Assembly (NCBI GenBank): GCA_016178705.1
Contig: JACOST010000028.1
Span: 766,951 to 830,950, forward strand
From: Deltaproteobacteria bacterium
GTDB lineage: Bacteria > Desulfobacterota > Binatia > HRBIN30 > JACQVA1
Direction: 5' to 3'
Length of the DNA stretch: 64,000 bases
In this document: one piece after another, positions 1-64,000 of the stretch
Numbering within the stretch: the first letter of the stretch is position 1
How the letters are laid out: the number at the start of each line of letters is the position of its first letter
Made by a program: the position numbers and the translations under genes
The notes under the pieces: model-generated
Database searches by the model: none
The model's input: only the letters and a program-made list of their open reading frames with translations
What the model was told of the DNA's origin: nothing

Positions 1-546
1 CCGGGCGCGACGAAAGCCTTCAATACCAGTTGCCTGTTCGATCCGCGCGGTGAGTTGATCGCTCGCTATCGCAAGACCCACCTGTTCGATGTCGACATTC
101 CCGGCCATGTGACCATCCGCGAATCCGATACGCGCCAGAGCGGCAGCGATGTCGTCACCGCCGACACCGAGTGGGGACGCATCGGGCTTACGATCTGCTA
201 CGACCTGCGCTTCCCCGAACTCTATCGCAAGTTAACCGCGTCCGGTGCACTCGTGATCACCATCCCGTCCGCGTTTACGTTTCCGACCGGCGCGGCGCAC
301 TGGGAGATTCTGCTGCGCGCGCGCGCGATCGAGAACCAAGTGTACATCATCGCCCCCGATCAAATTGGCCGCAGCCCGAGCGGCGTCAACGACTTCGGCA
401 ACTCGATGATCATCGATCCGTGGGGCAAGCCGCTCGCCCGCGCCGCCGATCGCGAGACGGTCATCGTCGCTGAAATTGACCTCGACTATCTCGACCGCGT
501 GCGGCGAGAACTGCCATGCCTCGATCACGTCAAATTCGCGCAGTAG
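1..546 (+). CDS. Carbon-nitrogen hydrolase (nitrilase family), 5'-truncated
   Basis: The open frame enters from the left edge, so the N-terminus, with the first catalytic Glu, is outside the window. Visible are the nitrilase Lys region (YRKTHLFDVDIPG) and the catalytic Cys region (GLTICYDLRFPELYR), followed by the family's conserved RARAIENQ-like helix and a late DPWGKPLA segment. Nitrilase-superfamily enzymes hydrolyse C-N bonds of amides or nitriles in the cytoplasm. The spacing and the RFPELYR motif suit the Nit1/Nit2 omega-amidase or deaminated-glutathione amidase branch, but the substrate cannot be read from sequence. The stop lies 31 bases inside the following moeA frame, so the two genes overlap and are probably co-transcribed. 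Confidence 0.88.
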   Translation, partial: PGATKAFNTSCLFDPRGELIARYRKTHLFDVDIPGHVTIRESDTRQSGSDVVTADTEWGRIGLTICYDLRFPELYRKLTASGALVITIPSAFTFPTGAAHWEILLRARAIENQVYIIAPDQIGRSPSGVNDFGNSMIIDPWGKPLARAADRETVIVAEIDLDYLDRVRRELPCLDHVKFAQ

Positions 547-1796
547 CCGCACGTCCGGTCAAGGCGTTCTTTCAAGTCGTGACCACCGACGAAGCACGCC
601 GGTGCATCGCCGCGTTCGCGCCGGTCGGGACGGAAACGGTCGGCGTGGCCAAGGCGCTCGGCCGCGTGCTCGCGCGCGATCTCACCTCGCCGATCGATCT
701 GCCGCACTTCCATCGCGCCAACATGGATGGTTTCGCCGTGCGCGCCGCCGACACGTTTGGAGCGACGGCCAGTATCCCGGCCTATCTGAAAATAGCGGGC
801 ACGGTTGAGATGGGCGCAGATGCCAGCAAGCGCGCGCTCAAGAAGGCCGAGGCCATGCGTATCGCCACCGGCGGCATGCTGCCGCCTGCGGCCGATGCAG
901 TGGTGATGATCGAGCACACCGACGAGGTCGGCGATGGGACGGTGGAGATCCATCGCGGCGTGTCGCCGTGGGAGCACGTTTTGCAAATCGGCGACGACGT
1001 CGCGCGCGGCGCGGCGATCTTCGCGCGCGGACGGCGCCTGCGCGCGCACGATCTCGGTGCGCTGACGGGGTTGGGCATCACCAAGGTGCCGGTGTTCAAG
1101 CGGCCGCGCGTCGGGTTGCTGTCGAGCGGCGATGAAATTGTCCCGCCGGAAACCACACCACGTCCGGGCCAGGTGCGCAACATCAACGAGTACGCGTTGG
1201 TGGCGATGGCCGGCGAAGCCGGCGCGGTGGTGACCGACTACGGCGTGGTGCGCGACCGCGCCGATGCGTTGCGCAAGACGCTTGCGCAGGCGCTAGCGCG
1301 CAACGACATCGTGCTGATCTCCGGCGGCAGCTCGGTCGGTACGAAAGACATTACGCTCGACGTGATCACGTCGTTCCCGCAATCGGAGATTCTCTTCCAC
1401 GGCATCGCGGTCGCACCCGGCAAACCGACGATTTTGGCGCGCGCGTTGAACAAGCCGGTGCTCGGCTTGCCGGGTCATCCCGTATCGGCGCTGGTCATCT
1501 TCGAACTGTTCGGTGCGCCGCTGTTGCGCGTGATCGGCGGAGAAGACAGCGGAACTGTTTTCTCCCCTCGCCATGTTGTCCGCGCCCGACTGGCAGAGAA
1601 CGTCGCCTCGCAACCCGGCCGTGAAGATCACGTGCGCGTCCAACTCGTGCGCGATGGCGACGCGCTGCTCGCACGTCCGCTACCCGGCAAGTCGGGCGCA
1701 ATCTTCAATCTGGTGCAAGCCGACGGTCTCGTCCGCGTCGATGCGTCCGCCGAAGGACTGGAAGCGGGCAGCGAAGTGGACGTGGTGGTGTTCTGA
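516..1796 (+). CDS. moeA: Molybdopterin molybdenumtransferase MoeA
   Basis: The 426-residue product has full MoeA length. It carries the N-terminal MoeA segment with the HRANMDGFAVRAAD motif (about residues 65-80), the MoCF-binding domain with LLSSGDEIV and SGGSSVGTKD (about 205-275), then PGKPT and GLPGHPVSALV, and a C-terminal MoeA domain IV. MoeA inserts molybdate into adenylylated molybdopterin in the last step of molybdenum cofactor synthesis. The ATG overlaps the end of the upstream nitrilase-family gene, which suggests translational coupling. A second moeA-like gene follows 90 bases downstream on the same strand. No other cofactor genes (moaA, mobA) lie nearby. The MOSC protein near 60 kb is the only other molybdenum-linked gene in the window. 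Confidence 0.93.
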   Translation: MPRSRQIRAVAARPVKAFFQVVTTDEARRCIAAFAPVGTETVGVAKALGRVLARDLTSPIDLPHFHRANMDGFAVRAADTFGATASIPAYLKIAGTVEMGADASKRALKKAEAMRIATGGMLPPAADAVVMIEHTDEVGDGTVEIHRGVSPWEHVLQIGDDVARGAAIFARGRRLRAHDLGALTGLGITKVPVFKRPRVGLLSSGDEIVPPETTPRPGQVRNINEYALVAMAGEAGAVVTDYGVVRDRADALRKTLAQALARNDIVLISGGSSVGTKDITLDVITSFPQSEILFHGIAVAPGKPTILARALNKPVLGLPGHPVSALVIFELFGAPLLRVIGGEDSGTVFSPRHVVRARLAENVASQPGREDHVRVQLVRDGDALLARPLPGKSGAIFNLVQADGLVRVDASAEGLEAGSEVDVVVF

Positions 1797-1803
1797 AGGA
1801 TGG

Positions 1804-1873
1804 ACAACAACGGATTTGCGAGTTGCTCACTCAGCGAATCTCCGCAATCCGTTTAATCCGCTCAATCCGTTGT
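1804..1873. repeat. Intergenic 9-bp-unit repeat with inverted arms
   Basis: Between the two moeA genes the right half reads as three successive AATCCGTTT / AATCCGCTC / AATCCGTTG units. The left half starts with ACAACAACGGATT, the reverse complement of that unit, so the block can fold into a hairpin. A related copy with AATCCGTTG and the same TGTAAA tail lies at 46346-46377. Confidence 0.6.
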
Positions 1874-1886
1874 AAAGAACTCCTCG

Positions 1887-3890
1887 ATGGCCCGTACTCG
1901 CTACCTCAACAAGAAATCGCTGGCCGAGACGCTCGCGCTGTTCGTCGACGGTCTCGCCATTCAGCGGCGGCCCGCCGAGGACATTCCGGTCGAAGCGAGC
2001 CTCGACCGCATCACCGCCGCACCCATCGTGGCGCGGATCTCGGCGCCGCACTATCACGGCTCGGCGATGGACGGCATCGCCGTGCGCGCTCCCGACACCT
2101 TCGGCGCCGGCGAGACGCGGCCGATCGAGTTGCAGCTCGATCCGACCGGCGCCGCCGCGAACCGGCCGTTCGCCTACGTCGACACCGGCCAGGCGCTGCC
2201 CGCATGGGCCAACGCGGTGGTGATGATCGAGAACGTCTACCGCCTCGACGACACACGCATCGCGATCCGCGCGGCGGCCGGACCGTGGCAACACGTGCGA
2301 CTGGTCGGTGAAGACATCGTCGCCACCGAGCCGCTGCTCCCGCGCGGCCATCGCATTCGTCCGTTCGACATCGGCGCGCTGCTCGCCGCCGGGCATCTCA
2401 CCGTGCCGGTCGCGCCGCGGCCGCGCGTCGCCATCATCCCAACCGGGAGCGAGCTGATCGAACCCGGCGCGCCGGCCGCACCCGGCAACATCATCGAATT
2501 CAACTCGCGCGTCGTGGCGGCGTTTGTCACTGAGTGGGGCGGCGAGCCGTGGCGGATGGCGCGCGTGCCCGACGTGCTCGAACAGATCACCGCCGCTGTC
2601 GACGCCGCGGCGCGCGACTACGACATCGTCGCGGTGATTGCCGGCTCGTCGGCCGGTGAGCACGATTTCACCGTCGGCGCGCTCGGATCGCTCGGAGACA
2701 TTCTCGTTCACGGAATCGACATCATGCCCGGCAAGCCGGCCATTTGCGCAGTGATCAGTCAGCGTCCGGTGCTCGGGCTGCCCGGCTATCCGGTGTCGAC
2801 CATCATCGTCTGCCAGCAAGTGTTGCGGCCGTTGATCGCGAAGTTCCTCGGCGCCGCGCCCGCGCCGGCCGAAGTTGTCCGAGCCGTCGTGCCGCGCAAG
2901 ATTCCTTCCAAGCTCGGCTTGGAAGAATTTCTGCGCGTCACGCTCGGGCAAGTTGGCGATCGCCTCGTCGCGACGCCGCTAGGACGCGGAGCCGGCGTCA
3001 TCACCACGATGGTGCGCGCCGACGGTTTTCTCCGCATTGGACCGTTGTCGGAAGGCATCAACGCCGGTGAAGAAGCATCGGTCGAGCTGCTGCGCTCGCG
3101 AGCGGATATCGGCAACACCGTCGTCGTCAGCGGCAGCCACGACTTGAGTCTCGGTATGCTGGAGGATTGCCTCAAACAACGCAATCCGGCGCTCAAGCTC
3201 TCCGCCACCAACGTCGGCAGTCTCGGTGGATTGCTGGCGATGAAGCGCGGCGAAGCCCACGTCGTCGGCACCCACCTGCTCGATCCGGCGACCGGTGCGT
3301 ACAATCTGCCCGACATCCAGCGCCACTTGCGAGGCGAGCCGATCGTCGTGGCGCACCTGGTCGTGCGCGATCAGGGGCTGATGATCGCGCGCGGCAATCG
3401 GAAGGGATTGAGTGGGCTGATTGATCTCACGCGTGCGGATGTGCGCTTCGTCAATCGCCAGCCGGGGGCAGGCACACGCGTGCTGCTCGACTACGAACTC
3501 GCGCAACTCGGCATCACGCCCGCACAGGTGAAGGGCTACGAGCGCGAGGAGTTCACGCACATGGCGGTCGCCGTCGCAGTGGCCAGCGGTCTCGCGGACT
3601 GCGGCCTCGGCGTGAAGTCGGCGGCGTTGGCGTTGGGGCTCGATTTCATTCCGGTCGCGCGCGAAGAGTACGATCTTGTCTTCCGTCGCGACTGCTTCGA
3701 GTCGCCGCTCGGGCACCTGTTGCTCGATGTGATTCGCTCCGACACCTTCCGCACTGCCGTCGAAGCGCTTGGGGGCTATGACGCGAGTCGATCGGGGACG
3801 ATCAAATCGTTACCGGCCAAGACGGCATCGTCGCGACCAGTGCGAAGGGCGAAGCGGAAGCGCGCGGTGGCGAAGCGACGTACACGGTGA
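1887..3890 (+). CDS. MoeA-like protein fused to a substrate-binding-protein-like domain
   Basis: This 667-residue protein has two parts. Residues 1 to about 400 are MoeA-like: HYHGSAMDGIAVRAPD, IPTGSELIEPG, AGSSAGEHDFT, MPGKPAI and GLPGYPVSTII. The rest, from about 410 (VVSGSHDLSLGMLEDCL), is the periplasmic-binding-protein-like domain (PBP_like, related to the LysR/ModA fold) commonly found C-terminal to MoeA or to ModE-type HTH regions. It ends in a very basic tail rich in RRAKRKR. Such fusions occur in many bacteria and are thought to bind molybdate or tungstate or a cofactor intermediate, which could make this a variant metal insertase (for example for tungsten). That role is inference. 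It pairs with the adjacent conventional moeA. No clear ribosome-binding site precedes the ATG. Confidence 0.9.
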   Translation: MARTRYLNKKSLAETLALFVDGLAIQRRPAEDIPVEASLDRITAAPIVARISAPHYHGSAMDGIAVRAPDTFGAGETRPIELQLDPTGAAANRPFAYVDTGQALPAWANAVVMIENVYRLDDTRIAIRAAAGPWQHVRLVGEDIVATEPLLPRGHRIRPFDIGALLAAGHLTVPVAPRPRVAIIPTGSELIEPGAPAAPGNIIEFNSRVVAAFVTEWGGEPWRMARVPDVLEQITAAVDAAARDYDIVAVIAGSSAGEHDFTVGALGSLGDILVHGIDIMPGKPAICAVISQRPVLGLPGYPVSTIIVCQQVLRPLIAKFLGAAPAPAEVVRAVVPRKIPSKLGLEEFLRVTLGQVGDRLVATPLGRGAGVITTMVRADGFLRIGPLSEGINAGEEASVELLRSRADIGNTVVVSGSHDLSLGMLEDCLKQRNPALKLSATNVGSLGGLLAMKRGEAHVVGTHLLDPATGAYNLPDIQRHLRGEPIVVAHLVVRDQGLMIARGNRKGLSGLIDLTRADVRFVNRQPGAGTRVLLDYELAQLGITPAQVKGYEREEFTHMAVAVAVASGLADCGLGVKSAALALGLDFIPVAREEYDLVFRRDCFESPLGHLLLDVIRSDTFRTAVEALGGYDASRSGTIKSLPAKTASSRPVRRAKRKRAVAKRRTR

Positions 3891-3905
3891 TCCGAGTCGC
3901 CGCGG

Positions 3906-4154
3906 TCAGTGAGCTGGAAAAATCTCTTCGTGTCGTTTGCCCGCCAACGTCGACTGCAACTGCGCCACCGCGTCGTCGGGCGTCGCCGCCAACGCCATCA
4001 GGCTATGATCGGCGAGCGTCAGTTGCACTTCGCACGGCACGGCGGTGAAGAACCCGTTCGGCAGACTCGACACCATGACGAAGAACGCCTTGCCGTCCGG
4101 CGCACGAAATTGGAACCACTCGACCTTCTGAACCACATACGGTGTATCACCCAT
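3906..4154 (-). CDS. Small conserved-looking hypothetical protein, 82 aa
   Basis: The frame is open much further upstream, but that extension only repeats the tail of the aminopeptidase gene in another frame. The ATG at 4154 has an AAGGGAG ribosome-binding site about 10 bases upstream and begins MGDTPYVVQKVEWFQF. The product is soluble, with no signal peptide, Cys pair or transmembrane segment. Its beta-rich first half (KAFFVMVSSLPNGFF) and Ala-rich C-terminal helix do not match a family I recognise. It starts 41 bases after the aminopeptidase stop on the same strand and is probably the last gene of that transcript. It converges with the MoeA fusion gene, 15 bases away. Confidence 0.55.
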   Translation of the reverse strand: MGDTPYVVQKVEWFQFRAPDGKAFFVMVSSLPNGFFTAVPCEVQLTLADHSLMALAATPDDAVAQLQSTLAGKRHEEIFPAH

Positions 4155-4195
4155 CGGTGCCCATCTCCCTTCGTACCGCGTCTCGGCTTGCCAGA

Positions 4196-6832
4196 TTAAG
4201 CGCGTTGCGCCAACCACTCGCGCAGGCCCTTGGCAGCGCGGCGACGGAATTCGTCGTTGAGATCGAAACGCTCGACCGCTTGCTTGAGCGCGCGCGCGGC
4301 TGTCGGGACCGGGTGGGCGCGGAAGAAGGCGGTCACGTCGCGCTTGTATGCCGGCGTTTGCAACTGCGGCGTCGCATCGATCACGCGCGACACCATCATC
4401 GGCGGCAGCCGCTTCGCGAGCGGCTCCCAGCGGTCTTTGATGAACTGCCAAGCCGATTCGCGCGCAGCGCGGTTGCCGAGCAGCCGCACCAGCATGATCC
4501 CGACATCTTGTGTAGAGACCTCGTCCGTCAACGTGAGCGCGTGCGTGCGCGCCAGCAGCGTGACGTCGCGAAAGTCCGTGAGCGCGAGTTCGAAGCGCCG
4601 CTTCTCCTGGGGCGTCGGCGCGGTCTGAACAGCGGCCCGCAACTGTTCGTAGCAGGCCGCGTCGCCGCAGCGCGCCGCCATACTCACCACCGAATCAGCC
4701 AAGTTCGGGTCGAGCGCGTGGCGGTCGGCGAGATAAACAGCGAAGCGCGCCGACGCTTCGCGGACAATCGCCGGCGCTTCGGCGATTTCGCCGAGCACGC
4801 GCAAGAGCGACGCGCGCCGCAGCCGTGTATCGTCCGGCTCTCTGGCGGCGACATCCCAGCCGAGCGTGCGCCACGCCGCATCGAATACCGCAGTGAGCCA
4901 ACGTCGGAACGCAGGCCTGCCACCGACCGCGTCGGCCAACTGCTCGTCCACGAAACGCAAACAGCCGGCGAGGGTATCGAGAACATCAAAGTCGGTTTCG
5001 CCTCCGAAACCGGCGGCAAGATCCAGGAACCCTTCGATGCCGGCGTGTCCGCCGCGCACTGCCGCCCATTGGTGTTCGATCAATCCGAGCCGCTCAACCG
5101 AGGTCAGCGCGTCGAACATCACGCCGCGCAGCGCCGCCAGCGTCGCGTCGTCGTGCAGTGGCCGATAAAAGCCGCCCTCGGCGGCGTTGGCATACACCCA
5201 CGTGGTGCGACGCGACGGACCGAGTAGCAATTCGTCGCGCCCTTTCGTCATCAGATGGCGCGTCGGAGTACGGGTCCCGCTGGTCTTGACGACGACCGGA
5301 ACCGGCCAGCGCTGCCGCGTCGGTTTGGCCTTGGGGTTGGTAAAGTAGCGCGTTTGCCGCAGCGCCAGCACGGCACGGCCGTTACGATCGGAGCGATCGA
5401 CACGCAGCAGCGGAAAACCGGGCTGCTCGATCCAACCGCGCGCCACACGAGTGACTTTCTGCCCCGACGCCTCTTCGAGCGCGCGCCACAAATCGTTGGC
5501 GGTGGCGTTGCCCTCGCGATGCCGGCGAATGTACTTACGCACGCCGGCGCGGAACGCGTTCGCGCCGAGATAGCTCTCGATCATGCGCACCACCGACGCA
5601 CCTTTTTCGTAGGTGATGGCGTCGAAATTCTCGGTCGCCTGCGCCGGACTCTTCACTTCGGCGTAGATCGGATGCGTGTGGCCGAGCGCATCGAGGCTGA
5701 GGGCGGCGGCGCGATGGTGCGCGAAGTTGGTCCACATGCGCCACTCCGGCTTCCAGTCGGCGACGACGCGGAACGCCATCCACGTCGCGAACGCTTCGTT
5801 CAGCCACAGGTCGTTCCACCAGGCCATGGTGACGAGGTCGCCGTACCACATGTGGGCGAGTTCGTGGGCGACGACTTCGGCGACGCGCTTCTTCTCTGCG
5901 AGCGTGATGGTGGCGGGATCGACAAGCAGCAAGGTCTCGCGAAACGTCACGGCGCCGGCGTTCTCCATCGCCCCCGCTTCGAAGTCGGGCACGGCGATAA
6001 GGTCGAGCTTCTCGTACGGATACGGCAAGCCGAAGTACTGTTCCAAGCGCGTCAGCGATTCGACCGCCGCCTCGAGGGCAAATGCCGTGAGATGTCCTTT
6101 ACCCGGCACGTGCCAGATGCGAATCGGCGTGCGGCCGACGAAACGCGCCTCGGATGATTCAAGCTCGCCGACGCACAGCGCGCACAGATACGTGGACAGC
6201 TTCGGCGTGGTGGTGAAGTGGACGGTCTTGTGGCCGTCACCGTGCTCGTCGACGCGCGCGATCGGGTTGTTCGAGATCACCGCGTTGCGGGACTCGGTGG
6301 TGACCGAGAAGGTGAAGCGCGCCTTGAAGCTCGGCTCGTCGAAACACGGGAAGAAGCGGCGGGCGTCGGCGGCCTCGAGTTGCGTGAAGGCGTAGCGCCG
6401 TCCGTTGCTGGTGGCGCTGTAGAGCCCGCGCAGATGCTTTTGCAGCGGACCGGAGAAACCCAGCTTCAGCAGCGCGGCACCCTTGGCAATCGCGGTCGGG
6501 AGCGTCAGCGTGACCGTCTCGCGTTTTGTATGGGCGAGCGGAGTCGCCACCTGGGTGACGCCAGCGGTGATGACGGTCGCGCGCTCGATCGTGAGATCGG
6601 CGGCGTGCACCTCGATCGCGGTGTGGGCGCGAGCGAGCGTCAACTCGATCCGCGCTTCGCCGTGAAAGGTTCCGGCCTCGAGGTCCGGCGTGACGTGCAC
6701 GGCATAGTGCGTCGGCTGAACCAGCGCCGTCAGACGGAATTCCGCGTCCGGGACGCGTACCGGCCACGGGCGCGTCCGACTTCTCTGGTTGGATTTCTGT
6801 TGCTTACGCGGCGCCGCTAGCTTGCCCTTCAC
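4196..6832 (-). CDS. M1-family zinc metalloaminopeptidase
   Basis: The 878-residue protein has complete M1 architecture: an N-terminal saddle domain from about residue 30, the exopeptidase signature GAMEN (about 287-291), the zinc site HELAH (about 323-327) with the third ligand Glu in WLNEAFA (about 346), then the catalytic-domain remainder and a large C-terminal ERAP1_C-type helical domain. The Tyr-containing region after the zinc site (TYEKGASVV) is present, as expected for transition-state stabilisation. These enzymes remove N-terminal residues from peptides; there is no signal peptide, so it is probably cytoplasmic. The first 25 residues are Lys/Arg/Gln-rich and may be unstructured, or the start may lie slightly downstream. 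Confidence 0.94.
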   Translation of the reverse strand: MKGKLAAPRKQQKSNQRSRTRPWPVRVPDAEFRLTALVQPTHYAVHVTPDLEAGTFHGEARIELTLARAHTAIEVHAADLTIERATVITAGVTQVATPLAHTKRETVTLTLPTAIAKGAALLKLGFSGPLQKHLRGLYSATSNGRRYAFTQLEAADARRFFPCFDEPSFKARFTFSVTTESRNAVISNNPIARVDEHGDGHKTVHFTTTPKLSTYLCALCVGELESSEARFVGRTPIRIWHVPGKGHLTAFALEAAVESLTRLEQYFGLPYPYEKLDLIAVPDFEAGAMENAGAVTFRETLLLVDPATITLAEKKRVAEVVAHELAHMWYGDLVTMAWWNDLWLNEAFATWMAFRVVADWKPEWRMWTNFAHHRAAALSLDALGHTHPIYAEVKSPAQATENFDAITYEKGASVVRMIESYLGANAFRAGVRKYIRRHREGNATANDLWRALEEASGQKVTRVARGWIEQPGFPLLRVDRSDRNGRAVLALRQTRYFTNPKAKPTRQRWPVPVVVKTSGTRTPTRHLMTKGRDELLLGPSRRTTWVYANAAEGGFYRPLHDDATLAALRGVMFDALTSVERLGLIEHQWAAVRGGHAGIEGFLDLAAGFGGETDFDVLDTLAGCLRFVDEQLADAVGGRPAFRRWLTAVFDAAWRTLGWDVAAREPDDTRLRRASLLRVLGEIAEAPAIVREASARFAVYLADRHALDPNLADSVVSMAARCGDAACYEQLRAAVQTAPTPQEKRRFELALTDFRDVTLLARTHALTLTDEVSTQDVGIMLVRLLGNRAARESAWQFIKDRWEPLAKRLPPMMVSRVIDATPQLQTPAYKRDVTAFFRAHPVPTAARALKQAVERFDLNDEFRRRAAKGLREWLAQRA

Positions 6833-6843
6833 AATTGCCTCCG

Positions 6844-6903
6844 TCTCACCATTTCACGATTCACGAGTCACGAGTCACGTTTCACGTCTCACGTCTCACG
6901 TCT
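6844..6903. repeat. TCACGNN heptamer array
   Basis: The gap between the aminopeptidase and ABC permease genes is almost entirely successive 7-bp units of the form TCACGAT, TCACGAG, TCACGAG, TCACGTT, TCACGTC, TCACGTC, TCACGTC. On the minus strand these read NNCGTGA. The TGA stop of the permease gene is one of the CGTGA cores, so the array runs up to the coding end. Related arrays occur at 21128-21305, 29047-29092, 35683-35766 and 37474-37494. Confidence 0.75.
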
Positions 6904-7996
6904 CCGCGTAGCGGAACAGGCGCTGGCCGATCAAGAACGACACGCCGCCGTAGGCGAACAGGAATAGGAGTTCCGGAGCGATTTCCATGAGTGTCTTCTC
7001 GCGGAGCATGACATCGTGCAAGGCCAACATCGACCACGTCGTCATCGCGGCCTGCGCAATCGTTTGCATCCACTTCGGCTGTTCGAAGAACGGCCACCAG
7101 CAACCGCCGATCGACGCGAGGATGAACATCGACGACAACCCCGCCGGAATGATCTGCTCCCGTGTCCGCGCGATGGCAGCAATGATCATGCTGAAGCACG
7201 CCATCGAAAACACGATGGCGAACACCGTGAGCACAAAGGCCACAACGGAGTGTCCGAGCGAGAGGTGATACATGAAGTGCCCAAAGCCGAGCAGCAAGGT
7301 GAGCTGCGCCGCACCGACGAGGATGCGCGCGAACAGTTTGCCGCCCAATACCGCCCACGGTGTCACCGGTGCGATCGCGATGCGGCCGCTCGTGCCCCAT
7401 GCTTCTTCGTCGCGCAGACCGAACGACACGCTGAACAACAGACTGAGCAACACGAAGGTCACACTGAACCCCGGCACGTTCTGTTCGAGCGATGAAAACT
7501 TCAGTCGCTTGCCAGTGAGCGCTCGCTCCTGCAGGTCGAGCAGTTCTTCGTGAAACGGATCGCCGAGCGAGGCAGCTTCACGGTCAGCGAGCAGCATCAC
7601 TGCCTTGATCGCGCTCAGCTCCGTGCCTTGCGCGGGATCGGTGAGCAGCTCGATGGTCGATGGTTTGTTGGTGAGGTAGCGCTTACTCATACCGCCGGGA
7701 AGCACCAGCATGGCGGCGGCTTGGTTCTCGTCGCGCACCAGCGCCTCGGCCCTGGCGCGATCAACTACCTGCACGTCGAGGTGCTCGCGGAATACCTTGA
7801 TCAGCGCGTTCGCCACCGGTCCCTCGTCTTCGTTGACGATCGGTAACAGAATGTTGCTGCTGCCGCCGCCCTGGGTTTCGGCGACGACGAGGATGACGAT
7901 AATCGGCACCACGATCAGCGACACCAACGCCGAGCGATCACGGGCGATCAAACGCAGATCCTTGCGCGTGACCCACAGCAGTTTGCGCCAGTTCAT
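6896..7996 (-). CDS. ABC-2 type transporter permease
   Basis: This 366-residue membrane protein has the ABC-2 layout: an N-terminal transmembrane helix (about residues 24-42, VSLIVVPIIVILVVA), a large extracytoplasmic domain (about 45-170), then five to six transmembrane segments to the C-terminus. The ATG at 7996 shares one base with the upstream stop (TGATG), which is preferred over a GTG three bases earlier. It is the membrane component of the operon ATPase - MlaC-like protein - permease, and a TolC-like channel gene is divergent from it. ABC-2 exporters with a long N-terminal loop export drugs, lipids or lipid-linked molecules. The substrate here is unknown. Confidence 0.88.
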   Translation of the reverse strand: MNWRKLLWVTRKDLRLIARDRSALVSLIVVPIIVILVVAETQGGGSSNILLPIVNEDEGPVANALIKVFREHLDVQVVDRARAEALVRDENQAAAMLVLPGGMSKRYLTNKPSTIELLTDPAQGTELSAIKAVMLLADREAASLGDPFHEELLDLQERALTGKRLKFSSLEQNVPGFSVTFVLLSLLFSVSFGLRDEEAWGTSGRIAIAPVTPWAVLGGKLFARILVGAAQLTLLLGFGHFMYHLSLGHSVVAFVLTVFAIVFSMACFSMIIAAIARTREQIIPAGLSSMFILASIGGCWWPFFEQPKWMQTIAQAAMTTWSMLALHDVMLREKTLMEIAPELLFLFAYGGVSFLIGQRLFRYAET

Positions 7997-8802
7997 CACG
8001 CGGTATCGTCTTGGCCGCCGAACTTCTTGCGCATGCTCTCGAGCAGTGCCTCGATCGAGCCCTTGCTGAGCTGGCGGTCGAGCTGCTGGCGGAAGTTGTC
8101 GGTGAGGCTCAAGTCCTCGACTTGGATGTCGATGGCCAACCAGCGCGCAGCGGCCGCGCGCATTCGGTAGGTCACCATGAACTCGTCCTTGGGTGTGACG
8201 ATCTTGGTGTCGACGCGGGTGAACCCGTCGCCCGGCGTCTCGCCGACGTAGTCGAACACCGGCTTCTCGAAGAACAGCAGCTTTTGGAGATACGTGCGCT
8301 GAAACAGGGTGCGGAAGAGCGCGAGGAACTCGCGTTGCTGCGCGGGGCTGAATTGGGTCCAGTGATCGCCGAGCGCCGCGCGTCCCATCGCATCGGTGTC
8401 GAGAAAATCCTTGAGCACCGCTTCCAGCTCGGAGAGCTTCTGGTTGTGCAGATGGTCACCGTTCACGATCGCGCGGGCGCGCTCAAGGGTGTCCTTGGTG
8501 TAGTCGAGCGCGTTGACGGCGAGGACGGGGCGAGAGAAACCCAGTACCGCCGCGAACAGAAGGCCGATCCACGTTACACTGTGTGTAGGAGCGCTTTCGA
8601 TACGATCGCTTCGCGATCTACTCGGGCAAACGGGTATTAGGCTTCCCGAGGAAAAACCGCTTCCCCGAGTAGCCGCCCTGAGTAGAAGCCGAAAGGTTCG
8701 TATCGAAGGGCGGCGTATCGAGGGGTCACCCTTTGCGAAAATCCGGGTAGGGGCGACGCATGCGTCGCCCGTTCCTCGCGGGAACCGATGCAGTTCGGTC
8801 AT
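7996..8802 (-). CDS. MlaC/Ttg2D-like phospholipid-binding ABC transporter accessory protein
   Basis: The recognisable part is the last roughly 190 residues. It has a hydrophobic signal-like stretch ending RPVLA, then the MlaC/HpnM/Ttg2D fold with GDHWTQFSPAQQREFLALF, LQKLLFFEKPVFDYV and a VTYRMR...WLAIDIQVEDLSL region. MlaC proteins are periplasmic lipid carriers. The start is unusual. No ATG or GTG precedes the signal stretch in frame, and the only good ATG (8802) lies 6 bases after the ATPase stop. Translation from there would read through a REP palindrome (8747-8770) and a MITE-like repeat (8597-8725) before reaching the signal segment. Either the protein has a repeat-encoded N-terminal extension, or it starts at a non-standard codon, or the gene is damaged. 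Pairing with an ABC-2 permease instead of MlaE is also uncommon. Confidence 0.75.
   Translation of the reverse strand: MTELHRFPRGTGDACVAPTRIFAKGDPSIRRPSIRTFRLLLRAATRGSGFSSGSLIPVCPSRSRSDRIESAPTHSVTWIGLLFAAVLGFSRPVLAVNALDYTKDTLERARAIVNGDHLHNQKLSELEAVLKDFLDTDAMGRAALGDHWTQFSPAQQREFLALFRTLFQRTYLQKLLFFEKPVFDYVGETPGDGFTRVDTKIVTPKDEFMVTYRMRAAAARWLAIDIQVEDLSLTDNFRQQLDRQLSKGSIEALLESMRKKFGGQDDTA
8597..8725 (-). repeat. MITE-like 130-bp repeat, copy A
   Basis: This stretch is a near-identical inverted copy of 18995-19124. Shared blocks include TCGATACG ends, CGGCTTCTACTCAG, CTACTCGGGGAAGCGGTTTT and CCCGTTTGCCCGAGTAG. The element begins and ends with inverted CCTCGATACG / CGTATCGAGG-type termini. It has no coding capacity of its own but lies inside the open frame of the mlaC-like gene, between its ATG and signal segment. 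Confidence 0.8.
8747..8770. repeat. REP-like palindrome headed by GTAG
   Basis: GTAGGGGCGACGCATGCGTCGCCC consists of a GTAG head followed by a palindrome centred on GCATGC. The same sequence, inverted, is at 17845-17868. It belongs to the GTAGGGGCG family linked to the tyrosine transposase at 61.3 kb. Confidence 0.8.
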
Positions 8803-8808
8803 CGAACT

Positions 8809-9822
8809 TCAGTCCCGCAGTTCCTTGCCGGTCAGACGCAGGAAGAGCGTCTGCAGACTCAGCGGCGCGATTTGGATGGTGACGCGATCGGCGTAGCGGC
8901 CGATGATCGCCGTCAGCGCGGGCAGCGCGCGCGCCGCGCCTTGGGTGAAGACACGCACCGTGCCGTCACTGCGTTCGGTGCTGCAGACTCCGGCCGCCGT
9001 TTGCAGGCCGCTGAGATCAACCGAAAGGGGCAAGCCGCGCACCTCGATCACCTCGGCGCAGCCGGCGTCGGCGAGCAGATCGCTGAGACGCCCCATTGCG
9101 ATGATGCGGCCCTCGTCAACTATCGCGATGCGGTCGCACAGTTGTTCCGCTTCTTCCATATAGTGCGTCGTGTAGACGATGGCCGTGCCGTCGTTGCGCA
9201 GGCCGCGGACGATCTCGAAGATGTGCTCGCGCGAATGCGGATCGACCCCGACGGTGGGCTCGTCGAGCAGCAGCAACCGCGGTTGGTGGACCAAGCTCAC
9301 CGCCAAGTTGAGCCGGCGCTTCATGCCGCCGGAAAAATTTGCGACCGGCTCGTTGGCGCGGGTGTCGAGTTCCACCAACGACAGTAGTGTGCGCACACGT
9401 TCGCCGAGGTCGCGCCGGCGCACGCCGAACATGCGCCCGAAGAAGCGCAGATTTTCCGCCGCCGTGAGGGTTGGATAGATTGCAATTTCCTGCGGCGCCA
9501 CGCCGATCAGGTGGCGCACGGCTCCCACCTCGCGGGTGACGTCGTGGTCAAACACTTGCGCGGTTCCGGCCGACGGTTGCCGCAGCGTGGCGATGATCGA
9601 GATCGTGGTGGTCTTGCCGGCGCCATTCGGACCGAGCAGTCCGAACACCTCGCCGGCACGCACTTCAAAGGAAACCCCGCGCACCGCTTCGATCTGGTCG
9701 TAGTTCTTGCGCAGCTCGTGAACCCGCAGCGCCACGCCCGGTGCCGGGCTGCGTTCCGGCACGGACTGTAGTATCGGTTGCGACCGCTCAACGGGCTGGG
9801 GCACAACGGTGAGGCTGGGCAT
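8809..9822 (-). CDS. ABC transporter ATP-binding protein
   Basis: The 337-residue ATPase has Walker A GPNGAGKTTT (about residues 64-73), the Q-loop region GVAPQEIAIYP, the signature FSGGMKRRL, Walker B LLLLDEPTVGVDP, the switch His in YTTHYMEEAEQL, and a C-terminal extension of about 90 residues of the DrrA/CcmA type. It powers the ABC-2 permease two genes downstream. Its stop lies 6 bases before the ATG of the MlaC-like gene, so the three form one transcript. It is divergent from the TolC-like gene, with 132 bases between the starts that must hold both promoters. I could not pick convincing -35/-10 pairs there. Confidence 0.94.
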   Translation of the reverse strand: MPSLTVVPQPVERSQPILQSVPERSPAPGVALRVHELRKNYDQIEAVRGVSFEVRAGEVFGLLGPNGAGKTTTISIIATLRQPSAGTAQVFDHDVTREVGAVRHLIGVAPQEIAIYPTLTAAENLRFFGRMFGVRRRDLGERVRTLLSLVELDTRANEPVANFSGGMKRRLNLAVSLVHQPRLLLLDEPTVGVDPHSREHIFEIVRGLRNDGTAIVYTTHYMEEAEQLCDRIAIVDEGRIIAMGRLSDLLADAGCAEVIEVRGLPLSVDLSGLQTAAGVCSTERSDGTVRVFTQGAARALPALTAIIGRYADRVTIQIAPLSLQTLFLRLTGKELRD

Positions 9823-9954
9823 CTTGTTTGTCAGTTCGGCGCTCGATCCGAGGGTACCGGATTCCCGCCTGGCAGATCCGCAGGAAACCAGATTTGGTAG
9901 GCTGGGGGAAGGGCTGCGGCCAACTTTCTCGTTTCAGTTGTTAGGAGGGTCGCG

Positions 9955-11337
9955 ATGCGTGCAATCATCAACGGATGGTCGAGATTGGGATTGTTGCTCC
10001 TGGTGGTGTTGGCGCCGGCGGCGCGCGCCGCGGACTCGGACGCCGCGCCGTGGACGCTCAGCCGCTGCATTCAAGCCGCGCTGCGGTCCAGTCCAGACTT
10101 GGCCGCCGCTGCCGCCGACATCGCCGCGGCGCAGGGTCGTTTGCGCGAGGCTGAGGCCGGCCGCTACGGCGAGGCCGGGTACACGCAGTTACTCGGGCTG
10201 GTCAACAAAGCGAACGGTAACGCGGTCGCTTCGAACGACAGCAAGAACGATTTCTTCAACGGCCTCGGTCCGTTCACGCGCATGGACTTGCACCTCGCCG
10301 TGCCGCTGCTGACGTTCGGCAAATTGCAAGCCGCGCTGGAAGCCGCCCAGCACGGGCTGGCGAGCGAGCACGCGCGCAGCGCCGAGCGCCGCGACGCAAT
10401 CATCGCCAGCACCAAGCAGCTCTATTACGGCTTGCTGCTGGCGCGGCAACTCGCCGACATCTTGCACGACATGCAGGAGACGCTCGACAAAGCCGTCGCC
10501 ACCACAGAGAAACGGCTGGCGGACAAGACCCCGGGCACAACGGAGCTCGATCTGCTGAAACTGAAAGTCGGCCGCGCCCGCTTCGCCAAGGGCATGGCGG
10601 ACGTGAACGCCTCGGCGCTGCTGGCGCGCAGCGCACTGGCGCGCACCGTTGGAGTCGCCGATGGCGAATCGGGTGGCAGCGAATTCGATGTCGCCGATCG
10701 CAAGCTGCAACCGGTCAAGGCGGAGCTGAAGCCACTCGACGACTACCTCGCGCACGCGCTCGACCGCCGTCCCGAGTGGACGCAACTCGAAGCCGGCGTG
10801 GCCGCCCAGCGCGCGAAGGTCGCACTCGAAGAGGCGGACTACTATCCCAAGGTGTTTCTCTCCACCGGGCTGCAGTTCGCGCGCGCCGGCAATCGCACCG
10901 AGCAGAGCAATCCGTTCGCCTATGACGACTTCAACTACCTGCGGCCGGTCGGTGTCCTCGGGATGAACTGGGACCTCAACTTCTGGACCACCGGCGCCAA
11001 GGTGGATCAAGAACGCGCCGCACTCGACCGGCTGCGGGCCCTGCGTCGCGACGCGGAGACCGGGCTGCCCCTCGAATTGCGGACCGCCTACATCGAAGTG
11101 ACCAAACAGCACGACACGCTGACAGCGGCGGAAGATGGTCGCAAAGCGGGGCGCGGCTTGCTCATCCTCACCGTCAGCAACTTCGACCTCGCCATCGGCA
11201 CCGCCGAGGAACTGTTCAACGGCCTCGGCGCCTATACCGAGAGTAGCAGCGACTACTACCGCGCCGTCCACGACTACAACGTCGCGGTCGCGTCGTTGAG
11301 CCGCATCGTCGGCGAGGTGACCGACCTCCAATACTGA
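9955..11337 (+). CDS. TolC-family outer-membrane channel protein
   Basis: The 460-residue protein starts with a signal peptide (WSRLGLLLLVVLAPAARA, cleavage near residue 24) and then has the TolC/OEP layout of two repeated helical-hairpin and beta-strand halves: WTLSRCIQAALRSSPDLAAA begins the first, and a repeat begins near DDYLAHALDRRPEWTQLEAG. The ribosome-binding site TTAGGAGGG precedes the ATG by 7 bases. TolC proteins form trans-periplasmic exit ducts. Its divergent placement from an ABC-2 exporter with a periplasmic lipid-carrier-like subunit suggests one export route to or across the outer membrane. No membrane-fusion protein gene is adjacent. Confidence 0.88.
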   Translation: MRAIINGWSRLGLLLLVVLAPAARAADSDAAPWTLSRCIQAALRSSPDLAAAAADIAAAQGRLREAEAGRYGEAGYTQLLGLVNKANGNAVASNDSKNDFFNGLGPFTRMDLHLAVPLLTFGKLQAALEAAQHGLASEHARSAERRDAIIASTKQLYYGLLLARQLADILHDMQETLDKAVATTEKRLADKTPGTTELDLLKLKVGRARFAKGMADVNASALLARSALARTVGVADGESGGSEFDVADRKLQPVKAELKPLDDYLAHALDRRPEWTQLEAGVAAQRAKVALEEADYYPKVFLSTGLQFARAGNRTEQSNPFAYDDFNYLRPVGVLGMNWDLNFWTTGAKVDQERAALDRLRALRRDAETGLPLELRTAYIEVTKQHDTLTAAEDGRKAGRGLLILTVSNFDLAIGTAEELFNGLGAYTESSSDYYRAVHDYNVAVASLSRIVGEVTDLQY

Positions 11338-11343
11338 GGCGGG

Positions 11344-12558
11344 CTACATCTCCGGCAATTGGTGGCGAGCGGCACGCAGTGCATCGCGCCAGAAGGCGGG
11401 CTGCAGAAACATGCGCCACAGCAGATCGTCGGGAGCGAAGGTACCGTCCATGTCGGCATCGCGCCATGCGTGCAACGCGCCGCTGAGTGCGGCGCCGCGA
11501 TTGGTTGCGCCCGATTCCAGTAGCGTGCGCACCAGCGCCCGCGCCGAGCACCATTTCACGCTGGCGGCGAGCTGCGCGGGCGCCGCCTCGGCGCGCTGCT
11601 CCGTCGCCTCGCAATACAGCAGATACGGCAGATTGATTCCGCAACGCGTCGCCAGTTCGATCCACAGCCACGGGCGCGGGTTAGCGTCGAGCAACTTCAA
11701 CTGCCCGTCAGCCGCGTCGCGCTTGAATTCGAGATCGGCGATTCCAGTGAAGCCCGCCTGCTCAACCAGCCGCCACACCGGCGCCGCCAATTCCGGCAGT
11801 GGCAAGCCCTCGACCACCGACCCATCGCCGAAGTCGCGCGGCACCTGCGCCAACTTCCGCGCGGTGAACAGCGCGCGATTGCCGTCGCGCCCAACAAACA
11901 CGCCCGCGGTGAGCAAGTCCGTGACCTCGCCCGGGACCGGTCGCTGCAGCATCATCTCGTACCCCAGCTCGTGCGCGCGGGTGACGATCGCCCGCGCGTG
12001 GGCGACGTCGGGTGCGAGCAGCGCCTTACATCCGAAGTCGTGGCGGAACGACCGCAGCGCATAGTCGCCGACCCAGATCACGCGCTGCGCTGGCTTGACC
12101 ACGATCGGGTACGACAGATCGGTAGGCCAGTGGGTGGCGGTGAGCACCCAGGTCTGCGGTGTCGCCACCCCAGCCGCTGCGCTCGCTTCGTATAGGCGCG
12201 GCTTCGACACCCAGCGTGCCAGTTGCTCCACCGGCGACAGCGCGATGCGGAAGTGCTGCGCCAACTCATCGCGACCGCGTTGTACGAGCAACATCGACGA
12301 CTCGTCGGTGACGAACAGCACCGGCGGTGTGGCGAACGTGCGGCCGATCGTCATCACGGCATCGAGAAACGCGCGGCCCGCGCTCGGCGGCGGACAGGTG
12401 ACGACGCGCGCGTGACGCGAATAGCGTGCCGGCCCGAGCGCGTTCCACGCCGCGACCGTACAGGCCACGCCGCGCGGCGCCAGGCTGCGGACGAGTCCCA
12501 GAGCGGTCAGGCTGTCGGGAACGATGACCGCCGGCGCGAGATCGGTACGAGGTTGCAC
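11344..12558 (-). CDS. ATP-grasp domain protein
   Basis: The 404-residue protein opens with a pre-ATP-grasp Rossmann-like half (AVIVPDSLTALGLVRSLAPRG). It continues with the ATP-grasp fold: YPIVVKPAQ (ATP lysine, about residue 155) and a late metal-binding DANPRPWLW (about 300). Such enzymes ligate a carboxylate to an amine or other nucleophile using ATP. The family level (carbamoyl-phosphate-synthase-like ATP-grasp) is clear, the substrate is not. It begins 12 bases after the stop of a PLP-dependent decarboxylase, so the two are probably one operon and may act on the same amino-acid-derived compound. The tail converges with the TolC-like gene, 6 bases apart. Confidence 0.8.
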   Translation of the reverse strand: MQPRTDLAPAVIVPDSLTALGLVRSLAPRGVACTVAAWNALGPARYSRHARVVTCPPPSAGRAFLDAVMTIGRTFATPPVLFVTDESSMLLVQRGRDELAQHFRIALSPVEQLARWVSKPRLYEASAAAGVATPQTWVLTATHWPTDLSYPIVVKPAQRVIWVGDYALRSFRHDFGCKALLAPDVAHARAIVTRAHELGYEMMLQRPVPGEVTDLLTAGVFVGRDGNRALFTARKLAQVPRDFGDGSVVEGLPLPELAAPVWRLVEQAGFTGIADLEFKRDAADGQLKLLDANPRPWLWIELATRCGINLPYLLYCEATEQRAEAAPAQLAASVKWCSARALVRTLLESGATNRGAALSGALHAWRDADMDGTFAPDDLLWRMFLQPAFWRDALRAARHQLPEM

Positions 12559-12570
12559 GAGGTCCGGTCC

Positions 12571-13911
12571 TCACACCGGCGATGGCGGGCACTGGGTGTG
12601 GAGCACGTCGACCGCGGTCTCGCCGCGCCGAATCAGGTGCAACACGCCGCGCACATCAACGAAGTACACCGGCGCGCGCGGCCGGGTGAACTGATTGGCG
12701 CGCGCGATCGAGTACGCGCCGGCATCGAGGATCGCGACCGGATCGCCGACCTCGAGCGTGGGTGCCGGGTGATCGTAGAAGAGCACGTCTTGCGTCGCCA
12801 GCGTCGGCCCGCCGAAATGCCAACGCTCGGTGGCCGGCTGGTTGGCGCGAGTCGGAAACTGCACGCGCCATTCGGAGAACGAGAGCTTCTCGGGCAAATC
12901 GTTGAGGCTCACGTCGAGGAAGACCCACGGTGGTTTGACGACGCCGACGCGGGCGAGCATCAGGCCCGCGCTGGCCACCAACGTGCGACCCGGTTCGAGC
13001 CCGACCGTCAACGGCAGATCGTGTCGGCGGCGCAATTCCACGATGCGCGCGGCGATGCGCGCGGCCATTGACAGACTCGACTCCATCGGTGCCTGCATCA
13101 CGCCGAAACGCTCCGCGACGCGCGCAAAAGCGAACCGACGCGCGACGCGCAGGTTCAGCATCGCATCGGCGGGCAGACCGCCGCCGAGATTTACCTCATC
13201 GATCTGCACGCCGCGCTGGCGCAGGTGCGCCGCGGCGGCGAAAAACTGATCGAGCGTGGCCAGGTAGCGCTCCGCGCGCGTCACCTGCGAACCGACGTGC
13301 GCCATCAGGGCCGTCCACTCCAACTCGTCGGCGTGACCGATGATGTCCGCGAGCCGATCAATATCGGCGATCGGAAATCCGAATTTCTGCCGATACGTGC
13401 GGACGATGTGGTGATACTTCGGCGGCGGCAGCGCCGGCTCGACCCGCAATCCGATGCGCACGCGTCGCCCGGCGCGTTGCGCCAAGCGACGCAGCGTCGC
13501 GATCTCTTCCGCAGACTCGACGTTGATGAGGTAAATCTCATCGGCAATTGCGCGCGCCAACTCCGCTTCATCCTTCAGCGGGCCATCGAAGACGACACGA
13601 CTCCAGTCGAACCCGGCGCGCTCGACGGCGAGCCGTTCCACACCGCCGGAGATCTCAGCGCCGCAGCCGAGATCACGCAGGGTCGTCAATACGCCGGTCT
13701 CGAAGTTCGATTTGACCGAGTAGTACAACCGTACCGGATCAGCGGCAGCGAGCGCGTGCCGGAGCGCGGCGTAGTGATCGCGGAGGGACTGCTCGAACAT
13801 GACGTACGCGGGCGTACCTGTGTGCGCCGCGAGCGCGGCAAGATCGGCGACCTTCGGCGTGGCGCCAAAGATCGCCGCAGCGGAGGATACCGCCGACGAT
13901 GACGCAAGCAT
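12571..13911 (-). CDS. Fold-III PLP-dependent decarboxylase (LysA/ODC-like)
   Basis: The 446-residue protein has an alanine-racemase-type barrel with PLP lysine in LYYSVKSN (about residue 65), the glycine-rich GGGLPAD loop, the phosphate-binding GLEPGR motif and a C-terminal beta domain with DAGAYSIARANQFT. The family decarboxylates diaminopimelate, ornithine, arginine or related amino acids. A departure is that the usual active-site GPTCDSxD-type motif reads GPTLATQD, so the substrate-side Cys is Leu and only the last Asp is retained. That argues against a standard lysA or odc. It lies 60 bases downstream of glyA and 12 bases upstream of an ATP-grasp gene, as expected for a small pathway joining decarboxylation and ligation. 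Confidence 0.85.
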   Translation of the reverse strand: MLASSSAVSSAAAIFGATPKVADLAALAAHTGTPAYVMFEQSLRDHYAALRHALAAADPVRLYYSVKSNFETGVLTTLRDLGCGAEISGGVERLAVERAGFDWSRVVFDGPLKDEAELARAIADEIYLINVESAEEIATLRRLAQRAGRRVRIGLRVEPALPPPKYHHIVRTYRQKFGFPIADIDRLADIIGHADELEWTALMAHVGSQVTRAERYLATLDQFFAAAAHLRQRGVQIDEVNLGGGLPADAMLNLRVARRFAFARVAERFGVMQAPMESSLSMAARIAARIVELRRRHDLPLTVGLEPGRTLVASAGLMLARVGVVKPPWVFLDVSLNDLPEKLSFSEWRVQFPTRANQPATERWHFGGPTLATQDVLFYDHPAPTLEVGDPVAILDAGAYSIARANQFTRPRAPVYFVDVRGVLHLIRRGETAVDVLHTQCPPSPV

Positions 13912-13971
13912 GATCTCTAGTCATGTAGCGTTCCCACCCGTGAAAAGGCAAGGCGAAAATGGGTCGCCGGT

Positions 13972-15210
13972 CTACGAAACGGGCCAGATCGGAAAGCGCA
14001 CACATAGCGCACGCACGTCGGCGGCGATGCGCATGCGCAGCGATGCATCGTCTGGTTGATGCAACACCGCGCCGATCCATTGGGCGATCTGCCGCATCTC
14101 GACGCTGCCCATGCCGCGCGTGGTCAGCGCTGGCGTCCCAAGCCGCAAGCCGCTGCAAATCGTCGGCGGGCGCTGATCGTACGGGATGGTGTTCTTGTTG
14201 GCGACGATGCCGGCTTCTTCGAGTAGATTCGCGGCCACTTTGCCGGTGAGATGCTGCGGCCGCAGGTCGATCAGCATCAGATGGTTGTCGGTGCCGCCCG
14301 ACACCAGCCGGAATCCCGCATCGATCAACCCCGCCGCGAGTTCCCGCGCGTTGACGATGGTCTGTTGCTGGCGTGCGCGGAAGCCTTCGCTCATCGCTTC
14401 GCGGAACGCGATCGCTTTGGCGAAGATCGTGTTCACGTGCGGCCCGCCCTGCGTGCCGGGAAAAACCGCCTTGTCGATCTTTGCGGCCAATGCCTTCCGG
14501 CAGAGGATCACGGCTGAGCGTGGACCGCCGAGTGTCTTCTGGGTCGTGGTGGTGACGACATCGCAGTGCGGCACCGGATCGGGATGCACACCGCCGACTA
14601 TCAAACCGGCGATGTGCGAGACATCGGCCATCAGATACGCGCCGACGCGGTCGGCGAGGCCGCGCCACGCGGCGAAGTCCCACAGCCGCGGGTACGCGGT
14701 CGCGCCGGTGACGATCAGTTTGGGTCGCACGCGTTCCGCGAGTTCGGCGATGTCGTCCATGTCCAACCGTTCGGTTTCGCGATTCACGCCATAGTGAATG
14801 AAGCGATAGAGCTGACCCGACATATTCACCGGACTGCCGTGCGTGAGGTGGCCGCCCTGGTTGAGATCGAGGGCGAGCACCGTATCGCCGGGCTGTAGCA
14901 GCGCGAAGTAGACGGCGAGATTCATCTGCGCCCCGCTGTGCGGTTGCACCGAGGCGTGCTCGGCACCGAAGAGTTGCTTCGCGCGGTCGATGGCGAGCCG
15001 TTCGATGGCATCGCTGGGGCCGCAGCCGTTGTAGTAGCGCGCGCCGGGGGCACCCTCGGCGTACTTGTTGGCGAACACGTTGGCGACGGCGGCGATCACG
15101 GTCGGGCTGGCGTAGTTCTCCGACGGGATCATCATCAGCGTGTCGCGTTGGCGCGCTTCCTCGGCGTCGAGGATGGCGGCCGCATCAGGATCGATCGAAT
15201 GGAAGTCCAT
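13972..15210 (-). CDS. glyA: Serine hydroxymethyltransferase
   Basis: The 412-residue protein is full-length SHMT: MIPSENYASP near the start, YYNGCGPSDAIE, the substrate-site region HLTHGSPVNMSG, and the PLP lysine motif VVTTTTQKTLGGPRSA (about residue 228). It interconverts serine and glycine while charging tetrahydrofolate with a one-carbon unit. A GGAGG ribosome-binding site precedes the ATG by 6 bases. The 5' leader holds a probable ZTP riboswitch ending in an intrinsic terminator, so expression should respond to folate or purine one-carbon status. The decarboxylase and ATP-grasp genes downstream may share this transcript. Confidence 0.96.
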   Translation of the reverse strand: MDFHSIDPDAAAILDAEEARQRDTLMMIPSENYASPTVIAAVANVFANKYAEGAPGARYYNGCGPSDAIERLAIDRAKQLFGAEHASVQPHSGAQMNLAVYFALLQPGDTVLALDLNQGGHLTHGSPVNMSGQLYRFIHYGVNRETERLDMDDIAELAERVRPKLIVTGATAYPRLWDFAAWRGLADRVGAYLMADVSHIAGLIVGGVHPDPVPHCDVVTTTTQKTLGGPRSAVILCRKALAAKIDKAVFPGTQGGPHVNTIFAKAIAFREAMSEGFRARQQQTIVNARELAAGLIDAGFRLVSGGTDNHLMLIDLRPQHLTGKVAANLLEEAGIVANKNTIPYDQRPPTICSGLRLGTPALTTRGMGSVEMRQIAQWIGAVLHQPDDASLRMRIAADVRALCVRFPIWPVS

Positions 15211-15235
15211 CTGTGCCTCCGTTGGAGAGCCGAAA

Positions 15236-15378
15236 CGAAAAACGCCCGGACTCCCCTCTACGGGGACCCAGGCGTTCGGCCCACCAGCGTCAGCACTCCC
15301 TCGTGGTCGGTTCCACGCGATCCCGATGCGGGACCCTCCGGAGTTCCACCGGAGTCGCCAGTCGTGCAGTCGATGACT
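15236..15378 (-). ncRNA. Probable ZTP (pfl) riboswitch in the glyA leader
   Basis: On the minus strand the leader has the hallmark ACTGGCG (15356-15362), then GTGGAAC hairpins, a CGTGG-loop-CCACG hairpin followed by AGGGAG, and near the 3' end CGCCTGGGT. GGCG in the first block can pair with CGCC in the last, the pseudoknot expected of ZTP aptamers, and ZTP riboswitches are often found upstream of glyA. The P1 helix is imperfect and there is an extra hairpin between ACTGGCG and the second domain, so the assignment is not certain. The 3' conserved block also forms one arm of a terminator, as in known ON-type ZTP switches. Confidence 0.65.
15238..15278 (-). terminator. Intrinsic terminator in the glyA leader
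   Basis: The minus-strand sequence AACGCCTGGGTCCCC, loop GTAGA, GGGGAGTCCGGGCGTT forms a long stem with only two wobble-type differences and is followed by TTTTTCG. It overlaps the conserved CGCCTGGG of the putative aptamer, so ligand binding and termination would be mutually exclusive. Confidence 0.75.
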
Positions 15379-15384
15379 ACCGCA

Positions 15385-15414
15385 ACCCTAGTCCGGGTGA
15401 GCGCATTACGTCAA
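15385..15414 (-). promoter_or_regulatory. Candidate promoter for the glyA leader
   Basis: Minus-strand TTGACG (15414-15409) is followed after 18 bases by TAGGGT (15390-15385). Transcription would start near 15378, just upstream of the putative riboswitch. The -35 is good and the -10 is weak. Confidence 0.4.
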
Positions 15415-15446
15415 GACTGCCAGATGCGGCCACGTTTGCGATGGGC

Positions 15447-16292
15447 TCACGATCGTACAAGCCATTTTCCGGGCAAGCCGTCGATGCCGCAATCGATGGC
15501 CACCGCCGCTTCGCTCCGCAGCGCTTCGATCGCACGGGTCGCGCGTCGGCGATCGCCGACAACGCTCACCACATCGTTGAACGTCGCGTAGATCACCGCC
15601 TCCAGATAGCGGCGCGTCACCTGCGCGGCCGCGTGATCTTCTTTGAGTCGACGCGCCTCGCTGACGCGCTCGGGATACCGGCGCGCCACCAGATCCCACA
15701 CGTAGGTGAACGGATCGTATCGCACCTCGCGCATCGCCACGTAGAGTCGCTGCTGGAGCTCGGCGAGGGCGCCATCGAAGGTGCGGCGTTGGCCAGGGCG
15801 GGCCAAATTGACCGCCAGCTTCAGCGCCAATGTATCCTGTGGGCCCTCGCGATGCAGGACGTCGAGCACGGCCTTGGCCGCCGGTGAGAGCAACCCGTCG
15901 CGATACTCGCGCACGTAGTCGCGTTGCGGACCGAACAGCCGGTAGACGGCCGGGAACAAATCCCAGGCGACGAAGATCGGTTTGCCGCGAATCAGTTTCG
16001 CGTAGAACACCTCGCCGGCGGCGGGAAGCGCGTCTTTCAATCGCCAGGCGAGACTGACTTCCGGGTCGTGATGACTGTGGTGCGGGAACTGCGGATCGCG
16101 GCGCCCGCAGACTGCAACCCACAGCGAGGGCAGATTGAGCGCGCGGGTGGCGAACAAGGAGGCGAGGCCGGCCTGGTTGAGAAACGTCAGCGCGCGCCGC
16201 GCGCCCTGCACACGCAGCCGCGGCAGGCGCCGGAAGGTACGATCGCGGCGTGCTTCGAGCCGATCGAGTGAGATCGCTTCGGTTGCGGGCAT
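15447..16292 (-). CDS. AlkZ/YcaQ-related winged-helix protein (tentative)
   Basis: The 281-residue basic protein contains LPSLWVAVCGRRDPQ, a His-rich HHSHHDPEVSLAWRLKDALP stretch, then KPIFVAWDLFPAVYRL and winged-helix-like repeats toward the C-terminus. This pattern resembles proteins annotated as AlkZ-related, distantly similar to the YcaQ/AlkZ interstrand-crosslink DNA glycosylases, which use several tandem winged helices to grip DNA. I do not see the classical catalytic QxQ/QxD motif with confidence, so a DNA-repair function is only a suggestion. It is divergent from gltA, 103 bases apart. A much longer antisense frame here is a shadow of gltA. Confidence 0.6.
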   Translation of the reverse strand: MPATEAISLDRLEARRDRTFRRLPRLRVQGARRALTFLNQAGLASLFATRALNLPSLWVAVCGRRDPQFPHHSHHDPEVSLAWRLKDALPAAGEVFYAKLIRGKPIFVAWDLFPAVYRLFGPQRDYVREYRDGLLSPAAKAVLDVLHREGPQDTLALKLAVNLARPGQRRTFDGALAELQQRLYVAMREVRYDPFTYVWDLVARRYPERVSEARRLKEDHAAAQVTRRYLEAVIYATFNDVVSVVGDRRRATRAIEALRSEAAVAIDCGIDGLPGKWLVRS

Positions 16293-16395
16293 CGCAACGC
16301 CTTACAAAATTGGCGAACTTGAGTAAAATTGCCCGCGCGTATTTTGCCGGCGAGCAAAACACAGTAGAGAAGGGGCTCGCAGGAGGAACGACACC

Positions 16396-17691
16396 ATGGC
16401 AGAGAGCACCCTCACGGTCACCGATAGCCGCACCGGCAAACAGTACTCGCTGCCGATCAGCGACGGCACCATTCGCGCCACCGATCTGGCCCAGATCAAA
16501 GCCGGGCCGGACGACCCCGGCCTGATGAGCTACGACCCGGCGTTCGGCAACACCGCCTCGTGTCGCAGCTCGATCACCTTCATCGACGGCGACAAGGGCA
16601 TCTTGCGCTATCGCGGGTACCCGATCGATCAACTGGCGGAGAAGAGCACGTTCCTCGAAGTCGCCTACCTGATCGTCAAAGGCGAGTTGCCTTCCACGTC
16701 GCACCTCAAAGCATTCGTGCACAACATCACTCACCACACCATCATCCACGAGAACATCAGCAAGTTCATCGACGGGTTTCACTACGACGCGCACCCGATG
16801 GGCATTATGGTGAGCACGGTCGGCGCGCTGTCCACCTTCTATCCCGACGCCAAGAAAATCTTCGACGCCGAATCGCGCAAGGTGCAGACGCATCGCCTGA
16901 TCGCCAAGATGCCGACGCTGGCCGCGTTCGCCTATCGCCATTCGATCGGTATGCCCTACGCGTATCCCGACAACGACCTCAGCTACACCGGCAACTTCCT
17001 CAACATGCTGTTCAAGAAGACCGAGCTGAAATACAAACCCAATCCGGTGATCGAGCACGCGCTCGACGTGCTCTTCATCTTGCACGCCGATCACGAGCAA
17101 AACTGCTCGGCCAACGCCATGCGCTGCGTCGGCAGCTCGCTCCCCGATCCGTATTCATCGGTGGCGGCGGCCACCGCGGCGCTCTACGGTCCACGCCACG
17201 GCGGCGCTAACGAGGAAGCGGTGCGGATGCTGCAGGAGATCGGCAGCGTCGGCAACATCGCGAACCACATCAAGCGCGTGAAGGCGGGCGAAGTGCGGCT
17301 GCAAGGCTTCGGCCACCGCGTGTACAAGAACTACGATCCGCGCGCCAAGATCATCAAGACGATCTGCGACCAGGTGCTCGAAGTCACCGGCCGCAATCCG
17401 TTGCTCGACATCGCCCTCGAATTGGAACACATCGCGTTGCAAGACGACTACTTCGTCTCGCGCAAGCTCTACCCCAACGTCGACTTTTATTCGGGCATCA
17501 TCTACCAAGCGATGGGATTTCCCAGCGACATGTTCCCCGTCCTGTTTGCCATCGGGCGGACGCCGGGCTGGATCGCGCAGTGGCAGGAGATGTTGCTCGA
17601 TCCCGAAACCCGGATCGCCCGCCCGCGCCAGATCTACACCGGCCATGGCGCGCGCGACTACGCGCCACTCGATCAGCGCACGGAGCAGTAG
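16396..17691 (+). CDS. gltA: Citrate synthase
   Basis: The 431-residue protein has type-II hexameric citrate synthase features: an N-terminal beta domain with a DPAFGNTASC stretch, GILRYRGYPIDQLAE, active-site His in LHADHEQNCS, the second His in GFGHRVYKNYDPRAKI, and the Asp in DFYSGIIYQAMG. It condenses acetyl-CoA with oxaloacetate at the entry to the TCA cycle. The ribosome-binding site GCAGGAGGA precedes the ATG by 8 bases. It is followed by a pair of inverted REP palindromes and is otherwise monocistronic. Confidence 0.97.
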   Translation: MAESTLTVTDSRTGKQYSLPISDGTIRATDLAQIKAGPDDPGLMSYDPAFGNTASCRSSITFIDGDKGILRYRGYPIDQLAEKSTFLEVAYLIVKGELPSTSHLKAFVHNITHHTIIHENISKFIDGFHYDAHPMGIMVSTVGALSTFYPDAKKIFDAESRKVQTHRLIAKMPTLAAFAYRHSIGMPYAYPDNDLSYTGNFLNMLFKKTELKYKPNPVIEHALDVLFILHADHEQNCSANAMRCVGSSLPDPYSSVAAATAALYGPRHGGANEEAVRMLQEIGSVGNIANHIKRVKAGEVRLQGFGHRVYKNYDPRAKIIKTICDQVLEVTGRNPLLDIALELEHIALQDDYFVSRKLYPNVDFYSGIIYQAMGFPSDMFPVLFAIGRTPGWIAQWQEMLLDPETRIARPRQIYTGHGARDYAPLDQRTEQ

Positions 17692-17787
17692 AAGTGTCGC
17701 GTCGCGCAAATCTCAACAACGCCGAAGCTCGCATATCGTTCGATCGCTCACCCATTTTCTCCGAGACGGTCGATTTGTTCTCTGAGT

Positions 17788-17868
17788 GTAGGGGCGATGC
17801 ATGCATCGCCCTCCGTCTTCTCGGCAGCGGACATCTCGGTTCGCGGGCGACGCATGCGTCGCCCCTAC
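17788..17868. repeat. REPIN-like pair of inverted REP palindromes
   Basis: GTAGGGGCGATGCATGCATCGCCC (17788-17811) and the inverse GGGCGACGCATGCGTCGCCCCTAC (17845-17868) are separated by 33 bases. Each starts with GTAG and is itself palindromic. The arrangement matches REP doublets mobilised by tyrosine transposases. The rest of the gap between gltA and cysE holds nothing else I can identify. Confidence 0.8.
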
Positions 17869-17964
17869 AGGGAACGGCGGAAACAGCGCAGCGGCGCGCT
17901 TATGGACAGTCTCCTCTGAGAGAGCAAACCCTACTCCGGCAAGGCTTCCACCCGGAGCGAAGCA

Positions 17965-18873
<909 letters not shown>

Positions 18874-18947
18874 CGATCCCCCTTCGTGCGCCGTCATTAT
18901 GCGCTGATGCGCCGGGGAGACAACCCGGGATGGTGAGCATGCGTGGA

Positions 18948-18967
18948 CACAAGCTGGAAAGCCTGTG
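18948..18967. repeat. Short palindromic repeat CACAAGCTGGAAAGCCTGTG
   Basis: This is an imperfect 20-bp palindrome upstream of cysE. A related CACAGGC...GCCTGTG palindrome occurs near 23680-23700. The CAGGC/GCCTG core resembles dispersed intergenic palindromes common in high-GC environmental genomes. Confidence 0.4.
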
Positions 18968-18994
18968 CCACCACTGATTTCGCACAAGGAGTGG

Positions 18995-19124
18995 CCCCTC
19001 GATACGCAGCTCTTCGATACGAAGCCTTCGGCTTCTACTCAGTGCCGCTACTCGGGGAAGCGGTTTTGTTTCTCAGCAATCCACCACCCGTTTGCCCGAG
19101 TAGCTCGCGAAGCGATCGTATCGA
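18995..19124 (+). repeat. MITE-like 130-bp repeat, copy B
   Basis: The element starts CCCCTCGATACG and ends CGTATCGAGG, so it has short terminal inverted repeats. Internal blocks CTTCTACTCAG, CTACTCGGGGAAGCGGTTTT and CCCGTTTGCCCGAGTAG match copy A (8597-8725) in inverted orientation. The central 20-25 bases differ between copies. It fills most of the gap between cysE and clpP and encodes no protein. Confidence 0.8.
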
Positions 19125-19143
19125 GGGCCGGCCCTTACGGCGA

Positions 19144-19722
19144 CTACAGCTCGTCGCGGGTGCGGACGATCTTGTGGATCAGGCCGTACTTCTTGCCTTC
19201 GTCGGGGCCCATCCAATAGTCGCGGTTGGTGTCGGTGGCGACCTTCTGCACCGTCTGCCCGGTTTCGGCGGCGATCAACTGATTCGCCTTGTCGCGCAGC
19301 TTGAGAATTTCCTGCGCGGTGATGTCGATGTCCGCCGCCGAGCCGTGCAATTGGGTCGAGGGCTGATGGATCAGCAGGCGGCAGTGCGAGAACGCGAAGC
19401 GGTGTTCCTTCTTGGCAGCGATCAACACGATCGTCGCCGCGCTGGCGACCAGTCCGACCGCGATCGTCTTCACCGGCGGCTTGATGAACCGAATGGCGTC
19501 GAAAATCGCGAAGCCGCCGTCGGCCGAACCCCCGGGTGAATTGATGAACAGTCGGATGTCTTTGGTCGCGTCCATCGCTTCGAGCAGGAGCAGCTGCGTG
19601 ATCATCCGCTGCGTAACTTCGTCGTTGATCTCCTGGCCGAGGATCAGGTTCCGCGACTCCAGCAGCTTCTGCATGATCGAATCGGATTCGTTCGCCTTGG
19701 CGTGTTCTTCGTTCTTCGGCAC
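19144..19722 (-). CDS. clpP: ATP-dependent Clp protease proteolytic subunit
   Basis: The 192-residue protein has the ClpP fold with the catalytic Ser in GLVASAATIVL, His in LLIHQPS and Asp in a DTNRDYWM region, plus INSPGG of the oxyanion area. The chosen start is GTG at 19722, with GAGGAG 6 bases upstream; the longer frame runs into the preceding gene. The active-site neighbourhood is divergent (VASAAT rather than GQAASM), and no clpX is nearby, so this is probably a secondary ClpP paralogue. It follows the inositol-phosphate synthase gene by 22 bases and is probably co-transcribed with it. Confidence 0.88.
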   Translation of the reverse strand: MPKNEEHAKANESDSIMQKLLESRNLILGQEINDEVTQRMITQLLLLEAMDATKDIRLFINSPGGSADGGFAIFDAIRFIKPPVKTIAVGLVASAATIVLIAAKKEHRFAFSHCRLLIHQPSTQLHGSAADIDITAQEILKLRDKANQLIAAETGQTVQKVATDTNRDYWMGPDEGKKYGLIHKIVRTRDEL

Positions 19723-19744
19723 GGGGATCTCCTCAGTTGGGGAC

Positions 19745-21097
19745 TTACTCGTAATACTCGCGGCCGAGGTGAGTGATGAGTTCCTCGCCGCGGAGGTAGC
19801 GGAGCGTGTTCTTGAGTTTCTGTTGTTGGATGAACAGGTCGTGTTCCGGATACAAGCCGGGCGCCGTTTGCGGGCTCTTGAAGTAGAACGACAGCCATTC
19901 CTGGATGCCGTGCATGCCGGCGCGCTGCGCAAGATCGAGGAACAGCGCGAGGTCGAGCACCAGCGGTGCGGCGAGAATCGAGTCGCGACACAGGAAGTTG
20001 ATCTTGATCTGCATCGGGTAACCGAGCCACCCGAAGATGTCGATGTTGTCCCAGCCTTCTTTGTTGTCGCCGCGCGGCGGGTAGTAGTGAATGTTCACCT
20101 GATGCACGTAGTCGCCGTAGAGATCGGGATGACGATCGCGCGGCAGGATGACATCGAGCACGGAGAGCTTGCTGGTCTCCTTGGTCTTGAACGACGCCGG
20201 CTCATCGAGCACCTCGCCGTCGCGATTGCCGAGGATGTTGGTCGAGAACCAGCCGCGGAGCCCGAGCGCGCGCGCCTTCAAGCCCGGTGCGATGATGGTC
20301 TTCATCAACGTTTGGCCGGTTTTGAAGTCCTTACCGCACACCGGCACGCCGTTGCGTTGCGCCAACTCCATCATCGCGGGGATGTCCAGGGTGAGATTGG
20401 GGGCGCCATTGGCGAACGGGATATCGAGCGTGAGCGCGGCGTAGGCGTAGACCATGCTCGGCGCGATGGCGGGGTCGTTGCGCCGCAGGCCGTCTTCGAA
20501 ACTCGCCAGCGAGGCGTGGACGGCTTGGGGTTGGAGAAACGCTTCGGTGCTGCCACACCACACCATCACCATGCGCGTGGCGCCGCTGCCGCGCTGAAAC
20601 TCTTCGATGTCGCCGATCAGTTGACGCGCGAGATCCATCTTGGTCGGGGCCGACTTCACGTGTGTACCGTCCAGGCGCTTGACGTACTCGCGATCGAATA
20701 CAGCAGGCCACGGATTGATGGCTTCCAGTTCGGGCCGAATCATTTCGAGCAGCGGGCGATCGAGCACCTGCGCCCGCAGCGCGGTCTGGTAGGCGTTATC
20801 GGGAAAAATGTCCCAGCCGCCGAAGACCAGGTCGGAGAGTTCCGCCAACGGCACGAAATCTTTGATCAGCGGATTGCGCCCCTCGGTGCGTTTGCCGAGG
20901 CGGATCGTCCCCATTTGGGTGAGCGAGCCGATCGGTTTGCCGCATCCCTTTTTCACCAGTTCGACGCCGGCGATGAACGTGCTGGCGACGGCGCCGAGTC
21001 CGGGCAGCAACACGGCGAGCCGGCCGGTGGGTGGAACGAGTGGTGTCGGTGATTCGGTCACAACGATGGCGCGCCGTTCGCGCGTGGCCTGTCTCAT
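19745..21097 (-). CDS. Inositol-3-phosphate synthase family protein
   Basis: The protein (about 450 residues) has the myo-inositol-1-phosphate synthase pattern: a Rossmann start LLPGLGAVASTFIAG, the NAD-binding SLTQMGTIRLG region, GGWDIFPDNAY, WCGSTEA, VCGKDFKTGQTLMKT and GWFSTNILGNRDGEVL. It converts glucose-6-phosphate to inositol-3-phosphate, supplying inositol for phospholipids or solutes. The ATG at 21097 has no clear ribosome-binding site; a TTG further upstream or a GTG near VVTESP are alternatives. It is followed by clpP. Upstream lies a double-armed heptamer-repeat block. Confidence 0.9.
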   Translation of the reverse strand: MRQATRERRAIVVTESPTPLVPPTGRLAVLLPGLGAVASTFIAGVELVKKGCGKPIGSLTQMGTIRLGKRTEGRNPLIKDFVPLAELSDLVFGGWDIFPDNAYQTALRAQVLDRPLLEMIRPELEAINPWPAVFDREYVKRLDGTHVKSAPTKMDLARQLIGDIEEFQRGSGATRMVMVWCGSTEAFLQPQAVHASLASFEDGLRRNDPAIAPSMVYAYAALTLDIPFANGAPNLTLDIPAMMELAQRNGVPVCGKDFKTGQTLMKTIIAPGLKARALGLRGWFSTNILGNRDGEVLDEPASFKTKETSKLSVLDVILPRDRHPDLYGDYVHQVNIHYYPPRGDNKEGWDNIDIFGWLGYPMQIKINFLCRDSILAAPLVLDLALFLDLAQRAGMHGIQEWLSFYFKSPQTAPGLYPEHDLFIQQQKLKNTLRYLRGEELITHLGREYYE

Positions 21098-21127
21098 AAA
21101 GGACGGCGCCGAGCGACGCAAGTCTGG

Positions 21128-21305
21128 CGTGAGACGTGAGACGGGATTCGTGAGTGGTGAATCGTGAATGGATGAATCGTGAGGGGTGAGTCGTGAGTGG
21201 CGTGAGTGCTCAGCGCCGATGCGCTACTGCCTACCAACACGCCTCACGGTTCACGTCTCACGGTTCACGACTCTCGACTCACGTCTCACGAGTCACCATT
21301 CACGC
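21128..21305. repeat. Inverted double array of CGTGANN / TCACGNN heptamers
   Basis: From about 21130 to 21210 the strand reads in 7-bp steps (CGTGAGA, CGTGAGA, CGGGATT, CGTGAGT, GGTGAAT, CGTGAAT and so on). From about 21243 to 21305 it reads TCACGTC, TCACGGT, TCACGAC, TCACGTC, TCACGAG and so on. The two arms are reverse-complementary in core, with a spacer containing GCTACTGCCTACC. The block fills the 281-base gap between the divergent inositol synthase and F420 oxidoreductase genes, so their promoters must lie in or beside it. Confidence 0.8.
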
Positions 21306-21378
21306 CGCGCCGCCGCTTTGCGGGCGCGTCCCACTGTGGTACGGCAGCGGGCGCCGAAAAGGGGGCCGCGGTCACTCG

Positions 21379-22044
21379 ATGAATCGGATTGCGTTTGTGG
21401 GGGGCACGGGCCCGGAAGGAATGGGGCTAGCCTTGCGCTGCGCGCTGGCCGGCGAAGCGATCGTGATCGGTTCGCGCGAGGCAACGCGGGCCGAGTCCAC
21501 CGCGGAGAAGTTGCGCATGCAGTTGCGTGGCGCCGGCTCATCGGTCGACGTGCTCGGACGCGCCAACGGCGACGCGGTGGACGGCGTGAACATCGTCGCG
21601 CTCTGCATGCCGTTCGCAGGCTTGGAGCCGGTGTTGCGAGAGTTAGCGCCAAAGCTGAGCGGAAAGATTCTGCTCGATCTGGTGAACCCGCTGGTGATGC
21701 AGAAGGGCAGCTTTGTGTTGCAGGCGGTCGCGGCCGGCTCGGCCGGCGAGTTAGCGCAGCAGTTGGTGCCCGACGCTTACGTGGTCAGCGCGTTCAAGAA
21801 TCTCAGCGCTGAAGAACTTTGCGAGCTGACGCATACACTGGTTGGCGATGTCGTGTTGTGCGGCAATCACGACGAATCGAAGCGCCGCATCGTCGAGTTG
21901 ATCGGCCGCATCCCGACGCTGCGCGCCGTCGACGCCGGCGGGTTGGTTAACGCCCGTCACCTCGAAAGCATTACCGCGCTGCTGCTCAACCTCAACCGCC
22001 GCCACAAGGCGATCACGTCGATTGAGATTCTCGGGTTGAAGTGA
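21379..22044 (+). CDS. npdG: NADPH-dependent F420 reductase (F420:NADP oxidoreductase family)
   Basis: The 221-residue protein starts with an NADP-binding Rossmann motif (RIAFVGGTGPEGMGLALRCALAG) followed by VIGSREATRA, as in F420:NADP oxidoreductases. It then has LCMPFAGLEPVL, LLDLVNPLV and VVSAFKNLSAEEL, and ends with NARHLESITALLLNLNRRHK. Family enzymes shuttle hydride between NADPH and the deazaflavin F420 in the cytoplasm, so the genome should encode F420 synthesis. The ATG follows a stretch of repeat DNA without a strong ribosome-binding site. The neighbours give no pathway. Confidence 0.9.
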   Translation: MNRIAFVGGTGPEGMGLALRCALAGEAIVIGSREATRAESTAEKLRMQLRGAGSSVDVLGRANGDAVDGVNIVALCMPFAGLEPVLRELAPKLSGKILLDLVNPLVMQKGSFVLQAVAAGSAGELAQQLVPDAYVVSAFKNLSAEELCELTHTLVGDVVLCGNHDESKRRIVELIGRIPTLRAVDAGGLVNARHLESITALLLNLNRRHKAITSIEILGLK

Positions 22045-22103
22045 TCGCGATGAGTTGGTCAGCAGCCCGCTGAAAACCCCCGAGCAGCCATCACGCGGCA
22101 ATT

Positions 22104-22247
22104 CCCTCTCCCGCATCGCCTGCGGGAGAGGGCGAGGGTGAGGGTTCCCGTCAGCGGGCCGGAGGCCCGCTTGGCCTTGCGCCGCAAGGCGTCCGAACAT
22201 GGTGCCCTCACCTCAATCCTCTCCTGCGAGTGATGCGGGAGAGGAGG
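22104..22247. repeat. Composite palindromic repeat (CCCTCTCCC...GGGAGAGGG type)
   Basis: Two related palindromes face each other: 22104-22144 with CCCTCTCCCGCA...TGCGGGAGAGGG and a GAGGGTGAGGG tail, and 22205-22247 with CCCTCACCTC then CTCTCCTGC...GCGGGAGAGG. Between them are two more hairpins, GCGGGCCGGAGGCCCGC and GCCTTGCGCCGCAAGGC. This kind of element is widespread in intergenic DNA of high-GC proteobacteria-like genomes. It occupies most of the gap between the convergent npdG and lipoprotein genes and may also terminate transcription. Confidence 0.7.
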
Positions 22248-22299
22248 TCTCGCTGGTTTCTCCCTCTGATTGTGACAACGTGCGTTCTTCACCGGGCGG

Positions 22300-23577
22300 T
22301 TAGCGCGGCGGCTCAACAACGATCGTGCCGCTGATTCCGTCCGCTGGCACTACGTGGCCTTCGGGGTCGGCGGCTCTGAGTCCATTGATGGTGAGCGGAT
22401 AGCTCCCGGCGACCGCATTCGCAGCGATGGCCACGCGGCAGCGATAGAGTTCCACTCCGTCGGGAATGAGAGCATCGTCGCCGTCCGTAAGACCGGGAGC
22501 GACAATCGCACGAATAGCCGTGCAGTTGTTGGTCTCCATACATCCTGGAGGTGACTCACTATGGAAGGCGAAGCCGCTCAAAGACTTGTGGAGGTCCGGA
22601 TTCACGCGGCAGTCTGGTTTGTGCCTCGCCGTTGCGGCGATCTGTAACGGCGCATCGAAGTAAATTTCGTTTTGAACGCCAAGGATCTCGCCGGTCCGGA
22701 CGTGCAGCGTCACCGCGAACTCGACGTCCTCGCCCGGCCTGCCGGACGCGGTGCCGATTTCGATCTGAGCCCCCGACACAATCGTTGGCGTCGCAGTCGG
22801 ACAGCCCAGTACTGGATCGCATGGCGTCGCTGTCGCGGTCGGTGTGCGCGTCGGCGACGACCCCACCACGAAGATCTCCCCGTCAACACCCGATGCCGGC
22901 AAACGCCTGCCTCTCGCATCCGCGGCAACCAATCGCTCGATGCGCAGCGGCGATCGCCCCAAGGGTGCATCGGCATGGATTAATACATCGCAGGAATAGA
23001 GCGCTCCGTCGGGAATCGGATCCAGATTGACGGGTGAGAAGACGAGCACGCGCAGAGTGGCGCAGGTTCCACTGTCGCCGCAGCCGGACGGAATAAGGTT
23101 GGAGCCGACCTGCTTGCGGATAGCGGGATTCAGCGAGCAGGGACCGACAGACAGAACAGCGGGATCGAAGGCGATGTCATTCTGCACGCCTACGACTTCG
23201 GCACCGACGACGTTTAGAATGACAACAAGTACAGCGTGTCCTGCACGCGGACCCGCAAAGCTTTGAAGCTCGATCGATACGAACGGTGTCCCACAATCGA
23301 GCGCGGGGTCGCACGGCGTTATCGGTGCAGGGGGTGTTGCTGTCGGCGATGGCGTTCGGCTGTGCGTCGCAGTGGGGCAGCCCGTGATCGGGTCGCACGG
23401 CGTCGGGGTAAGTGAAGGTGGAGCCGAAAACTTCGGTGCCGCAGTCTGCGTCGTTGCCGGCGTCGAAGCTGGGAACGCGAGTGGAGTCTGCTGAGTGCCT
23501 ACGGGCGGGACGATCGTGCCGCCGCAGCCGCTTGCGAGCAACGCAACGAGAATCAATCTCGACAGCCGAGTCGTCAT
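22300..23577 (-). CDS. Lipoprotein with two cohesin-like domains and Thr/Pro linkers
   Basis: The 425-residue product has a lipoprotein signal with lipobox LASGC near residue 18. A low-complexity Pro/Thr/Ser region follows, with repeated CDPxxGCPTAT motifs. There are then two homologous domains (about residues 95-240 and 275-425), each opening with a conserved beta-strand pattern and a VQN(D/E)I.FD motif, which resembles cohesin-type modules. A second TPTATATPCDPVLGCPTATPT linker separates them. Such proteins are probably anchored in the outer membrane and may bind dockerin-like or other extracellular partners, but no partner is visible here. The frame extends upstream of 23577 without a better start. 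Confidence 0.75.
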   Translation of the reverse strand: MTTRLSRLILVALLASGCGGTIVPPVGTQQTPLAFPASTPATTQTAAPKFSAPPSLTPTPCDPITGCPTATHSRTPSPTATPPAPITPCDPALDCGTPFVSIELQSFAGPRAGHAVLVVILNVVGAEVVGVQNDIAFDPAVLSVGPCSLNPAIRKQVGSNLIPSGCGDSGTCATLRVLVFSPVNLDPIPDGALYSCDVLIHADAPLGRSPLRIERLVAADARGRRLPASGVDGEIFVVGSSPTRTPTATATPCDPVLGCPTATPTIVSGAQIEIGTASGRPGEDVEFAVTLHVRTGEILGVQNEIYFDAPLQIAATARHKPDCRVNPDLHKSLSGFAFHSESPPGCMETNNCTAIRAIVAPGLTDGDDALIPDGVELYRCRVAIAANAVAGSYPLTINGLRAADPEGHVVPADGISGTIVVEPPR

Positions 23578-23740
23578 GATAGTCCCGAGACGGACTGTGA
23601 TGAGACTACTCGCCGCTGCGCGAGCAAAGCAAGCAGAATCGAATTGATGACGAGAGTGGCGGGCGTACCGCTCGCCGCACAGGCACGGAGGCCTGTGCCC
23701 AGCCGAACGCGCGGACCGGGACGCGCTGACAGTCGCGCGC

Positions 23741-25513
23741 TCAGGTCGCCGGTTGGTATTGCGCGATGATGCGTTCGGCGACGCGGGTCTTGAGATCGAG
23801 CGAACCGACGGGGACGTAGCTGCAGAGTTTCGCCATCGCACCGAGGTGACGCGTTGCCGTCTCCGCGTCATTCGACAGCAAGCGGCGCGCGGCTTGGCTG
23901 AAGCGCTCGCTGGTGTCGGCGGCGACTAGTCGCGTGAGATCGATCTCGGCGGCGCACGCGTCGGCACCGCGTTGGCGGATCAGCTTGAGCGTGCGGCCCA
24001 GCGCGCTGTCGAGCGCGTAGACTTCGCAGATCATGTCGCTGAACAATTCGAGGTGCTGCTGCTTGCGGCTCAAGTCGGCCGGCTCGCGCTCGACCAACAC
24101 GCCGGCGGCGTAGGCAGTGAGACGCTTCGCGCCGTCGAGCGCCGCTTGCTCGGCGGCTAACAGAGCGCTGCTGTCGTTCGCCGGCGGCGCGTCGAGTTCA
24201 GCGTGCACATGATGGATGAAATCGAGCAGCGGCAACGCACCGGTCATGGCGCGCTTCATCAGCGTGCCGGGAATCAGCAGCCGGTTGATCTCGTTGGTGC
24301 CCTCGAAGATGCGATTGATGCGCGAGTCGCGGTAGCGGCGCGCGAACCCGTACTCTTCAATGTAGCCATAGCCGCCGAGCATCTGCAGCGTCTCGTCGAC
24401 GCAGAAGTCGAGCGTCTCGCTGCCGTAGACTTTCAGGATCGATTGCTCGATGGCGAATTCCTCGGTGACCTTTTGCACGTCGCTCCAATACGACGCGGCG
24501 CCGCGGTCGAGCCGCTCGCAGCCGGCGTCGAGCAAACCGGCGGTGCGATAGGTCATGCTCTCGGACGCATAAATGCGCGCGGCCATGTCGGCAATCTTGC
24601 GCTGAATGGCGCCGAATTGAACGATCGGCGTCTGAAACTGTTTGCGCGCCACCGCGTAGCGCATCGCTTCGTGCAGCGAGCCCTTGGCCCCCTCGGTGGC
24701 GATGCCGCCGAGTTTGAGTCGGCCGATGTTGAGGATGTTGAACGCGATCTTGTGGCCGGCGCCGATGGTGCCGAGCACGTTGGCGACCGGCACGTCGACG
24801 TCTTCGAGGATGAGCTGGCACGTCGACGAGCCTTTGATGCCCAGCTTGTGTTCTTCGGGACCGATGCTGACGCCGGGCGTGGCGCGCTCGATCAGAAATG
24901 CGGTGAACTTCTCGCCGTCGACTTTGGCGAAGACGGTGAAGAGATCGGCGAAGCCGGCGTTGGTGATGAACTGCTTCACGCCGTTGAGTCGGTACGTCGA
25001 CCCGTCGGCGGACAGCACCGCCTTGGCTTTGGCGCCGAGCGCGTCGCTGCCGGAACCCGGTTCGCTCAACGCATACGCGGCGAGCCACTCTCCGGTGGCG
25101 AGTCGAGGAAGATAGCGCGCGCGCTGTTCGTCAGTGCCGTAGAGCACGAGCGGCAGCGAGCCGATGCCCGTATGGGCCGTCCATGAGACGCTGAACGAGC
25201 CGCACACGCTGCCGCGCGCAGCCACCAGCAACGCGACGGTCTTGCTGACGCCAAGTCCGCCGTACTCGCTGGGAATCTCCAGCATCAGCAGCCCGAGTTC
25301 GCCGGCGCGCTTGAGCAGGTGCGGCATGAGGCCCGGCTCCTGCGCCTCGATGGCGTCGATGCGCGGCAACACTTCCTTCGCGACGAAGGCGTCGGCAATC
25401 GCCGCGAAATGCTCGTCGTCGGGCCCGAAGTCTTCGCGGATGAACGGCTCGCGCTCGGTGACCGGCTCGATCAAGAACGCGCCGCCGCGCGGGGCTTCGG
25501 TGCTACAAACCAT
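23741..25513 (-). CDS. Acyl-CoA dehydrogenase (long form)
   Basis: The 590-residue flavoprotein has all acyl-CoA dehydrogenase domains: an N-terminal helical domain (LLKRAGELGLLMLEIPSEYGGLG), the middle beta domain with AYALSEPGSGSDALG and LNGVKQFITNAGFADLFTVFA, and the C-terminal domain ending MLGGYGYIEEYGFARRYRDSRI and IFEGTNEINRLLI, which carries the usual catalytic Glu region. About 170 extra C-terminal residues match the long FadE-like branch. It oxidises acyl-CoA to enoyl-CoA in beta-oxidation. A GAAGGAG site precedes the ATG. No electron-transfer flavoprotein genes lie nearby, and the substrate is unknown. Confidence 0.93.
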   Translation of the reverse strand: MVCSTEAPRGGAFLIEPVTEREPFIREDFGPDDEHFAAIADAFVAKEVLPRIDAIEAQEPGLMPHLLKRAGELGLLMLEIPSEYGGLGVSKTVALLVAARGSVCGSFSVSWTAHTGIGSLPLVLYGTDEQRARYLPRLATGEWLAAYALSEPGSGSDALGAKAKAVLSADGSTYRLNGVKQFITNAGFADLFTVFAKVDGEKFTAFLIERATPGVSIGPEEHKLGIKGSSTCQLILEDVDVPVANVLGTIGAGHKIAFNILNIGRLKLGGIATEGAKGSLHEAMRYAVARKQFQTPIVQFGAIQRKIADMAARIYASESMTYRTAGLLDAGCERLDRGAASYWSDVQKVTEEFAIEQSILKVYGSETLDFCVDETLQMLGGYGYIEEYGFARRYRDSRINRIFEGTNEINRLLIPGTLMKRAMTGALPLLDFIHHVHAELDAPPANDSSALLAAEQAALDGAKRLTAYAAGVLVEREPADLSRKQQHLELFSDMICEVYALDSALGRTLKLIRQRGADACAAEIDLTRLVAADTSERFSQAARRLLSNDAETATRHLGAMAKLCSYVPVGSLDLKTRVAERIIAQYQPAT

Positions 25514-25816
25514 GCGTGCTCCTTCTCAGTCTGTGCATTGTTGTCGGGCATTGCCGCGGTGTGTTACTGCTCGTGCCGTGGTGCGTCAAGTGGCTTGCGC
25601 TCGCTGTCGATGCCGTCCGCACGGTCCGAGTCCAAGACTCATGCCTCTGCGATGCCGGCGCGGCGGGGCGGTTTCACTGCGACTCATCTGCGCCCGACTG
25701 CCGAGCGCTGCTCGCAACCCGTCGCACTGAGGCGGTTGCAACGTCTCGCGAGACAGCCGAGCGGCCACGCCGGCACGCACCTGCGACGACGCATTCCCTC
25801 GCAAACTGCCGTGGGA
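25514..25816. other. Gap upstream of acyl-CoA dehydrogenase and nadA
   Basis: I see no convincing gene here; the overlapping frames have no recognisable protein. The only structures noted are a perfect 12-bp palindrome GTCTCGCGAGAC at 25743-25754 and, at the right end, the nadA promoter listed separately. The palindrome could be an operator for the leftward acyl-CoA dehydrogenase gene, which is a guess. Confidence 0.5.
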
Positions 25817-25845
25817 TTGACGTAGCGCAGGACTATGCGTATCTT
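25817..25845 (+). promoter_or_regulatory. Sigma-70-type promoter for nadA
   Basis: TTGACG (25817-25822) is separated by 17 bases from TATCTT (25840-25845). The nadA ribosome-binding site and ATG follow within 25 bases, so the leader would be very short. The -10 overlaps a strong inverted repeat. Confidence 0.6.
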
Positions 25846-25856
25846 CTACGCAAAGT
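25832..25856. promoter_or_regulatory. Candidate NrtR operator (25-bp inverted repeat)
   Basis: ACTATGCGTA - TCTTC - TACGCAAAGT has 10-bp arms with one mismatch. It covers the -10 hexamer and start region of nadA, the position expected for a repressor site. A Nudix/winged-helix NrtR-type regulator gene follows nadA. NrtR repressors of NAD metabolism bind palindromes at such promoters, so this assignment is a strong inference but not proved. Confidence 0.6.
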
Positions 25857-25867
25857 AAGGAGCCCCA

Positions 25868-26875
25868 ATGCAACCCGCCATCGATCGCACCGCGCAGGAG
25901 CTGCAACAGCAGTTCGCGCGACTCAACGCCCCGCGCATGTACAGCGAAGCCGCCTGCGGCGACATCGCCGCGTTGGTGACGCGCATCCGCCAGCTCAAGG
26001 CCGAGCGCAACGCGGTGGTCCTGGCGCACAACTACCAGCGCCCGGAGATTTTTGAGGTGGCGGACTTCGTCGGCGATTCGTTGGAGCTGGCGCGGCAAGC
26101 CAACGGGGTAACCGCCAACGTCATCGTGTTCTGCGGCGTCCACTTCATGGCCGAGACGGCGAAGATCCTCAATCCGGAGAAGACCGTTTTGCTCCCCGAT
26201 ATGCGCGCCGGTTGTTCACTCGCTGACAGCGTGAACGCCGAGGAATTGATCGAACGCCAAACCGAGCTGCGCAAACTCTATCCGGACCTCATGACGGTCG
26301 CCTACGTCAACACCACCGCCGAGGTCAAAGCCGTGGTCGACGCTTGCTGCACCTCTTCCAACGCGGTGCAGATCGTCGAGGCCCTGCCGACACAGCACAT
26401 CCTGTTCGTACCCGACGAGCATCTCGGGCAGTACGTACAGAGCAAAACCGCGAAGACGGTCATCTCGTGGAATGGTAACTGTTACGTCCATCACCAGATC
26501 ACGCCGGCCAACATCCAGGCGGTGAAGGACTCACTGCCGAACCTCAAGGTGCTGGTGCATCCCGAGTGTCGCGCCGACGTGGTCGCGTTGGCCGACGCTG
26601 TGCTGAGCACGAGCGGGATGGTGAAGTACGCCAAGGAAAGCAGCGCCACCGACTTTCTCGTCGTCACTGAGTGCGGGCTGTCCGACCGTCTGCTGATCGA
26701 AGTGCCCGAAAAGAAATTCTACAAGGCGTGCAAGCTCTGCCAGTTCATGAAGATGATCACGCTGGAGGGCACGATGCAGGCGCTCGAACGGATGCAATAC
26801 GAGGTCGTGCTGGAGGAAACAGTGCGCGCTGGCGCCGAGCGTTCGCTGCGTCGCATGCTCGAATTGAGTCAGTAG
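25868..26875 (+). CDS. nadA: Quinolinate synthase
   Basis: The 335-residue protein is full-length NadA. It has LAHNYQRPEIFEVADFVGDSLELA near the N-terminus and the three-domain repeat pattern. Cys ligands for the [4Fe-4S] cluster lie in FCGVHFMAETAK, HPEC and KLCQFMK, along with NTTAEVKA and the CTSSNA loop. It condenses iminoaspartate with dihydroxyacetone phosphate to quinolinate in de novo NAD synthesis. The ribosome-binding site TAAGGAGC precedes the ATG by 6 bases. Regulation is probably by the NrtR homologue encoded 57 bases downstream acting at the inverted repeat over the promoter. nadB and nadC are not in the window. Confidence 0.96.
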   Translation: MQPAIDRTAQELQQQFARLNAPRMYSEAACGDIAALVTRIRQLKAERNAVVLAHNYQRPEIFEVADFVGDSLELARQANGVTANVIVFCGVHFMAETAKILNPEKTVLLPDMRAGCSLADSVNAEELIERQTELRKLYPDLMTVAYVNTTAEVKAVVDACCTSSNAVQIVEALPTQHILFVPDEHLGQYVQSKTAKTVISWNGNCYVHHQITPANIQAVKDSLPNLKVLVHPECRADVVALADAVLSTSGMVKYAKESSATDFLVVTECGLSDRLLIEVPEKKFYKACKLCQFMKMITLEGTMQALERMQYEVVLEETVRAGAERSLRRMLELSQ

Positions 26876-26932
26876 GCCGACCGTTGGCAGTTGGGTCGTC
26901 CCTGAATCCGATCTCCCTGCAGCTCTGCCTCG

Positions 26933-27601
26933 ATGAAGTCCGCGCACGGCCAGAACCATCCCTGGGTCGCCGTCGACGTGGTGATCTTCACCATCGACGA
27001 GGGTGAACTGAAGGCGCTGCTGGTGAAACTGAAGGACGGGCCGTTCACCGGTCGCTGGGCGTTGCCGGGCGGCCTGGTGAGCGTTGGCGAACCGCTCGAA
27101 GCGGCGGCGACGCGCGAACTGTCCGAAAAAACCGGGTTACGCGATCTCTACCTCGAGCAGTTGCGCAGCTTCGGTTCTCCGACGCGCGATCCCCACGCGC
27201 ACGTGGTGTCGGTAGCGTACTTTGCGCTGCTGCCGCACAAGGACCGCGACACGCTGGCACATCCGAAGTACGCACGACTCGAATGGCGCGCGGTCACGGC
27301 GCTGCCATCGCTCGCATACGACCACAACGCGGTGGCGCGCTACGCACTTGATCGCCTGCGGGCGAAGCTGGCGTACACCAACATCGTCTACAGCTTGCTG
27401 CCGCGCGAGTTCACCTTGGGGCAGTTGCAAGAGATTTATGAAGTCATCCTCGGCCGCTCGCTCGATCGCCGCAACTTCCGCAAGAAGCTGCTGGCCACCG
27501 GGCTGCTGCGCGCGCTTCCAAAAGTCCGCCGCGGCCCGCACCGCCCGGCAACGCTCTACGCTTTCACCCACCGCCGGCCGATGAATATTCCAATGCTGTG
27601 A
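26933..27601 (+). CDS. nrtR: NrtR-type Nudix-domain transcriptional regulator of NAD metabolism
   Basis: The 222-residue protein has an N-terminal Nudix domain (about residues 8-140) and a C-terminal winged helix (about 150-222, FTLGQLQEIYEVILGRSLDRRNFRKKLLATGLL), the NrtR architecture. The Nudix box reads GGLVSVGEPLEAAATRELSEKTGL: one of the paired catalytic Glu residues is Lys, as often seen where the domain senses ADP-ribose rather than hydrolysing it. Its place directly after nadA and the palindrome over the nadA promoter support a role as NAD-pathway repressor. A plain Nudix hydrolase is the alternative, but the winged helix argues against it. Confidence 0.85.
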   Translation: MKSAHGQNHPWVAVDVVIFTIDEGELKALLVKLKDGPFTGRWALPGGLVSVGEPLEAAATRELSEKTGLRDLYLEQLRSFGSPTRDPHAHVVSVAYFALLPHKDRDTLAHPKYARLEWRAVTALPSLAYDHNAVARYALDRLRAKLAYTNIVYSLLPREFTLGQLQEIYEVILGRSLDRRNFRKKLLATGLLRALPKVRRGPHRPATLYAFTHRRPMNIPML

Positions 27602-27636
27602 ATTCCACCTTGACTTGAAGTGGCAAATCCGGTGAC

Positions 27637-29040
27637 GTGACGACTCTCAACATGGACGGCGATGCATCATCCCTGGCGCTCACTGCCGACGCGGCGAGTG
27701 TAGCCACGACGGCGCGCGCCGAACTGCGGCGCACGATCTGGAACCTCGCCTGGCCGGTGATCGTCACCTTTCTGTTCGAGTCGATGGTCGGCCTGGTCGA
27801 CACGTTGATGGTCGGCCGACTCGGGGCGGCAGCCGTGGCCGCGGTCGGGGTCGGCGCGCAAGTGTTGTCGGGTGTGAGCGTCGCCATGACCGCGGTCGGC
27901 ACCGGCACCTTGGCGCTGGTGGCGCGGCATATCGGTGCGGGCGAGCCCGATGAAGCGCGGCGCGTGCTAGCGCAGTCGGTGGTAACGGCGGTGGCGCTGT
28001 CGTTGGTGATGATCACGCCGGTGATCTTGTGGGCGCCCGCGATCGTCCACGCGTTCGGCGTGGAGGCGAGCGTCGTCGATCTCGGCGGCGCGTTCGTGCG
28101 TTTGGTGATGCTGTCGATTCCCGCCTCCGCGGTGTTGTTCGTCATCGGGTCGGCGCTGCGCGGCGCGGGCGACACGCGCACACCGTTGGCCATCGGTCTG
28201 ACCGTGAACATCATCAACATCGCTGGCAACTACGTCTTGATCTTCGGCAAACTCGGCCTGCCCGCGCTCGGCGTGCGCGGTTCGGCGATCGCCACGGCGG
28301 TCGCGTTCACCAGCGGCGCCACGTTCGGCCTGGTGCTGTTGGCGCGCGGCACGTTGGTGTTGCGGCTGGTTGCGGCGCACCTGCGGCCGCACCTGCACAC
28401 CGTGCGGCGCGTCCTCAGCATCGGCTATCCCGCCGCGGCCGAGCAGATGCTGATGCAGTTCGGCTTCTTCATCTACCTGATCTTCGCGGCCCGCTACGGG
28501 ACCAGCGCGGTGGCGGCGTATTTCATCGGCGTCCGCATCTTGGCATTGTCGTTTCTGCCGGGCTTCGGCTTTGCCGCCGCGGCTGGCGCGCTGGTCGGGC
28601 AAAATCTCGGCGCGCGCAATCCCACTCGCGCCGAGCAAGCCGGATGGATGGCCAACCGCATGTCGGTGACGATGATGTCAGTCACCGGCGTCATCATCTT
28701 CATGAGCGCCACGCACATTGCCCGCGTGTTCGTCGACGATCCGGCAGTCGTCGACGGCACGGTGTGGTTCATCTACATGCTCGCCGCGGCGCAGCCGCTG
28801 ATGGCGGTCGATTTCACCATCGGCGGCGCCTTACGCGGTGCCGGCGATACGCGCTTCCCGCTCATCACGGTGCTGGTCGCATTCTACGGTTGCCGGTTGG
28901 GATGCGCGTACCTCGCGTCGTCCGTACTGCACCTGTCGCTGAAATGGGTGTGGGCGGCACTAATCGGCGACTACGTTGCGCGCGCCGCACTGAAATCGTG
29001 GCGCTTCCGCAGCGGACGTTGGAAGACGATCTCCGTGTGA
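27637..29040 (+). CDS. MATE-family multidrug/metabolite exporter
   Basis: The 467-residue protein has about 12 transmembrane segments and the two-fold MATE repeat. The first half contains WNLAWPVIVTFLFESMVGLVDTLMVGRLGAAAVAAVG and GSALRGAGDTRTPLAIG; the second contains IGYPAAAEQMLMQFGFFIYLIF and GGALRGAGDTRFPLITVL. MATE proteins export cationic drugs or metabolites by Na+ or H+ antiport across the inner membrane. The frame begins at GTG 27637; an in-frame ATG at 27652 is equally possible, and the first 25 residues are non-membrane. It follows nrtR by 35 bases. Confidence 0.92.
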   Translation: MTTLNMDGDASSLALTADAASVATTARAELRRTIWNLAWPVIVTFLFESMVGLVDTLMVGRLGAAAVAAVGVGAQVLSGVSVAMTAVGTGTLALVARHIGAGEPDEARRVLAQSVVTAVALSLVMITPVILWAPAIVHAFGVEASVVDLGGAFVRLVMLSIPASAVLFVIGSALRGAGDTRTPLAIGLTVNIINIAGNYVLIFGKLGLPALGVRGSAIATAVAFTSGATFGLVLLARGTLVLRLVAAHLRPHLHTVRRVLSIGYPAAAEQMLMQFGFFIYLIFAARYGTSAVAAYFIGVRILALSFLPGFGFAAAAGALVGQNLGARNPTRAEQAGWMANRMSVTMMSVTGVIIFMSATHIARVFVDDPAVVDGTVWFIYMLAAAQPLMAVDFTIGGALRGAGDTRFPLITVLVAFYGCRLGCAYLASSVLHLSLKWVWAALIGDYVARAALKSWRFRSGRWKTISV

Positions 29041-29046
29041 CGGAGG

Positions 29047-29137
29047 CGTGATTCGTGAATGGTGAGTCGTGACTCGTGAGTGGTAAGTCGTCCGGCTCCC
29101 ACTGCCTAACTGCCTACTACCGTCTGCCTACTACTTA
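29047..29137. repeat. CGTGANN array followed by CTNCYTA array
   Basis: 29047-29092 reads CGTGATT, CGTGAAT, GGTGAGT, CGTGACT, CGTGAGT, GGTAAGT. From about 29101 a different 7-bp theme takes over (CTGCCTA, CTGCCTA, CTACCGT, CTGCCTA, CTACTTA). It continues past 29137 into the last codons of the leftward LolA-like gene (encoding KTVGGR). Two heptamer families are thus joined in one gap between convergent genes. Confidence 0.7.
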
Positions 29138-29875
29138 CTATCTTCCGCCTACTGTCTTCGCCAGGAGCGCCGGATCGAACCGCTCAGGCGAAACGCTCGG
29201 GGGCTGACTCCACTTCAGGGTCAGCGTGCTCATCGTCCGCATCTTGAAATCTTCCATCGTCACCGTGGTCGGCAGCCACTTGCGGCCAACCAACACCTGA
29301 TCGCTGTTGCGTTGCATCTTCACCAGATTGTTGGGCGTCTGTTGGTAGTACATGACCTTGAGGGGAATGTTCCGCTCGGTATCGAAAGTGACCACCAGCA
29401 AACAGTAGGGCGAAGCCTTCGGGGCGATTGAAACGGTCATGCGGCCGGCCCCCTCATCGCTGATGCGAGTGTCGGCGAAGTTCGCGATCCGCAGCGGTTG
29501 CAGATCCTCGCGCGCGAACTCGCTGTCCGCGAGCGTCGCGTCGGCTGGAAAGGGTTGCGCCTGCGTGGCGCCCTTGGCGAGACGGAACGCTTGCGTGCCG
29601 TCGTTCAAGATGAGCGCCTTGCCGCCGTCGTTGCCCAACTCGACGTAGAGATCAGTGCCGACGGTGCCCGGCCGGTAGATCAGGATGGCGGGAAAGCGAT
29701 GGGTTTCCTCCGGCGAGGCGACGGTCAGCTCGCCGTCGGCGCGCACTAGCGCGGTGACACGCGATTCCTCCTCGACGGCGCGTAGCAGAGCGGGCAGGCG
29801 GCCGGTGTCCTGTGCCGCGACCCGGGAAGCGACCAGCGTCGCTATCGCCGTCGCTCCAATCACCCAACTGCGCAT
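29138..29875 (-). CDS. LolA-like outer-membrane lipoprotein-sorting family protein
   Basis: The 245-residue protein has a clear signal peptide (VIGATAIATLVASRVAAQ, cleavage near residue 21). The remainder is a beta-rich domain with an RFPAILIYRPGTVGTDLYVEL strand pair and a YCLLVVTFDTERNIPLKVMYYQ region typical of COG2834/LolA-like proteins. These carry hydrophobic cargo such as lipoproteins in the periplasm. AGGAGG lies 5 bases before the ATG at 29875; the longer frame upstream belongs to other DNA. The C-terminal six codons coincide with the CTNCYTA repeat array. No partner transporter is adjacent. Confidence 0.75.
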   Translation of the reverse strand: MRSWVIGATAIATLVASRVAAQDTGRLPALLRAVEEESRVTALVRADGELTVASPEETHRFPAILIYRPGTVGTDLYVELGNDGGKALILNDGTQAFRLAKGATQAQPFPADATLADSEFAREDLQPLRIANFADTRISDEGAGRMTVSIAPKASPYCLLVVTFDTERNIPLKVMYYQQTPNNLVKMQRNSDQVLVGRKWLPTTVTMEDFKMRTMSTLTLKWSQPPSVSPERFDPALLAKTVGGR

Positions 29876-29986
29876 CCGTTCCTCCTGTTCAGCCGCGAAA
29901 CGCGACCATCTACGCCGATGCGCCATTGCGTTGTCAAGGCGGGTCGGGTTTATTCGCACGCGGGAGAGCGAGCGGAAGAGAGAGTG

Positions 29987-30790
29987 ATGCGGCGCATCGG
30001 TTGGGGCCGGCTGCTGGCCTTCGTGCTGATCATCGAGAACGGCTTCTTGCTGTTCCCGATCGTGCGCGACTTCGTGCTCAGCAGCGAGGAGAGTCCGGCG
30101 GCACGTGGGCGCCAAGTGGCACTGAATCTGGGTTGCTTCAACTGCCACGGTCCCGACGGCCGCGGCAACGTGCCCAATCACGGCAGCAAGTTCGACACCG
30201 TGCCCGGCTTCGGCGAGCAAACGTTGATGATGTTCGTGAAGAGCGACGCCGAGCTACGCGAATACATCCTCGATGGCGGCCCGCAACGCCGCCTCCAGAG
30301 TGAAAGCTACCGCGACGAGATGGCAGCGCAGGCGCTGCGGATGCCGGCGTTCCGCGGCTGGGTGAGCAATCGCGACGTCGACGCCCTAGTGGCGTATCTG
30401 CGCGTGGTGTCCGGTCTGTTGAGTCCAAAGGATGCAATTGTAGTCAGCGGCGAGCAACTCGCCGGCAAACTTGGTTGCTTTTCCTGTCACGGCGAGATGG
30501 GGATGGGCGGCCGGCCGAACCCCGGTTCGCTGAAGGGATACATTCCCGGTTTTCTCGGTGAGGATTTCCACGAGTTGGTGCACGACGACGACGAGCTGAT
30601 GACCTGGTTGCGCGACGGCGCGTTGCCGCGCATCGGGGGCAGCGGCCTCGGGGGTTTTTTCTTCAAACGCCAGCGCGTTCGGATGCCCGAGTACAAGCGA
30701 TTCGTTCCGGAAGAAGACCTGCAAGCCCTGGCGGCCTACGTGCGCTGGCTCGCCGCCGGCACGTGGCGCCACGAGCAACTGTCATCGTAG
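29987..30790 (+). CDS. Membrane-anchored dihaem cytochrome c
   Basis: The 267-residue protein has an N-terminal hydrophobic anchor (LLAFVLIIENGFLLFPIVRDF) and two tandem cytochrome c domains with haem-binding motifs CFNCH (about residue 50) and CFSCH (about 165). Candidate distal Met ligands are in MPAFRGW and MPEYKRF. The anchor retains the domains on the periplasmic side of the inner membrane, where they pass electrons between dehydrogenases or quinol oxidases and a terminal acceptor. The start at 29987 is one of several possible; GTG at 29984 and a longer frame from 29918 exist. No oxidase genes are nearby. Confidence 0.88.
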   Translation: MRRIGWGRLLAFVLIIENGFLLFPIVRDFVLSSEESPAARGRQVALNLGCFNCHGPDGRGNVPNHGSKFDTVPGFGEQTLMMFVKSDAELREYILDGGPQRRLQSESYRDEMAAQALRMPAFRGWVSNRDVDALVAYLRVVSGLLSPKDAIVVSGEQLAGKLGCFSCHGEMGMGGRPNPGSLKGYIPGFLGEDFHELVHDDDELMTWLRDGALPRIGGSGLGGFFFKRQRVRMPEYKRFVPEEDLQALAAYVRWLAAGTWRHEQLSS

Positions 30791-30979
30791 GCACCGCGGC
30801 GGGCGCTGCCGGTTTTTTGGGCGGCGCCCAACATCTGGGCATAACTACGCCCGGCGCAGGTCCGCCCCCCGTGCGGCGCAAACTCACGGCCTTCAGGCGG
30901 CTCGTGGCACCGGCGTTGCTCTGCTTGGAATTCTCACAAACGCAGGCAGCAGTCTGCACATCATAAGGAGGGGACAATT

Positions 30980-32248
30980 ATGAGAAGGCACACTACGGTA
31001 CGTCTGGTCGCGGTCATGGCAGGTTGGGCGGGCCTGGCGCTCGTTGCCAACGGCACGGTCGCGGGCGCGCAAACGCTGCAGGAGCGCGTCGACGCGCTCG
31101 AGAAGAAAGTCGGCGACGGGAGCAAGACTGCCGTCGACGACTACGGCATCAAGTTCCACGGCTTGATCGCGGTCGACTATACCTACGACATCAATGCCCC
31201 CGACAGCGGCGGGCCGTTTTTGACTCTGTTCGATAACGAGAAGAACAGCTTCCTGCTCAATCTTGCCAACCTGCACGTCGAGCGGCAGTCGGAGAAGGGG
31301 GTCGGCTTCGTCTTCGATATGGACTTCGGCAAGACCGCGGACGTGGTCAACAACACCACGTTCTTCGGCAAACACGACAGCTCGGGCGCACCCGTCACCG
31401 GCAACGGCACGGACTTCTTCGATGCGCGTCAGTTCTACATCACCTACAAGGTTCCGGTCGGCAGCGGCCTGAACTTGAAGGTCGGTCGCTTCGTCACGCT
31501 GGCGGGCGCGGAGATCATCAAGTCGTACAACAACATCAACTACAACATCAGCAACTCGATTTTGTTCGGCTTCGCGATTCCGTTCACGCACACCGGCATC
31601 ATGGGCAGCTATGCGTTCAACGACCAGCTCAGTGTCGACCTCGGGTTGGTGAACGGCTGGGACGACGTCTCCGACAACAACAACGGCAAGAGCTTCCATG
31701 GCGGCATCACGGTCGCGCCTGATCCCCGCTTCTCGTGGTACACCACGATCATGTACGGACCGGAGCAGAACGACCGCTCGGGTTCCAAGCGCTTCCTGGC
31801 CACGACGTTGTTCACCGTCAAGGCCACCGATCAGTTGACTCTGATTGCCGACTACAACTACGGCAATGAGAGCAACGTGTCATTGACCAGTTCGGGCCTA
31901 CCGAACGCGACCTCCACCACGGCGCTCTATGGCGCGCCGGGCAACGCGGAATGGCAAGGCGTCGCGGGTTACATTGTCTATGCGCCGCTCGATGAGTTGC
32001 AGCTCTCGTTCCGCAGTGAAGTCTTCGACGATCCGGATGGCGTCCGCACGCTGGTTCAGCAACCCGGCTACGGCCCTGGCGCCACCTATTGGGAAGTCAC
32101 GCCCACCGTCAGCTACCGAATCGCCGACGGACTCTGGTGGCGCAACGAGTACCGGCACGACGAGGCGGACAAGCAAGTCTTCCCGACGAGCGACCACATG
32201 GCTCGCGGTCAGGACACGATCGCGACCGAGTTGATTTACACGTTCTGA
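30980..32248 (+). CDS. Outer-membrane beta-barrel porin-like protein
   Basis: The 422-residue protein has a signal peptide (VMAGWAGLALVANGTVAGA, cleavage near residue 30) and a short coiled-coil start (LQERVDALEKKV). It is then rich in alternating aromatic beta strands such as GFVFDMDFG, QFYITYKVP and FSWYTTIMYG, ending in a C-terminal Phe (IYTF) as expected for Bam-assembled barrels. Length and pattern suit the BBP2/OprO-like porin families, which allow passage of small or phosphate-like solutes. AAGGAGGGG precedes the ATG by about 9 bases. A strong hairpin follows the stop, and the gene appears monocistronic. Confidence 0.85.
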   Translation: MRRHTTVRLVAVMAGWAGLALVANGTVAGAQTLQERVDALEKKVGDGSKTAVDDYGIKFHGLIAVDYTYDINAPDSGGPFLTLFDNEKNSFLLNLANLHVERQSEKGVGFVFDMDFGKTADVVNNTTFFGKHDSSGAPVTGNGTDFFDARQFYITYKVPVGSGLNLKVGRFVTLAGAEIIKSYNNINYNISNSILFGFAIPFTHTGIMGSYAFNDQLSVDLGLVNGWDDVSDNNNGKSFHGGITVAPDPRFSWYTTIMYGPEQNDRSGSKRFLATTLFTVKATDQLTLIADYNYGNESNVSLTSSGLPNATSTTALYGAPGNAEWQGVAGYIVYAPLDELQLSFRSEVFDDPDGVRTLVQQPGYGPGATYWEVTPTVSYRIADGLWWRNEYRHDEADKQVFPTSDHMARGQDTIATELIYTF

Positions 32249-32292
32249 GGTATGCCACGCTGCAAAGGTCGACAACTTTTGTAGCTTCCTCC

Positions 32293-32343
32293 CGTGAGGG
32301 TCTCGCCGCCACTCTCCCTGGCGGCGAGGCCCTCTTCTCACGT
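32293..32343 (+). terminator. Strong hairpin terminator after the porin gene
   Basis: Arms GAGGGTCTCGCCGCC and GGCGGCGAGGCCCTC pair over 15 bp with one G-U pair around the loop ACTCTCCCT. Outer CGTGAG/CTCACG can extend the stem. There is only a short TTCT run after the inner stem, so it may be partly Rho-assisted or mainly an mRNA-stabilising structure. Confidence 0.65.
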
Positions 32344-32375
32344 GCCGCGATTGGCTGTGCCTGTGAGTCGTTTCG

Positions 32376-32816
32376 GTGATCAAACACGTTCTCGTTGTCG
32401 ATGATGACCCGTCGATTCGGCTGGTGATCGAACACGCGCTCGCCGGTGAGGGTTACGAGGTCAGCACCTGCGACGATGGCAGCGAAGTGATGGACCGGCT
32501 GGCGCGCACGCGCTTCGATTTGGTCGTGCTCGACCTGTACATGCCGGGCATGAACGGATTCGAAGTGCTGCGTCAGATCCGCGCGCGGCCACTCGGCACG
32601 CTGCCCAAGCCGCAGACACCGCCGACGGTCAAGATCCTCGTGATCTCCGCGCACAGCGACCCGGCGACGACCCAGTTCGTGCTCAAGCGCGGCGCCGACA
32701 CCTGTCTAGCCAAGCCGTTCGATCTCGGCGATCTTCTGCAAGTGGCGCGGCAGCTCACCCAATTGCCACATGCGGCGCGCGCACGTCGCGGGCGCAACAA
32801 TCTGACCACAGCCTAA
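32376..32816 (+). CDS. Single-domain (CheY-like) response regulator
   Basis: The 146-residue protein is a receiver domain only: acidic pocket VVDDDPS at residues 7-13, phospho-acceptor Asp in LVVLDLYMPGMNG (about residue 53), the Ser/Thr switch in VISAHS and the conserved Lys in CLAKPF. The last 20 residues are basic and have no output domain. It starts at GTG. Receivers of this type are phosphorylated by a histidine kinase and act by protein-protein contact. No kinase is encoded nearby, so it is an orphan regulator. Confidence 0.92.
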   Translation: MIKHVLVVDDDPSIRLVIEHALAGEGYEVSTCDDGSEVMDRLARTRFDLVVLDLYMPGMNGFEVLRQIRARPLGTLPKPQTPPTVKILVISAHSDPATTQFVLKRGADTCLAKPFDLGDLLQVARQLTQLPHAARARRGRNNLTTA

Positions 32817-32908
32817 CGAAGCACGGCGCTTTTTCTCTTCGAACCCCTGTTAACTATTGACGCGCAGTCGTGCTAGGAAGGCGCCACTTTCGCCTGAGGA
32901 GTACGAGC

Positions 32909-34396
32909 ATGTCGTCAGCCCAAGCGCGCGGGACGCCGCCAACCTATCGCATGTACATAGACGGCGCATGGTGCGACGCCAGCAACGGCGCCACCTACGA
33001 TCTGCCGAATCCGGCCACCGAAGCGATCGTAGCGCGCGTTCCCAACGCCACGCGCGCCGACATGGAACGCGCCATCGCCGCCGCCCGGCGCGCGTTCGAC
33101 GACGGGCCGTGGCCGCGCACCAGCCGGCATGATCGCGCCAAGATGATTCGCCGCATCATCGACGGAATGGAGAAGCGCAAGGAAGACCTGCGCCAGTTGC
33201 TCATCATCGCCGCCGCCGCGGAATACGTCTCGCATCCAATTCAACTCGACCTGCCGTTCGAGTTGCTGGCGAACTACGCCGACCTCGCGCTGTCGTTCGA
33301 GTTCGAGAAGATGCTGCCGACCATCATCACACAGAGCCCGATGGGCGCTCAGGCCGTCAGCGCCATGGCCTACCACCAACCGGTGGGTGTCTGCGGCATG
33401 ATCCCGACCTGGAACTTTCCGCTCTTCGTGAGCGTGCAAAAACTCGGTCCGGCATTGGCCGCCGGCTGCACGATGATCTTCAAACCCTCGCCGTACATGC
33501 CGCTGATCGATCTCGCCCTCGCCGAGATCATCGAAGAGTGCGATCTGCCCAAGGGTGTCTTCAACGTCGTGACCGGCGAGAGTCCCGACCTCGGTGCGTT
33601 GCTGGTCGAGAGTCCGTTGGTCGACAAGATTAGTTACACCGGCAGCGTCGCGACTGGAAAGCGGATCATGGCCGCCGCCGCCGGCACGTTGAAGCGGGTG
33701 CACTTGGAGTTGGGCGGCAAGTCGGCGGCGATCGTTCTCGATGACGCCGATCTCGACTTGGTGGCCCCATACACTTCCGGTCCGAGTTTCTTCCACGCCG
33801 GGCAAGGCTGCGCGATGTGTACGCGGGTGATGGTGCCGGCCAGCAAGCACGACGCGGTGGTCGAGCGCCTGGCGAACTTCGTCAACATGATTGTGAAGAT
33901 CGGCGACCCGGCCGATCCCACGGTGATGCTCGGCCCGGTGATTCGCGCAGAACGGCGCGCGAAGATCGAGGAGTACATCGAGTCCGGCAAGCAACAGGGC
34001 GCTGTGCTCGCCACCGGCGGCGGGCGGCCGGCGGATCTGCCGAAGGGTTACTTCTTGCAACCGACGATCTTCGGCGGCGTACGCAACGACATGCGGATCG
34101 CGCGTGAAGAAATCTTCGGCCCGGTGTTGTCGGTTATGCCGTTCAAAGACGAGGACGACGCCATCCGCATCGCCAATGATTCGCCCTACGGCCTCGGCGG
34201 CGCGATCTACAGCGCCGACCGCGCCAAGGTGATCGCGATGGCCAAGCGCATCCGTACCGGCACGTTGAACATCAACGGCGCCGTCAGCTTGATTCACCTC
34301 CCGTTCGGCGGCTTCAAAGACAGCGGCATCGGCCGCGAAGGCGGCTGGTGGGGCGTCAACGAGTACACGGAGATTCAAGCCATCGCATGGACGTGA
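32909..34396 (+). CDS. Aldehyde dehydrogenase (NAD(P)+)
   Basis: The 495-residue protein has ALDH superfamily signatures: the IPTWNFPL and KPSPYMPLI cofactor region, SYTGSVATGKRI (NAD-binding), general-base Glu in LELGGKSA, and the catalytic Cys in HAGQGCAMCTR (about residue 300), then EEIFGPVL. It oxidises aldehydes to carboxylates. The start at 32909 has GAGGAG 8 bases upstream; an extension to 32870 lacks support. With acyl-CoA dehydrogenases, hydrolase and thiolase on either side, it fits oxidation of lipid-derived or alcohol-derived aldehydes. The specific substrate is unknown. Confidence 0.94.
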   Translation: MSSAQARGTPPTYRMYIDGAWCDASNGATYDLPNPATEAIVARVPNATRADMERAIAAARRAFDDGPWPRTSRHDRAKMIRRIIDGMEKRKEDLRQLLIIAAAAEYVSHPIQLDLPFELLANYADLALSFEFEKMLPTIITQSPMGAQAVSAMAYHQPVGVCGMIPTWNFPLFVSVQKLGPALAAGCTMIFKPSPYMPLIDLALAEIIEECDLPKGVFNVVTGESPDLGALLVESPLVDKISYTGSVATGKRIMAAAAGTLKRVHLELGGKSAAIVLDDADLDLVAPYTSGPSFFHAGQGCAMCTRVMVPASKHDAVVERLANFVNMIVKIGDPADPTVMLGPVIRAERRAKIEEYIESGKQQGAVLATGGGRPADLPKGYFLQPTIFGGVRNDMRIAREEIFGPVLSVMPFKDEDDAIRIANDSPYGLGGAIYSADRAKVIAMAKRIRTGTLNINGAVSLIHLPFGGFKDSGIGREGGWWGVNEYTEIQAIAWT

Positions 34397-34401
34397 TCAA
34401 C

Positions 34402-34484
34402 GGCTGATGGCAGATAGCCTATCGTCGGGCAGCATCCACCGATTGACCATGCGCCATCAGCGATAGGCCATCTGCCATAAGCGA
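34402..34484. repeat. GCCATNN heptamer array with inverted arms
   Basis: Left arm GCTGATGGCAGATAGCC then TATCG, and right arm CGATAGGCCATCTGCC then ATAAGC, are near-perfect reverse complements flanking a 35-40-base centre. Within each arm the unit is 7 bp (GATGGCA/GATAGCC; on the other strand GCCATCA, GCGATAG, GCCATCT, GCCATAA). A second array of this family is at 36617-36730. It fills the gap between the aldehyde dehydrogenase and acyl-CoA dehydrogenase genes. Confidence 0.75.
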
Positions 34485-34488
34485 TCCC

Positions 34489-35679
34489 ATGGACCTTTCC
34501 TACACTCCCGAACAAGAAACCTTTCGCTTGCGGCTGCGCCGCTGGCTGAAAGAGAACCTGCCGCGCGGTTGGGGCAGCGATGCGTTTCCGCCATTCGCTA
34601 CCTACGAAGATGAAGTCGCGTTCATGCGTGATTGGCAGGGCCAACTCTACCGCGCCGGTTGGGTCGGCCTCGCGTGGCCGAAGGAATACGGCGGACAGGG
34701 CGCGACGCTAGTCGAACAGGCAATCTACAACCAAGAAATGGCCCGCCTGCGCGCGCCCGAGCTGATCAACAAAGTTGGCGTCAACAACGTCGGGCCGACG
34801 CTGATCATGTTCGGCAGCGAAGAACAGAAGCACCGGTTCATGCCGAAGATTCTCTCGGCGGACGAAATTTGGTGCCAGCTCTTCAGCGAGCCGGGTGCCG
34901 GTTCCGATCTCGCGTCGGTGCGCACCAAAGCGGAGCGCGACGGCGACGGGTACCGCGTCAGCGGCCAAAAGGTCTGGACCAGCTACGCGCAGTTTTCCAA
35001 GTGGGCGATCTGTTTGGCGCGCACCGATCAGGACGCACCCAAGCACAAGGGCCTGAGCTATCTGATCGTCGACATGGAAGCGCCGGGCATCGAGATCCGC
35101 CCGCTGCGGCAGATGACCGGCGGCGCCGAGTTCAACGAAGTCTTCATGGACAACGTGTTCGTGCCGCGCTCGTACCTGATCGGCGGCGAGAACGAGGGCT
35201 GGCACGTCTCGATGCACACCCTCGCGCACGAGCGTGGCACTGCCTTCTGTTTCAAGGAACAGGTGAAGCAGAAGATCTGGGTGGATCAACTCGTCGAATT
35301 GATCCGCGAGCGTGCCGCGGGCGGACAGCCCGTCTCCGCATCGGTGCGCGACGAAGCGGTCAAGGCGTTCATCAACGTCGAAATCATGGGCTTGATGAAT
35401 TTGAAAACGATCACCCGTCTCGATCGCGGCGAATTACCCGGACCCGAATCGAGTTTGGTGAAGGAATTCTGGACGCGCATCTCGCAGCACTTGCAACAGG
35501 TGGCCGTGGCCGCCGAAGGGGTCCACGGCCAGCTCCTGTCGGGCGACGCGCACGCGCTCGCCGGTGGCCGCTGGGCGACGACCTATCTCTACGCCCAATC
35601 CAACGGCATCGCCGGTGGCACGTCGGAAGTGCAGCTCAACATCCTTGCGCAACGCATGCTGGGCCTGCCGAAGGGCTGA
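34489..35679 (+). CDS. Acyl-CoA dehydrogenase
   Basis: The 396-residue protein has the N-terminal helical domain (YTPEQETFRLRLRRWLKENL), GLAWPKEYGGQGATL, the FAD/substrate motif LFSEPGAGSDLASV and GQKVWTSYAQFSKW. It ends with GIAGGTSEVQLNILAQRMLGLPKG, as in the FadE-like dehydrogenases of steroid and branched-chain CoA catabolism. The usual catalytic Glu position of medium-chain enzymes is replaced by this GGTSEV pattern, common in the FadE-type heterodimer family. It is cytoplasmic and uses ETF as acceptor. It lies after the aldehyde dehydrogenase, with 92 bases of repeat DNA between them, so co-transcription is possible. Confidence 0.93.
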   Translation: MDLSYTPEQETFRLRLRRWLKENLPRGWGSDAFPPFATYEDEVAFMRDWQGQLYRAGWVGLAWPKEYGGQGATLVEQAIYNQEMARLRAPELINKVGVNNVGPTLIMFGSEEQKHRFMPKILSADEIWCQLFSEPGAGSDLASVRTKAERDGDGYRVSGQKVWTSYAQFSKWAICLARTDQDAPKHKGLSYLIVDMEAPGIEIRPLRQMTGGAEFNEVFMDNVFVPRSYLIGGENEGWHVSMHTLAHERGTAFCFKEQVKQKIWVDQLVELIRERAAGGQPVSASVRDEAVKAFINVEIMGLMNLKTITRLDRGELPGPESSLVKEFWTRISQHLQQVAVAAEGVHGQLLSGDAHALAGGRWATTYLYAQSNGIAGGTSEVQLNILAQRMLGLPKG

Positions 35680-35682
35680 CCT

Positions 35683-35766
35683 CGTGAATCGTGAGACGTG
35701 AATCGTGAGGGCGTACTCGGAGTGTATTCCTCCGACTCACGACTCACGTTTCACGATCTCACATCG
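35683..35766. repeat. Inverted CGTGANN / TCACGNN heptamer arms
   Basis: Left arm CGTGAAT, CGTGAGA, CGTGAAT, CGTGAGG; spacer of about 26 bases; right arm TCACGAC, TCACGTT, TCACGAT and CTCACA. The right end reaches the TGA stop of the leftward hydrolase gene. The block separates the convergent acyl-CoA dehydrogenase and hydrolase genes and could serve as a bidirectional terminator. Confidence 0.8.
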
Positions 35767-36556
35767 GTAGCAGAAACTCTTTCACCGCCGCATTGAACTC
35801 GTGCGGAAATTCGACGTTGGTGATGTGGCCGGCGCGCGGGATGCGAACGAGACGCGCGCCGCGGATGCCGGCGGCGAGTTCCTCGGAACAAATCGGCGGC
35901 GTGACCCGATCCTCGTCGCCAACGATCACCAACGTTGGCACGGTGATCTCGCCCAGGCGGTCGCGTGCGGCGAAGGTCATCGCGGCGCGCGCGGCGCGTA
36001 CGTACACCGCTTTGTCGTTGCGAGCCACTTGATCGATGAAGTAGTCGCGCATCACCGGGTCGACGCGTTCGGAGAACGCGTTGGTGATGCGCGCCTTCGC
36101 GATCACCCCCATCGAGTTGTCTTCGATGAACTGGAGCGCCTCGCGCCCCACACTCTCGAAACCGACCGGCGCTGCGGCCAAGGTGTCCGCAAGCACAAGG
36201 CTGGCGGCGGCGAGCGGGAAATCGAGCGCGAGCTGTTGCGCCACCATGCCACCGAGCGACAGGCCGCCGATGTGCGCGCGTTCGACGCCCTGGGCGCGGA
36301 GCAAGCGGACTATGTCGCGCGCCATGTCGGCGATGGTGAAGTCGGTGTCACCACCGGTCGACTCACCATGGGCACGCAAGTCGACCGTGATCACCGGAAA
36401 GCGATCCGCAAACGCGAGCACCTGATACAGCCACATCGCGTGGCTGCCGCCGAGTCCGTGAATGAACACGATCGGCGCACGCCCAGCGCGCCACGGCTCG
36501 CAGAAATCGTGTAGCTCGTAAAATAGTCCGATGTCACCAACGCGCTGGTGGGGCAT
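35759..36556 (-). CDS. Alpha/beta-hydrolase (enol-lactonase-like)
   Basis: The 265-residue enzyme has an alpha/beta-hydrolase core: the oxyanion strand IVFIHGLGGSHAMW, nucleophile Ser in GGLSLGGMVAQ (about residue 110), Asp in VGDEDRVTP and His in AGHITNVEFP. The pattern resembles 3-oxoadipate enol-lactonase and related esterases, though the substrate cannot be fixed. ATG 36556 is chosen for GGAGG 7 bases upstream; the longer frame is repeat-derived. It is convergent with the acyl-CoA dehydrogenase gene. Upstream is a long GCCATNN repeat block that it shares with the divergent redoxin gene. Confidence 0.9.
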   Translation of the reverse strand: MPHQRVGDIGLFYELHDFCEPWRAGRAPIVFIHGLGGSHAMWLYQVLAFADRFPVITVDLRAHGESTGGDTDFTIADMARDIVRLLRAQGVERAHIGGLSLGGMVAQQLALDFPLAAASLVLADTLAAAPVGFESVGREALQFIEDNSMGVIAKARITNAFSERVDPVMRDYFIDQVARNDKAVYVRAARAAMTFAARDRLGEITVPTLVIVGDEDRVTPPICSEELAAGIRGARLVRIPRAGHITNVEFPHEFNAAVKEFLLPM

Positions 36557-36616
36557 GAGAGAACCTCCGCGGGCGGGAACAGACCATGGGGGGTCGAGGG
36601 CGTCAATGGCTGTGGC

Positions 36617-36730
36617 ACGCATCGCCGATGGCCGATGGCTTGAGGTCGGAGAAGATCTCGATCTGCCCGACCTACCATCAGCCATCTGCTATCAGCCACC
36701 AGCTCATCCGCCATCTGCCATCAGCGAGTT
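36617..36730. repeat. GCCATNN heptamer array, second copy
   Basis: Right half reads in 7-bp steps ACCATCA, GCCATCT, GCTATCA, GCCACCA, then GCCATCT, GCCATCA. Left half has GATGGCC, GATGGCT and a GAGGTCGG / CCGACCT pairing, so the region can fold back imperfectly. It lies between divergent hydrolase and redoxin genes. Confidence 0.7.
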
Positions 36731-36764
36731 GACCTAACCGCCGCGCCCGCTTACTGTCGCGGCG

Positions 36765-37478
36765 ATGTTGCTGGTGTCCATCGCCGTCTTGGTCGGGGCT
36801 ATCGCGGTCTACGCGCTGACCCCGGCGCTGCTGATCTATTGGAAGTACCCGTGGCCGATTTACGGCGCGATGCTCGCGTCGGTCGCGCTCGCGCTCGGCA
36901 GTCGCCGCCGCGGCATCCTACGCTACGCCACCGTTGGTCTCACCGGATTGGTGACGGTCGGGTTCCTGATGGTCACACTGTTCACGACTAGGCTCGATCA
37001 CGGCCAGCTTGCGCTGCGACCAGGCGATCCCTTTCCCGATTTCACGCTGACGACTTCCACCAAGCACCCGTTCTCATCCGCCGAACTCAAGGGCCAGAGC
37101 GCGGCGTTGTACATCTTCTATCGTGGCGATTGGTGACCCTTCTGCCGTGCTGAGCTCGGGCAGCTCACAAAATACTACGGACAGATCGAGCAGCAGGGGG
37201 TGAAACTGTTTGCGGTCAGCGTCGACGAGCCGGACGCGTCGGAAGCGCTGCGGCAGCGCTTGCACTGTGACTTCACGTTCCTCTCGGATTCCAAGGGCGA
37301 GGTGCTCGATCGGTTGAACATCCGCCATCGCAACGGCCACGAGGGTCACGACATTGCGTTCCCCACCCAAATCCTGGTCGACAAGAGCGGCATCGTGCGC
37401 TGGACGTTCGAGTCGGACGACCTGCGCGTCCGCGTCGAACCTGAGCAGATCTTCACTGCCATCGCCGCACTGCCGTGA
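36765..37478 (+). CDS. Membrane-anchored redoxin (AhpC/TSA-like) with selenocysteine at an in-frame TGA
   Basis: The frame runs 237 sense codons with one TGA at codon 124 (37134-37136). The N-terminal third has three hydrophobic segments (VSIAVLVGAIAVYALTPALL, a second near residue 30-45, and a third near 57-72). A thioredoxin-fold AhpC/TSA domain follows, beginning LRPGDPFPDFTL. At the active site the sequence is YRGDW-TGA-PFCRAEL; homologous redoxins have GDWCPFC there, so TGA replaces the peroxidatic Cys and the resolving Cys of a UxxC pair is kept. The protein continues in frame as a normal redoxin (VKLFAVSVDEPDAS, FPTQILVDKSGIVRW). A hairpin 20 bases after the TGA fits a bacterial SECIS element. 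It probably reduces peroxides or disulfides at the membrane. A nonsense mutation is the alternative, but frame conservation on both sides and the hairpin argue for selenocysteine. Confidence 0.85.
37151..37167 (+). promoter_or_regulatory. Putative bacterial SECIS element
   Basis: TGAGCT - CGGGC - AGCTCA forms a 6-bp stem with a 5-nt apical loop having G at its second position. The loop begins 20 bases after the TGA codon, within the 16-37-base window known for bacterial SECIS elements, and the hairpin is in the coding frame. It should bind SelB to insert selenocysteine. selA/selB/selC are not in this window. Confidence 0.7.
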
Positions 37479-37494
37479 CTCGTGAGTCGTGACA
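37474..37494. repeat. Short CGTGANN array over the redoxin stop
   Basis: CGTGACT, CGTGAGT, CGTGACA: three heptamers, the first of which contributes the TGA stop codon of the redoxin gene. It ends before the thiolase ribosome-binding site. Confidence 0.65.
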
Positions 37495-37520
37495 ACGCGC
37501 TGTGTGGTAAGGATGATCTG

Positions 37521-38690
37521 ATGCGTCTGAAGAGTGCGACCGCCATCGCTGGGCTCGGGATTACCAAGCAAGGGAAAGTCTACGAGCACAACCAAGTCGG
37601 CTTCGCCATCGAAGCGATCAAGCTGGCGCTCGACGATGCCGGGCTGACGCGCGCCGATCTCGACGGCGTGTTGCTCAATCCGGGGCTGAGCTGGACCGAC
37701 GGTGGCATGGGCGCGTTCGGCCTGCAGCAAGCGATGGGGCTGCACAACCTCCGGTTGGCGCACACGATGAACGCGGGCGGCGCGACGGCCGGCGCGATGA
37801 TTCATCAAGCCGTCGAAGCGATCGCCACCGGCATGGCGACGACCGTCGCCTGCGTGTTCTCCGACGCGCCGCTGAAACCACCGGCGCCCAAAGCCGAAGG
37901 CAAGAGTAGCGGCTCGGCGGCGGCGTACGCCTTCGGCCGCGGCCTCGAGGCCGCCTATGGCCAGTTCGGCGTCAATGCGATGTATGCGCTGGTGGCGCAA
38001 CGCCACATGCATCTCTACGGCACCACCAACGATCACCTCGGTGCCATCGCGGTCGCTGAACGACAGTGGGCCAACAAGAATCCGCAGGCGCAGTTCTACG
38101 ACACGCCGATGACTCTCGACGACTACCGTCGCTCGCGCTGGATCGTCGAACCGTTTCGCCTATTCGACTGCTGCCTGGTTTCCAACGGCGGCGTCGCGGT
38201 GATCGTGACCTCGGCGGAGCGCGCACGCGATCTCAAGCGGCCACCGGTCTACATCTGGGGCATGGGACAAGGCCATCCCGGCGGCGATCCGTCGGAAACC
38301 CTCACTTCCGGCGCGCCGCTCGCTAAAGAGCAAGCGTTCACAATGGCCGGCATCACGTTGGGTGACATCGACGTCGTCGAACTCTACGACTGCTACACGT
38401 TCACCGTACTGGTGTGCTTGGAGGACTACGGCTTCTGCAAGAAGGGCGAAGGCGGTCCCTTCGCCGCCGACGGCAAGCTCGCGCCCGGTGGTGCGCTGCC
38501 GGTGAACACTGGCGGCGGTCAACTGTCGTCGTTCTACATGTGGGGCATGACACCGGTGTCCGAAGGCGTGATTCAAATCCGCGGCGACGGCGGCGCGCGC
38601 CAAGTGCCCGACGCCAAGGTGGCACTCGTCAGCGGCAACGGTGGTATTCTCTCCACCCACTCAACACTGGTGCTGGCCAACGAGCCCTAA
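37521..38690 (+). CDS. Thiolase-family acyltransferase (SCP2/lipid-transfer type)
   Basis: The 389-residue protein belongs to the thiolase superfamily of the lipid-transfer or non-condensing type. It has AIAGLGITKQGKVYEHNQV at the N-terminus, a NAGGATAGAMIHQAVEAI segment where classic thiolases have the catalytic Cys (here not Cys), and LYDCYTFTVLVCLEDYGFC and PVNTGGGQLSS in the C-terminal half. Such proteins work with a DUF35/OB-fold partner; one is encoded 46 bases downstream, as in the Ltp/ChsH-type sterol side-chain retro-aldolases and related systems. TAAGGA precedes the ATG. A role in sterol-like or branched-chain CoA degradation is likely but inferred. Confidence 0.88.
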   Translation: MRLKSATAIAGLGITKQGKVYEHNQVGFAIEAIKLALDDAGLTRADLDGVLLNPGLSWTDGGMGAFGLQQAMGLHNLRLAHTMNAGGATAGAMIHQAVEAIATGMATTVACVFSDAPLKPPAPKAEGKSSGSAAAYAFGRGLEAAYGQFGVNAMYALVAQRHMHLYGTTNDHLGAIAVAERQWANKNPQAQFYDTPMTLDDYRRSRWIVEPFRLFDCCLVSNGGVAVIVTSAERARDLKRPPVYIWGMGQGHPGGDPSETLTSGAPLAKEQAFTMAGITLGDIDVVELYDCYTFTVLVCLEDYGFCKKGEGGPFAADGKLAPGGALPVNTGGGQLSSFYMWGMTPVSEGVIQIRGDGGARQVPDAKVALVSGNGGILSTHSTLVLANEP

Positions 38691-38735
38691 CCACAAACAA
38701 CAAACCACAGACCCGAAACCAGAGACCAGGGACAC
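38690..38735. repeat. ACCANAN heptamer array
   Basis: Starting on the last base of the thiolase stop, the strand reads ACCACAA, ACAACAA, ACCACAG, ACCCGAA, ACCAGAG, ACCAGGG, ACAC and runs straight to the next ATG. This is a third core sequence with the same 7-bp period as the CGTGANN and GCCATNN arrays, here directly upstream of a start codon with no visible ribosome-binding site. Confidence 0.7.
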
Positions 38736-39146
38736 ATGTCCGCGTACACGAAACCCATTCCCGTCATCACGCCTGAGATGCGGCCGTTCTACGACGCCGC
38801 CAAGCGACACGAGTTGGTTGTGCAACACTGCAGCGGCTGCGGTGCGCACCGATTTCCGGCGCGAGGGATCTGCTCGCACTGCCTGTCTCCCGAATCGAGC
38901 TGGGTGAAGGTGTCCGGCGAGGGCGAGGTCTTCAGCTTCAACGTCATGCATCAGATCTACCATCCCGGTTTCGCGACCGAGGTCCCGTACGCGGTGGTGG
39001 TGGTGAAGCTCGCCGAAGGCGCCAAGATCACCTCGAATCTGGTCGGCGTAAAACCGCACGACATCACCATCGGCATGCCCGTGCGCGTGATGTTCGAGGA
39101 CATCATCGAGCACGTGACGTTGCCGAAATTCCGATCGGTGGAATAG
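38736..39146 (+). CDS. Zn-ribbon/OB-fold (DUF35) partner protein
   Basis: The 136-residue protein has a rubredoxin-like zinc ribbon with CSGCG and CSHC (about residues 33-50) followed by an OB-fold domain (GEVFSFNVMHQIYHPGF, YAVVVVKLAEGAKI, MPVRVMFED). DUF35 proteins bind CoA or acyl chains and partner with thiolase-like or hydratase-like subunits. The upstream thiolase-type gene is the evident partner. There is no ribosome-binding site in the ACCANAN-repeat leader, so it may depend on translation of the thiolase. Confidence 0.9.
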   Translation: MSAYTKPIPVITPEMRPFYDAAKRHELVVQHCSGCGAHRFPARGICSHCLSPESSWVKVSGEGEVFSFNVMHQIYHPGFATEVPYAVVVVKLAEGAKITSNLVGVKPHDITIGMPVRVMFEDIIEHVTLPKFRSVE

Positions 39147-39256
39147 GGATCGGCGACTGCTCCCCGGCGCGGCGAGAGCGGCGGCCGACCGAGAGCCGGG
39201 CACGCGACATAAGTGGGCAGCCAGCATTGACAGTGCGATGCTGGCGTCCTATACGT

Positions 39257-39276
39257 GCATCCATGCGCATGGATGC
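39257..39276. promoter_or_regulatory. Perfect 20-bp palindrome at the arsR start (candidate operator)
   Basis: GCATCCATGCGCATGGATGC is perfectly self-complementary and overlaps the arsR start codons. A partly similar motif lies upstream of the next gene at 39661-39688. ArsR-family repressors bind such inverted repeats at their own promoters, so autoregulation is a reasonable inference. Confidence 0.6.
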
Positions 39277-39634
39277 TTCTAAAACCCGAGCGGCGGCGTC
39301 CGCAAAGACTCGTAAGAAGGCGGCCCGCGATCTCGATGGCATCTTGGAGTCGAAAGTCTTCCGGGCGCTCTGCGAGCCGGTTCGCGTCGAGATCCTCAAG
39401 CTGCTGACCGAGCGGGGACGGTCGGACATCGCCACGATAGCCGCCCGTGTTCCGCAAGACCGCTCGGTTGTCTCCCGCCACCTCGCGCAACTTCACCACG
39501 CCGGCTTCGTGCGGAGAGAGAAAGTGGGCCGCAACGTCTTCTTCGAAATGGATGGGCCAGCGGTGGTGGCTCAGATCGAGGACGTGCTGGAGCGTTTCAA
39601 GGCGCTCGTTCCACTGTGTTGCCCCGGCAAGTGA
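39263..39634 (+). CDS. arsR: ArsR-family HTH transcriptional repressor
   Basis: The 123-residue protein has the ArsR winged helix: VFRALCEPVRVEILKLLTERGRSDIATIAARV, the recognition helix DRSVVSRHLAQLHHAGFVRRE and the wing VGRNVFFEMDG. It ends VPLCCPGK; a C-terminal Cys pair could bind As(III), as in ArsR branches with C-terminal ligands. ATG 39263 or 39269 are both possible starts, and both lie in a perfect 20-bp palindrome. It is upstream of an alpha/beta hydrolase and an arsM gene, supporting arsenic-responsive control. Confidence 0.88.
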   Translation: MRMDASKTRAAASAKTRKKAARDLDGILESKVFRALCEPVRVEILKLLTERGRSDIATIAARVPQDRSVVSRHLAQLHHAGFVRREKVGRNVFFEMDGPAVVAQIEDVLERFKALVPLCCPGK

Positions 39635-39660
39635 GCAAGCCGATTTTCGTTCTTTTGGTC

Positions 39661-39688
39661 CATACACATGCATGGGTGTGCATATACG
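39661..39688. promoter_or_regulatory. Second ArsR-operator-like motif
   Basis: CATACACATGCATGGGTGTGCATATACG contains ATGCA-TGGGTG-TGCAT inverted arms and shares 12 of 17 bases with half of the palindrome at arsR (CATGGRTG...TATA). It sits about 60 bases upstream of the hydrolase-arsM operon. Its assignment to ArsR is inference. Confidence 0.4.
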
Positions 39689-39749
39689 CAGATGAATCGC
39701 GGTCCCGACATCGGGCCTGATGGTTGGAACGACGCAAAGGAGGAAGGCA

Positions 39750-40808
39750 ATGCGGAAGACCTACACGGCAATCGTGATCGCGCTGGTCCTTGGGGGGATC
39801 CTGGCGGTCTCCTTGTACGGTGGATCGAGCGTCGACAGAGCGGGGTTCGCTCTTGAACCGAACGAGCCGGCGCTGGAAGAGTTCTCCCGACACAAGCGCT
39901 ACATCGAGGTCAGCCCATGGCGGGTCGCCTACATCGATGAGGGACAGGGCCCGCCGGTGGTCCTGCTCCACGGTTGCCCGTTCCACTCCTTCCAATGGCG
40001 CGATCTCATTCCGCGACTCCGAGAGAAGTATCACGTCCTGGCGCCGGACTTACTCGGCTTGGGGGACACGCAGGTGCGACTGACCGACGACTACCGGCTC
40101 CCCAACGACGTGGCAATGGTCATCGGATTCCTCGACGCCCTCGGCATCAGGGAGGCCGACTTCGTCGCGGCCGACCATGGCGCGGCCACGCTGCAACTGC
40201 TCATGCGAGACCATCCGGAACGGATTCGACGCGCTGTCATCACGAACGCCGAGGCCTATGACCAGTGGCCGAGCAAACCTGAGATACCATATCTGAAGCA
40301 GGTCGTGAGCCCATGGGCGAGCCCCCTGTTCCGCTTCGCACTCCGCTTTACCTGGGTGCAGCGCGAAGTGTTCGGCGTCGCGGTGCATCAGAAGGACGCG
40401 TTCACCGACGAGGTGCTCTACGCGTATACGCGGGCTCACATTGCGACGCCGGAACGCTGGGCCCGGCTGCAGCGATTTTTTCGCTGGCAGCTCGATCCCG
40501 AGCACAACCGCGTGACGATGGATGCGGTGGAGGGGCTTCGACGGTTCGAGAAGCCGACACTCATCCTGTGGGGGAAGCAGGACACGAATTTCGGCCCGGC
40601 GATCGCCGAGCGACTCGCGGGTGACATTCCAGGAGTCGTTGGTGTGGAGTATCTCGACCACTCAGCGCACATGCCCTTTCAAGAAGAGCCGGAGCAATAC
40701 GCCAGAGCAGTAGCACGCTTCTTGGCCACCGACAGTTCAACCTTGGAGCAGCAGCGGCGCGCGTTTCGCGCAGAGCGAGCCGCCAAGAAAGAAGGAGCAA
40801 CGCAATGA
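39750..40808 (+). CDS. Alpha/beta-hydrolase of the haloalkane dehalogenase/epoxide hydrolase group
   Basis: The 352-residue protein has an N-terminal signal or anchor (YTAIVIALVLGGILAVSLYGG) and an alpha/beta-hydrolase domain: VVLLHGCPFHSFQWRDLIP, the nucleophile elbow VAADHGAATLQL with Asp in place of Ser (the dehalogenase/epoxide hydrolase type), WGKQDTNFGP and DHSAHMPFQEEP with the His. AAAGGAGGAA precedes the ATG. It is placed between arsR and arsM, and its stop overlaps the arsM start by 4 bases (ATGA), so the two are translationally coupled. A hydrolase acting on organic arsenicals or halides would fit, but the substrate is unknown. Confidence 0.85.
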   Translation: MRKTYTAIVIALVLGGILAVSLYGGSSVDRAGFALEPNEPALEEFSRHKRYIEVSPWRVAYIDEGQGPPVVLLHGCPFHSFQWRDLIPRLREKYHVLAPDLLGLGDTQVRLTDDYRLPNDVAMVIGFLDALGIREADFVAADHGAATLQLLMRDHPERIRRAVITNAEAYDQWPSKPEIPYLKQVVSPWASPLFRFALRFTWVQREVFGVAVHQKDAFTDEVLYAYTRAHIATPERWARLQRFFRWQLDPEHNRVTMDAVEGLRRFEKPTLILWGKQDTNFGPAIAERLAGDIPGVVGVEYLDHSAHMPFQEEPEQYARAVARFLATDSSTLEQQRRAFRAERAAKKEGATQ

Positions 40809-41629
40809 CGATTGAAGACCAGAAGAGCGCCGATGCCGTGCGCGGCATGGTCCGGGAAGGCTACGCCGAAATCGCCCGCAACACGGGCCAGCGCTGTGGT
40901 GCGGCCGCCGTCAACGCCGAGGTGATCGCCCGACACATCGGCTACTCGAACGACGACCTCCACGCGGTCCCAAGCGGAGCGAACCTCGGGCTTGGTTGCG
41001 GGAATCCACTCGCCTTCGCTCAGGTGCAGCCGGGTGAAACCGTGCTCGACCTCGGCTCGGGCGCCGGTTTCGATATTCTCCTCGCCGCGCAGGCTGTAGG
41101 CGCCACGGGTCGGGTCATTGGCGTCGACATGACGCCGGAAATGCTGGCGCGGGCCGAAGCGAACGCTCGCGCTGCGGGCGTTGGCAATGTCGAGTTCCGC
41201 CAGGGTTACATCGAAGCGCTTCCGGTCAATGACGCGAGCGTCGACGTGGTTATCTCGAACTGTGTCATCAATCTCTCGCCAGAGAAGACCCGCGTCTTCC
41301 AAGAGGCGTTTCGAGTGCTGCGTCCGAAGGGACGACTGGCGATATCCGACTTAGTGCTCAGCGCACCACTGCCGCGCGGGCTCTTCAAAAGCGTGGAGGC
41401 CTATGTCGGCTGCGTCGCCGGCGCCATGCAGCGCGATGACTACCTCGCGGCCATCACCAATGCGGGATTTCGGATGGTGGAGGTGGTCGCGGAACATTCG
41501 TTCGGGGGCCTGCTTGACCTGCAGAGCCCCGAGATTCTTGCGGCTCTCGCGAAGGACGGATTCACAACACAGGACGCCGAGTGCGTTCTTGAAAGCGTGA
41601 TGAGTGTGAAGATCGTGGCGCACAAGTAA
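40805..41629 (+). CDS. arsM: Arsenite S-adenosylmethionine methyltransferase
   Basis: The 274-residue protein is ArsM-like. It has GLGCGNP with the conserved Cys, the SAM-binding LDLGSGAGFDILLAAQAVG, GVDMTPEMLARA, VISNCVINLSPEK with the second Cys, and VGCVAGAM with the third. All three As(III)-binding Cys positions of ArsM are present, which is strong evidence for function. It methylates arsenite to mono-, di- and trimethyl forms for detoxification. The start overlaps the upstream hydrolase stop (ATGA). Probable regulation is by the ArsR homologue two genes upstream. Confidence 0.95.
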   Translation: MTIEDQKSADAVRGMVREGYAEIARNTGQRCGAAAVNAEVIARHIGYSNDDLHAVPSGANLGLGCGNPLAFAQVQPGETVLDLGSGAGFDILLAAQAVGATGRVIGVDMTPEMLARAEANARAAGVGNVEFRQGYIEALPVNDASVDVVISNCVINLSPEKTRVFQEAFRVLRPKGRLAISDLVLSAPLPRGLFKSVEAYVGCVAGAMQRDDYLAAITNAGFRMVEVVAEHSFGGLLDLQSPEILAALAKDGFTTQDAECVLESVMSVKIVAHK

Positions 41630-42265
41630 ACGCGCGTACTGGCGCAAACCCGCGGCGAAGATCACCGGCACGGGCGGGAGCGGTGAGGAACTGGGTGTAG
41701 GCTTGCTCGACACCAAACCGGGTACGGACCGCAACCGCGGCACGTTGCAGGACGAAATCAATCAGACCCAAGTAGTCGGTGCTCTTCATATTTGCTCGAA
41801 GACGATCCTGGCGGCCGCACGAGTTTGAACTGTTCGGCAACATCACAAAGCCCGTTCTCTCTGTGCTGAGGAAGTGGACCGGCACATCGCGAAACACCAG
41901 CGCGAGCAGCATGGGAAGAAACGTAACCTCGCTCGGCGTCTTAGACTCCCCGCAATTCTCGGAAGCGTCGAACAAGCTTGTCCCGCCGTTGTTGGAAATC
42001 CGAATGCAGCTTACGCGCCTCCCAAGGAAATCGATTGCCCAATAGACACGCCCAGCCACCGCCGCGAACAGCGAGGCAATGCCAGGCACTGTAAATCGAT
42101 TCGCATTGAGGCGAGGGCGCCGAAAACGCACGCTCGATTCATAGCTCACCTAACCTCGGTTACGCGAGCATCTGATTATCGTGCGAACGATACCGGAAGG
42201 TCGTGCGGGAATCCTTGACGTCGTGCCCGCCGTGCACATACGCTCCGCAACGCAAGGAGGTGGTG
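41630..42265. other. 636-base region without a convincing gene
   Basis: This stretch appears less GC-rich than its surroundings. A leftward frame of 195 codons (41562-42149) is open, but its product (including MKSTDYLGLIDFVLQRA) matches no family I recognise and overlaps the arsM 3' end antisense. Rightward frames (for example 41874-42218) are also unremarkable. It may be decayed DNA, a gene remnant or an unrecognised small gene. Confidence 0.4.
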
Positions 42266-42430
42266 ATGGAGAAGCGGATGGATTCGGGCACCGTTGGTGA
42301 GCGCGTCGGCGAACCCGACGTGACCGAGTATTGTCCGAACTGCGGCGCGCGCGGCACCTGGCAGAAATGCAAACTGATCTGTTCGAATCCCAATTGCGGC
42401 GTGCGCATCATTTTAGCCTGCGTGGATTGA
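42266..42430 (+). CDS. Small zinc-ribbon protein, 54 aa
   Basis: The 54-residue protein is dominated by Cys pairs: CPNCG, then KCKLIC and a NPNCG near the C-terminus, with the final ACVD. The five-to-six Cys arrangement suits a Zn- or Fe-binding ribbon. AAGGAGG lies 6 bases before the ATG at 42266, which is good evidence for translation; the longer frame upstream has no support. It is 4 bases upstream of a ferredoxin gene, so the two are probably co-transcribed and may act in the same redox or metal process. I do not recognise a named family. Confidence 0.75.
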   Translation: MEKRMDSGTVGERVGEPDVTEYCPNCGARGTWQKCKLICSNPNCGVRIILACVD

Positions 42431-42434
42431 TCTG

Positions 42435-42734
42435 ATGATGAGTGAGCCAGCGCCGACAAAGACGTGCGCACCCGACGCGGGGCGCGTTGAACCGCACATC
42501 GACCGCTCGCGTTGCGAGGCGAAGAGCGACTGCGTGCGCGTCTGTCCGTACAACGTGTTCGAGGTCCGCAAGCTGCTACCCGCCGAGCGACAAGAGCTAT
42601 CGTTCTTCAGCAAGCTGAAACTGTTCGCCCACGGCGGCGAGCAAGCCTTCGCCGTGCGCGCTGCCGATTGCCATGCCTGCGGCCTGTGCGTGAAGGCTTG
42701 TCCCGAGAACGCCATCACCTTGGTCGCGGTGTAG
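42435..42734 (+). CDS. Ferredoxin-like protein with one typical 4Fe-4S and one atypical cluster motif
   Basis: The 99-residue protein has two cluster motifs. The second is canonical, CHACGLCVKACPEN. The first reads CEAKSDCVRVCPYN, so the second Cys of the CxxCxxCxxxCP pattern is replaced by Lys. That would leave three ligands for the first cluster, compatible with a [3Fe-4S] or a labile site. A 35-residue insertion (ERQELSFFSKLKLFAHGGEQAF) separates the two. Start ATG at 42435 or 42438. It follows the zinc-ribbon gene and precedes a large cyclase gene. Its redox partner is unknown. Confidence 0.88.
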   Translation: MMSEPAPTKTCAPDAGRVEPHIDRSRCEAKSDCVRVCPYNVFEVRKLLPAERQELSFFSKLKLFAHGGEQAFAVRAADCHACGLCVKACPENAITLVAV

Positions 42735-42806
42735 CGCATCGCCGTCCCTGGTTTGACGTCGTCGGACAATGGGAGAATGATCGGCAATCCGGAAGAGTTG
42801 AGATCG

Positions 42807-45800
42807 ATGCGCTGCGCAGCGTGCAACCACGAGAACCGTGACACGGCGAAGTTCTGCCTCGGCTGCGGACAGCCCCTGGCGCTGCGCTGCACCAGTTGTC
42901 AGGCCGAGCTGCCGCCCGGCGCGCGCTTCTGTGACGAGTGCGGCGCTCCCGCAGCTTCAGACGACAAGCCAAAAGCTCAAAGCCAACCCCTGACCCCCAA
43001 CCCCTCTTCTTACACGCCCAAACATCTTGCCACCAAGATCCTAACCTCACGCGGCGCGCTCGAAGGCGAGCGCAAGCAAGTGACGGTGTTGTTTCTCGAT
43101 GTCGTCGGCTCGACGCCGTTGGCGGAGCGCATCGGTCCCGAGGAGATGCACGGCATCATGGACCGTTGCTTTCGTCTGCTCGCGGAGGAAGTACACCGTT
43201 ACGAGGGGACCATCAATCAGTTCACGGGCGATGGCATCATGGCGCTGTTCGGCGCCCCGATCGCACACGAAGACGCGCCCGAGCGCGCGGTGCGCGCCGC
43301 GCTCGGCATGCAAGCCGCGCTGCGTCGCTACGGCGATGAGCTGGAGCGCGAGCGCGGCATCGATTTCCGCATGCGCATCGGTATCAACACCGGACCGGTC
43401 GTCGTCGGCAAGATCGGCGACGATTTGCGCATGGACTACACCGCGATCGGCGATACGACGAACCTGGCGGCGCGACTGCAAACCGCGGCGGCGCCGGGCA
43501 CGATTCTCATCAGCGATCACACCGCCAAATCCGTCGCCGGTCGCTTTCTCACTCGTCCCATGGGCGCGCTACAGCTCAAGGGCAAATCGCTGCCCGTGCA
43601 AGCGCACGAGGTCGTCCGCACTCTGCCGCGCGCCCCGCTGGTAGCGCCGTCGGAACACGGTCTGACGCCGCTCGTGGGACGCAGCGCCGAGATCACCGCG
43701 CTGGAGACGGTGTTCGCCCACGTTCGTGCGGGTCGTGGACAGATCGCGTTCGTCGTCGGCGAAGCGGGCATCGGCAAGTCGCGCCTGATCTACGAGTTCC
43801 GTCGCCGGATCAGCGATCAGGAATATACCTGGCTGCAGGGCCGCTGCATTTCGTTCGGTCGCGGCATTCCGTTTCTCCCAATTGTCGACGCGCTCAAGAA
43901 CAGCTTCGCCATCGAAGAAGCCGACGACGATGCGACCATCATCGAGAAGGTCCGCGCCGGCATCGCGACGCTGGGTGCGACTGTGGCGAGCGCCGAGCCG
44001 TATCTCCGCGCGTTGCTCGCGGTCGATCCCGGTGACCCGGCGATCGCGCAGATGGACGCCGGAGCGCGGCGCTTCGCCACCTTCGAAGCGCTCAAGCAAC
44101 TCATGCTCGCCACCGCGGCGCGTCAGCCGCTGGTCTTGTTGATCGAGGATCTCCATTGGCTCGATCCCGCGTCCGAAGAATTTCTGACCTACATCCTCGA
44201 TGCGATGGCGGGCGCACGCGTGCTGCTGCTGTGTACGTATCGACCCGGTTACCGTCCAGCGTTGGGTGAGCGCAGCTTCATCACGCGCGTGGCCCTACAA
44301 CCGCTGACGCCCGATCAGACCGCGACGATGGCGGCGGTGATGCTGGAGGCGCGCGAGTTTCCCTCGGAACTGCGCTCCCTCATCATCGCCAAGGCCGAAG
44401 GGAACCCGTTTTTCATCGAAGAGGTCACCAAGTCGCTGGTGGAGATCGGCGCGCTCCGGCGGAGCGCAGACGGCTACGTGCTCGGCCGCCCGGTGTCGGA
44501 GATCCTGATTCCCGACCGCATTCAGGACGTCATCATGGCGCGCATCGATCGGCTCGGCGACGACGCCAAGCGGGCGATTCAAATCGCGTCGGTCATCGGG
44601 CGCGAGTTCGCCATCCGGCTCCTGCAGCGGGCCAGCGAGCTGGGCGAGAACCTCAATCCGCTGGTCGGTGAGCTGCGCGCGCTCGAACTGATCTACGAAA
44701 AGGCCGGCGTCCCCGAACTGGCGTACATGTTCAAGCACGCGCTGACGCACGACGTGGCGTACGAGAGCCTGCTGATGCAGCGCCGCAAGCGGTTGCATCG
44801 CACGATCGGGCTGGCCGTCGAAGAACTCTATGCCGACCGTCTCGCCGAATACTGGGAAACGCTGGCGCACCATTTCTATCGTGCAGAGGACTGGCCGCGC
44901 GCCTTCGCGTACCTGGTCAAGGCCGGCGACAAAGCGCGCGCGGCGTTCGCCAACCGCGAAGCGGTGCATTTCTACAGTCAGGCGCTCGACGCCGCCGGCC
45001 ATCAGGCAATCGACACGCGCCAACGCGCGGCGGTCCATGAGGGCAAGGGCCTTGCGCATTTCTGTCTGAGCGAATTTACCGAGGCGATCGACAACTTGCG
45101 GCACGCGCTCGAGCTGGTCGAGGACCCCGTCGACCGGGCCGAGATCAATGCAGAGCTGGCGGAAGCCTTGTTATGGGCACACGAGCTTGACGCCGCGCTC
45201 GTAGCTGCAGACACCGCAATCGCGCTCGCCGAACCCGCCGGCGCGATCGTGGTGGCGGCGAACGCCACGTTTGTGCGCGGGTTCGTCCATATGCTGCGTG
45301 CCCAGTTGACGGAGTCCGCGGCGTGCTTCAGCACCGTCGAACGCATGTCACAGCAAGCCGGGCAACGCGCGCTCGGCGGCCGCGTCCGGCTCAATGTTGC
45401 CTTACAAGCGAACTGGCGTGGCGACTACCGTGAGGCGGTTGCAGACTGCGAGCGCGCGTTGGTCGAATTCAAAGATGCGAACGAGTTGTTGCATCTGCTT
45501 GAAGGCTACAGTCAGTTCGGCATCATGCTCGGTGGCGCCGGTGACTACGCGCGCATGCTGCCCAACCTTGCGAACGGCATCGCCCTCGCCGAGTCCATCG
45601 GTGACAAGGTCTGGCGCGCGCGCATGTGGAACACGCGCGGCTGGGTGCTGACCGAGATCGGACACTACGACGCAGCCGAGGAAGCCAACCGTCGCTGCAT
45701 CGAGATCGCACAGCAGCTCGGGGCGCTGCGGATTGCGTCCGAGTTGATCGGCAACGCGGAAGCGAACCTGGCGGACGTCGCGCTCGCGCGCGGCGATCTC

Positions 45801-46304
45801 ATCGGCAGCGAGCCGCATCTCGCTGCGGTCGGCGCGATCTTGAGCGACCGCCGCAACGAGTGGATGACCTGGCGCTACGGCATGCATTTCCATGCGAGCG
45901 CCGCCGAGTTAGCGCTCGCCCGAAGCGATCTCGACCGGGCGCGCCAGCACATCGAGGCTTGCTTGGCGACCGCGCAGCGAACCAAGTCGCACAGGTATAT
46001 CGTGCGGGCGACTCGGCTGCTGGCCGCGTGCCACATCTCCGCCGGCAATGTCGTAGAGGCGGAACGCGTGCTCGGCGAGGTGGTGCGCGCTGCGCGCGCG
46101 CTGGCGAATCCCCCGCAGCTCTGGCACGCGCTGCTCGCTCAGGGCCGTGCGTTGCACAGCCTGGGCCGCCACGATGACGCCGCGGCCGTGTGGCGCGAAG
46201 CGCTCACGTTGGTGGCGGCCGTCGAGCAAACCCTGCCGGCGGAATTACAAACGACGCTGCGCGGCTCAGCGTTGGTAACGACGCTGGGAGAGCTGACGTT
46301 GTGA
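42807..46304 (+). CDS. Multidomain class III adenylate/guanylate cyclase with zinc ribbons, AAA ATPase and TPR-like repeats
   Basis: The roughly 1165-residue protein starts with two zinc ribbons (CAACNHEN...CLGCG and CTSCQAEL...CDECG). A linker follows, then a class III cyclase domain with metal Asp residues in VTVLFLDVVGSTPLAERIG and FTGDGIMALFG and the AIGDTTNLAARL motif; the usual Lys of the purine-recognising K-x-x-GDG pattern is Gln here. Next is an AAA/STAND-type ATPase with VVGEAGIGKSRLIYEF and a VLLIEDLHWLDPASEEF Walker B, then about 550 residues of helical TPR-like repeats. This is a signalling ATPase-cyclase that integrates a stimulus and may make a cyclic nucleotide. ATG 42807 is chosen for GGAAGAG upstream; 42777 is an alternative. 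Confidence 0.9.
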   Translation: MRCAACNHENRDTAKFCLGCGQPLALRCTSCQAELPPGARFCDECGAPAASDDKPKAQSQPLTPNPSSYTPKHLATKILTSRGALEGERKQVTVLFLDVVGSTPLAERIGPEEMHGIMDRCFRLLAEEVHRYEGTINQFTGDGIMALFGAPIAHEDAPERAVRAALGMQAALRRYGDELERERGIDFRMRIGINTGPVVVGKIGDDLRMDYTAIGDTTNLAARLQTAAAPGTILISDHTAKSVAGRFLTRPMGALQLKGKSLPVQAHEVVRTLPRAPLVAPSEHGLTPLVGRSAEITALETVFAHVRAGRGQIAFVVGEAGIGKSRLIYEFRRRISDQEYTWLQGRCISFGRGIPFLPIVDALKNSFAIEEADDDATIIEKVRAGIATLGATVASAEPYLRALLAVDPGDPAIAQMDAGARRFATFEALKQLMLATAARQPLVLLIEDLHWLDPASEEFLTYILDAMAGARVLLLCTYRPGYRPALGERSFITRVALQPLTPDQTATMAAVMLEAREFPSELRSLIIAKAEGNPFFIEEVTKSLVEIGALRRSADGYVLGRPVSEILIPDRIQDVIMARIDRLGDDAKRAIQIASVIGREFAIRLLQRASELGENLNPLVGELRALELIYEKAGVPELAYMFKHALTHDVAYESLLMQRRKRLHRTIGLAVEELYADRLAEYWETLAHHFYRAEDWPRAFAYLVKAGDKARAAFANREAVHFYSQALDAAGHQAIDTRQRAAVHEGKGLAHFCLSEFTEAIDNLRHALELVEDPVDRAEINAELAEALLWAHELDAALVAADTAIALAEPAGAIVVAANATFVRGFVHMLRAQLTESAACFSTVERMSQQAGQRALGGRVRLNVALQANWRGDYREAVADCERALVEFKDANELLHLLEGYSQFGIMLGGAGDYARMLPNLANGIALAESIGDKVWRARMWNTRGWVLTEIGHYDAAEEANRRCIEIAQQLGALRIASELIGNAEANLADVALARGDLIGSEPHLAAVGAILSDRRNEWMTWRYGMHFHASAAELALARSDLDRARQHIEACLATAQRTKSHRYIVRATRLLAACHISAGNVVEAERVLGEVVRAARALANPPQLWHALLAQGRALHSLGRHDDAAAVWREALTLVAAVEQTLPAELQTTLRGSALVTTLGELTL
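42965..43007. repeat. Heptamer-type array inside the cyclase linker
   Basis: The sequence between the zinc ribbons and the catalytic domain reads in 7-bp steps AAGCCAA, AAGCTCA, AAGCCAA, CCCCTGA, CCCCCAA, CCCCTCT. It encodes a Pro/Gln-rich linker (KAQSQPLTPNPSS). The same 7-bp period appears in the non-coding arrays elsewhere, so a repeat seems to have been accommodated inside a coding region. Confidence 0.55.
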
Positions 46305-46345
46305 ATCGCCGGCACCTTGGTTGAAGTCCTGCCCCTTCATCAGAG

Positions 46346-46377
46346 AGTCCGTGCTATCCGTTGAATCCGTTGTAAAC
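46346..46377. repeat. Second copy of the AATCCGTTG 9-bp repeat
   Basis: AGTCCGTGC, TATCCGTTG, AATCCGTTG then TAAA matches the 1804-1873 block, including the TGTAAA tail. It lies in the 89-base gap before the DUF2804 gene. Confidence 0.55.
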
Positions 46378-46393
46378 CTGTACTTCCACGAAC

Positions 46394-47473
46394 ATGGCCA
46401 CGCACCTTCCTGACCATTTGCCGATTGTCGCGCACCGCATGGCCCGCGGCGACTATCGCTCGTGCTACGACGAGCGCGAGATTACCTCGGCCGTTGATCT
46501 GTGCGACGAACGCGGCCGGCTGAATCCTGCCGCCATCGGTTGGTCGCGTCAGCCGCTGGTGCGCGCGAATCTCAATGGCCACTGGCCACGCAAGAAGCGG
46601 TGGAATTTTTGGAATTGGATCAGTCCGCGCTTCGTGTTCTCAGTCACACTCGCCGACATCGACTACGCCGCCTTCTGCCAGGTGACGTTCACCGACTTCG
46701 AAACCAAGCAATCACTCGCCGGCACGGCGCTCGCCCGACCGCACTCGTTCCCGATGCCCGAACACGTCGACCGCGCGATCACGTTTCGCGGCGGTGGGAT
46801 GGAATATGCGAACGGTCCCACGGATGGCGGCCTCAAGGTCGACTTCACCGGCCAGGCGAAGTCGGGCGAGTCAATCGTGGCCGACTTCGTTGTGCACCGA
46901 CCCGCGGGGCATGAGACGCTCAACATCGTCGTGCCGTGGAGTGCGACGCGCTTTCAGCTCAACTCGAAGTCGAACACGATGCCATGTGAGGGAATCGTCA
47001 CCGTTGCGGGGCGCCGCTACGTCATGGATCCCGCCGAATGCCATGCCGTGCAGGACTTCGGCCGCGGGGTGTGGCCATACCGCTCGTTTTGGAACTGGGG
47101 CGTATCCACCGGCGTGCAGGACGGCATCCGCATCGGTGTAAACGTCGGTGCGAAGTGGACCACCGGCACCGGCGACAACGAGAACGGCCTGTGCATCAAC
47201 GGCCGGCTCTACAAGATTATGGAGGACCTGCACTGGCAGTATGACCGGCGCGATTGGAAGCAGCCGTGGCGCGTGCGCGCCGAACACACCAGGATGGTCG
47301 ATCTAACGCTGCAGCCGATCGTCGCCCACCAGCCCATGCTGAACGTCGGCGTGCTGCGTTCCGGCGGAGTGTGCGCGTTCGGTCGCTGGCAGGGCACGAT
47401 TCGTTTCGATGGCAACGAGGTGCGTGTCCGCGATCTGATCGGCTGGGCGGAGGAGTTCGAGCATCGTTGGTGA
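46394..47473 (+). CDS. DUF2804 family protein
   Basis: The 359-residue protein matches DUF2804. Conserved aromatic runs RKKRWNFWNWISPRFVFSVTLAD, YAAFCQVTFTDFETKQ, HRPAGHETLNIVVPWS, a catalytic-looking DPAECHAVQDFGRGVWPYRSFWNWG and NENGLCINGRLYKI are all present. The family is widespread in high-GC bacteria and fungi, has a lipocalin-like beta fold, and no established function. It has no signal peptide. It lies between two cyclase genes but shows no sign of co-regulation. A repeat unit occupies the gap upstream. Confidence 0.85.
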   Translation: MATHLPDHLPIVAHRMARGDYRSCYDEREITSAVDLCDERGRLNPAAIGWSRQPLVRANLNGHWPRKKRWNFWNWISPRFVFSVTLADIDYAAFCQVTFTDFETKQSLAGTALARPHSFPMPEHVDRAITFRGGGMEYANGPTDGGLKVDFTGQAKSGESIVADFVVHRPAGHETLNIVVPWSATRFQLNSKSNTMPCEGIVTVAGRRYVMDPAECHAVQDFGRGVWPYRSFWNWGVSTGVQDGIRIGVNVGAKWTTGTGDNENGLCINGRLYKIMEDLHWQYDRRDWKQPWRVRAEHTRMVDLTLQPIVAHQPMLNVGVLRSGGVCAFGRWQGTIRFDGNEVRVRDLIGWAEEFEHRW

Positions 47474-47538
47474 TCGCGGGTAGTCGCGTCGGCCCACGCT
47501 TCCGCCCGCGTGGGGTTTTGGCGTAGAGTGCCGCCGCC

Positions 47539-48870
47539 ATGGAACCCGAGATTCGCTACGTCCGCAGCGCCGATGGGACCAGCATCGCCACGTGGAAGTT
47601 CGGAGCCGGATCGCCGCTGGTCGTGCCGATGCTGCCGCTGGCGCCCCTGCAATTGCACTGGTGCATTCCGGAAGTACGGCGCGGGTTCGAGCTGCTCGCG
47701 CAGCAACGCACGGTGGTGATGTATGATTCACGTGGTTGCGGGCTATCCGACCGAGCGGCAACCGACTTCTCGCTTGCCGCGATGGTGTTTGACCTCGAGG
47801 CCGTCGCGCGCGGCCACGCACTCGACCGCATCGATCTGCTGGCGCGCGGTCCTATGGGAGCGATCGCCATTACCTATGCGGCGCAACCGGACCGCGTGCG
47901 GCGCTTGGTTCTCGTCAATGGCGTCGCGCGTGGCAAGGACTTCAGAATGAACGCGGAGCGGCGAGCGCTCGGCCAACTCATCGCCGTCAATTTTGAGCTG
48001 TACTGCCAGACGCTCGCCCTGGTTGATTTCGGCTGGACTGAGACGGCCCGGCTGGTGGCGGCGGAGTCTGCGAAGGGGTGTAACACGGAGATCTTGACGA
48101 GGTGGTGGACCGCCCAGCGCGAATGGGACGCGTCCATGCGGTTTCCGGAGGTCCGCTGCCCAACCCGGATCATGCACCAGCCTTCTCCGAGCGGCGGTGT
48201 TGGTCTCGATGCGATGCGCAAGATGGCGGCGATGATGCCGGACGCTCGGCTCAGCATCCGCGCGAGACCCGGGCCGATCCTGTTCGTAGAGGATCCGGAA
48301 GCCGTGGCTCAAGAGATCCTCGATTTCCTCGATGAGGATCAGCGTCCTGGCACCGTCGCATCGTTGCCCTCCGGCATCGCGATCATCCTGTTCGCTGATA
48401 TCGTCGATTCGACGGGGCTGACGGAGTCGCTTGGCGACGCGGCATTCCGCGCCAAGGCGCGTGAGTTGGACGACGCGATGCGTGCGGCCATTCGCACCTG
48501 CGGCGGCACGCCGGTCGATGGCAAGCTCGTCGGTGACGGCGTGCTGGCCGTCTTCTCGTCGGCGTCGCAAGCGATCGATGCGGCACTGCGCTGTGGCGCA
48601 GCCGGCGACGGAGTCGGGCTGAAACTGCATCTCGGCATCCACGCCGGCGATGTCATCCGCGAAGACAACAACGTGTACGGCGGCGCCGTGAACATCGCCG
48701 CGCGCATCAGCGCGCTTTCGGCTCCCGGCGAAGTGTTGGTATCCGACACCGTGCGCAACCTGGCGCGCACGTCCGTCACCGCCACCTTCGCAGATCGTGG
48801 CGAGCAGACGCTCAAGGGCGTGAGCGAACCGGTGCACCTGTTCGCTATCGCTCCGAGTTTGCGGCAATAG
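47539..48870 (+). CDS. Alpha/beta-hydrolase-like - class III cyclase fusion
   Basis: The 443-residue protein has an N-terminal alpha/beta-hydrolase-like domain (about residues 1-270) and a C-terminal class III cyclase (about 285-435). The cyclase part has metal Asp residues in ILFADIVDSTGLTESLG and LVGDGVLAVF with the Lys in DGKLVGDG, plus GGAVNIAARI, so it can be active. The hydrolase part keeps YDSRGCGLSDRA, but the nucleophile elbow reads LARGPMGAIAI where GxSxG is expected, so the Ser is lost. This suggests a ligand sensor instead of an enzyme. It may make cAMP in response to a small hydrophobic ligand, which is inference. A second fusion of this type starts at 52171. Confidence 0.88.
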   Translation: MEPEIRYVRSADGTSIATWKFGAGSPLVVPMLPLAPLQLHWCIPEVRRGFELLAQQRTVVMYDSRGCGLSDRAATDFSLAAMVFDLEAVARGHALDRIDLLARGPMGAIAITYAAQPDRVRRLVLVNGVARGKDFRMNAERRALGQLIAVNFELYCQTLALVDFGWTETARLVAAESAKGCNTEILTRWWTAQREWDASMRFPEVRCPTRIMHQPSPSGGVGLDAMRKMAAMMPDARLSIRARPGPILFVEDPEAVAQEILDFLDEDQRPGTVASLPSGIAIILFADIVDSTGLTESLGDAAFRAKARELDDAMRAAIRTCGGTPVDGKLVGDGVLAVFSSASQAIDAALRCGAAGDGVGLKLHLGIHAGDVIREDNNVYGGAVNIAARISALSAPGEVLVSDTVRNLARTSVTATFADRGEQTLKGVSEPVHLFAIAPSLRQ

Positions 48871-48922
48871 CGGTCCAGGGCGCCTGGCTTGCGCGGCGCG
48901 CATGTTATGGGGCACCATCGTC

Positions 48923-49135
48923 ATGATGACAACCAACCGCGACTACGATCGGCTGCGTCGCCATCTCGCGGCGATGGACCCGCTCTTGGTCGAAGCCGCG
49001 GACGAAGTCGATCCCGCGCTGATCCAGTGGGCGCTCTCCCTGACACCATGGGAGCGCCTGTGCGCGAGCGCCGATGCGCTTCGTTTCCTTTCAGGCTTCC
49101 ATCGTGGCACATCCCGACCATCCCAAGTCCGCTGA
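48923..49135 (+). CDS. Small protein upstream of nucleotidyltransferase, 70 aa
   Basis: The 70-residue product (MMTTNRDYDRLRRHLAAMDPLLVEAAD, then DPALIQWALSLTPWERLCASADAL) is helical and basic at the start. Such small proteins often precede nucleotidyltransferase-like genes and may act as the partner or antitoxin of the pair. It overlaps the start of the downstream nucleotidyltransferase by about 60 bases. Start ATG is 48923 or 48926. The pair looks accessory; confidence in function is low. Confidence 0.5.
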   Translation: MMTTNRDYDRLRRHLAAMDPLLVEAADEVDPALIQWALSLTPWERLCASADALRFLSGFHRGTSRPSQVR

Positions 49136-49602
49136 CCTCGCCGGCTTGATCGACGCCCTCTTGGCCGGCGCGATTGAATTCATCGTCGTGGGAGGCGCGA
49201 GCGCGGTGCTACACGGGGCGCTGGCGATGACGCAAGACCTCGACATCGTGTACCGCATGACGCCGGAGAACTTCGCACGGCTGACCACGGTACTGGATCG
49301 GCTCCAGGCATACGTGCGCGAGCTAGGCCAGCGGCGTCTCCGACCCGACGCCTCTCACCTGGCGAGCGGCGGACAGATCAATCTTCTCACCACACTCGGC
49401 CCGTTGGACCTCCTCGGACGGTTGCACGACGGCCGCGGGTACGATGACCTCGTCCCCCATTCAGAAGTGCTCAGCGACGCGGCAGGTGCGAGTCATCGAT
49501 CTGCCGACACTGATCGAAATCAAATCCAGCGCCGGGCGCGCGAAGGATCGGCTCGTCATCCCGATGCTTCTCGCGCTGCTCCGCGAACGCGAGCACTCGT
49601 AA
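49074..49602 (+). pseudogene. Nucleotidyltransferase-like gene with a frameshift
   Basis: The first part encodes the nucleotidyltransferase fold: FIVVGGASAVLHGALAMTQDLDIVYRM, with the GG...DxD nucleotidyl motif, and a later GPLDLLGRLHDGRGYDDLVP. After a run of five C residues at 49454-49458 the frame shifts. The expected C-terminus (VRVIDLPTLIEIKSSAGRAKDRLVIPMLLALL) is in another frame and stops at 49602. Removing one C restores a continuous frame. It is either a decaying gene or a sequencing error in a homopolymer. It pairs with the small upstream gene in a toxin-antitoxin-like arrangement. Confidence 0.65.
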
Positions 49603-49658
49603 ATGGGAGCACCGCTCCGCCCTCAAGAGGTGTGTGCGCCCCGGCGCGACTTGGACCT

Positions 49659-49687
49659 AGAGTGGTGGAGCAGTGCTCCACCGCTCT
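49659..49687. terminator. Symmetric hairpin between convergent genes
   Basis: AGAGTGGTGGAGCA - G - TGCTCCACCGCTCT has 14-bp arms with one mismatch and overlaps the last bases of the leftward sulfatase gene. No T-run is present on either side, so this is a candidate bidirectional or Rho-assisted terminator, or simply an mRNA end hairpin. Confidence 0.4.
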
Positions 49688-51959
49688 ACTGCGTCGCTAA
49701 GCGAGCCCGATCTTCCCGCGCTGGATCGCGATACGCCTTGCCGGTGACTTCCACGACGACGTGGTCGAGCACGCCGGGCGTGATCGCGGCTGTGCCGCGC
49801 AGCGCCGGAGCGATCGGTGTCATGCGCTGGTAGCCGACGGCGAACGGATCCACGCCGTAGCTGATCGGGGTGGTGTGGGGAATGTGGCCGCGGCCGACGG
49901 GGACGTCGCCGTACCACAACTCCAAATCGCCGGCGAAGCGGCCGGTGGGCGTGAACGTGGCGCGCGCCAGCACGTCGCCGACAGGCAACTCCACGCTGGC
50001 GGAGATGGTGGTGAGCTGGGCGCCGAGCAAGTTGTTGACGTAGTGCAGCCGCCGGCCGGCGAGATACAGCGCGTAGCCGCCGCAGTGTCCGCCGTGGCCG
50101 ATGATGACGCCATCGCAGTCGCCCTGCGCCGGCACTCGCAGTGACGCGAAGAGCTGGAACGGGCGGTTGCGCAGATTGGGCGCCATCGTCTCCGGAATCG
50201 ACGAGATGCCGGGGAAGAACGTGTAGCGCTCGCGCCGGAAGCGCGTGTCGCCGAAGCGGCCAGGCTGGTTGTTGAGCGGCAGCACCTGATTGCGCTCCGC
50301 TTCCTTCCACCACAGCGCTTGCAGCTCGGCGAGCTTGTCCGGATGTTGCGCGGCCACGTCGTGACACTCCGAGAAGTCCTCGGCGACGTGGTACAGCTCC
50401 CAGATGTCGTCGTCGAAACTGCGGGTGGCGTCGCTGCCGTCGTAGGCCATCATCGCCGGCGGATGGAACACCACCGCCTTCCATCCATCGTGGTAGAGCG
50501 CGCGCGAGCCGAGCATCTCGTAGTACTGCATCAGATGACGGCTGGGTTCGTCGCCCCCGCTCAGGGTGTGCGCGAAGCTTGTGCCGTCGAACGGCGTCTG
50601 CGCAACCCCCGCGATCTCGCGCGGCGCGGCCATGCCGATGAGTTCGAGCAGCGTGGGGGTGACATCGATGGCGTGGACGTACTGCTGGCGGGTCTCGCCG
50701 GGCCGGCCGAGCCGCGCCGGCCAGTGCACGATGAGCGGATCGCAGACGCCGCCCTCGTGCGTGTCGCGTTTGAAGCGCTTCAACGGCGTGTTGCCCGCCC
50801 ACGCCCAACCCCACGGATAGTGGTTGTTGGCGCGCGGCGTGCCGAGATCGTCGATGCGGCGAAGATTCTCTTCGAGGCTCTCGGGCACGAAGTTGAAGAA
50901 GTACTGCTCGTTGAACGATCCTCGCGGCCCGCCCTCGGCTGACGCCCCGTTGTCGCTCATGATCAGGACGATCGTGTTGTCGAACTCGCCCAAGCGCTCG
51001 ATGAACTCGATCACGCGGCCGACCTGCGCGTCGGTGTGGGTGAGGAAGCCGGCGTAGACTTCCATCATGCGGGCATAGAGCCGGCGCTCGTCCACCGACA
51101 ACGTGTCCCACGCCGGCACCCACGAGGGCCGCGCGGAGAGTTCGGTGCCCGCCGGCAGCAGGCCCGACTTCAATTGCCGCGCGTACACCTGATCGCGCCA
51201 GGCGTCCCAACCCAGATCGAACCGGCCGCGATAGGGTTCGATGAATTGGGCAGGTGCTTGGTGCGGCGCGTGGCAGGCACCCGGCGCGAAGTAGAGCAGG
51301 AACGGCTTGTCGGCGCGATACGCGCGCAAGTCCTTGATGTAGGCAATGGCGCGATCGGCGAGATCTTCGGTGAGATGATAACCGTCGTCGGGCGAACACG
51401 GCGGCAACACCTGATGGTTGTCGTGAATCAGATCGGGGTGGTACTGATCCGTTTCGCCGGCGAGGAATCCGTAGTAGCGCTCGAAGCCCTTGCTGAGCGG
51501 CCAGTGATGCCGCGGTCCGCCGAGCGTCATCTCCGTTGCCGGCGTCAAATGCCACTTCCCCAGCGCGAAGGTGGCGTAGCCGTTGCGCACAAGAATCTCC
51601 GAGAGGAAACCGTTCTCGGCGGGGATAGTGGCATCGTATCCCGGGAAGCCGGAGGAGAACTCGACGATGCGCGCCATGCCGCTGGCGTGGTGGTTGCGCC
51701 CGGTCATCAGACACGCCCGCGTCGGCGAGCACAGTGCCGTGGTGTGGAAGTTCGCGTAGCGCAATCCGCTCGCGGCCAGGCGGTCGAACGTCGGTGTGGC
51801 GATGTCGGCGCCATAGCAGCCGAACTGGGCGTAGCCGACATCGTCGAGCAGCACCATGACGATGTTCGGTGCGCCAGCCGGCGCCTGCTCCTTCGGCGGC
51901 CACGAGGCCCGCGACTCCGCGAACGTTCGCCCCACCACTCCGTCAAACTGTTTGGCCAT
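49686..51959 (-). CDS. Type I arylsulfatase family enzyme
   Basis: The 757-residue protein has sulfatase features: VLLDDVGYAQFGCYGADIATPTFDRLA with metal-binding Asp residues, formylglycine motif CSPTRACLMTGR (Cys near residue 80), GKWHL, a long alpha/beta core and DNGASAEGG with the remaining metal ligands. The mature enzyme would need conversion of that Cys to formylglycine by a sulfatase-maturating enzyme. No signal peptide is seen (MAKQFDGVV), so it may be cytoplasmic or exported another way. It hydrolyses sulfate esters; the size and motif arrangement suit the large arylsulfatase A-like family (PF00884). The start at 51959 has GAGGGGAG upstream; the longer frame is not used. Confidence 0.92.
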   Translation of the reverse strand: MAKQFDGVVGRTFAESRASWPPKEQAPAGAPNIVMVLLDDVGYAQFGCYGADIATPTFDRLAASGLRYANFHTTALCSPTRACLMTGRNHHASGMARIVEFSSGFPGYDATIPAENGFLSEILVRNGYATFALGKWHLTPATEMTLGGPRHHWPLSKGFERYYGFLAGETDQYHPDLIHDNHQVLPPCSPDDGYHLTEDLADRAIAYIKDLRAYRADKPFLLYFAPGACHAPHQAPAQFIEPYRGRFDLGWDAWRDQVYARQLKSGLLPAGTELSARPSWVPAWDTLSVDERRLYARMMEVYAGFLTHTDAQVGRVIEFIERLGEFDNTIVLIMSDNGASAEGGPRGSFNEQYFFNFVPESLEENLRRIDDLGTPRANNHYPWGWAWAGNTPLKRFKRDTHEGGVCDPLIVHWPARLGRPGETRQQYVHAIDVTPTLLELIGMAAPREIAGVAQTPFDGTSFAHTLSGGDEPSRHLMQYYEMLGSRALYHDGWKAVVFHPPAMMAYDGSDATRSFDDDIWELYHVAEDFSECHDVAAQHPDKLAELQALWWKEAERNQVLPLNNQPGRFGDTRFRRERYTFFPGISSIPETMAPNLRNRPFQLFASLRVPAQGDCDGVIIGHGGHCGGYALYLAGRRLHYVNNLLGAQLTTISASVELPVGDVLARATFTPTGRFAGDLELWYGDVPVGRGHIPHTTPISYGVDPFAVGYQRMTPIAPALRGTAAITPGVLDHVVVEVTGKAYRDPAREDRARLATQ

Positions 51960-52061
51960 GATCACTCCCCTCGCGCGGTCGACCGTAGCGAAGCGACCCC
52001 CTACGTGGCAACCGGTAGCCGCGTTGTGTTTGCAGCATGATCGGCAGTAGAGGTAGCCGCG

Positions 52062-52133
52062 ATGATCTGCGCTCGGTGCCGACATGACCATCTCACGCGC
52101 GGGGAGTTTTGTGCGCAATGCGGCGCGCGCTGA
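52062..52133 (+). CDS. Zinc-ribbon mini-ORF, 23 aa, possible remnant or leader of the next gene
   Basis: The 23-codon frame (MICARCRHDHLTRGEFCAQCGAR, then stop) is a complete CxxC...CxxC zinc ribbon. It is almost the N-terminal ribbon of class III cyclases such as the one at 42807 (CAACNHEN...CLGCG). The frame ends in a stop 37 bases before the ATG chosen for the next cyclase. Read in another frame, this region is part of the longer frame of that cyclase (start 52084). It may be a leftover of a truncated or frameshifted cyclase start or a tiny independent peptide. AGAGG precedes it. Confidence 0.4.
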   Translation: MICARCRHDHLTRGEFCAQCGAR

Positions 52134-52170
52134 CTTGCACGGCCGTCCGTACGTGGGAGCTGCTGGGGTG

Positions 52171-53508
52171 ATGACCCGACCCCCTGTCCACTACGCCACC
52201 ACCGCCGACGGTATCGAGATCGCCTACCAGGTGCTGGGCGACGGGCCGATCGATGTCGTCATCGTCCCCGGCATGTCGTCGAACCTCGACTGGAACGCCG
52301 AGTTGCCATTCTACGGCGGCTATCTGCGGCGCTTCCCGCGCTTTGCCCGCACCATCGCCCTCGACCGGCGCGGCGGCGGTGTGTCGGATCGCGAGGTCGG
52401 CAGCGGCAGCGCCGAGGATCGCATGGACGACGTGCGGGTAGTGATGGACGCGGTCGGCTGCCAGCGGGCGGCGCTCCTCGGTCAGGTTGAGGGCGGCGCG
52501 ATCGCGGTGTTGTTCGCAGCGACCTACCCGGAGCGGGTTTCAGCACTCGTTCTGGTCGAGACGAGTGCCCGGCGGTTGTCAGCAACGGACTACCCCGCTG
52601 GGCAGCCCGCTGAGTGGATCGAAGCTACAATATCGCACAACCGTACGCATTGGGGGACGGGACGCGCGCTGTTCCCCCTCACCTGCGACGCTCGGGACGA
52701 GGAGGCGGCGGTCGCCGCGCTCGCCGTGCTCGAGCGCAGCATCGGCACGCCACGCACGATCGGTCGTCAGCGCGACTTCTCCTTCAGCGTCGATGTGCGC
52801 GCGGCGCTGCCGCTGATCGAGGTGCCGGCGCTGGTGACGCACGCGCGGCGTTCAGTATGGTCGGAATCCCAGGTGCGCTATACGGCCGACCACATCCGTG
52901 ACGCGCGCTACGTCGAGACGGAGAAGGGATACGCGAACTGGGACCCGGCAGAGCAAGACGCCTTTGTCGACATCATCGAAGAGTTCCTCACCGGCCAGCG
53001 CCCGCCCGTTCACGACATCGACCGCGTGCTCGCCACGGTGCTCTACACCGATATCGTCGACTCGACGCGTCGGGCTGCAGAGCTGGGCGACCGGCACTGG
53101 CGCGACGTGCTCGATGCCCACGACGCGCAGGCCGCCGCCGAAGTCACGCGCTTTCGCGGGCGAATCGTCAAGCAGACGGGCGACGGACACCTCGCCGTAT
53201 TCGACGGCCCCGCTCGCGCCATCCGCTGCGCGCAGGCAATGGCCGCCGCCGCGCGCGGCCTCGGCGTGGAGATCCGTGCCGGGCTCCATACCGGCGAGAT
53301 CGAGCAGCGCGGTGAAGACGTCAGCGGGCTCGCGGTGCACATCGGGGCGCGCATCGTCGCACTGGCAGGACCGGGCGAGGTGCTGGTTTCGAGCACGGTA
53401 CGCGAGCTGGTCGTCGGCTCCGGCCTCGAGTTCGACGACCGTGGTGAGCACGAGCTGCGCGGTGTCGCCGGCGTGTGGCGGCTCTTGGCAGCGCGGGTGG
53501 GCAAGTGA
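52171..53508 (+). CDS. Alpha/beta-hydrolase-like - class III cyclase fusion, second copy
   Basis: The 445-residue protein (start ATG 52171; an in-frame ATG at 52084 is possible) has an alpha/beta-hydrolase-like domain (VHYATTADGIEIAYQVLGDGPIDVVIVPGMSS, about residues 1-280) and a class III cyclase domain (about 300-445). The cyclase has VLYTDIVDSTRRAAELGDRHW and VKQTGDGHLAVF with metal Asp residues and Lys, while the transition-state motif reads VSGLAVHIGARI, His in place of the usual Asn. The hydrolase elbow reads ALLGQVEGGAIAV, so GxSxG has lost its Ser, as in the gene at 47539. Domain order and these losses suggest a sensory hydrolase-like module controlling cyclic nucleotide synthesis. 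Confidence 0.87.
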   Translation: MTRPPVHYATTADGIEIAYQVLGDGPIDVVIVPGMSSNLDWNAELPFYGGYLRRFPRFARTIALDRRGGGVSDREVGSGSAEDRMDDVRVVMDAVGCQRAALLGQVEGGAIAVLFAATYPERVSALVLVETSARRLSATDYPAGQPAEWIEATISHNRTHWGTGRALFPLTCDARDEEAAVAALAVLERSIGTPRTIGRQRDFSFSVDVRAALPLIEVPALVTHARRSVWSESQVRYTADHIRDARYVETEKGYANWDPAEQDAFVDIIEEFLTGQRPPVHDIDRVLATVLYTDIVDSTRRAAELGDRHWRDVLDAHDAQAAAEVTRFRGRIVKQTGDGHLAVFDGPARAIRCAQAMAAAARGLGVEIRAGLHTGEIEQRGEDVSGLAVHIGARIVALAGPGEVLVSSTVRELVVGSGLEFDDRGEHELRGVAGVWRLLAARVGK

Positions 53509-53572
53509 GCCGATGTCGGCCACCAGCAATTGAACCATTGAGCGACTCATCGGGTCATTGCGGGTCACTACG

Positions 53573-54121
53573 ATGGCGATAACGGAATTGCAGATCGGTG
53601 CTGCGCGGATTGAGGTCGTGCGCGGCGATATTACGCGGCAAGACACCGACGCGATCGTGAATGCCGCCAACTCGACGCTGCTGGGCGGTGGCGGCGTTGA
53701 CGGGGCGATTCATCGCGCCGGGGGTCCAGCGATTCTCGCCGAGTGCCGCACGCTCGGCGGTTGCGCCACCGGCGACGCCAAGATCACCACCGGTGGTACG
53801 TTGCGCGCGCGCTACGTCATCCACACCGTCGGGCCGATTTACCGCGGTGGTGCGCATGCCGAGCCGGTGCTGCTGGCGAGCGCGTACCGACGCAGTTTGG
53901 AGGTGGCGTCCGCGCGCACCATTCGCACGCTTGCGTTTCCATCGATCAGTACCGGGGCCTACGGCTATCCAATCGCCGCTGCGGCGCGCATCGCGCTGCA
54001 CACAGTGTCCGACTACCTCGGTGCGCACTCAGACCTGACGCTGGTGCGCTTCGTTCTGTTCAGTGCGAGCGACTTGCAAACGTACTCGCGCGCACTCGGC
54101 GAGATCGCTGGGGACTTGTAG
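53573..54121 (+). CDS. Macro-domain protein (ADP-ribose-binding or O-acetyl-ADP-ribose deacetylase)
   Basis: The 182-residue protein is a single macro domain: VVRGDITRQDTDAIVNAANSTLLGGGGVDGAIHRAGG contains the ADP-ribose-binding Asp and the Asn-Gly-rich loop, and the later PSISTGAYGYP segment forms the other side of the pocket. This arrangement matches YmdB-type O-acetyl-ADP-ribose deacetylases, which remove ADP-ribose or O-acetyl-ADP-ribose adducts. It may connect with NAD turnover, as the window has nadA/nrtR, but no direct link is seen. The start at 53573 (MAITELQ) is chosen over a 15-base longer frame. It is followed by a REP doublet. Confidence 0.93.
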   Translation: MAITELQIGAARIEVVRGDITRQDTDAIVNAANSTLLGGGGVDGAIHRAGGPAILAECRTLGGCATGDAKITTGGTLRARYVIHTVGPIYRGGAHAEPVLLASAYRRSLEVASARTIRTLAFPSISTGAYGYPIAAAARIALHTVSDYLGAHSDLTLVRFVLFSASDLQTYSRALGEIAGDL

Positions 54122-54180
54122 GGGACGACCGACGTTGAAGCGAAGTGGTCTCGCCCGAACGCCATGAAGTGGGAATTGTT

Positions 54181-54232
54181 GTAGGGGCGCTGCTTGCCGC
54201 GCCCCGCCGGGCCGGGCAAGCGCGGCCCCTAC
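54181..54232. repeat. GTAG-headed REP doublet
   Basis: GTAGGGGCGCTGCTTGCC then a short centre then GGGCAAGCGCGGCCCCTAC. Two GTAGGGGC heads face each other and the arms are inverted, a REPIN-like arrangement. The left arm is nearly identical to the REP copies around the transposase at 61.3 kb. Confidence 0.8.
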
Positions 54233-54266
54233 GGCCCCACCCCCTGCGGCAATTTTCAAAGGAGCC

Positions 54267-54764
54267 TCAGTTGCGAGTGCGACCGGCGAGACGACGCAAC
54301 GGCGCGCCGGTGAGGCGCGTCAGAATCCACTCCTTGCGCAGCTCGACGCCAAGACGTTCGTAAAACTTGATCGCCGGCGTGTTCCAGTCGAGCACCGCCC
54401 ACTCCATGCGCCCGCAACCCTTCTGTATCGCGATGCGCGCGAGCGCCGCCAGCAGCGCGCGGCCGGAACCATGGCCACGTTCGCCGGGAACCACGAACAG
54501 GTCTTCGAGATACAACGTCGGACGCGCCAAGAACGTCGAGTAGGTGAACACGTAGAGCGCGAAGCCGACGAGCTGATTTCCGCGGTGGCAGATGAGGGTT
54601 TCGAAATATGGACGGCGCCCGAATCCGTGGCGCAGGATGCGCGCGGCGTTGGCCTCGACCTGATCGCCGAGCCGTTCGTACTCGGCCAGGGCGCGGATCA
54701 GGTTGAGGATCGCCGGCACATCGCGCCGCGTTCCCCGCCGAATCCGCAGAACCGACTTCTTCAT
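54267..54764 (-). CDS. GNAT-family N-acetyltransferase
   Basis: The 165-residue protein has the GNAT fold: RRGTRRDVPAILNLIRALAEYE at the N-terminus, LYLEDLFVVPGERGHGSGRALLAALARIA with the acetyl-CoA-binding Q/RxxGxG/A-type loop (GERGHGSG), and WAVLDWNTPAIKFYERLG. It is similar to diamine or amino-acid acetyltransferases, but the acceptor is unknown. The ATG at 54764 lies one base past the bioB stop (TGAGATG), so the two are translationally coupled. Coupling to bioB does not show a biotin role. Confidence 0.9.
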   Translation of the reverse strand: MKKSVLRIRRGTRRDVPAILNLIRALAEYERLGDQVEANAARILRHGFGRRPYFETLICHRGNQLVGFALYVFTYSTFLARPTLYLEDLFVVPGERGHGSGRALLAALARIAIQKGCGRMEWAVLDWNTPAIKFYERLGVELRKEWILTRLTGAPLRRLAGRTRN

Positions 54765-54765
54765 C

Positions 54766-55803
54766 TCAATAGTGAAGGGCGGTCGGCTCGGCCGACGCGT
54801 CGATCTCCAGCCCCATGGCGGCCACCATCGCGTGCGCTTCGTTGTGCGCCTGCCCCGGCGTGGTGAGGTAGCCATCGACGAAGATCGAGTTGGCAATCAA
54901 CAGCGCGAGCGATTGGAACCAGCCGAGATTGCCCTCGCGGCCGCCGGCGAGCCGCAGATCGGTGACCGGATTGGCAAGGCGGAACAGGCAGAGCGCTTTC
55001 AAACATCGCCCCGGATCGAGCTCGCGAGTGTCCGCCAGCGGTGTGCCGTCGATCGAAATCAGAAAATTGAGCGGCAACGAATCCACTCGTAACTCACGCA
55101 GCGCGAACGCGAGGTCGACGATGTCGTCGTCGTGCTCACCCATGCCGATGATGCCGCCGCTACAGGTCTGCATGCCGGCGCGGCGGACGTTCTGCACGGT
55201 GCGGATGCGATCGGCGTAGCTGTGCGTGCTGCAGATCGTGGGATGGAAGCGTTCGGAGGTATTGAGGTTGTGATTCACCCAGCCGATGCCGGCATCCTTT
55301 AGCTGATGCGCCTGGGCTTTTTCCATGATCCCGAGCGAGACGCACAGCTCGAGTTGCGGATATTCCGCTTTGATCGCGCGCGCCGCGGCGGCAAAGCGAT
55401 CGATATCGCTCTCGCTCGGGCCGCGTCCGCTGGTCACCATGCAATAGCGGCGCGCGCCGGCCGCGACGGCGCGCCGGGCATTGGCGAGCAGCTCCGGCAC
55501 CGAGTCCAGCCGGTACCGTGGGATGGCCGCGTCGGAGATCGCCGACTGCGAACAGTAGTGACAGTCTTCGGGGCACAAGCCGCTGCGTGCGTTGCGCAGC
55601 AGGCACAACTTCACCCGGCGGCCGTGAAACTGCTCGCGCACCCGAGCGGTCGCACGCAACAGCGCGGGCAGCTCCGCATCAGCACAGCGCAACACCGCGT
55701 ACGCATCGGCGCGCGCCAGTGGTGCGCCGGCGAGCACGGCCTCCGCCAACGCGTCGAAACGCATCGCTAACGGTGCAGCGGTGAGTGGCGCAAGCGACTG
55801 CAT
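54766..55803 (-). CDS. bioB: Biotin synthase
   Basis: The 345-residue protein has the BioB radical-SAM motif CPEDCHYCSQ (Cys triplet for the [4Fe-4S] cluster), LNTSERFHPTICSTHSYADRI, GMQTCSGGIIGMGE and PLNFLISIDGTPLA, and SIFVDGYLTTPGQ near the C-terminus. It inserts sulfur into dethiobiotin. The start is uncertain: ATG 55803 (MQSLAPL) has no strong ribosome-binding site, and 55764 (MRFDALAEAV) is possible. The GNAT gene follows, coupled at its stop. No other bio genes and no BirA-type operator are visible. Confidence 0.94.
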   Translation of the reverse strand: MQSLAPLTAAPLAMRFDALAEAVLAGAPLARADAYAVLRCADAELPALLRATARVREQFHGRRVKLCLLRNARSGLCPEDCHYCSQSAISDAAIPRYRLDSVPELLANARRAVAAGARRYCMVTSGRGPSESDIDRFAAAARAIKAEYPQLELCVSLGIMEKAQAHQLKDAGIGWVNHNLNTSERFHPTICSTHSYADRIRTVQNVRRAGMQTCSGGIIGMGEHDDDIVDLAFALRELRVDSLPLNFLISIDGTPLADTRELDPGRCLKALCLFRLANPVTDLRLAGGREGNLGWFQSLALLIANSIFVDGYLTTPGQAHNEAHAMVAAMGLEIDASAEPTALHY

Positions 55804-55858
55804 CGCTCGGCGTGGTATCAACCCGCCGCTGGTGGCGCAAGCTGACCACATCGGAAGT

Positions 55859-55894
55859 CGTCATGGCGAGGAGCGGAGCGACGAAGCAATCTCG
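55859..55894. repeat. Dispersed GGCGAGGAGCGGAGCGACGAAGCAATCTC-type repeat
   Basis: CGTCATGGCGAGGAGCGGAG then CGACGAAGCAATCTC matches a widespread intergenic repeat of the form GTCATTGCGAGGAGCGAAGCGACGAAGCAATCTC found in many environmental bacterial genomes. It lies between bioB and the lipoprotein gene, and in one frame is open as ARSGATKQSR, which should not be counted as part of the lipoprotein. Confidence 0.65.
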
Positions 55895-55946
55895 ATACAG
55901 GTTAGGCCGGTGGAATGACTCCAGAGGTTGTGGAATGCTCCCACTA

Positions 55947-56345
55947 ATGACACGGCGAGGGTTCGTTCTCGGCTGCCTCTTGCTGAGCGCGTGCAAGCCA
56001 CCGGTGCCACGGCCCGTGTCGCTCCCGCCAACGCCAGCGCTGCAGGAAGAAGTGCTGCGATCAATCGAGCGACCACAGCTCCGCATTCTCGACCTGCACG
56101 AAACCCCGAGCCCCGACGGCAAGCGGATCGTATTGACCGGGACGCTGAAGAACGACGGCGTGGGACCGACGCGCGAACTCGTCATCAACATCGAGGGACG
56201 CGATGACAACAACGCGGTCGTCTGTAGCGCCGAAGCCGTGCCGAGCACGCAAGAAGTGTTACCGGGCGATACCGTGAGCTTCACTGCAACGATCGACAAT
56301 CGGCCCGAGACCGCCGACTATCACGTCGAAGCGATCGGTCGCTGA
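55947..56345 (+). CDS. Small lipoprotein with an FxLyD-like domain
   Basis: The 132-residue protein has a lipoprotein signal with lipobox LLSAC (about residue 15, MTRRGFVLGCLLLSAC) followed by a Pro-rich stretch and a beta domain (LRILDLHETPSPDGKRIVLTGTLKNDGVGPTRELVINIEGRD...FTATIDNRPETADYHVEAIG) similar to FxLyD-type domains. It would be anchored to a membrane at the periplasmic side. Starts at 55935 and 55947 are possible. It has no evident partners; an Smr gene follows 9 bases downstream and may share the transcript. Confidence 0.75.
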   Translation: MTRRGFVLGCLLLSACKPPVPRPVSLPPTPALQEEVLRSIERPQLRILDLHETPSPDGKRIVLTGTLKNDGVGPTRELVINIEGRDDNNAVVCSAEAVPSTQEVLPGDTVSFTATIDNRPETADYHVEAIGR

Positions 56346-56354
56346 CGGTTGTCG

Positions 56355-56684
56355 ATGGCGCTCCTCGATCTCTTGCACCGGCTGGTGCGTGCGGCGGTTG
56401 GTAGCGTGCCGACATTGGATCTCCACGGCCTGGGCGTGCGTGAAGCGCTCGCGGAAACCGAACGCTTCTTGCGCGACGCGCAGACACACGGTGTCCGCCA
56501 AGTGCGTATCGTCTACGGCAAGGGTCACCGCAGTAAAGGCGGGCGCGGCGTGCTGCGCAAGGTCGTGCCGCATTGGTTCGACACCGACGGCGCGCCATTG
56601 GTGACTGACTACAGCCGCCAACCCGACGCCAGCGGTGCCGATGGCGGCGCGCTGGTGTGGGTCCGCCGGCGGCCCGCGCCGTGA
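56355..56684 (+). CDS. Smr-domain protein
   Basis: The 109-residue protein is a stand-alone Smr domain with the signatures TLDLHGLGVREALAETERFL and VRIVYGKGHRSKGGRGVLRKVV (the GxGxxS-type GKGHRSKG loop). Stand-alone bacterial Smr proteins are small nucleases acting on DNA structures or on stalled ribosomes or collisions. It is cytoplasmic. It lies immediately after the lipoprotein gene and converges with the Lon-like gene within 2 bases. The specific substrate here is not shown. Confidence 0.9.
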   Translation: MALLDLLHRLVRAAVGSVPTLDLHGLGVREALAETERFLRDAQTHGVRQVRIVYGKGHRSKGGRGVLRKVVPHWFDTDGAPLVTDYSRQPDASGADGGALVWVRRRPAP

Positions 56685-56685
56685 G

Positions 56686-59148
56686 TCACTTCGGGGGAGC
56701 CGGCGGCGATGCCGGCGGTGAAGCAGGCATGGACGGTGGCGGGGGTGGCGGCGTGCCGAAGTGTTTCAGACCTTCGGCCAATTGTCGCAGCCGCTGCACG
56801 GCCAGACGGTGAATCGTGCCCTCTTCCGCGACGCTGCCGGCCTTGACGCCGCTGAGCACCTCCAAGCCTTCGTCGATGGTGCGAATCGGATAGAGATGAA
56901 ACTGACCGGCGCGGATCGCGTCGACCACTTCGGGTCGCAACACGAGCCCATCGATGTTCTGCACCGGCATCACCACACCTTGCGCACCGGTGAGACCGAT
57001 GGCGCGACAGGTGGCGTAGAAGCCCTCGACCTTCTCGTTGATGCCGCCGATCGGTTGGATCTCGCCCCATTGATTGACGCTGCCGGTGACCGCGAGGTCC
57101 TGCCGCAACGGCACGCCGCTGAGGCTGGAAATCAGCGCGTACAGCTCGGTCGATGACGCGCTGTCGCCATCGATGCCGGAATACGATTGCTCGAAACACA
57201 AACTGGCCGACAGGCTGAGCGGAAAATCTTGCGCGTAGAGCCGGCGCAAGTAGCCGGAGACGATCAGCACACCTTTGTCGTGCGTGTGCCCGCTCAGTTG
57301 CGCTTCGCGTTCGATGTTGATGATGCCGGCGCCGCCCATTGCCACGGCGGCGGTCACACGCGAGGGGCGGCCGAATTCGTAGCCGCCGAGGTTCAGCACC
57401 GCGAGGCCGTTGACTTGGCCGACTTTGCGTCCGTCGACGTCGACCAGCAGCACGCCGTCGCGAATCAGTTCGCGGAGTTTCTCTTCGATGCGATTGAGGC
57501 GGAAGATCCGCTGTTCGAGCGCGTGTTGCACATGCGCGTCATCGACTTCGGCGGCGCCGGCCTTGCGGCACCAGAACGCGGCCTCGCGCATCACATCGGC
57601 CAGGTCTTCCCACTGACTCGGCAGTTTGCGGCGGTGGTTGACCGAGCGCGCGCCGAACTCGATCAAGCGGGCCACCGCCGCGCGCCGAAACGCAGGTAAC
57701 TGCTCGTCGCGCACGATCCGCGCGACTTGCGCAACGAAACTCGCGCGCGCGTCGTCGCCGTCGACTTCAAAGCCAAAGTCAGCCTTCACCTTGAAAATCT
57801 CGCGGAACTCTTCGTCGTAGAAATAGAGCAACTGAAATAGCTCGGCCGGACCGGTGAGCACCACGCGCGTCGAGATTCGCATCGGTTCCGGTTTCAACGC
57901 AGTGGTGGCGAACAACGCGAACGGATCGTACGCCTCGATCTCCAGCTCTTCACTCTTCAGGCAACGCTTGAGCGGCCGCCACACCTGCGGCTCCGTCAGC
58001 GCGTCGAGTGCGTTGATGATGACGCAGCCGCCGTGCCCGCGCAGCAACGAGCCGGTTTTGATGCGGGTGAAGTTGGTGACCAGCTTGCCCGACGGGTCGA
58101 CCATGCGCTCCACCGAGCCGAACAAGTTCTTGTACGTCGGCGACCCTTCGATGATGATCGGCGCGCCGGTTGTCGCGCTATTGTCCACCAGGACGTTGAT
58201 CTCGTAGTCGACCAGACCGTCAGCGGCGCTCGCGGTGTACATCCCGGGTATTGGGGGCGGCGCCGGCGCGGGCTCGCGAAAGGCTTCGAGATTGTCGAGC
58301 ATGTGCTCGTGCACGTCGTTCAGGTACTGATGAACCTCCGCGCTCTCGTAGCGCTGGGCGATGTCGTCGACCATCGGCGCAATCACGTCTGCCGCCACGC
58401 GGCGCTCCGCGTCTTTGACCTCGCGTCCGAGCCGGCGCGCGAGCGCCTGCTGGCGGCGCAACATGGTCTTGAGGTCGCGCCCCAACTCGCGTTCCTTCTG
58501 GCGCAGCTCGTCTTGCTCCGGCTGACTCAACTTCTGGAACTCCTCGGGCTCCATTGGCTGGCCGTCTTTGCGCAGCGGCAGGAAGAAGATGCCGCCTTGC
58601 GGATGGTACTGGACGACGAAACCTTTTTCGGTTGCGCGCTGCTGTAACTCGCGCGCGATCGCTTCGCCCTCGTGGCCATAGCGTTCGGAGAGCGCTTCCT
58701 TCTCGTTCTCGAACGTTTCTTTGCGGAAAGTTTCCGGCAGTGAACGCTTGAGGTCTTCGACCAGCTCCACCATGTCGCGCCGAAGCTGCTTGCCCTGCCC
58801 CGCGGGTAAGTAGAAGGCGCGCGGCCGATCGCGGTTCTGAAAATTCTGCACGAGGACGCGATCGCCGGGGCGGGGCAGAGTACGGGTCAGTTCGGTTAGC
58901 AGCGATGCCACCGTTTGCTCGCGTTGCGTTCCCCCGAGACCGCTAACGTAGATGTTGAAGCCGGCGTGCGCCACGCCGAGGCCCAGCTCGATGGCGGCCA
59001 GCGCGCGTTCCTGGCCCTTCCAATCGGGTGTGATCGCCACCTCGGCCGTGGTGGCGAAGGTGAGTGCATCGGCGGCAACCACGAAGGCGGCGTCGCTAGC
59101 CGACAGCTCGCGCGGTGGCGCGGCAGCGGCGTGCGCGGAGTCACTCAC
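56686..59148 (-). CDS. Lon-like ATPase/protease (LonB-type)
   Basis: The 820-residue protein has a divergent AAA module at its N-terminus (GQERALAAIELGLGVAHAGFNIYVSGLGGTQREQTV), where the Walker A P-loop lacks the GKT/S lysine. A long helical insertion with GGCVIINALDALTEPQVWRPL (Walker B-like) follows, and then a C-terminal S16 protease domain with the catalytic Ser in GDSASSTELYALIS and Lys in GGINEKVEGF. This matches the Lon-like families with unusual AAA cores and intact proteolytic dyads, which degrade unfolded proteins. The C-terminus is a Pro-rich tail. The start overlaps the hsp20 stop by 4 bases (ATGA), so the two are co-translated. Confidence 0.88.
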   Translation of the reverse strand: MSDSAHAAAAPPRELSASDAAFVVAADALTFATTAEVAITPDWKGQERALAAIELGLGVAHAGFNIYVSGLGGTQREQTVASLLTELTRTLPRPGDRVLVQNFQNRDRPRAFYLPAGQGKQLRRDMVELVEDLKRSLPETFRKETFENEKEALSERYGHEGEAIARELQQRATEKGFVVQYHPQGGIFFLPLRKDGQPMEPEEFQKLSQPEQDELRQKERELGRDLKTMLRRQQALARRLGREVKDAERRVAADVIAPMVDDIAQRYESAEVHQYLNDVHEHMLDNLEAFREPAPAPPPIPGMYTASAADGLVDYEINVLVDNSATTGAPIIIEGSPTYKNLFGSVERMVDPSGKLVTNFTRIKTGSLLRGHGGCVIINALDALTEPQVWRPLKRCLKSEELEIEAYDPFALFATTALKPEPMRISTRVVLTGPAELFQLLYFYDEEFREIFKVKADFGFEVDGDDARASFVAQVARIVRDEQLPAFRRAAVARLIEFGARSVNHRRKLPSQWEDLADVMREAAFWCRKAGAAEVDDAHVQHALEQRIFRLNRIEEKLRELIRDGVLLVDVDGRKVGQVNGLAVLNLGGYEFGRPSRVTAAVAMGGAGIINIEREAQLSGHTHDKGVLIVSGYLRRLYAQDFPLSLSASLCFEQSYSGIDGDSASSTELYALISSLSGVPLRQDLAVTGSVNQWGEIQPIGGINEKVEGFYATCRAIGLTGAQGVVMPVQNIDGLVLRPEVVDAIRAGQFHLYPIRTIDEGLEVLSGVKAGSVAEEGTIHRLAVQRLRQLAEGLKHFGTPPPPPPSMPASPPASPPAPPK

Positions 59149-59522
59149 GACGTTCTTCTCCGCACATGAATGGAGAGGTTGGCGCCTTGGACCTTGGCCT
59201 CAATATCGTTGGGTCGCGCCTCGCCCGGGAGCGTGATGGTGCGATGCAAGGCAATGTTCTGTTGCGCGCGTGACCACGCGCTCGGCCCTTCACTGCGCGC
59301 CTGTTCGCGGCGCCGCTGTCCGGAGATGGTGAGTGTACGCCCGTGGACTTCCACTCTCAGATCGGCCGCGCGCAACCCCTCGATCGACAGCTCAATCAGC
59401 CAGCCGTCGGCGACCTCGCGAATCTCCGTGGGCACCACTTGGCGCGACGCGGGTCCCCAGCGACGATGAATCAACTCATCGAACAAGCGATCGATCTCTT
59501 CGAGAATCGACGGCAGCGCCAT
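59145..59522 (-). CDS. Hsp20/alpha-crystallin small heat-shock protein
   Basis: The 125-residue protein has the alpha-crystallin domain: VPTEIREVADGWLIELSIEGLRAADLRVEVHGRTLTISGQRR and the final strands RTITLPGEARPNDIEAKVQGANLSIHV. It prevents aggregation of unfolded proteins. The coding order hsp20 then lon with an ATGA overlap suggests one protein-quality-control transcript that first holds and then degrades damaged proteins. There is no canonical heat-shock promoter (sigma-32 or CIRCE) that I can identify upstream. Confidence 0.93.
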   Translation of the reverse strand: MALPSILEEIDRLFDELIHRRWGPASRQVVPTEIREVADGWLIELSIEGLRAADLRVEVHGRTLTISGQRRREQARSEGPSAWSRAQQNIALHRTITLPGEARPNDIEAKVQGANLSIHVRRRTS

Positions 59523-59632
59523 TGGCTCACCGTTAGCACCGGAAGGATTCGGGGTTCAAGCATGCGCCACGATGAAGGCATCGGGTTGCGGCACGCGTGC
59601 GCGCCCGCTAGCAAGGACACACGGAGGGATAC

Positions 59633-60499
59633 ATGGCTATCGTTGGACGAGTCAGCGAAGTGTGGCGGTACCCGGTCAAGTCGATGGGCGGCGAGCGACT
59701 ACAACGCGGCACGCTTGGCCCGCGCGGGATTCCCGGCGATCGCGGCTGGGCCGTGCGCGACGAACAGGCGGGAGAGATTCGCGGCGCGAAGAAGCTACCC
59801 GCGCTCTTGCAGTGCAACGCGCGGTATCTCGCGGAGCCGGCGGTCAACGCGATCCCGGCAGCGGAGATCACACTGCCCGACGGCACGCATGTGCGCAGCG
59901 ACGATGCGACGGTATCCGCGCGCCTCTCCGAACTACTCGGCAAACCGGTCACGCTGTGGCCGCTGCAACCGGACACCGCGACCGATCACTATCGTCGTGC
60001 TGCACCTGACAACCCCGACATGATGGCCGAGCTGCGCGAGATCTTTGGCCGCACCGCCGACGAGCCGCTCCCCGATCTGTCGATTTTTCCATCCGAGATC
60101 ATGGAGTACACCTCGCCGCTCGGGACGTACTTCGACGCGTTTCCTCTGCACGTGCTGACGACGGCATCCCTCGCCATGCTGAGCGCACGCACGCCAGGGG
60201 CGCGCTTCGAGCCGCGGCGCTTCCGCCCCAATTTCGTCATCGAGCCGGTTGGCGGCGCGAGCAAGGGATTGATCGAGAGCGCCTGGTCGGGCCGCACACT
60301 GCGCATCGGCGGCGCGCGCATCAAGATCGAGATGCCGTGCGTGCGCTGCGTGATGACGACGCTGCCGCAAGGCGATCTTCCCAAGGACCCATCGGTCCTG
60401 CGCACCATCGTGCGCGACGCCGAGCAGAATGTCGGAGTCTATGCGACGGTTGTGGCAGCCGGCAGCGTCAGCGCCGGCGACGAGGTGGCGCTGGAGTAA
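59633..60499 (+). CDS. MOSC domain protein
   Basis: The 288-residue protein has a MOSC N-terminal beta-barrel (SEVWRYPVKSMGGERLQRGTLGPRGIPGDRGWAV) and the MOSC catalytic domain: RFRPNFVIEP, and PCVRCVMTT with the conserved Cys expected to bind a molybdenum cofactor. MOSC proteins act in molybdo-enzymes such as the mARC or YcbX type, which reduce N-hydroxylated substrates, or as sulfur carriers. The partner of a YcbX-like enzyme, a ferredoxin domain, is not present here. It is isolated from the moeA genes at the left end of the window. Confidence 0.9.
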   Translation: MAIVGRVSEVWRYPVKSMGGERLQRGTLGPRGIPGDRGWAVRDEQAGEIRGAKKLPALLQCNARYLAEPAVNAIPAAEITLPDGTHVRSDDATVSARLSELLGKPVTLWPLQPDTATDHYRRAAPDNPDMMAELREIFGRTADEPLPDLSIFPSEIMEYTSPLGTYFDAFPLHVLTTASLAMLSARTPGARFEPRRFRPNFVIEPVGGASKGLIESAWSGRTLRIGGARIKIEMPCVRCVMTTLPQGDLPKDPSVLRTIVRDAEQNVGVYATVVAAGSVSAGDEVALE

Positions 60500-60540
60500 A
60501 CCGATTGCAGTTGAGGCTCGTAGACGTAAGGGACACCACG

Positions 60541-61218
60541 ATGAGATCGAGTGAAGGCAGTCGGCTTTGGCGCTTCCTAAACAGCCCCATCGTAGTTCTG
60601 GCGATTGGAGCTGCTCTATGGCCTGCCATTTCAGCCCTATCCGCGTCGATCAGTACACGATGGAGGATCGCGGCGGCCGCAACTGAACTGCGTGCGCTTG
60701 CCGAGAATCAAACGGCCAACTCCGAGGGCGGGAGTGTCAAGCTGCTGGTGTCAGGCTTCATCTCGCAAGCGGCGGATGGCTTCAGAGAGGCCTTTTCGCA
60801 GGTCGGCAACGATCACGCGAAGTCGATCGCAGAGATCCGTCAGATCCGGCCTCTGCTCGTGGTTTCCGAGGTCGCCGCGACCGCGTCCTCTGGGCCGTGG
60901 AAGGAAAAGATCGTTGGCCGGGTCGTGAATAACGCTGACGTTGCCGTGGAAAACCTCAACCTGTGTGTCATGTTCTTTGATGGTGATGGACATCTCATCG
61001 ACGCCGAATACAGTTGGCTAAGAGATCAGCAGGTCGTCGAACCGAAGCAGACCGTGGCTTTTGCAATCGAACGTTCTCTTGGCCAGGGAAACGAGCCTAT
61101 GAGTGAGCTGGCCAGGCGGAAGTCGCAGCGCATAGATGTGCAAGTTGCAAACTTCACGATCGTCCAGGCTCCAAGAAGCGAGGCAAGCTCAGGCCGGCGC
61201 GATCCGAATACGCAATGA
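60541..61218 (+). CDS. Hypothetical protein with one transmembrane segment
   Basis: The 225-residue protein starts MRSSEGSRLWRFLNSPIVVLAIGAALWPAISALSASIS, a transmembrane segment near residues 16-35, then a helical stretch (AAAATELRALAENQT) and a beta domain in the second half (KIVGRVVNNADVAVENLNLCVMFFDGDGHLIDAEY) of FxLyD-like character. The region appears less GC-rich than average. I do not recognise the family and no neighbour suggests a job. A longer frame from 60337 is excluded because it overlaps the MOSC gene. Confidence 0.65.
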   Translation: MRSSEGSRLWRFLNSPIVVLAIGAALWPAISALSASISTRWRIAAAATELRALAENQTANSEGGSVKLLVSGFISQAADGFREAFSQVGNDHAKSIAEIRQIRPLLVVSEVAATASSGPWKEKIVGRVVNNADVAVENLNLCVMFFDGDGHLIDAEYSWLRDQQVVEPKQTVAFAIERSLGQGNEPMSELARRKSQRIDVQVANFTIVQAPRSEASSGRRDPNTQ

Positions 61219-61243
61219 ACGAAGACCGGATCTGTCTCCGGTC

Positions 61244-61267
61244 GTAGGGGCGCTGCTTGCTGCGCCC
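61244..61267 (+). repeat. REP upstream of the transposase
   Basis: GTAGGGGCGCTGCTTGCTGCGCCC, a GTAG-headed hairpin, 28 bases before the transposase ATG. Confidence 0.8.
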
Positions 61268-61295
61268 GGAGCGGAGCGGGAGGCGCTCAAGCGGA

Positions 61296-61910
61296 ATGAC
61301 GGACAAAGCGATACACCCAGCACGCCGCCCTCTTCGCCTGCGCGACTACGACTATGCGAGTGCCGACTACTACTTCCTTACAGTCTGCACGTACAAGCGT
61401 GAGTGTTTGCTGGGCCAGGTAGCTGACGGACGTATGCAAGTCAGTGCGGAGGGTGCCGCCGTCACTCAGACGTGGCTTGGTTTGCCGGGACGCTTTCCCG
61501 CAGTAGTCCACGATGCGTTTGTGGTGATGCCGAACCACGTCCACGGAGTTTTGGTTCTGCGGCCGACAGATGTGGCCCCGGACTCCGCCGCCCCGGGCGC
61601 GGCAAGCAGCGCCCCTACATCGTCTGACCTCGCGCCACCTCATCGTCCCCCAACGCTTGGTGCGGTTGTGCGCGCGTTCAAGTCGATCTCCGCGATTCGT
61701 GTCAACCAACTTTTGGCGCGTTCGGGTGCGGTTTGGCAACGCGGCTTCTACGACCATGTCGTGCGTGACGAGCCGTCGCTGCTCAGGATCAAGGAGTACA
61801 TCGCGACGAACCCACTCCGATGGTCACTCGACCGGGAAAACCCCACGCGGACTGGCGAGGATGATTTCGATCGATGGCAGAGAACGTTTGCGCGACACGG
61901 CGAAGGATGA
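61296..61910 (+). CDS. REP-associated tyrosine transposase (Y1, RAYT)
   Basis: The 204-residue protein has Y1_Tnp features: RLRDYDYASADYYFLTVCTYKRE at the N-terminus, the metal-binding VMPNHVHGVL (HxH, about residue 75) and a C-terminal part with RSGAVWQRGFYDHVVRDEPSLLRIKEYIATNPLRW, including the likely active-site Tyr helix of YxxxNP type. RAYTs nick single-stranded REP DNA next to conserved tetranucleotides. The gene carries an internal REP (61595-61618, encoding part of an Ala/Ser/Pro-rich insert) and is flanked by REPs, which is good contextual evidence. It appears complete, so it may be active. Confidence 0.88.
   Translation: MTDKAIHPARRPLRLRDYDYASADYYFLTVCTYKRECLLGQVADGRMQVSAEGAAVTQTWLGLPGRFPAVVHDAFVVMPNHVHGVLVLRPTDVAPDSAAPGAASSAPTSSDLAPPHRPPTLGAVVRAFKSISAIRVNQLLARSGAVWQRGFYDHVVRDEPSLLRIKEYIATNPLRWSLDRENPTRTGEDDFDRWQRTFARHGEG
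61595..61618 (-). repeat. REP inside the transposase gene
   Basis: On the minus strand this reads GTAGGGGCGCTGCTTGCCGCGCCC. It is in inverted orientation to the flanking copies, inside an insert of the coding frame that encodes low-complexity Ala/Pro/Ser residues. Confidence 0.75.
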
Positions 61911-61924
61911 ATGATGGAGCGAAC

Positions 61925-61952
61925 GGAGGGGCGCTGCTTGCTGCGCCCCTCC
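61925..61952 (+). repeat. REP downstream of the transposase
   Basis: GGAGGGGCGCTGCTTGCTGC then GCCCCTCC: the same hairpin with a GGAG head, which is the second known RAYT-associated tetranucleotide variant. It lies before the threonine dehydratase gene. Confidence 0.75.
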
Positions 61953-61992
61953 TGCCCTCCGGGCGCACGCCGTGTCAGACACATCGCATCGC

Positions 61993-62949
61993 ATGACCAC
62001 ATACGCCGCTGATCTCGCTGCGGTCCGCGACGCCGCGCAGCGCATCGCCAGCGTCGCCCATCGCACGCCGATGGCCACCTGCGCTACGCTCGACGCGCTG
62101 GCGGGGCGATCCCTCTTCTTCAAGTGCGAACAGTTGCAGAAAGTCGGCGCGTTCAAGTTTCGCGGCGCGGCCAATGCGGTGATGAAACTGTCCGACGACG
62201 CCGCGGCGCGCGGCGTGGTCACGCACAGCTCGGGCAATCACGCGCAGGCGCTGGCGCTCGCCGCCAAGCTGCGCGGAATTCCAGCGCACATCGTCATGCC
62301 GCGCAACGCCTCGCCGGTGAAACTGCGGGCGGTCGAAGGCTACGGTGCGCGCGTGATCGCGTGCGAGCCGACGCTGAGTGCGCGCGCCAGTACTGCGGCT
62401 GCGGTGGTCAGCGAGACCGGCGCCACCTTGATTCACCCCTACAACAATCCCGACATCATCGCCGGCCAAGGCACCGCAGCGCTGGAGCTGATGGAACAAG
62501 TTCCCCAACTCGATGCCATCATTGCGCCGGTTGGTGGCGGCGGCTTGCTCGCCGGCACGGCCATCGCCGCGAAAGGGCTCAGCCCGTCGATTCGCATCAT
62601 TGCCGGGGAACCCGAGGGCGCTGACGACGCGGCGCGCTCGCTGGCGGCGGGCACGCTGATCCCTCAAACCGCGCCGAACACGCTCGCCGACGGCCTCCTC
62701 ACCGGCCTCGGCGAACTGACCTGGCCGATCATCCGCGACCATGTCGAACGCGTCGTCACCGTCAGCGATGCGCAGATCGTCGCCGCCATGCGTCTGGCCT
62801 GGGAGCGGGCGAAGCTCTTGATCGAACCGAGCGCGGCGGTGGCGCTGGCGGTGGCACTCAGCGAGGAGTTCAAGGCGTTGCGCGATCTCAATCGCGTCGG
62901 CATCGTGCTGAGCGGCGGCAACGTCGACCTCGATCATTTGCCGTGGTAG
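61993..62949 (+). CDS. Threonine dehydratase / serine-threonine PLP-lyase family
   Basis: The 318-residue protein is a fold-II PLP enzyme: FFKCEQLQKVGAFKFRGAANAV with the PLP Lys in SxKxRGA-type KFRGA, THSSGNHAQALALAAKLRG, GGGGLLAGTA (phosphate loop) and VGIVLSGGNVDLDHL. Length and motifs match catabolic threonine dehydratase/serine racemase, lacking the ACT regulatory domain of biosynthetic IlvA. It deaminates threonine or serine to the keto acid, or racemises serine. ATG 61993 is preferred; a GTG 21 bases upstream is in frame. It is followed by an SDR gene 39 bases downstream. Confidence 0.93.
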   Translation: MTTYAADLAAVRDAAQRIASVAHRTPMATCATLDALAGRSLFFKCEQLQKVGAFKFRGAANAVMKLSDDAAARGVVTHSSGNHAQALALAAKLRGIPAHIVMPRNASPVKLRAVEGYGARVIACEPTLSARASTAAAVVSETGATLIHPYNNPDIIAGQGTAALELMEQVPQLDAIIAPVGGGGLLAGTAIAAKGLSPSIRIIAGEPEGADDAARSLAAGTLIPQTAPNTLADGLLTGLGELTWPIIRDHVERVVTVSDAQIVAAMRLAWERAKLLIEPSAAVALAVALSEEFKALRDLNRVGIVLSGGNVDLDHLPW

Positions 62950-62988
62950 CGTCCCACGGCTCGCAGAATTATCCAGGAGGACATCAGC

Positions 62989-63858
62989 GTGGCAGAACGA
63001 TTGACCGGTAAAGTCGCGGTGATCACCGGCGCCGCCAATGGCATCGGACGCGGCACGACGCTGCGATTTCTGGCCGAAGGCGCGCGCGTGATCGCGGCGG
63101 ATCTGAATGCGACCACCGGCGCCGAGATGCTCGAACTGGCCGCGCGCGCCGGGCACCGCGAGCGCGTTCGCTTCATCAAGACCGACGTGGCGCAGGAAGT
63201 GGACGTGGCAGCGGCGATCGATCTCGCCGTCTCAGCATTCGGCCGCCTCGACTGCGTCTTCAACAACGCCGGCGTGGTCGGCGCGATCGGACCGATCGAT
63301 CAGCTCGGCGCCGACGACTGGGACTACACGTTTGCCGTGTTGGTGCGCGGAGTCTTCCTCGGCATGAAGCACGCCGCGCGGGTGTTCAAGCGGCAGGGCG
63401 GCGGCGGCGCAATCATCAGCACCGCGTCGATCGCGGGCCTCAGCGGCGGCGACGGGCCGCAAGCGTACTCGGCGTCGAAGGCGGCGGTGATCAACCTGAC
63501 CCGCGCCGTCGCGGTCGAGTTGGCGCCGTTCAAAATTCGCGTCAACGCAATCTGCCCGGGCGGGATTCTCACACCGCTGCTGCACCGCGGCAGCCCCGAG
63601 ATGATCCAATCCGTGCTCGAGAAGATGCAGCCGTGGCCCGAGGCGGGTCTGCCCGAACACATCGCCGCCGCGGCGCTGTTTCTGGCCAGCGACGATGCGG
63701 CCTTCGTCACCGGCGAAGCGCTGGTGGTCGACGGCGGCCTCACGGCGGCGGGCGGCAACGCGATGAAGGCGCTGGGGCAAGGCGAGTTGTCGCTCCAGGT
63801 CGTCGGCGTCGATCGCGGCACGACCGGACTCGAATCCACGCTGCGCGCCATTGAGTAG
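62989..63858 (+). CDS. Short-chain dehydrogenase/reductase
   Basis: The 289-residue protein has SDR signatures: NAD(P)-binding VAVITGAANGIGRGTT (TGxxxGxG), the NNAG motif (FNNAGVVG), catalytic Ser in STASIAG, and the YxxxK pair in AYSASKAAV. It continues to a classical-length C-terminus plus about 25 residues (GGNAMKALGQGELSLQ). It oxidises or reduces a hydroxyl or keto group with NAD(P). The start is GTG with CCAGGAGGACA upstream, a good ribosome-binding site. It follows the threonine dehydratase gene and precedes a hotdog thioesterase, but the substrate is unknown. Confidence 0.94.
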   Translation: MAERLTGKVAVITGAANGIGRGTTLRFLAEGARVIAADLNATTGAEMLELAARAGHRERVRFIKTDVAQEVDVAAAIDLAVSAFGRLDCVFNNAGVVGAIGPIDQLGADDWDYTFAVLVRGVFLGMKHAARVFKRQGGGGAIISTASIAGLSGGDGPQAYSASKAAVINLTRAVAVELAPFKIRVNAICPGGILTPLLHRGSPEMIQSVLEKMQPWPEAGLPEHIAAAALFLASDDAAFVTGEALVVDGGLTAAGGNAMKALGQGELSLQVVGVDRGTTGLESTLRAIE

Positions 63859-63874
63859 CTTACGAGTAGCCCGC

Positions 63875-64000
63875 ATGCGCCGGCCGATCGTCTACGACCA
63901 CGAATACAATGGCTGCTTCGGTTGCGGGCCGCACAACCCTGCGGGCCTGCGCCTCCGCTTCTTCGAAACCGAAGACGGCGTCGAGGTGGAGTACAACGTT
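63875..64000 (+). CDS. Hotdog-fold thioesterase, 3'-truncated
   Basis: Only the first 42 codons lie in the window: MRRPIVYDHEYNGCFGCGPHNP and the start of a hotdog domain (AGLRLRFFETEDGVEVEYNV). The NGCFGCGPHNPAGL motif is typical of PaaI/4HBT-like thioesterases, which hydrolyse acyl-CoA thioesters. The start is the ATG at 63875, 16 bases after the SDR stop. The rest of the protein and its active-site residues are beyond the right edge. Confidence 0.75.
   Translation, partial: MRRPIVYDHEYNGCFGCGPHNPAGLRLRFFETEDGVEVEYNV

Follow-up and report, generated by a model that had tools for sequence, protein, structure and literature searches.

A redoxin gene seemingly interrupted by a stop codon, in the 64,000-nucleotide stretch of DNA analysed here (the window), most likely encodes a single redox protein, with selenocysteine (Sec, U) inserted at an internal TGA. 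The gene is a well-supported additional member of the already known Prx-like UxxC selenoprotein family, and its predicted product is most likely a membrane-tethered thiol:disulfide oxidoreductase (Table 1). The earlier note on this DNA, made from its letters and open reading frames, had proposed selenocysteine at a UxxC site in a membrane-anchored redoxin. Each of these elements is supported: selenocysteine by a TGA conserved in the UxxC motif of relatives and by Sec genes in the same genome, UxxC by the GDW-U-PFC read from the sequence and by its recurrence across TGA-bearing relatives, and the anchored redoxin by an AhpC-TSA domain with predicted hydrophobic segments at the N-terminus.

Table 1 Features of the selenoprotein gene (positions within the window)
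Feature	Position	Strand	Basis
Putative selenoprotein gene, 237 aa, Sec TGA as codon 124, TGA stop	36765..37478	+	Reading frame; full-length G001 homologue with the same TGA, 60% identity
Three predicted membrane helices, residues 2-25, 30-45 and 52-77	36768..36995	+	Helices in a low-confidence part of the AlphaFold2 model; hydropathy finds two of the three
Redoxin domain, residues 86-237, peroxiredoxin fold	37020..37475	+	PF00578; structure model; PDB match AhpE
TGA probably decoded as Sec (U124), the U of UxxC	37134..37136	+	Reading frame, conservation in relatives
TGC codon of Cys127, the C of UxxC, which matches the peroxidatic Cys in alignments	37143..37145	+	Alignments; Cys in 23/24 aligned members
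Candidate bacterial SECIS-type stem-loop, 6 bp, loop CGGGC	37151..37167	+	Fits printed limits; modest covariation in a 12-gene group
Pro200 codon; Arg in peroxiredoxins at this column	37362..37364	+	Alignment; Pro in 22/24; low model confidence

A redoxin frame interrupted by a single TGA

Apart from one internal TGA and the final TGA at 37476-37478, the frame is open throughout, and the sequence around the former reads YIFYRGDW-U-PFCRAELG when TGA is translated as U. The Pfam AhpC-TSA domain (PF00578) spans residues 86-213, across the TGA (E 7.1e-27, 94.3 bits against a cut-off of 26). As the earlier note had predicted of annotation pipelines, the standard ORF list divides this frame into a membrane stub of 123 aa, ending at the internal TGA, and an incomplete fragment. 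The window has 171 TGAs flanked by 50 or more open codons in both directions, and by codon usage the internal TGA ranks third among them; the two that outrank it, at 37476 (the redoxin gene's own stop) and 56343, are in our judgement stops whose neighbouring gene happens to share their frame. A thiolase-like ORF (GTG at 37482) starts one codon past the redoxin's own stop and in its frame, so that in this one gene TGA would encode Sec at one site and serve at another as a stop followed by open frame. What goes beyond chance is not the downstream stem alone but the position of the TGA, mid-domain and flanked by coding sequence in either direction.

Conservation of the TGA in relatives

Every one of the 98 genomes searched holds some relative, because redoxins are common, and the loci read were the best match from each of the 30 genomes with the highest scores, among them the window's own. 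TGA is present in 21 of these 30 loci, always within UxxC (21/21), and Cys occupies the position in the other nine. The second Cys is missing from three of the nine Cys loci (L021, L022 and L030), which read YRGDYCPFA, with the first Cys retained and the second gone. A further 20 loci, preselected for the presence of one TGA, all carry it in UxxC, including UTYC and UPPC variants. At L020 (G056:C793) a pair of Sec-type redoxin genes, both with UPYC, lies at positions 849 and 1621, with about 0.8 kb between them. A quick tree of 49 rows (40 with U, 9 with C), many of whose forks are weak, has at least six changes of the Sec/Cys state, and 16 of its 46 inner branches are open. Named genome contigs yielded three distant relatives, all with Cys, in a search that reaches close relatives only; among viral contigs, 25 stretches fit the search pattern and none encodes a relative.

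The closest relative, from a genome of the same family as the window's own (G001), shares 60% protein identity and has TGA at the same codon. Over the 113 codons that follow the TGA, the two genes differ with dN ~0.22 and dS ~1.0, and over the first 80 codons with dN ~0.49; judged from these rates, purifying selection is acting beyond the TGA. We regard this conservation of the TGA in relatives, a sequence-level signal, as the decisive evidence for the observation. The TGA might instead be a true stop or a sequencing or assembly error, leaving a pseudogene or a membrane stub plus remnant, as the standard ORF list implies by reading it as a stop and as would suit the commonest stop of the window (28 of 46 selected ORFs). 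Yet the same codon recurs in G001 and in many genomes, selection persists downstream of it and the genome holds a complete Sec gene set, so that the chance of a true stop or an error appears close to negligible.

Selenocysteine machinery

The window's genome (6.1 Mb, 98% complete) encodes selA (597 bits), an adjoining selB (389 bits) and selD (407 bits), together with a tRNA with TCA anticodon that both ARAGORN and Rfam call tRNA-Sec; the check for sel genes in the same genome suggested in the earlier note thus came out positive for all four. The combination named there as speaking against selenocysteine, a genome without sel genes and homologues that never carry U, is contradicted on both counts, by these genes and by the U loci described above. 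The selD gene (L043, 1501-2430, - strand) has an in-frame TGA at GAGUACK and is by its sequence a selenoprotein gene itself. Suppression or recoding of UGA as another residue, such as Cys or Trp, could draw on the Cys-bearing relatives, which show that Cys can serve at position 124, but it is highly improbable given a tRNA-SeC (TCA), selA, selB and a Sec-type selD, and given that TGA otherwise serves as a stop, including that of the redoxin gene itself.

Across the searched genomes, selB is found at E <=1e-60 in 77/98. The association of selB with Sec state is not significant (18/21 U genomes vs 6/9 Cys genomes, p 0.33), one of the six selB-bearing Cys genomes (G085) scoring below the family cut-off. 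Three U genomes (G015, G060 and G075) have no selB match at 1e-60: in G015 (scored 100% complete) and G060 (80%) the best tRNA-Sec match is a tRNA-Ser, and G075 (87% complete) lacks a selB match yet has a tRNA-SeC. A further U genome, G068 (87% complete), has selB, but its best tRNA-Sec match is a tRNA-Leu.

A SECIS-type stem-loop downstream of the TGA

In the stem-loop (UGAGCU-CGGGC-AGCUCA), 14 nt separate the TGA from the stem and 20 nt separate it from the loop, which lies within the bSECIS limits printed in PMC13188914 (loop of 3-9 nt, stem of 4-16 bp, a G at loop position 1 or 2, distance of 16-37). Its location and SECIS geometry are therefore as the earlier note had them, but the structure taken alone is no better than chance, whether judged by folding of the stem region (z -0.85, with 37/200 shuffles folding equally well), by synonymous reshuffling (an equally good model stem in 9.5% of 200 reshuffles) or against the TGA triplets of the window, 221/1703 of which have a model stem as good. 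We thus rejected the stem-loop as stand-alone proof.

Among relatives, the model stem is present in 38 of 39 Sec genes, with a mean stem z of +1.71 against synonymous reshuffles, and in four of five Cys genes, with a mean z of -0.07; folding energy separates the two the wrong way (mean z -0.49 for the 39 Sec genes vs -1.24 for the five Cys genes). For covariation, genes were grouped by stem register, a choice that itself favours the structure. In the 12-gene group that holds the window gene, two of six pairs are changed on both sides (U-A/C-G and C-G/G-C), for a covariation score of 0.152 that none of 500 shuffles reached and that stayed at or below 0.061 when the stem was slid; the outermost pair (U-A/C-G) fails in 7/12 of these genes, and the count of changed pairs (reached by 116/500 shuffles) and the pair types (by 247/500) are unremarkable. 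An 18-gene group in another register has six of seven pairs changed on both sides and scores 0.430 (0/500 shuffles; <=0.137 when slid). Across relatives the stem thus covaries, strongly in the 18-gene group and modestly in the group of the window gene. In 17 of the 18 genes of the former group (alignment A2) the Leu codon in the SECIS loop is TTR; three Cys genes from that subgroup (L015, L023 and L028) have CTC or CTG there, as do 20 of the remaining 21 Sec genes, the exception being L075 with TTG. TTR is a possible synonymous mark of the SECIS in the 18-gene group.

A thioredoxin-type site in a peroxiredoxin fold

An AlphaFold2 model built from three sequences has a mean pLDDT of 72.8, with 81-93 over the redoxin block except residues 181-200 (64, 49), so that the placement of Pro200 rests on alignment. 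Its top-ranked PDB match is AhpE (Z 22.8, rmsd 1.7, 151 residues); the top-ranked structural matches are peroxiredoxins, Foldseek also lists ResA, and ResA is among the sequence matches as well. When the protein is aligned to solved peroxiredoxins (2ywn, 2cx3 and AhpE 1xvw), Cys127 falls on the peroxidatic Cys and U124 on the Thr/Ser of TxxC, which rejects the proposal that the TGA sits exactly at the peroxidatic Cys. The classical PxxxTxxC motif with Thr/Ser is absent: it reads RxxxUxxC here, with Arg120 in place of the Pro. The catalytic Arg that precedes the late strand in classical peroxiredoxins is absent too, the family's Pro occupying that column of the alignments; we take Pro200 to be the cis-Pro of thioredoxin-type proteins. 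Across 24 chosen relatives, R120, U/C124, P125, L131 and W213 are invariant, while C127 is retained in 23/24 and P200 in 22/24. With U/C in place of Thr/Ser and Pro in place of Arg, the active site is, as far as these alignments indicate, of thioredoxin type within a peroxiredoxin fold. By the same features the window gene fails the classical peroxiredoxin definition, sharing the fold and lacking both PxxxTxxC and the catalytic Arg.

The product is most likely a membrane-tethered Prx-like UxxC selenoprotein with Sec at codon 124, acting as a thiol:disulfide oxidoreductase through U124 and Cys127. SelB and Sec-tRNA(TCA), whose genes are present, would act with the stem-loop just past the UGA to insert Sec at codon 124, in a product that combines the peroxiredoxin fold with an active site resembling that of thioredoxin. 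By analogy with the family, the U124 selenolate, just before the first active-site helix, would attack a disulfide or another oxidised substrate, Cys127 would resolve the intermediate as a U124-C127 selenenylsulfide, and a thioredoxin-like donor would reduce this bond again.

The top-ranked peroxiredoxin structures, among them AhpE, and the thiol-peroxidase model PRK09437, matched by 24/24 relatives at E <=0.001 (best 1.3e-17), allow for peroxidase activity as a less likely alternative. The protein would then be a membrane-anchored peroxiredoxin variant, a selenium-assisted peroxidase in which the peroxide reacts with Cys127, the residue aligned to the peroxidatic Cys, or with U124, and whichever of the two is left resolves. 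The replacement of the classical catalytic Thr/Ser by U and of the Arg by Pro, and Arg120 in place of the Pro of PxxxTxxC, speak against this role, which we consider unlikely. A broader picture, in our view a long shot, is of a class-wide lineage of membrane-tethered selenoredoxins with a hybrid site inside the peroxiredoxin fold: Sec would replace the catalytic Thr beside an intact peroxidatic-position Cys, and selenium may be a built-in partner that resolves or activates a peroxide-reducing Cys at the membrane. Subgroups that differ in their anchor, and perhaps even in the direction in which they span the membrane, would then act on different sides of it.

Predicted membrane anchor

The three N-terminal helices are modelled with low confidence (block pLDDT 46-60), and hydropathy detects two of the three in the window protein. 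Residues 1-123 contain no Cys, which argues for an anchor rather than a thiol relay; in the thiol:disulfide oxidoreductase proposed above, the helices would serve only as an anchor. Among the 44 motif-bearing genes fetched, three N-terminal hydrophobic segments were found in 27, two in 2, four in 1, one in 12 and none in 2. With at least two such segments in 30/44, the membrane part is not the oddity it had been taken for, except perhaps among textbook peroxiredoxins; the one-segment proteins may have signal peptides or single anchors. The charges of the window protein, with an RRR loop between helices 2 and 3, tilt the balance towards a redoxin domain on the periplasmic side. In three relatives (L015, L028 and L057) the charge falls in the first loop instead, an arrangement that would place the domain inside, and the charge-based topology is not uniform over relatives.

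Relation to known families

A Prx-like family in which a thioredoxin-like UXXC replaces TXXU has been described (PMC1088965), and TXXU and UXXC are given as homologous motifs of two known families with Sec at different positions (PMC1914089). Table 1 of PMC13188914 lists a Prx-like thiol:disulfide oxidoreductase (PF00578, UxxC/UxxU) separately from a 'Redoxin family protein' (PF08534, UxxC); with 94.3 bits to PF00578 and 70.9 bits to PF08534, the gene fits the Prx-like family. It shares with that family, as presented in the printed descriptions (PMC1088965, PMC13188914), the AhpC/TSA domain, UxxC at the TxxU site, Cys homologues and a SECIS-type stem just past the UGA, and differs from those descriptions in its three predicted N-terminal membrane helices. 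Such an anchor of three helices may represent an undescribed architecture, the comparison with published representatives being by description only.

Three other groups are related more distantly. The Sec-containing peroxiredoxins (TxxU; NCBIfam peroxi_PrxU, NF040737) share the fold and Pfam domain, but their Sec is the last residue of TxxU, whereas here it stands at the T position, three residues earlier; the profile gives 25.5 bits, below its cut-off of 270. ResA and TlpA are membrane-anchored thiol-disulfide oxidoreductases, and ResA likewise has an N-terminal anchor, of one helix, and a Pro that precedes the late strand. In the alignment with a ResA variant (3c71, CPHC), U124 falls on the first Cys of CxxC, but the window protein has three predicted helices instead of one and Sec instead of Cys, and its score to the ResA profile NF002854 (50.4 bits) is below the curated cut-off of 170. 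The SelL-related redox protein NF040769 has a related redoxin domain, matched by 22/24 relatives at E <=0.001; the window protein scores 39.4 bits against a curated cut-off of 120. We found no literature on selenoproteins in Binatota, or on SECIS-bearing selenoprotein redoxins of soil metagenomes.

Genomic neighbourhood and significance

The neighbour scan covered eight proteins at four related loci and two in the window, a subset of the ORFs there. The window contributed the thiolase-like protein and an OB-fold/zinc-ribbon protein, G001 proteins of 4Fe-4S and FAD type and one without a family, G068 a multicopper oxidase and an inositol monophosphatase, G085 FHA and CNNM/CBS proteins, and G054 a GST-like protein. 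No family is common to the scanned neighbours of these five loci, and the proteins scanned include no obvious redox partner beside the redoxin gene. An opposite-strand ORF near the redoxin is, in our own reading and with no family call, an alpha/beta hydrolase. Elsewhere in the window, the gap upstream of the gene (36620-36730) holds short repeated words like GCCATCTGC/CATCAGCC, noticed by eye, and a ZMP/ZTP riboswitch lies at 15259-15375 on the - strand (50.6 bits against a gathering score of 39).

Given the presence of selB in most of the searched genomes of this class (77/98) and of TGA in most of the redoxin loci read (21/30), we infer that the selenoproteins of the class are probably under-annotated. 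The family offers natural Sec/Cys pairs, to the extent that the repeated state changes (at least six) hold on the 49-row tree, many forks of which are weak, and it offers SECIS groups open to direct comparison.
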